Below, one piece after another: positions 1 to 7,619 of a stretch of 7,619 bases of DNA. Within the stretch, counting starts at the first letter, position 1, and every line of letters begins with the position of its first letter. The notes under the pieces were generated by a model, which made no database searches, was not told the DNA's origin, and saw only the letters and a program-made list of their open reading frames with translations. The stretch is from the NCBI GenBank assembly GCA_002690445.1, contig NZER01000120.1, positions 1 through 7,619 of the forward strand, in the 5' to 3' direction. A program made the position numbers and the translations under genes. This DNA is from Candidatus Pacearchaeota archaeon. GTDB lineage: Archaea > Nanoarchaeota > Nanoarchaeia > Pacearchaeales > GW2011-AR1.

Positions 1-3000
1 CTTCATGAATTACTGATGCATTGGCATCTCTCCACCCTACATCAATGTTATGAAATACTATTGGGCCATCTAAGACTCGACTTGCAGCCTCCTTTAAGAT
101 ACCCGCATATGGAGTTGATGCTCCTTGTTCCCAAGCCTCTTTACTAAACTCATGGAATATACCAAACTTAGTTGATTTATATAACTCATCCATAATCTTA
201 ACTATTTGAGTAGACGGATTATGAATAGTTGTTATATTTTCAAACAACTTTTGAAAATCTTCCGGCCATTCATCTAAAGGTGGTAGTAATTTTTCCCCTT
301 TAGGTAATCCCACACTACCAACAGTTAGCTTAATGATCTGTTTACTAAAGTGATCACCAATCTTATCAGGGATATACTTTTGAGCCGAAAGTCTAGTCTT
401 AATAATTTCAAAAGCACTAAAAGAATTCCCTATTAGGGGTGGCACAGCAGATGATAGATGCCCAATTGAATCACCATCTATCTTATTGGCCCACTCTTGC
501 AAAAGACTGGCTGGAGCAATTCGCATTAAAGCATCTAAGCTACGTGTATTTGGTATACGAGCATTCCACATCTCCTGTACGTATTTCTCTCCGCCTTTTT
601 CCGTAAGAAAGTCATCTATAATTCTTCTTACTAAAGGATGAGTAGGCCCGTGAGCACTATAAACAGTATTAACTATCTTTAAACCTAATTCATCATATGT
701 GCCTGGACGATTACTACCCACAGGTACAGGCCACGGAGTATTATCAACATACTCCACTAAAGCCTCATAAAAAGGCTCTAAATCCCCACCATGCATGCCT
801 GTCTCATATAAGAGTTCCTCTATGCGGAAGCTACCCATATGATTTTGCAACAAATATGCAGCAAACTCTTTTCCATGATCAGCGTAATTATTTTCATCTA
901 ACTCTGCAGGACTATCATCAAAAGAAACTACATCATCTAAGGGTTCAGCTTGAACCACATCAATCTCCTGTTCTTCTGTAGGTCCCTCCTCTAAAACAGC
1001 CGTTTCTTCCTCAACAGCAGTAACTTCTGAAGGATAGTATCCTCGTCCTCCTCTAGCTCCCCGTTGAACCTGAATACCTTTAGGAGGCTGTTCTCCTGGC
1101 TTTAAATATTCAAGTTTCTCGCCAGGTATAGCTTTAACTAGATACTCTAAAGTTGTTTCAAGGACTAGAAGTTTAGATAAATCATTAGCCTGTGATTTAT
1201 AAAACTCTGACTTAATCATATAATTAGGAAGTTTAATCATAATTGGATTTTTTAAATCGTTGACATGTAGAACTAATTCCTGCTCATCTTCAGCAGCAAT
1301 TCGCCCAGCGTATCGGTGTTTAATCGCATTAACATCTACTAAAACATCTGCACGATTAACCGCATACATGGCTACATAAGGCTCTGTCTCTTTTTGTGAA
1401 AAATAATTCTTTGATGCAGCATCTGGTGATAAAGATGTAGATTCAACTTGATTCTCTCCATGAGATTTTCCACCTTTAAATACATAAAACTTTTCAGGTA
1501 GTCCACGATGGATTAAAGAATCCTGAGTCTTCGCTTGTATCTGCTTTACAAATGATTTAGCCACGCCAGGAGTTACTTTTCTTCCCAACTTGTTTGCAAT
1601 CTTCTTTGCTGATTCTACATAGTCAATTTCTCCGTCTTCACCATATGCAAAAGCCTCAGTAAACGTTTCGGATTTAATATCATCCTTTTCACCAGCTTTC
1701 TCCACTAAACGTTTGACTATGCCTTTAAACCCCCCAGATTGTTTTAACTCTAATGCGTCCCCATAAGTATGTTCACTATAAAAATCAGGTATATCATCAT
1801 AATGAAGTTCTTTAATATCTGAAGGGATTTTAGGGAATGGGTCATCCGCATCACTGGCCCAATCCGGTTTAGGAGTTAAGCGAGGAGGGAGAAAAACTCC
1901 TTTATTAATCTGTCGTGTAAGAAGTTTCTCGACAGCTTCTTCCTTTGTTTTTCCAAAAAAGAGAGTAGCTCCGACATTTGAAGAGTTGACAGCAACTGTA
2001 CCAGCAGGCTGCTCCCAACGGCTCAACTCTGCTTCATTAAGATCATAAAATTTCACATCATCAGGATATTGTTGTGAATATGCCTCTAAACTACGGTCAT
2101 ACTGAGGCATTTCATAAGAAGTCTCAGCTTCAGCTTCAGGACGGCGGACTATGCCATCTGAGGGGATATCACCTCTATGCAGTAAATTACCCTCAGCTTG
2201 CCCTGTAAACCGCATATCAGCATCGTTTAACTTTGTAATATCGATAACAAATTCGCCCTCTGCCATTCTAGAAACGGGAGACATCCAAAGAAATTGTTCA
2301 GGCTCAGTAGGACGTGGATGCCCAAGTTTATCGGAATAAAAGCCACTCGTCACCTCTATTTCTTTGGGATCCATATTATAGGCTTGTAATCCGCCAGAAG
2401 GTGTCCCTTCAGCAACATGACCTGGTGGTCGATGATACCAATATCTTGGTATAGAGCCTCCCATTGCTCTTGCACCATCAGGTGTTTCAATCCAATTAGG
2501 AACACCTTCTGGCGGAGTCTGGTTAGTTGGGGGAAGTTTTTCAGTTAAATCAAGTTCTGGCGATTCAGCTTCAGGAGCCTGAACAGCAGATACTTCCCGT
2601 TCTTCAGTAGGCTCTAAAGTAGACTCTTCTTCAGCCCCCGTAACGTCTGAAGGATAATAACCTCGTCCCCCTCTAGCTCCACGTTGAATCTGAATGCCTT
2701 CAGGGGGATTTTCACCTGGCTTAAGATACTCAAGCTGCTCTCCCGGCACAGCTTTAGCTAAATAGTCTAAAACTTCTTCTAACACCAATAAACGAGTCAA
2801 ATCACTATTGGGAAGTAAATTTATCTCAACTTCATCATCGACTTTGATACCTCGTTTTTGAGCCTCTCCTGCATTAATTTCCAATGCATACTTAGCAGGC
2901 TTTTCAGGACTGTAAAGAGTATCGTTGCCTAACACAGATATGAGAGTGTTTCTAGAGATATCAACTACTTTCTTATCCTCACCAATCCAGATGATATCCA

Positions 3001-3190
3001 AAGCGAATTTCATCCCTCGCATGGTGATGACGGGATGTCCATCCAAATCAAAAAGCATTCCAGTGTTTACAGCTAAGTCATCCCGCCCTGAAAGACCTTT
3101 AACAGGATCAGTAGCAATTTCCACTGGAATCTCTACATCATCGATAAGGACTGTAGAGGTAGTCGTATGTTTAATGAAATCGATAGACAT
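1..3190 (-). CDS. Giant modular phage protein: DUF192 + duplicated RGARGGRGYY module + ADP-ribosyltransferase domain (3' end outside window)
   Basis: The frame is open from an ATG at 3190 to the window edge without a stop: at least 1063 residues, C-terminus missing. An in-frame TAA at 3200-3202 fixes the start; the Shine-Dalgarno is weak. Order: DUF192 domain (about 9-123); repeat module copy 1 (130-206) ending in an acidic, proline-rich linker; a segment with YH and LLHRGDIP motifs (245-347); an unassigned stretch (365-540); an ADP-ribosyltransferase-like domain (540-645) with R562, STS 584-586 and E636-x-E638; module copy 2 (670-750) with another acidic linker; and an unrecognised region (765 onward). 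No signal peptide or membrane span was seen. ADP-ribosyltransferase domains and RGxRGGxYY-type motifs are familiar in phage head-morphogenesis proteins, so a virion-associated or injected multi-effector is plausible, but this is inference. The exact domain combination is not one I recognise. Confidence 0.92.
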   Translation of the reverse strand, partial: MSIDFIKHTTTSTVLIDDVEIPVEIATDPVKGLSGRDDLAVNTGMLFDLDGHPVITMRGMKFALDIIWIGEDKKVVDISRNTLISVLGNDTLYSPEKPAKYALEINAGEAQKRGIKVDDEVEINLLPNSDLTRLLVLEEVLDYLAKAVPGEQLEYLKPGENPPEGIQIQRGARGGRGYYPSDVTGAEEESTLEPTEEREVSAVQAPEAESPELDLTEKLPPTNQTPPEGVPNWIETPDGARAMGGSIPRYWYHRPPGHVAEGTPSGGLQAYNMDPKEIEVTSGFYSDKLGHPRPTEPEQFLWMSPVSRMAEGEFVIDITKLNDADMRFTGQAEGNLLHRGDIPSDGIVRRPEAEAETSYEMPQYDRSLEAYSQQYPDDVKFYDLNEAELSRWEQPAGTVAVNSSNVGATLFFGKTKEEAVEKLLTRQINKGVFLPPRLTPKPDWASDADDPFPKIPSDIKELHYDDIPDFYSEHTYGDALELKQSGGFKGIVKRLVEKAGEKDDIKSETFTEAFAYGEDGEIDYVESAKKIANKLGRKVTPGVAKSFVKQIQAKTQDSLIHRGLPEKFYVFKGGKSHGENQVESTSLSPDAASKNYFSQKETEPYVAMYAVNRADVLVDVNAIKHRYAGRIAAEDEQELVLHVNDLKNPIMIKLPNYMIKSEFYKSQANDLSKLLVLETTLEYLVKAIPGEKLEYLKPGEQPPKGIQVQRGARGGRGYYPSEVTAVEEETAVLEEGPTEEQEIDVVQAEPLDDVVSFDDSPAELDENNYADHGKEFAAYLLQNHMGSFRIEELLYETGMHGGDLEPFYEALVEYVDNTPWPVPVGSNRPGTYDELGLKIVNTVYSAHGPTHPLVRRIIDDFLTEKGGEKYVQEMWNARIPNTRSLDALMRIAPASLLQEWANKIDGDSIGHLSSAVPPLIGNSFSAFEIIKTRLSAQKYIPDKIGDHFSKQIIKLTVGSVGLPKGEKLLPPLDEWPEDFQKLFENITTIHNPSTQIVKIMDELYKSTKFGIFHEFSKEAWEQGASTPYAGILKEAASRVLDGPIVFHNIDVGWRDANASVIHE
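941..1189 (-). repeat. Intragenic module, copy 2 (follows the ADP-ribosyltransferase domain)
   Basis: Residues 668-750: helix KLLVLETTLEYLVKAIPGE, LEYLKPGEQPPKGIQ, RGARGGRGYYPS and a linker containing TEEQEIDVVQAEP. It is the partner of the copy at 2573-2809. Each copy directly follows a compact domain (DUF192 or ADP-ribosyltransferase) and is followed by an acidic linker, so the module behaves like a reused C-terminal tag or hinge. The most conserved part is residues 704-722, the arginine/glycine-rich YYPS segment. Confidence 0.9.
1256..1573 (-). other. ADP-ribosyltransferase-like domain (R-S-E class)
   Basis: Residues 540-645 of the giant protein carry the three signature elements of arginine-type ADP-ribosyltransferases in the right order and spacing: an arginine in LIHRG (R562), the STS motif in VESTSLSPDAA (STS at 584-586) and a biglutamate element in EDEQELVLH (E636-x-E638, about 50 residues after STS). 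The strand VDVNAIKHRYAG before the glutamates also fits. Such domains bind NAD+ and transfer ADP-ribose to protein targets; in phages they can modify host transcription or translation proteins (T4 Alt, ModA and ModB are known cases) and also occur in head proteins. The target here is unknown. Catalytic residues appear intact, so activity is plausible. Confidence 0.68.
2573..2809 (-). repeat. Intragenic module, copy 1 (follows DUF192)
   Basis: Residues 128-206: a leucine-rich helix (LLVLEEVLDYLAKAVPGE), LEYLKPGENPPEGIQ, the motif RGARGGRGYYPS and an E/P/T-rich linker (TEEREVSAVQAPE). It matches copy 2 exactly 540 codons downstream, with 42 of 54 core residues identical between residues 130 and 183. 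The likeness continues into the linker after a 3-residue length change. The DNA is also clearly similar, so this is a recent or conserved duplication. RGxRGGxYY-like motifs recur in phage head-associated proteins; their role is not known to me. Confidence 0.9.
2822..3166 (-). other. DUF192 domain (N-terminal domain of the giant protein)
   Basis: Residues 9-123 follow the DUF192 pattern in order: a short beta start, GLSGRDDL (32-39), GMLFDLDG (44-51), ITMRGMKFALDIIWI (55-69) where the family usually has a WMKNT..LDIIFI stretch, KKVVDIS (73-79), a YSPEKPAKYALEINAGEA region (93-110) and a closing GIKVDDEVEI (114-123). The family is a small, widespread all-beta fold of uncertain function, usually a stand-alone protein of 110-160 residues. 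Here it has no secretion signal and is fused to a large phage protein. The usual tryptophan of the WMKNT motif is replaced by threonine (T56). Confidence 0.82.
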
Positions 3191-3199
3191 ATTACACTT

Positions 3200-3295
3200 T
3201 TACATCATAAAGACTATAAGCCAGCACGCGACAGCGGTAAGCACATCGGCTACCGCTGCTACAATCATTCCATAAACTAAGATTTTCTCATGCAT
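3200..3295 (-). CDS. Possible 31-residue single-span membrane peptide
   Basis: A short frame from an ATG at 3295 to a TAA at 3200-3202 encodes MHEKILVYG followed by an almost uninterrupted hydrophobic stretch (about residues 5-31), interrupted by one Asp at residue 17 and ending FMM. It fills the gap between the reductase stop (3303-3305) and the next gene's start (3190), leaving 7 nt and 9 nt spacers as expected for a packed operon. A modest GAGTGG Shine-Dalgarno sits about 5 nt upstream. The frame could open further upstream, inside the reductase gene, at 3394, but that part would be a shadow of the zinc-ribbon codons. I do not recognise a family. It may be a phage membrane peptide; with one span there is no good case for a holin. 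Confidence 0.42.
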   Translation of the reverse strand: MHEKILVYGMIVAAVADVLTAVACWLIVFMM

Positions 3296-3302
3296 CGCCA
3301 CT

Positions 3303-5579
3303 CTATCCGCATTTAGAGTAACCGCACTCCATGCAAGAAGAACATCCTTCTGACATAAATAGTGCTCCATCACATTCTGGACACCGTGACCCACCCACGA
3401 CTATCTCGCTAAAATTCTCTAATGTGGTCGCATCCCCATGACCATTAGCATGGATAGAAACGCCACCAGAGCCTGATAGCACCTGTCCGATACCATCTGC
3501 TAAGGATAAGACCATTTTACTATTATTCCATACAGGACAACAAGTAATTCCTAACAATTGTTTTGTAATAACTTCTGCTGGTATCCCATATTGGATTGCA
3601 GTAGATATTAAACGACACATAGCTTCAGTATCAGCAGCCTGGCACTTACCAGTTTTGCCTATGGTTGCAAAGACCTCATACATCTGATCTTTATCATAAT
3701 TAACGGTTACATACATCTTGCCATGTCCAGTAGGCATAGCTGTCGTAGATCCCACTAATATCGGAGGTCTAGAGTCAGGAGCTTCTATTGAAGCCGTTTC
3801 GGTCATATTAGCTGTAGAAACTAATACTTCACGCTCTCTAGACCCACGTCGATAAACAGTTATACCTTTACAATTCAAATCCCATGCTTGGTCATAAGCA
3901 ACAGCAATATCAGCTTCAGTAGCTTCACTAGGAAGATTAATAGTCTTAGAGATACCTGAATCTACATACTTCTGAAACGTAGCTTGCATCTTAATATGAT
4001 TATCATAGTTGATTTCATCACTAACAGTGAAAACTTTGCGAAGCTGTGGATCCATCAGCCCATCAATACTATGTCCATCATCAAGATATTCAGCGATAGC
4101 AGTATGAGACATATCAAGGCGTTGCTTTAAATCATCATTAATATAGAAAAGTTCCATATTTTCCAATGCAGCAGACATATTATGTTTCTTATATGCCAAT
4201 GCAAATAGAGGCTCTATTCCACTAGAACAATTAGCAATCATACTAATCGTGCCTGTAGGAGCAATAGATAGTCTCCATGCATTACGCATGGCTTCCCACG
4301 CACCACCGTTTATCTTATTTAATGGAGATTTATCAAACGCAGGAAAACTATCTTTCTGTTTGCCAATTTCCGCAGAAATTTTATCGGCTTGTTCTTTAAG
4401 AACAAAACCAATCTTATCTGCTAGTTTTATGGCTTCATCACTATCGTAAGGAATATTAAGACGAACCAATAAATCAGCGAAACCCATAATGCCTAAACCA
4501 ATCTTACGAGTAGATTGATTCATAGCAGTCGTATATTCCGTAGGATGCTGATTCGCATCCACGACATTATCTAAAAATCGAACACATGTAGTGATAACCG
4601 TAGCAAAACGTTCTTCATCAAAAAACGTATTTGGAACTGGGGTATCTACGTACTCAATAAAATTCCCAACATTGATACTACCTAGATTACAGGACTCTCC
4701 TGATAACAAAGGTTGTTCACCACAAGGATTAGTCGCATTAATCTGCCCTAACATGGGAGTAGAGTTATCTTGATTGATTCTATCTAGCCACACCATGCCA
4801 GGTTCCCCATTCATCCACGCACCTTTGATAATTTCATTATAAAGATTACTAGCCTTGATAAATCGTCCATCCATACTCTCAATAGGAGCATCATAATAAG
4901 TACGATCTAAAGGCCACGTAAGATGAATGTATTGATCTTGCCTAACAGCTTGCATGAAATTACTATCGGCACCGATAGAAATATTGAAGTTAGTAATCTG
5001 ACCTTCAGTATTCTTACAATGAATAAATTCTTCAATATCAGGATGATAGATTTCCATGATAGCCATATGTGCACCATCACGTTTCCCACCTTGTGTAATC
5101 ATAGTGCCAACCTGGGACAGCACTTTCAACACATGAATAGGCCCACATGCCTTACCTTGGGTAGTAGATATACCCTGACCTTTAGGTCGTAGCGCAGATA
5201 AACTAAATCCAATACCACCACCAAACTTCTCTATCATCGCTTGGTCATGGGCAACACGCATGATATCTTCCATGCTGTCAGGTATATCCATCACATAACA
5301 TGCAGACATAGTACCTTGACCTGTACCCGCATTCATGAGAGTAGGACTATTAGGAACAAAATCCAATGCCCACATCAAATCAAAGAATTCACGTTCTAGT
5401 TCTTTAACCTGTTTACCCGTAGCCCCATATTTGTACTCAACCTCAGCCATAGTACGGGCCACTCTACCAAACATGCCTTTGGCATCTTCAATAGGATTAC
5501 CATCCTCGCCCTTTAGATAATATCGCTTCTCTAAAATTTTAGAAGCATTATCCGTCAGGTTATATGTAGCTGCTTTCAC
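3303..5579 (-). CDS. nrdJ: Adenosylcobalamin-dependent (class II) ribonucleoside reductase NrdJ
   Basis: A complete 758-residue class II reductase that converts ribonucleotides to deoxyribonucleotides in the cytoplasm, using adenosylcobalamin to make the thiyl radical, so it needs no radical subunit or oxygen. Visible landmarks: PNSPTLMNAG (76-85); C94 in SACYV, matching the first redox cysteine; a GGGIGFS loop (120-126); NPCGE (284-288) with N284, thiyl-radical C286 and E288; C297 in ESCNLGSINV, the likely second redox cysteine; the phosphate-binding loop APTGTIS (440-446); NCKGITVYRRGS (569-580); a TSCPD-type domain (about 605-690); and a C-terminal cysteine cluster with C733, C736, C746, C749, C752 and C757 that resembles a zinc ribbon and redox tail. 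There is no N-terminal ATP cone. The start is GTG at 5579, 8 nt after GGAG. It supplies dNTPs for phage replication. Confidence 0.96.
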   Translation of the reverse strand: MKAATYNLTDNASKILEKRYYLKGEDGNPIEDAKGMFGRVARTMAEVEYKYGATGKQVKELEREFFDLMWALDFVPNSPTLMNAGTGQGTMSACYVMDIPDSMEDIMRVAHDQAMIEKFGGGIGFSLSALRPKGQGISTTQGKACGPIHVLKVLSQVGTMITQGGKRDGAHMAIMEIYHPDIEEFIHCKNTEGQITNFNISIGADSNFMQAVRQDQYIHLTWPLDRTYYDAPIESMDGRFIKASNLYNEIIKGAWMNGEPGMVWLDRINQDNSTPMLGQINATNPCGEQPLLSGESCNLGSINVGNFIEYVDTPVPNTFFDEERFATVITTCVRFLDNVVDANQHPTEYTTAMNQSTRKIGLGIMGFADLLVRLNIPYDSDEAIKLADKIGFVLKEQADKISAEIGKQKDSFPAFDKSPLNKINGGAWEAMRNAWRLSIAPTGTISMIANCSSGIEPLFALAYKKHNMSAALENMELFYINDDLKQRLDMSHTAIAEYLDDGHSIDGLMDPQLRKVFTVSDEINYDNHIKMQATFQKYVDSGISKTINLPSEATEADIAVAYDQAWDLNCKGITVYRRGSREREVLVSTANMTETASIEAPDSRPPILVGSTTAMPTGHGKMYVTVNYDKDQMYEVFATIGKTGKCQAADTEAMCRLISTAIQYGIPAEVITKQLLGITCCPVWNNSKMVLSLADGIGQVLSGSGGVSIHANGHGDATTLENFSEIVVGGSRCPECDGALFMSEGCSSCMECGYSKCG

Positions 5580-5587
5580 TTTTCTTA

Positions 5588-5591
5588 CTCC
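5588..5591 (-). promoter_or_regulatory. Shine-Dalgarno of nrdJ (supports the GTG start)
   Basis: GGAG lies 8 nt upstream of the GTG at 5577-5579 on the minus strand. No ATG in this frame lies nearby with comparable support, so this site decides the start. The site is only about 10 nt downstream of the terminator T-run, leaving little room for a separate promoter. Confidence 0.7.
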
Positions 5592-5600
5592 ATTTTTTAC

Positions 5601-5649
5601 AAAATAAAAAACGGCTTCGGTGCCTCAGATACAAACCAGAAGCCGTTTT
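5601..5649 (-). terminator. Intrinsic terminator between the ruvC-like gene and nrdJ
   Basis: A perfect 11-bp inverted repeat (AAAACGGCTTC at 5608-5618 and GAAGCCGTTTT at 5639-5649) encloses a 20-nt loop whose ends can add a GGT/ACC pairing. Read on the minus strand, the stem is followed at once by TTTTTTATTTTG, a good intrinsic terminator tail. On the plus strand the tail is only TTTTA, so the main direction is minus, the same as all genes. It lies 31 nt after the RuvC-like stop and about 20 nt before the nrdJ start, and should end much of the recombination-cluster transcript. Confidence 0.85.
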
Positions 5650-5679
5650 AATTACCAGGATCTATAAATTTTTATTCCA

Positions 5680-6141
5680 CTACGGAGATACACGTAACTC
5701 GCCCCATTTAGCTATCATTAATGCATCAATAGCATCTTGTGATAGTTTACTAATATCTTGACCTAAAATTTTAATAGCCATAGCCTTTACCTTATCCTTA
5801 TCGGCTCCACCGTCGCCAATGACATCCTTTTTCCACGTTTTCACATTGACTGTGAAAACATCCATGTCATGTTCCATAAATACAACACGACACATGGCTA
5901 ATACATGAACTAACTTAATCAAGGACTGACGGTTCTGAACTAGGGGGATATCCTCAATACAAACCAAATCATCTTGAGAAACATTGGACGCTACCCACGG
6001 AAGAAATTGTACGTAAAGTTCTTTAAGCCTTGTTTCCCAAGACCTTGATTTAGAGGTCAATTCTACCACATCGTAACCATCTAAGGAAAGGGTTGCGATG
6101 GCAATTTTCGAAGTACTGATGTCCAATCCCAAGATACTCAT
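5680..6141 (-). CDS. RuvC-like Holliday junction resolvase
   Basis: A 153-residue protein with an RNase H-like fold of the RuvC type, which cuts four-way DNA junctions during recombination, replication or packaging. The acidic catalytic residues sit where expected: D7 in SILGLDIST (first strand), E63 in LVCIEDIP (fourth strand), and D136 and D139 in QDAIDALMIAKWG near the C-terminus. WKKDVIGDGGADKDKVK (103-119) resembles the loop before the last helix in RuvC proteins. The length is close to E. coli RuvC (about 170). The start ATG overlaps the upstream stop in an ATGA (6138-6141) and has no strong Shine-Dalgarno, which suggests translational coupling. Bacteriophage resolvases of this type often lie beside Cas4-like nucleases, as here. 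Confidence 0.86.
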   Translation of the reverse strand: MSILGLDISTSKIAIATLSLDGYDVVELTSKSRSWETRLKELYVQFLPWVASNVSQDDLVCIEDIPLVQNRQSLIKLVHVLAMCRVVFMEHDMDVFTVNVKTWKKDVIGDGGADKDKVKAMAIKILGQDISKLSQDAIDALMIAKWGELRVSP

Positions 6142-6617
6142 ATCTTGAAGCGTTCTTGTCCACGCCGTGTAATCACACGGCTGATAGTCTCAAATTGCGA
6201 ATCATACAGACTCAAACGACCTTTCAATAATTTCAGTTCACCATTGAGTTCAATAGTACGAATTTTGAGTTGCTGTAGTTGATCATCTTCCGCAAGAGCC
6301 TGACCTTTTAAGGAATCTTTAAGAAGACGTTTCTCCGACTCTTTTTCTAGTACAGCCACTTTAGAGGATAAAAGCAGGTCATAACCTTCAGAAAGAACCG
6401 AATGCTCTCCATCTAAACGAGATATCTGATAATTTAGATAACTTCGCCATGCCCCTAAGAATAAGAGCCAATTATCTATTTCAACATCAGTTAAACGGTC
6501 TGCATTAAGGGGAAAAGTGTAGTGATGATTGCCCTCAGGCCGTTCCGGTACTGGATATTGAAGATCCAGGTTATGTAATTCAGCTGCTTTATTTAAAAAT
6601 ATCGATACTTTAACCAT
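6138..6617 (-). CDS. Coiled-coil phage protein, possibly a UvsY-like recombination mediator
   Basis: A 159-residue, soluble, charged protein with no enzyme motif that I can see. Residues 1-50 are mixed. About 50-75 (WLLFLGAWRSYLNYQISRL) form an aromatic helix, and about 78-140 are helical and coiled-coil-like with leucine spacing (LLLSSKVAVLEKESEK, then ELNGELKLLKGRLSL). The end, SRVITRRGQERFKI, is basic. The layout (helical, W/Y-rich start, internal coiled coil, SR-basic tail, about 140-160 residues) recalls UvsY of T4-like phages, which loads recombinase onto SSB-coated DNA. This is resemblance by eye, not a recognised signature. Position supports it: it sits between a Cas4-like nuclease and a RuvC-like resolvase, 1 nt after the former (6618) and overlapping the latter by ATGA. 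Shine-Dalgarno AAGGAA (6624-6629) supports the start. A structural or unknown role remains possible. Confidence 0.8.
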   Translation of the reverse strand: MVKVSIFLNKAAELHNLDLQYPVPERPEGNHHYTFPLNADRLTDVEIDNWLLFLGAWRSYLNYQISRLDGEHSVLSEGYDLLLSSKVAVLEKESEKRLLKDSLKGQALAEDDQLQQLKIRTIELNGELKLLKGRLSLYDSQFETISRVITRRGQERFKI

Positions 6618-6618
6618 G

Positions 6619-7311
6619 TTAAATTCCTTTTATAAAATAATCTTTTTCACAAGTCGCTCTATAATTACACCAATCATGTTTCCAATCGGGTTGATATGGA
6701 AAATGTTCACCGTTATCAAGATACTCTTGTACTAATCGAAACTTCTCTAATGTAGTATCAATAATAGATTGACTACGTTCTGTTTCACAGATGATGTATT
6801 GTTGATTATTCTTATTGATATAAAAAATAATTCCTTCATCAATACCCGTCATCAACGAATACAAATTCCATTGAATCAAATGATCATGTCTAGGAAGATA
6901 ATCGGCAAACTTAGGATTCTTTGGTTCAGCCATACTCTTTAATTCTAAAAGAATCTCTTTATCATCCGATGGACGCTTAATGACTGCATCATAGAATCCT
7001 CTAATAGGTGGATCTTCATGCGTAATCTCTTGTTCCGACGATACCATTAATCCAGTTTCTATCAGTTTCTTCTCTATGAATTCATGGAATACCGTACCAA
7101 TACCCATACGCCGAAGATTCTGTGAAGCTATGGGATCTTGGTCATATCCTAACATGTAATAATACAATGCTCGTGGGCATAAATGAGCTTGTGATGGACT
7201 AAAATGAGTTCGTTTATATGATGCTCGTTGTTGCGTTAAATCATACTTATCAAACGCTGATTCTATCCAATGTTTTTCTCGTTCTTGTAATACTTGACTT
7301 AGCTTAGGCAT
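6619..7311 (-). CDS. Cas4/RecB-like PD-(D/E)XK exonuclease
   Basis: A 230-residue nuclease of the Cas4/RecB family. Motifs in order: C45 in HLCPRALYYY; H76 in GTVFHEFIE (metal-site helix); D108 in IRGFYDAVI; the catalytic E123-L-K125 in ILLELKSM; and Q147-x-x-x-Y151 in QWNLYSLM, the RecB-type QxxxY. Together these mark a PD-(D/E)XK metal-dependent DNA nuclease. The C-terminus has C215 and C221 in DWCNYRATC. With C45 these match three of the four cysteines that hold a 4Fe-4S cluster in Cas4, but the fourth site (C-x2-C-x5-C) is histidine (H212). Fe-S binding is thus plausible but uncertain. The likely role is end resection in phage recombination; no CRISPR array is in view. A strong AGGAG (7319-7323) 7 nt before the ATG fixes the start. 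Confidence 0.86.
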   Translation of the reverse strand: MPKLSQVLQEREKHWIESAFDKYDLTQQRASYKRTHFSPSQAHLCPRALYYYMLGYDQDPIASQNLRRMGIGTVFHEFIEKKLIETGLMVSSEQEITHEDPPIRGFYDAVIKRPSDDKEILLELKSMAEPKNPKFADYLPRHDHLIQWNLYSLMTGIDEGIIFYINKNNQQYIICETERSQSIIDTTLEKFRLVQEYLDNGEHFPYQPDWKHDWCNYRATCEKDYFIKGI

Positions 7312-7619
7312 TTATTTGCTCCTGTGCATATTTTAATAAATTATCAATAAATTCGGCTTTAAAAGACGATTTAACAATCTTTAGCGGATACCTCCATATT
7401 TCAATATTATAATTAGTTCGAAGATATGCATCCCGATATGCATCTCTACGCGTCATATGATATGGCCCATCAATCTCTAACGCTAAAATCAAATCAGGAA
7501 TGTATATATCCACGACATATGGTTCAAAATCTTGTTCTAAGATACTACCAAAGCCAGCTTCTTTAACCCAAGCAGCCATTAAGAACTGTTCTGGAGTATC
7601 TTTCTTGCGAGGTTCTGGC
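7304..7619 (-). CDS. DUF559/Vsr-like PD-(D/E)XK endonuclease (5' end outside window)
   Basis: 104 residues are visible and the frame stays open to the window edge. A methionine at 7579 is possible, but the codons upstream (PEPRKKDTPEQFL) read like natural protein sequence, so the true start is probably outside. Motifs: YVVDIYIPDLILALEIDG with D and E-x-D, then a histidine in GPYH, and a second conserved-looking helix (RDAYRDAYLRTNYN) leading to EIWRYP. This is the pattern of the DUF559 and Vsr (very short patch repair) endonuclease family, where a central strand carries D and E-x-D and the next helix plus a Wr/RYP strand closes the fold. It may cut or nick DNA, perhaps mobile or self-splicing in origin. 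It overlaps the Cas4-like gene by 8 nt. An ordinary repair nuclease or a homing-type enzyme are alternatives. Confidence 0.72.
   Translation of the reverse strand, partial: PEPRKKDTPEQFLMAAWVKEAGFGSILEQDFEPYVVDIYIPDLILALEIDGPYHMTRRDAYRDAYLRTNYNIEIWRYPLKIVKSSFKAEFIDNLLKYAQEQINA
7319..7323 (-). promoter_or_regulatory. Shine-Dalgarno of the Cas4-like gene
   Basis: AGGAG on the minus strand, 7 nt before the ATG at 7309-7311. It lies inside the end of the preceding DUF559-like gene, whose TAA (7304-7306) is within this gene's start region. This allows coupled translation across the 8-nt overlap. Confidence 0.7.

Follow-up and report, generated by a model that had tools for sequence, protein, structure and literature searches.

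In the accessible parts of Iyer et al. (2017, PMC5512222), polyvalent proteins are described as large viral proteins that join unrelated activities, including ADP-ribosyltransferase (ART), kinase and zincin domains, in terminase-portal viruses. They have been proposed to be injected multi-effector weapons, and their processing by zincins has been proposed as well. Cassette recombination was merely suggested there, for one kinase-containing locus. R-S-E ARTs of the Alt kind are said not to occur in genuine polyvalent proteins. T4 Alt is described as an R-S-E ART that is carried in the phage head and enters the cell by injection (PMC5512222). We found no repeated module ahead of effectors in the abstract, passages and sections 5 and 9 of PMC5512222. 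Its accessible text contains neither 'DUF192' nor 'linker', and 'topoisomerase' occurs once, in a reference title. Judged by titles, literature searches for polyvalent proteins found nothing on such a module. Additional described relatives are the zeta-toxin-annotated proteins gp115, gp114 and gp109 of the Haloarcula viruses HVTV-1, HCTV-5 and HCTV-1 (Druskaviridae), respectively.

The DNA analysed here (the window) is a 7,619-nt fragment. It contains the following features.

2..3190, minus strand: predicted polyvalent (multi-effector) ORF, 1063 aa, ATG start, 3' end lost at the contig end
2822..3103, minus strand: DUF192/COG1430 domain (Pfam PF02643), aa 30-123
2555..2806, minus strand: module copy 1, aa 129-212; helix, RGARGGRGYYPS segment and acidic tail
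2129..2554, minus strand: segment B, no assignment, aa 213-354
1889..2104, minus strand: small alpha-beta-beta-beta-alpha unit, aa 363-434; tentative likeness to dsRNA-binding domains
1211..1813, minus strand: ART-like region ART-A, aa 460-660; FYVFKGG (K572), T585 S586, E636-x-E638
932..1186, minus strand: module copy 2, aa 669-753
2..931, minus strand: front part of a further domain, aa 754-1063
3303..5579, minus strand: ribonucleotide reductase with TSCPD domain, the constant upstream neighbor
5680..6141, minus strand: RuvC-like Holliday junction resolvase (context; Pfam/PHROGs)
6619..7311, minus strand: PD-(D/E)XK exonuclease (context; Pfam/PHROGs)

An earlier note on this DNA had proposed one frame of at least 1063 codons, and the frame found has this length, with no stop codon up to the contig end. 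The window is the entire virus record, so the end of the protein is absent from the record. A relative with both ends intact has 2097 aa, and the longest relative found has 2391 aa. Residues 753-1063 of the window protein are 99.7% identical to residues 213-523 of the relative L002/P0001. In L002/P0001 the further domain continues into ART-C, a second ART-like domain, which the window does not contain. Segment B has homologues in P0002, P0017 and L003 (94%) and in P0020 and G005 (about 30%). The AlphaFold2 model is poor over this segment.

The DUF192 assignment made in the earlier note is secure. PF02643 matches aa 30-123 with an E-value of 3.1e-18 and 66.1 bits, above the Pfam gathering cut-off of 27, and relatives in the PDB are 3pjy (E 3.1e-8) and 3m7a (E 2.3e-7). 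It is the sole Pfam match in the window protein, and no large-polyvalent-protein domain (LPD) was detected there by Pfam. The window protein is thus a member of the DUF192/COG1430 family, which appears here as a cassette in a viral multi-effector protein. We know of no established function for DUF192. Literature searches found no paper on DUF192, phage and ADP-ribosyltransferase together, and for DUF192 and phage none on a viral protein, judging by titles.

Like the published polyvalent proteins (PMC5512222, in the parts accessible), the window protein combines at least two disparate domains, DUF192 and an ART-like domain, in one large viral polypeptide. Terminase-portal packaging is seen in related contigs that also carry a module gene, with a portal in G006 (phrog_18178, 2.2e-46) and a terminase large subunit in G010 (phrog_2, 5.4e-13); the window is too small a fragment to reveal such genes. 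The domain order had been described as unrecognised. The window's full order is indeed found in no other protein compared, but the polyvalent class is known and partial orders occur in relatives: DUF192-module-ART-module-segment B in L003, and DUF192-module-segment B followed by another domain in P0002 and P0017. What looks new is the module.

The module is 84-85 aa long and combines a predicted helix with a glycine-rich segment (RGxRGGxxYYPS) and an acidic tail. At the DNA level the two copies form a 183-nt direct repeat (window 1005-1187 and 2625-2807) with 75% identity, and the proteins are 68% identical. The repeat noticed earlier is therefore real; its length, these identities and the presence of the module in other contigs speak against chance or artefact. 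As also noticed, each copy comes after a domain and has an acidic stretch behind it. AlphaFold2 confidence on the module is low to middling. A profile (domain E 1e-3 or better) found the module in 13 of 349 predicted genes on seven contigs, a frequency that is not independent because contigs carrying it were mostly found by searching with it.

The module or its helix begins 11 of 29 proteins (start no later than aa 11). Copies are placed ahead of an effector or effector group, whereas the N-terminal DUF192 has no copy ahead of it. The effectors differ in kind and include neighboring single-enzyme genes, kinase-like and topoisomerase IB; in the topoisomerase IB genes the module lies ahead of the catalytic part, within one enzyme. 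In relatives, the domain sets around the module differ and comprise DUF192, PI3/PI4-kinase-like, zincin-like (below cut-off), topoisomerase IB and ART-like (by motif) domains. DUF192 is paired with PI3_PI4_kinase or with the zincin-like domain (below cut-off), and P0023 joins module copies to topoisomerase IB. These differing combinations bear out the idea of a modular multi-effector protein. Topoisomerase identity comes from Pfam for L003 and from precomputed Pfam for P0015, P0016 and P0023; the genes in G006, G008 and G010, which PHROGs did not name, were assigned by position and a similar start. P0012 contains no module. Contig 3300025305_001987 has a repeated linker of different sequence, so the module sequence is not essential to the principle.

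Comparison of relatives suggested that the module is a site of exchange. Counted per protein side, 31 of 59 joints between relatives lie in the module or within 5 aa of it (expected 10.1, sd 2.8), and the maximum in 2000 random draws was 21. Counted once per protein pair (n = 61), 32 joints fall in a module on the side of both proteins, 13 on that of one protein and 16 on that of neither. The other 28 of the 59 fall outside modules, and related proteins do not give independent joints. L002 is 88% identical to the window up to a point in copy 1 and 98% identical from a point in copy 2, and it is without the window stretch between these points. Informative sites within its module shift from copy 1-like to copy 2-like. 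Such a switch within one module is the mark of a crossover removing or adding a whole cassette. The comparison demonstrates, at the sequence level, that a crossover inside the module produced one or more of the cassette differences seen among close relatives. In related viruses, parts appear to be gained and lost by recombination within it. An exchange point visible inside a repeated module provides a concrete, testable rule for the re-arming of polyvalent proteins.

The ART region had been called a clear ADP-ribosyltransferase. Its motifs and a moderate fold match support an ART-like domain, but it has no match in Pfam or PHROGs and the motif arginine is a lysine. The pattern FYV[F/Y][R/K]GG ... 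TS ... ExE is conserved in an alignment of seven sequences (A3), with TS and ExE invariant in all seven rows and arginine present in six; the seventh is the window, with K572. This substitution of a conserved residue suggests that activity of the window's domain may be weak or absent. The first seven Foldseek PDB rows for the AlphaFold2 model of ART-A are Vis, an ADP-ribosyltransferase, or the Rhs toxins TreTu/TreX (best E 0.029). A PDB profile search with A3 returned only tankyrase-1 (E 1.1). A homologue of ART-A (31%) is found in L069, a 2091-aa protein that carries LPD38, a domain named from polyvalent proteins.

ART-C in L002/P0001 is ART-like by motifs only: FELFRG ... SSWSL ... GNEYEM, of which RG, S and ExE are kept in 7 of 7 rows of the corresponding alignment (A4). 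Its model is unreliable (mean pLDDT 46.7), and fold matches are mostly to helical-repeat proteins over the helical front part. In Pfam, one of the seven A4 members matched the ART family DRAT (E 0.0059), among other weak single matches. PDB profile matches of A4 to TRAP proteins (E 0.25 and worse) were taken as chance. A search of a viral structure library gave two alignments, both long and loose: one with a protein of an uncultured Caudovirales phage (E 7.3e-5), the other with a protein of an uncultured archaeal virus (E 0.0086).

T4 Alt, as described in the accessible parts of PMC5512222, has a similar R-S-E-type motif pattern and offers a model for action. The description of Alt mentions no multi-effector build with a repeated module, and the window protein has a lysine for the arginine. 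Should the ARTs turn out to be Alt-family R-S-E enzymes, this would contradict the statement on genuine polyvalent proteins in PMC5512222.

The portal of the relatives matches only Haloarcula tailed viruses, with 26-27% identity (INPHARED), and the portal scan found no portal relatives in genome contigs. The module profile matched through its C-terminal half HVTV-1 gp115 (iE 4.5e-5; Pfam Zeta_toxin and ADPrib_exo_Tox), HVTV-1 gp116 (2.4e-5, second copy 0.029), HCTV-5 gp114 (2.4e-4, further copies 0.0084 and 0.35) and HCTV-1 gp109 (4.6e-4). All four lie between the portal and the head protease. HFTV1 gave no module match in this search, and reversed ORFs gave none at iE below 1. The link to haloviruses came from the module profile and the portal, as tblastn against INPHARED with the whole protein or the module (E limits 1e-5 and 1) found no cultured relative. 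HVTV-1 gp115 is likewise a multi-effector protein, with other repeated linkers. Unlike the window relatives, HVTV-1, HCTV-5 and HCTV-1 have no helix half, their genes are in the head cluster and their effectors are different.

Closer to the window, the glycine-rich half weakly matches the protein directly after the portal in G006 (1015 aa, E 3.1e-5) and G010 (1042 aa, E 0.00115). With the seed profile both miss E 1e-3, and they are therefore outside the 13 module genes and serve as no more than a lead. A helix-only profile (42 distinct copies) found no match among the 336 other predicted genes (next best iE 2.9), and a capsid-targeting helix common to structural proteins was rejected. With the helix half confined to module genes and absent from the halovirus matches, no packaging signal common to structural proteins is seen. 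By eye, some head-cluster proteins start with vaguely similar helices, a resemblance that was set aside. An unnamed PHROGs family of 1233 positions, phrog_24083, resembles the module region in its N-terminal part (E 0.019 with the window, 0.0016 with the kinase-like gene of L003 and 0.00038 with the L003 topoisomerase), suggesting that a similar segment may begin some described phage protein.

We consider it on balance probable that the window encodes a polyvalent protein delivered with the DNA, whose cassettes are bounded by a module that serves as a hinge for recombination and perhaps also as a cargo tag. The ORF would be the front part of such a protein in a tailed virus of prokaryotes, with its domains held between 84-85-aa module copies. 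The proteins would be late products, taken up into the head and injected along with the DNA, and the ART-like, kinase-like and protease-like parts may then modify host proteins. Injection is consistent with the published class and with the head-cluster relatives in haloviruses. As a hinge, the repeated module would allow new effectors to be added to a single delivery route; as a tag, it might be recognised in head assembly. Action solely in the infected cell, as a multifunctional host-takeover or nucleotide/DNA-metabolism protein, is unlikely. It would suit the protein's constant place after ribonucleotide reductase and before topoisomerase IB and ThyX. All 13 module genes are downstream of ribonucleotide reductase and, in each of the four contigs that extend so far (G002, G006, G008 and G010), ahead of the thymidylate synthase ThyX. 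In these contigs the module genes adjoin replication and nucleotide genes and are outside the head cluster, which counts against the delivered-protein reading. However, the same-strand gene run extends into terminase and portal, the halovirus relatives are located between the portal and head protease genes, and the ART-A relative in L069 shares its protein with LPD38.

The module itself could be a passive connector, merely a flexible hinge whose copies are kept alike by mutual recombination. The acidic, low-confidence regions in the AlphaFold2 model, the likeness of copies within one lineage, as expected from gene conversion, and the hybrid module of L002 agree with this. A mere connector would not need to begin proteins. 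The module also stands on single kinase-like and topoisomerase IB genes, and the pattern PPxGxxVxxGxxGGxxYYPSE is kept, in part, as far as the Haloarcula viruses. This reading is distinctly unlikely. The earlier note also raised cleavage or anchoring at the module. Anchoring is possible. In a polyprotein, a zincin-like domain or the head maturation protease would cut at the module and free separate effectors. Candidate proteases exist: a HEFGH zincin-like domain occurs in L003, P0002, P0005 and P0010, a 970-aa protein of G010 has a head-maturation-protease-like C-terminus (E 5e-5), and zincin processing is the published proposal mentioned above. We found no evidence of such cutting. HEFGH is present in only 4 of 29 compared proteins, the module occurs at N-termini and inside topoisomerase IB, and conservation of the glycine-rich half extends further than a short cleavage site would require. 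Cleavage at the module is thus very unlikely. A polymorphic toxin, with an N-terminal secretion domain, middle repeats and variation mostly in the C-terminal toxin, was rejected, as Pfam finds only DUF192 in the window protein and the relatives vary in several cassettes besides the last.

A bolder version of the delivered-protein reading, which we regard as somewhat doubtful, makes the module a plug-in port or cargo tag that sends any effector attached downstream of it into the virion and stays repeated to allow effector swaps by homologous recombination. The scheme would reach from these uncultured viruses to the Haloarcula viruses, and lineages with other repeated linkers (contig 3300025305_001987) would have arrived at such a device independently. 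Should the module serve as a loading tag as well, virion cargo would have a general signal, testable in cultured Haloarcula viruses. L003 carries a family A DNA polymerase and a beta-clamp-like protein; these genes look bacterial, and the portal looks haloviral. Its kinase-like gene has a weak PDC-M03A match (PADLOC).

The 7619-nt window is the whole virus record and is itself a fragment; its recognisable genes are coded on the minus strand. The earlier note had claimed a frame of at least 1063 codons, and this is borne out by a minus-strand ORF of 1063 aa that is cut by the contig end. The duplicated internal module it proposed is also present: copies 1 and 2 share a 183-nt repeat with 75% DNA identity and 68% protein identity. 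The window is arranged as follows.

Minus strand: nuclease-like fragment (DUF559, below cut-off)
Minus strand, next after it: PD-(D/E)XK exonuclease
Minus strand, between the exonuclease and RuvC: protein with no recognised family
Minus strand, before ribonucleotide reductase: RuvC
Minus strand, directly before the multi-effector ORF: ribonucleotide reductase with a TSCPD domain
2-3190, minus strand: multi-effector ORF, 1063 aa, running off the contig
aa 30-123 of this ORF: DUF192
aa 129-212: module copy 1
aa 213-354: segment B, no family assigned
aa 360-668: ART-like unit (ART-A)
aa 669-753: module copy 2
After copy 2, up to the contig end: front 310 aa of a further domain

Some domains have no module of their own. 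Segment B and ART-A share copy 1 ahead of them, and no module stands before the N-terminal DUF192. A dsRBD-like alpha-beta-beta-beta-alpha unit is predicted ahead of the ART (window 1889-2104, minus strand; aa 363-434), and tentatively it could bind RNA.

Searching proteins with the whole ORF as query, and scoring the 7992 candidates that shared most words, yielded 16 proteins; searches with the module alone yielded 9 and 7, some of them repeated. The relative at locus L003 has both ends. In this 2097-aa protein the module occurs three times, alongside DUF192, two regions that are ART-like by motif and a HEFGH domain of zincin-like type (Pfam ATLF, 24.5 bits, under the 27.4 cut-off). Two further genes, one kinase-like and one for topoisomerase IB, come after its gene, and each has a module. 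Another relative, P0023 (2391 aa), has four copies, with topoisomerase IB at its C-terminal end. The module profile matched 11 of 12 contigs, most of which had been found through the module itself; the twelfth ends before the module position. In the seven gene-called contigs (13 stretches, with G010 as seven pieces and G002 in part), the module was detected in 13 of 349 predicted genes at a domain E of 1e-3 or better. In the relative locus L002, two ORFs (5200-8523 and 8523-9161, within L002:5200-9161) divide the kinase-like part between them, a break that may be real or a sequencing error.

Comparison of the window with L002 revealed an exchange at the module. The two DNAs are 88% identical over 618 nt, ending inside copy 1, and 98% identical over 1151 nt beginning within copy 2. 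The window stretch between these points is missing in L002, whose module changes from copy-1-like to copy-2-like at the sites that distinguish the window copies. Matches between the window and L003 end inside modules at reverse-complement 4901, 4849, 6435 and 6673, and outside modules at 5491 (about aa 354). Joints were counted in 29 proteins from pairs at ≥70% over ≥100 aa, with each protein's side counted and merged by position. The module or its 5-aa surroundings contained 31 of 59 joints and 28 were elsewhere, against 10.1 (sd 2.8, maximum 21 in 2000 draws) module joints expected for random positions; the joints are not independent, because close relatives other than P0016, removed as a near-duplicate of P0015, stayed in the count. 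Counted once per protein pair (n=61), joints had the module on both sides in 32 cases, on one side in 13 and on neither in 16. The window and L002 show cassette gain or loss by recombination at the module, and the other joints suggest the same.

The missing C-terminal end can be followed in P0001, the L002 protein, in which aa 213-523 are 99.7% identical to window aa 753-1063. There the further domain runs on into FELFRG ... SSWSL ... GNEYEM, an R-S-E-like pattern. In this second ART-like domain (ART-C), the RG, S and ExE motifs are invariant across seven aligned relatives. The Pfam ART family DRAT matches one of the seven (E 0.0059). The ART-C call rests on motifs, because the structure model of the region is unreliable (mean pLDDT 46.7).

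All 13 module genes of the gene-called contigs are located downstream of ribonucleotide reductase, and ThyX comes after them in the contigs that reach it (G002, G006, G008 and G010). The next same-strand gene past ribonucleotide reductase has the module in eight of nine cases with sequence beyond the gene (window, L002, G002, G005, G006, G008, G010, G011 and G012); L004 was left out since its contig ends inside DUF192. In the exception, G011, one 209-aa gene lies between the two. In G006, ribonucleotide reductase, ThyX and the terminase-position gene each contain an intein-like insertion, Intein_splicing with LAGLIDADG or HNH (L052:14645-17977, L053:3979-5904, L053:7459-10572), and all three exceed in length the corresponding genes of the other gene-called contigs.

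The module or its helix is at the protein start (aa 11 or before) in 11 of 29 proteins, and one module is also present in single kinase-like genes and in topoisomerase IB. A connector need not sit there, and the module is possibly a tag as well as a connector. A helix-only profile, however, had no match in the other 336 predicted genes. In G006 (E 3.1e-5) and G010 (E 0.00115), the product of the gene immediately following the portal weakly matches the glycine-rich half. The N-terminal part of phrog_24083 (PHROGs, 1233 positions, function not known) weakly matches the module region at window aa 151-188 and in the L003 kinase-like and topoisomerase genes; therefore some phage protein already described may start with a comparable stretch. 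Cleavage at the module is an unsupported possibility.

INPHARED matches to the relatives' portal came only from Haloarcula tailed viruses (8 records, 26-27%). By profile, the second half of the module was found in HVTV-1 gp115 (iE 4.5e-5) and gp116 (2.4e-5 and 0.029) and, within 20 kb around the head genes, in HCTV-5 gp114 (2.4e-4, 0.0084 and 0.35) and HCTV-1 gp109 (4.6e-4). It was not found in HFTV1, and reversed ORFs gave no match to the same profile at iE below 1. HVTV-1 gp115 contains Zeta_toxin and ADPrib_exo_Tox (Pfam), and its gene is located between the portal and the head maturation protease. In the viral-structure library, the HVTV-1 protein L7TKH6 reached E 7 only. For both HVTV-1 and HCTV-5, an ADP-ribosyltransferase is mentioned in a 2021 survey (PMC8651126). 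A zincin-like motif, HEMGH, that has no Pfam match occurs in HVTV-1 gp113 (L063, 14229-17375); in gp115 (L063, 18622-22563), another linker, WVSDPTEQAPNRWT.T.TGEHRYQETKP, is present twice. In G006 (L053:15488-17746) and G010 (L046:7615-10353), the gene second after the portal encodes a kinase-like region resembling the module-bearing kinases (PI3_PI4_kinase in G006, at 26.2 bits slightly under the cut-off; assigned by similarity in G010). Its product is a possible virion kinase.

Under the polyvalent-protein model (PMC5512222), the multi-effector protein would be packaged and then injected, with its parts acting early on host proteins to modify them. The module allows gain or loss of cassettes through recombination. 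It may also label cargo for loading, a reading that we infer tentatively and regard as rather unlikely. This class of multi-effector protein is already known. Neither the repeated module and its crossovers, nor the use of DUF192 as a cassette, nor R-S-E-like ARTs turned up in the parts of PMC5512222 consulted or in searches of the DUF192/phage and polyvalent-protein literature.

Different linkers are repeated elsewhere. Contig 3300025305_001987 has an open stretch of 3038 codons (L074:3292-12405), cut by the locus end, in which Pfam recognises NUDIX and topoisomerase IB and inspection by eye picks out two ART-C-like regions. A different repeat, KQRRAYHKHDGFPEHPVRV, occurs in this stretch as three identical copies, interspersed with the NUDIX, ART-like and topoisomerase IB parts. 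A 2091-aa LPD38 protein at L069 contains an ART-A homologue (31%). Lineage-specific repeated linkers may therefore be a wider habit. Close to the head genes of G008, a protein of the tRNA nucleotidyltransferase/HD type (L056:8371-10713) has yet another linker, YDPEGFHVGPRHGKYFKPGEREAGGKEVEIVQAP, a kind also present in the relatives P0003, P0013 and P0020.
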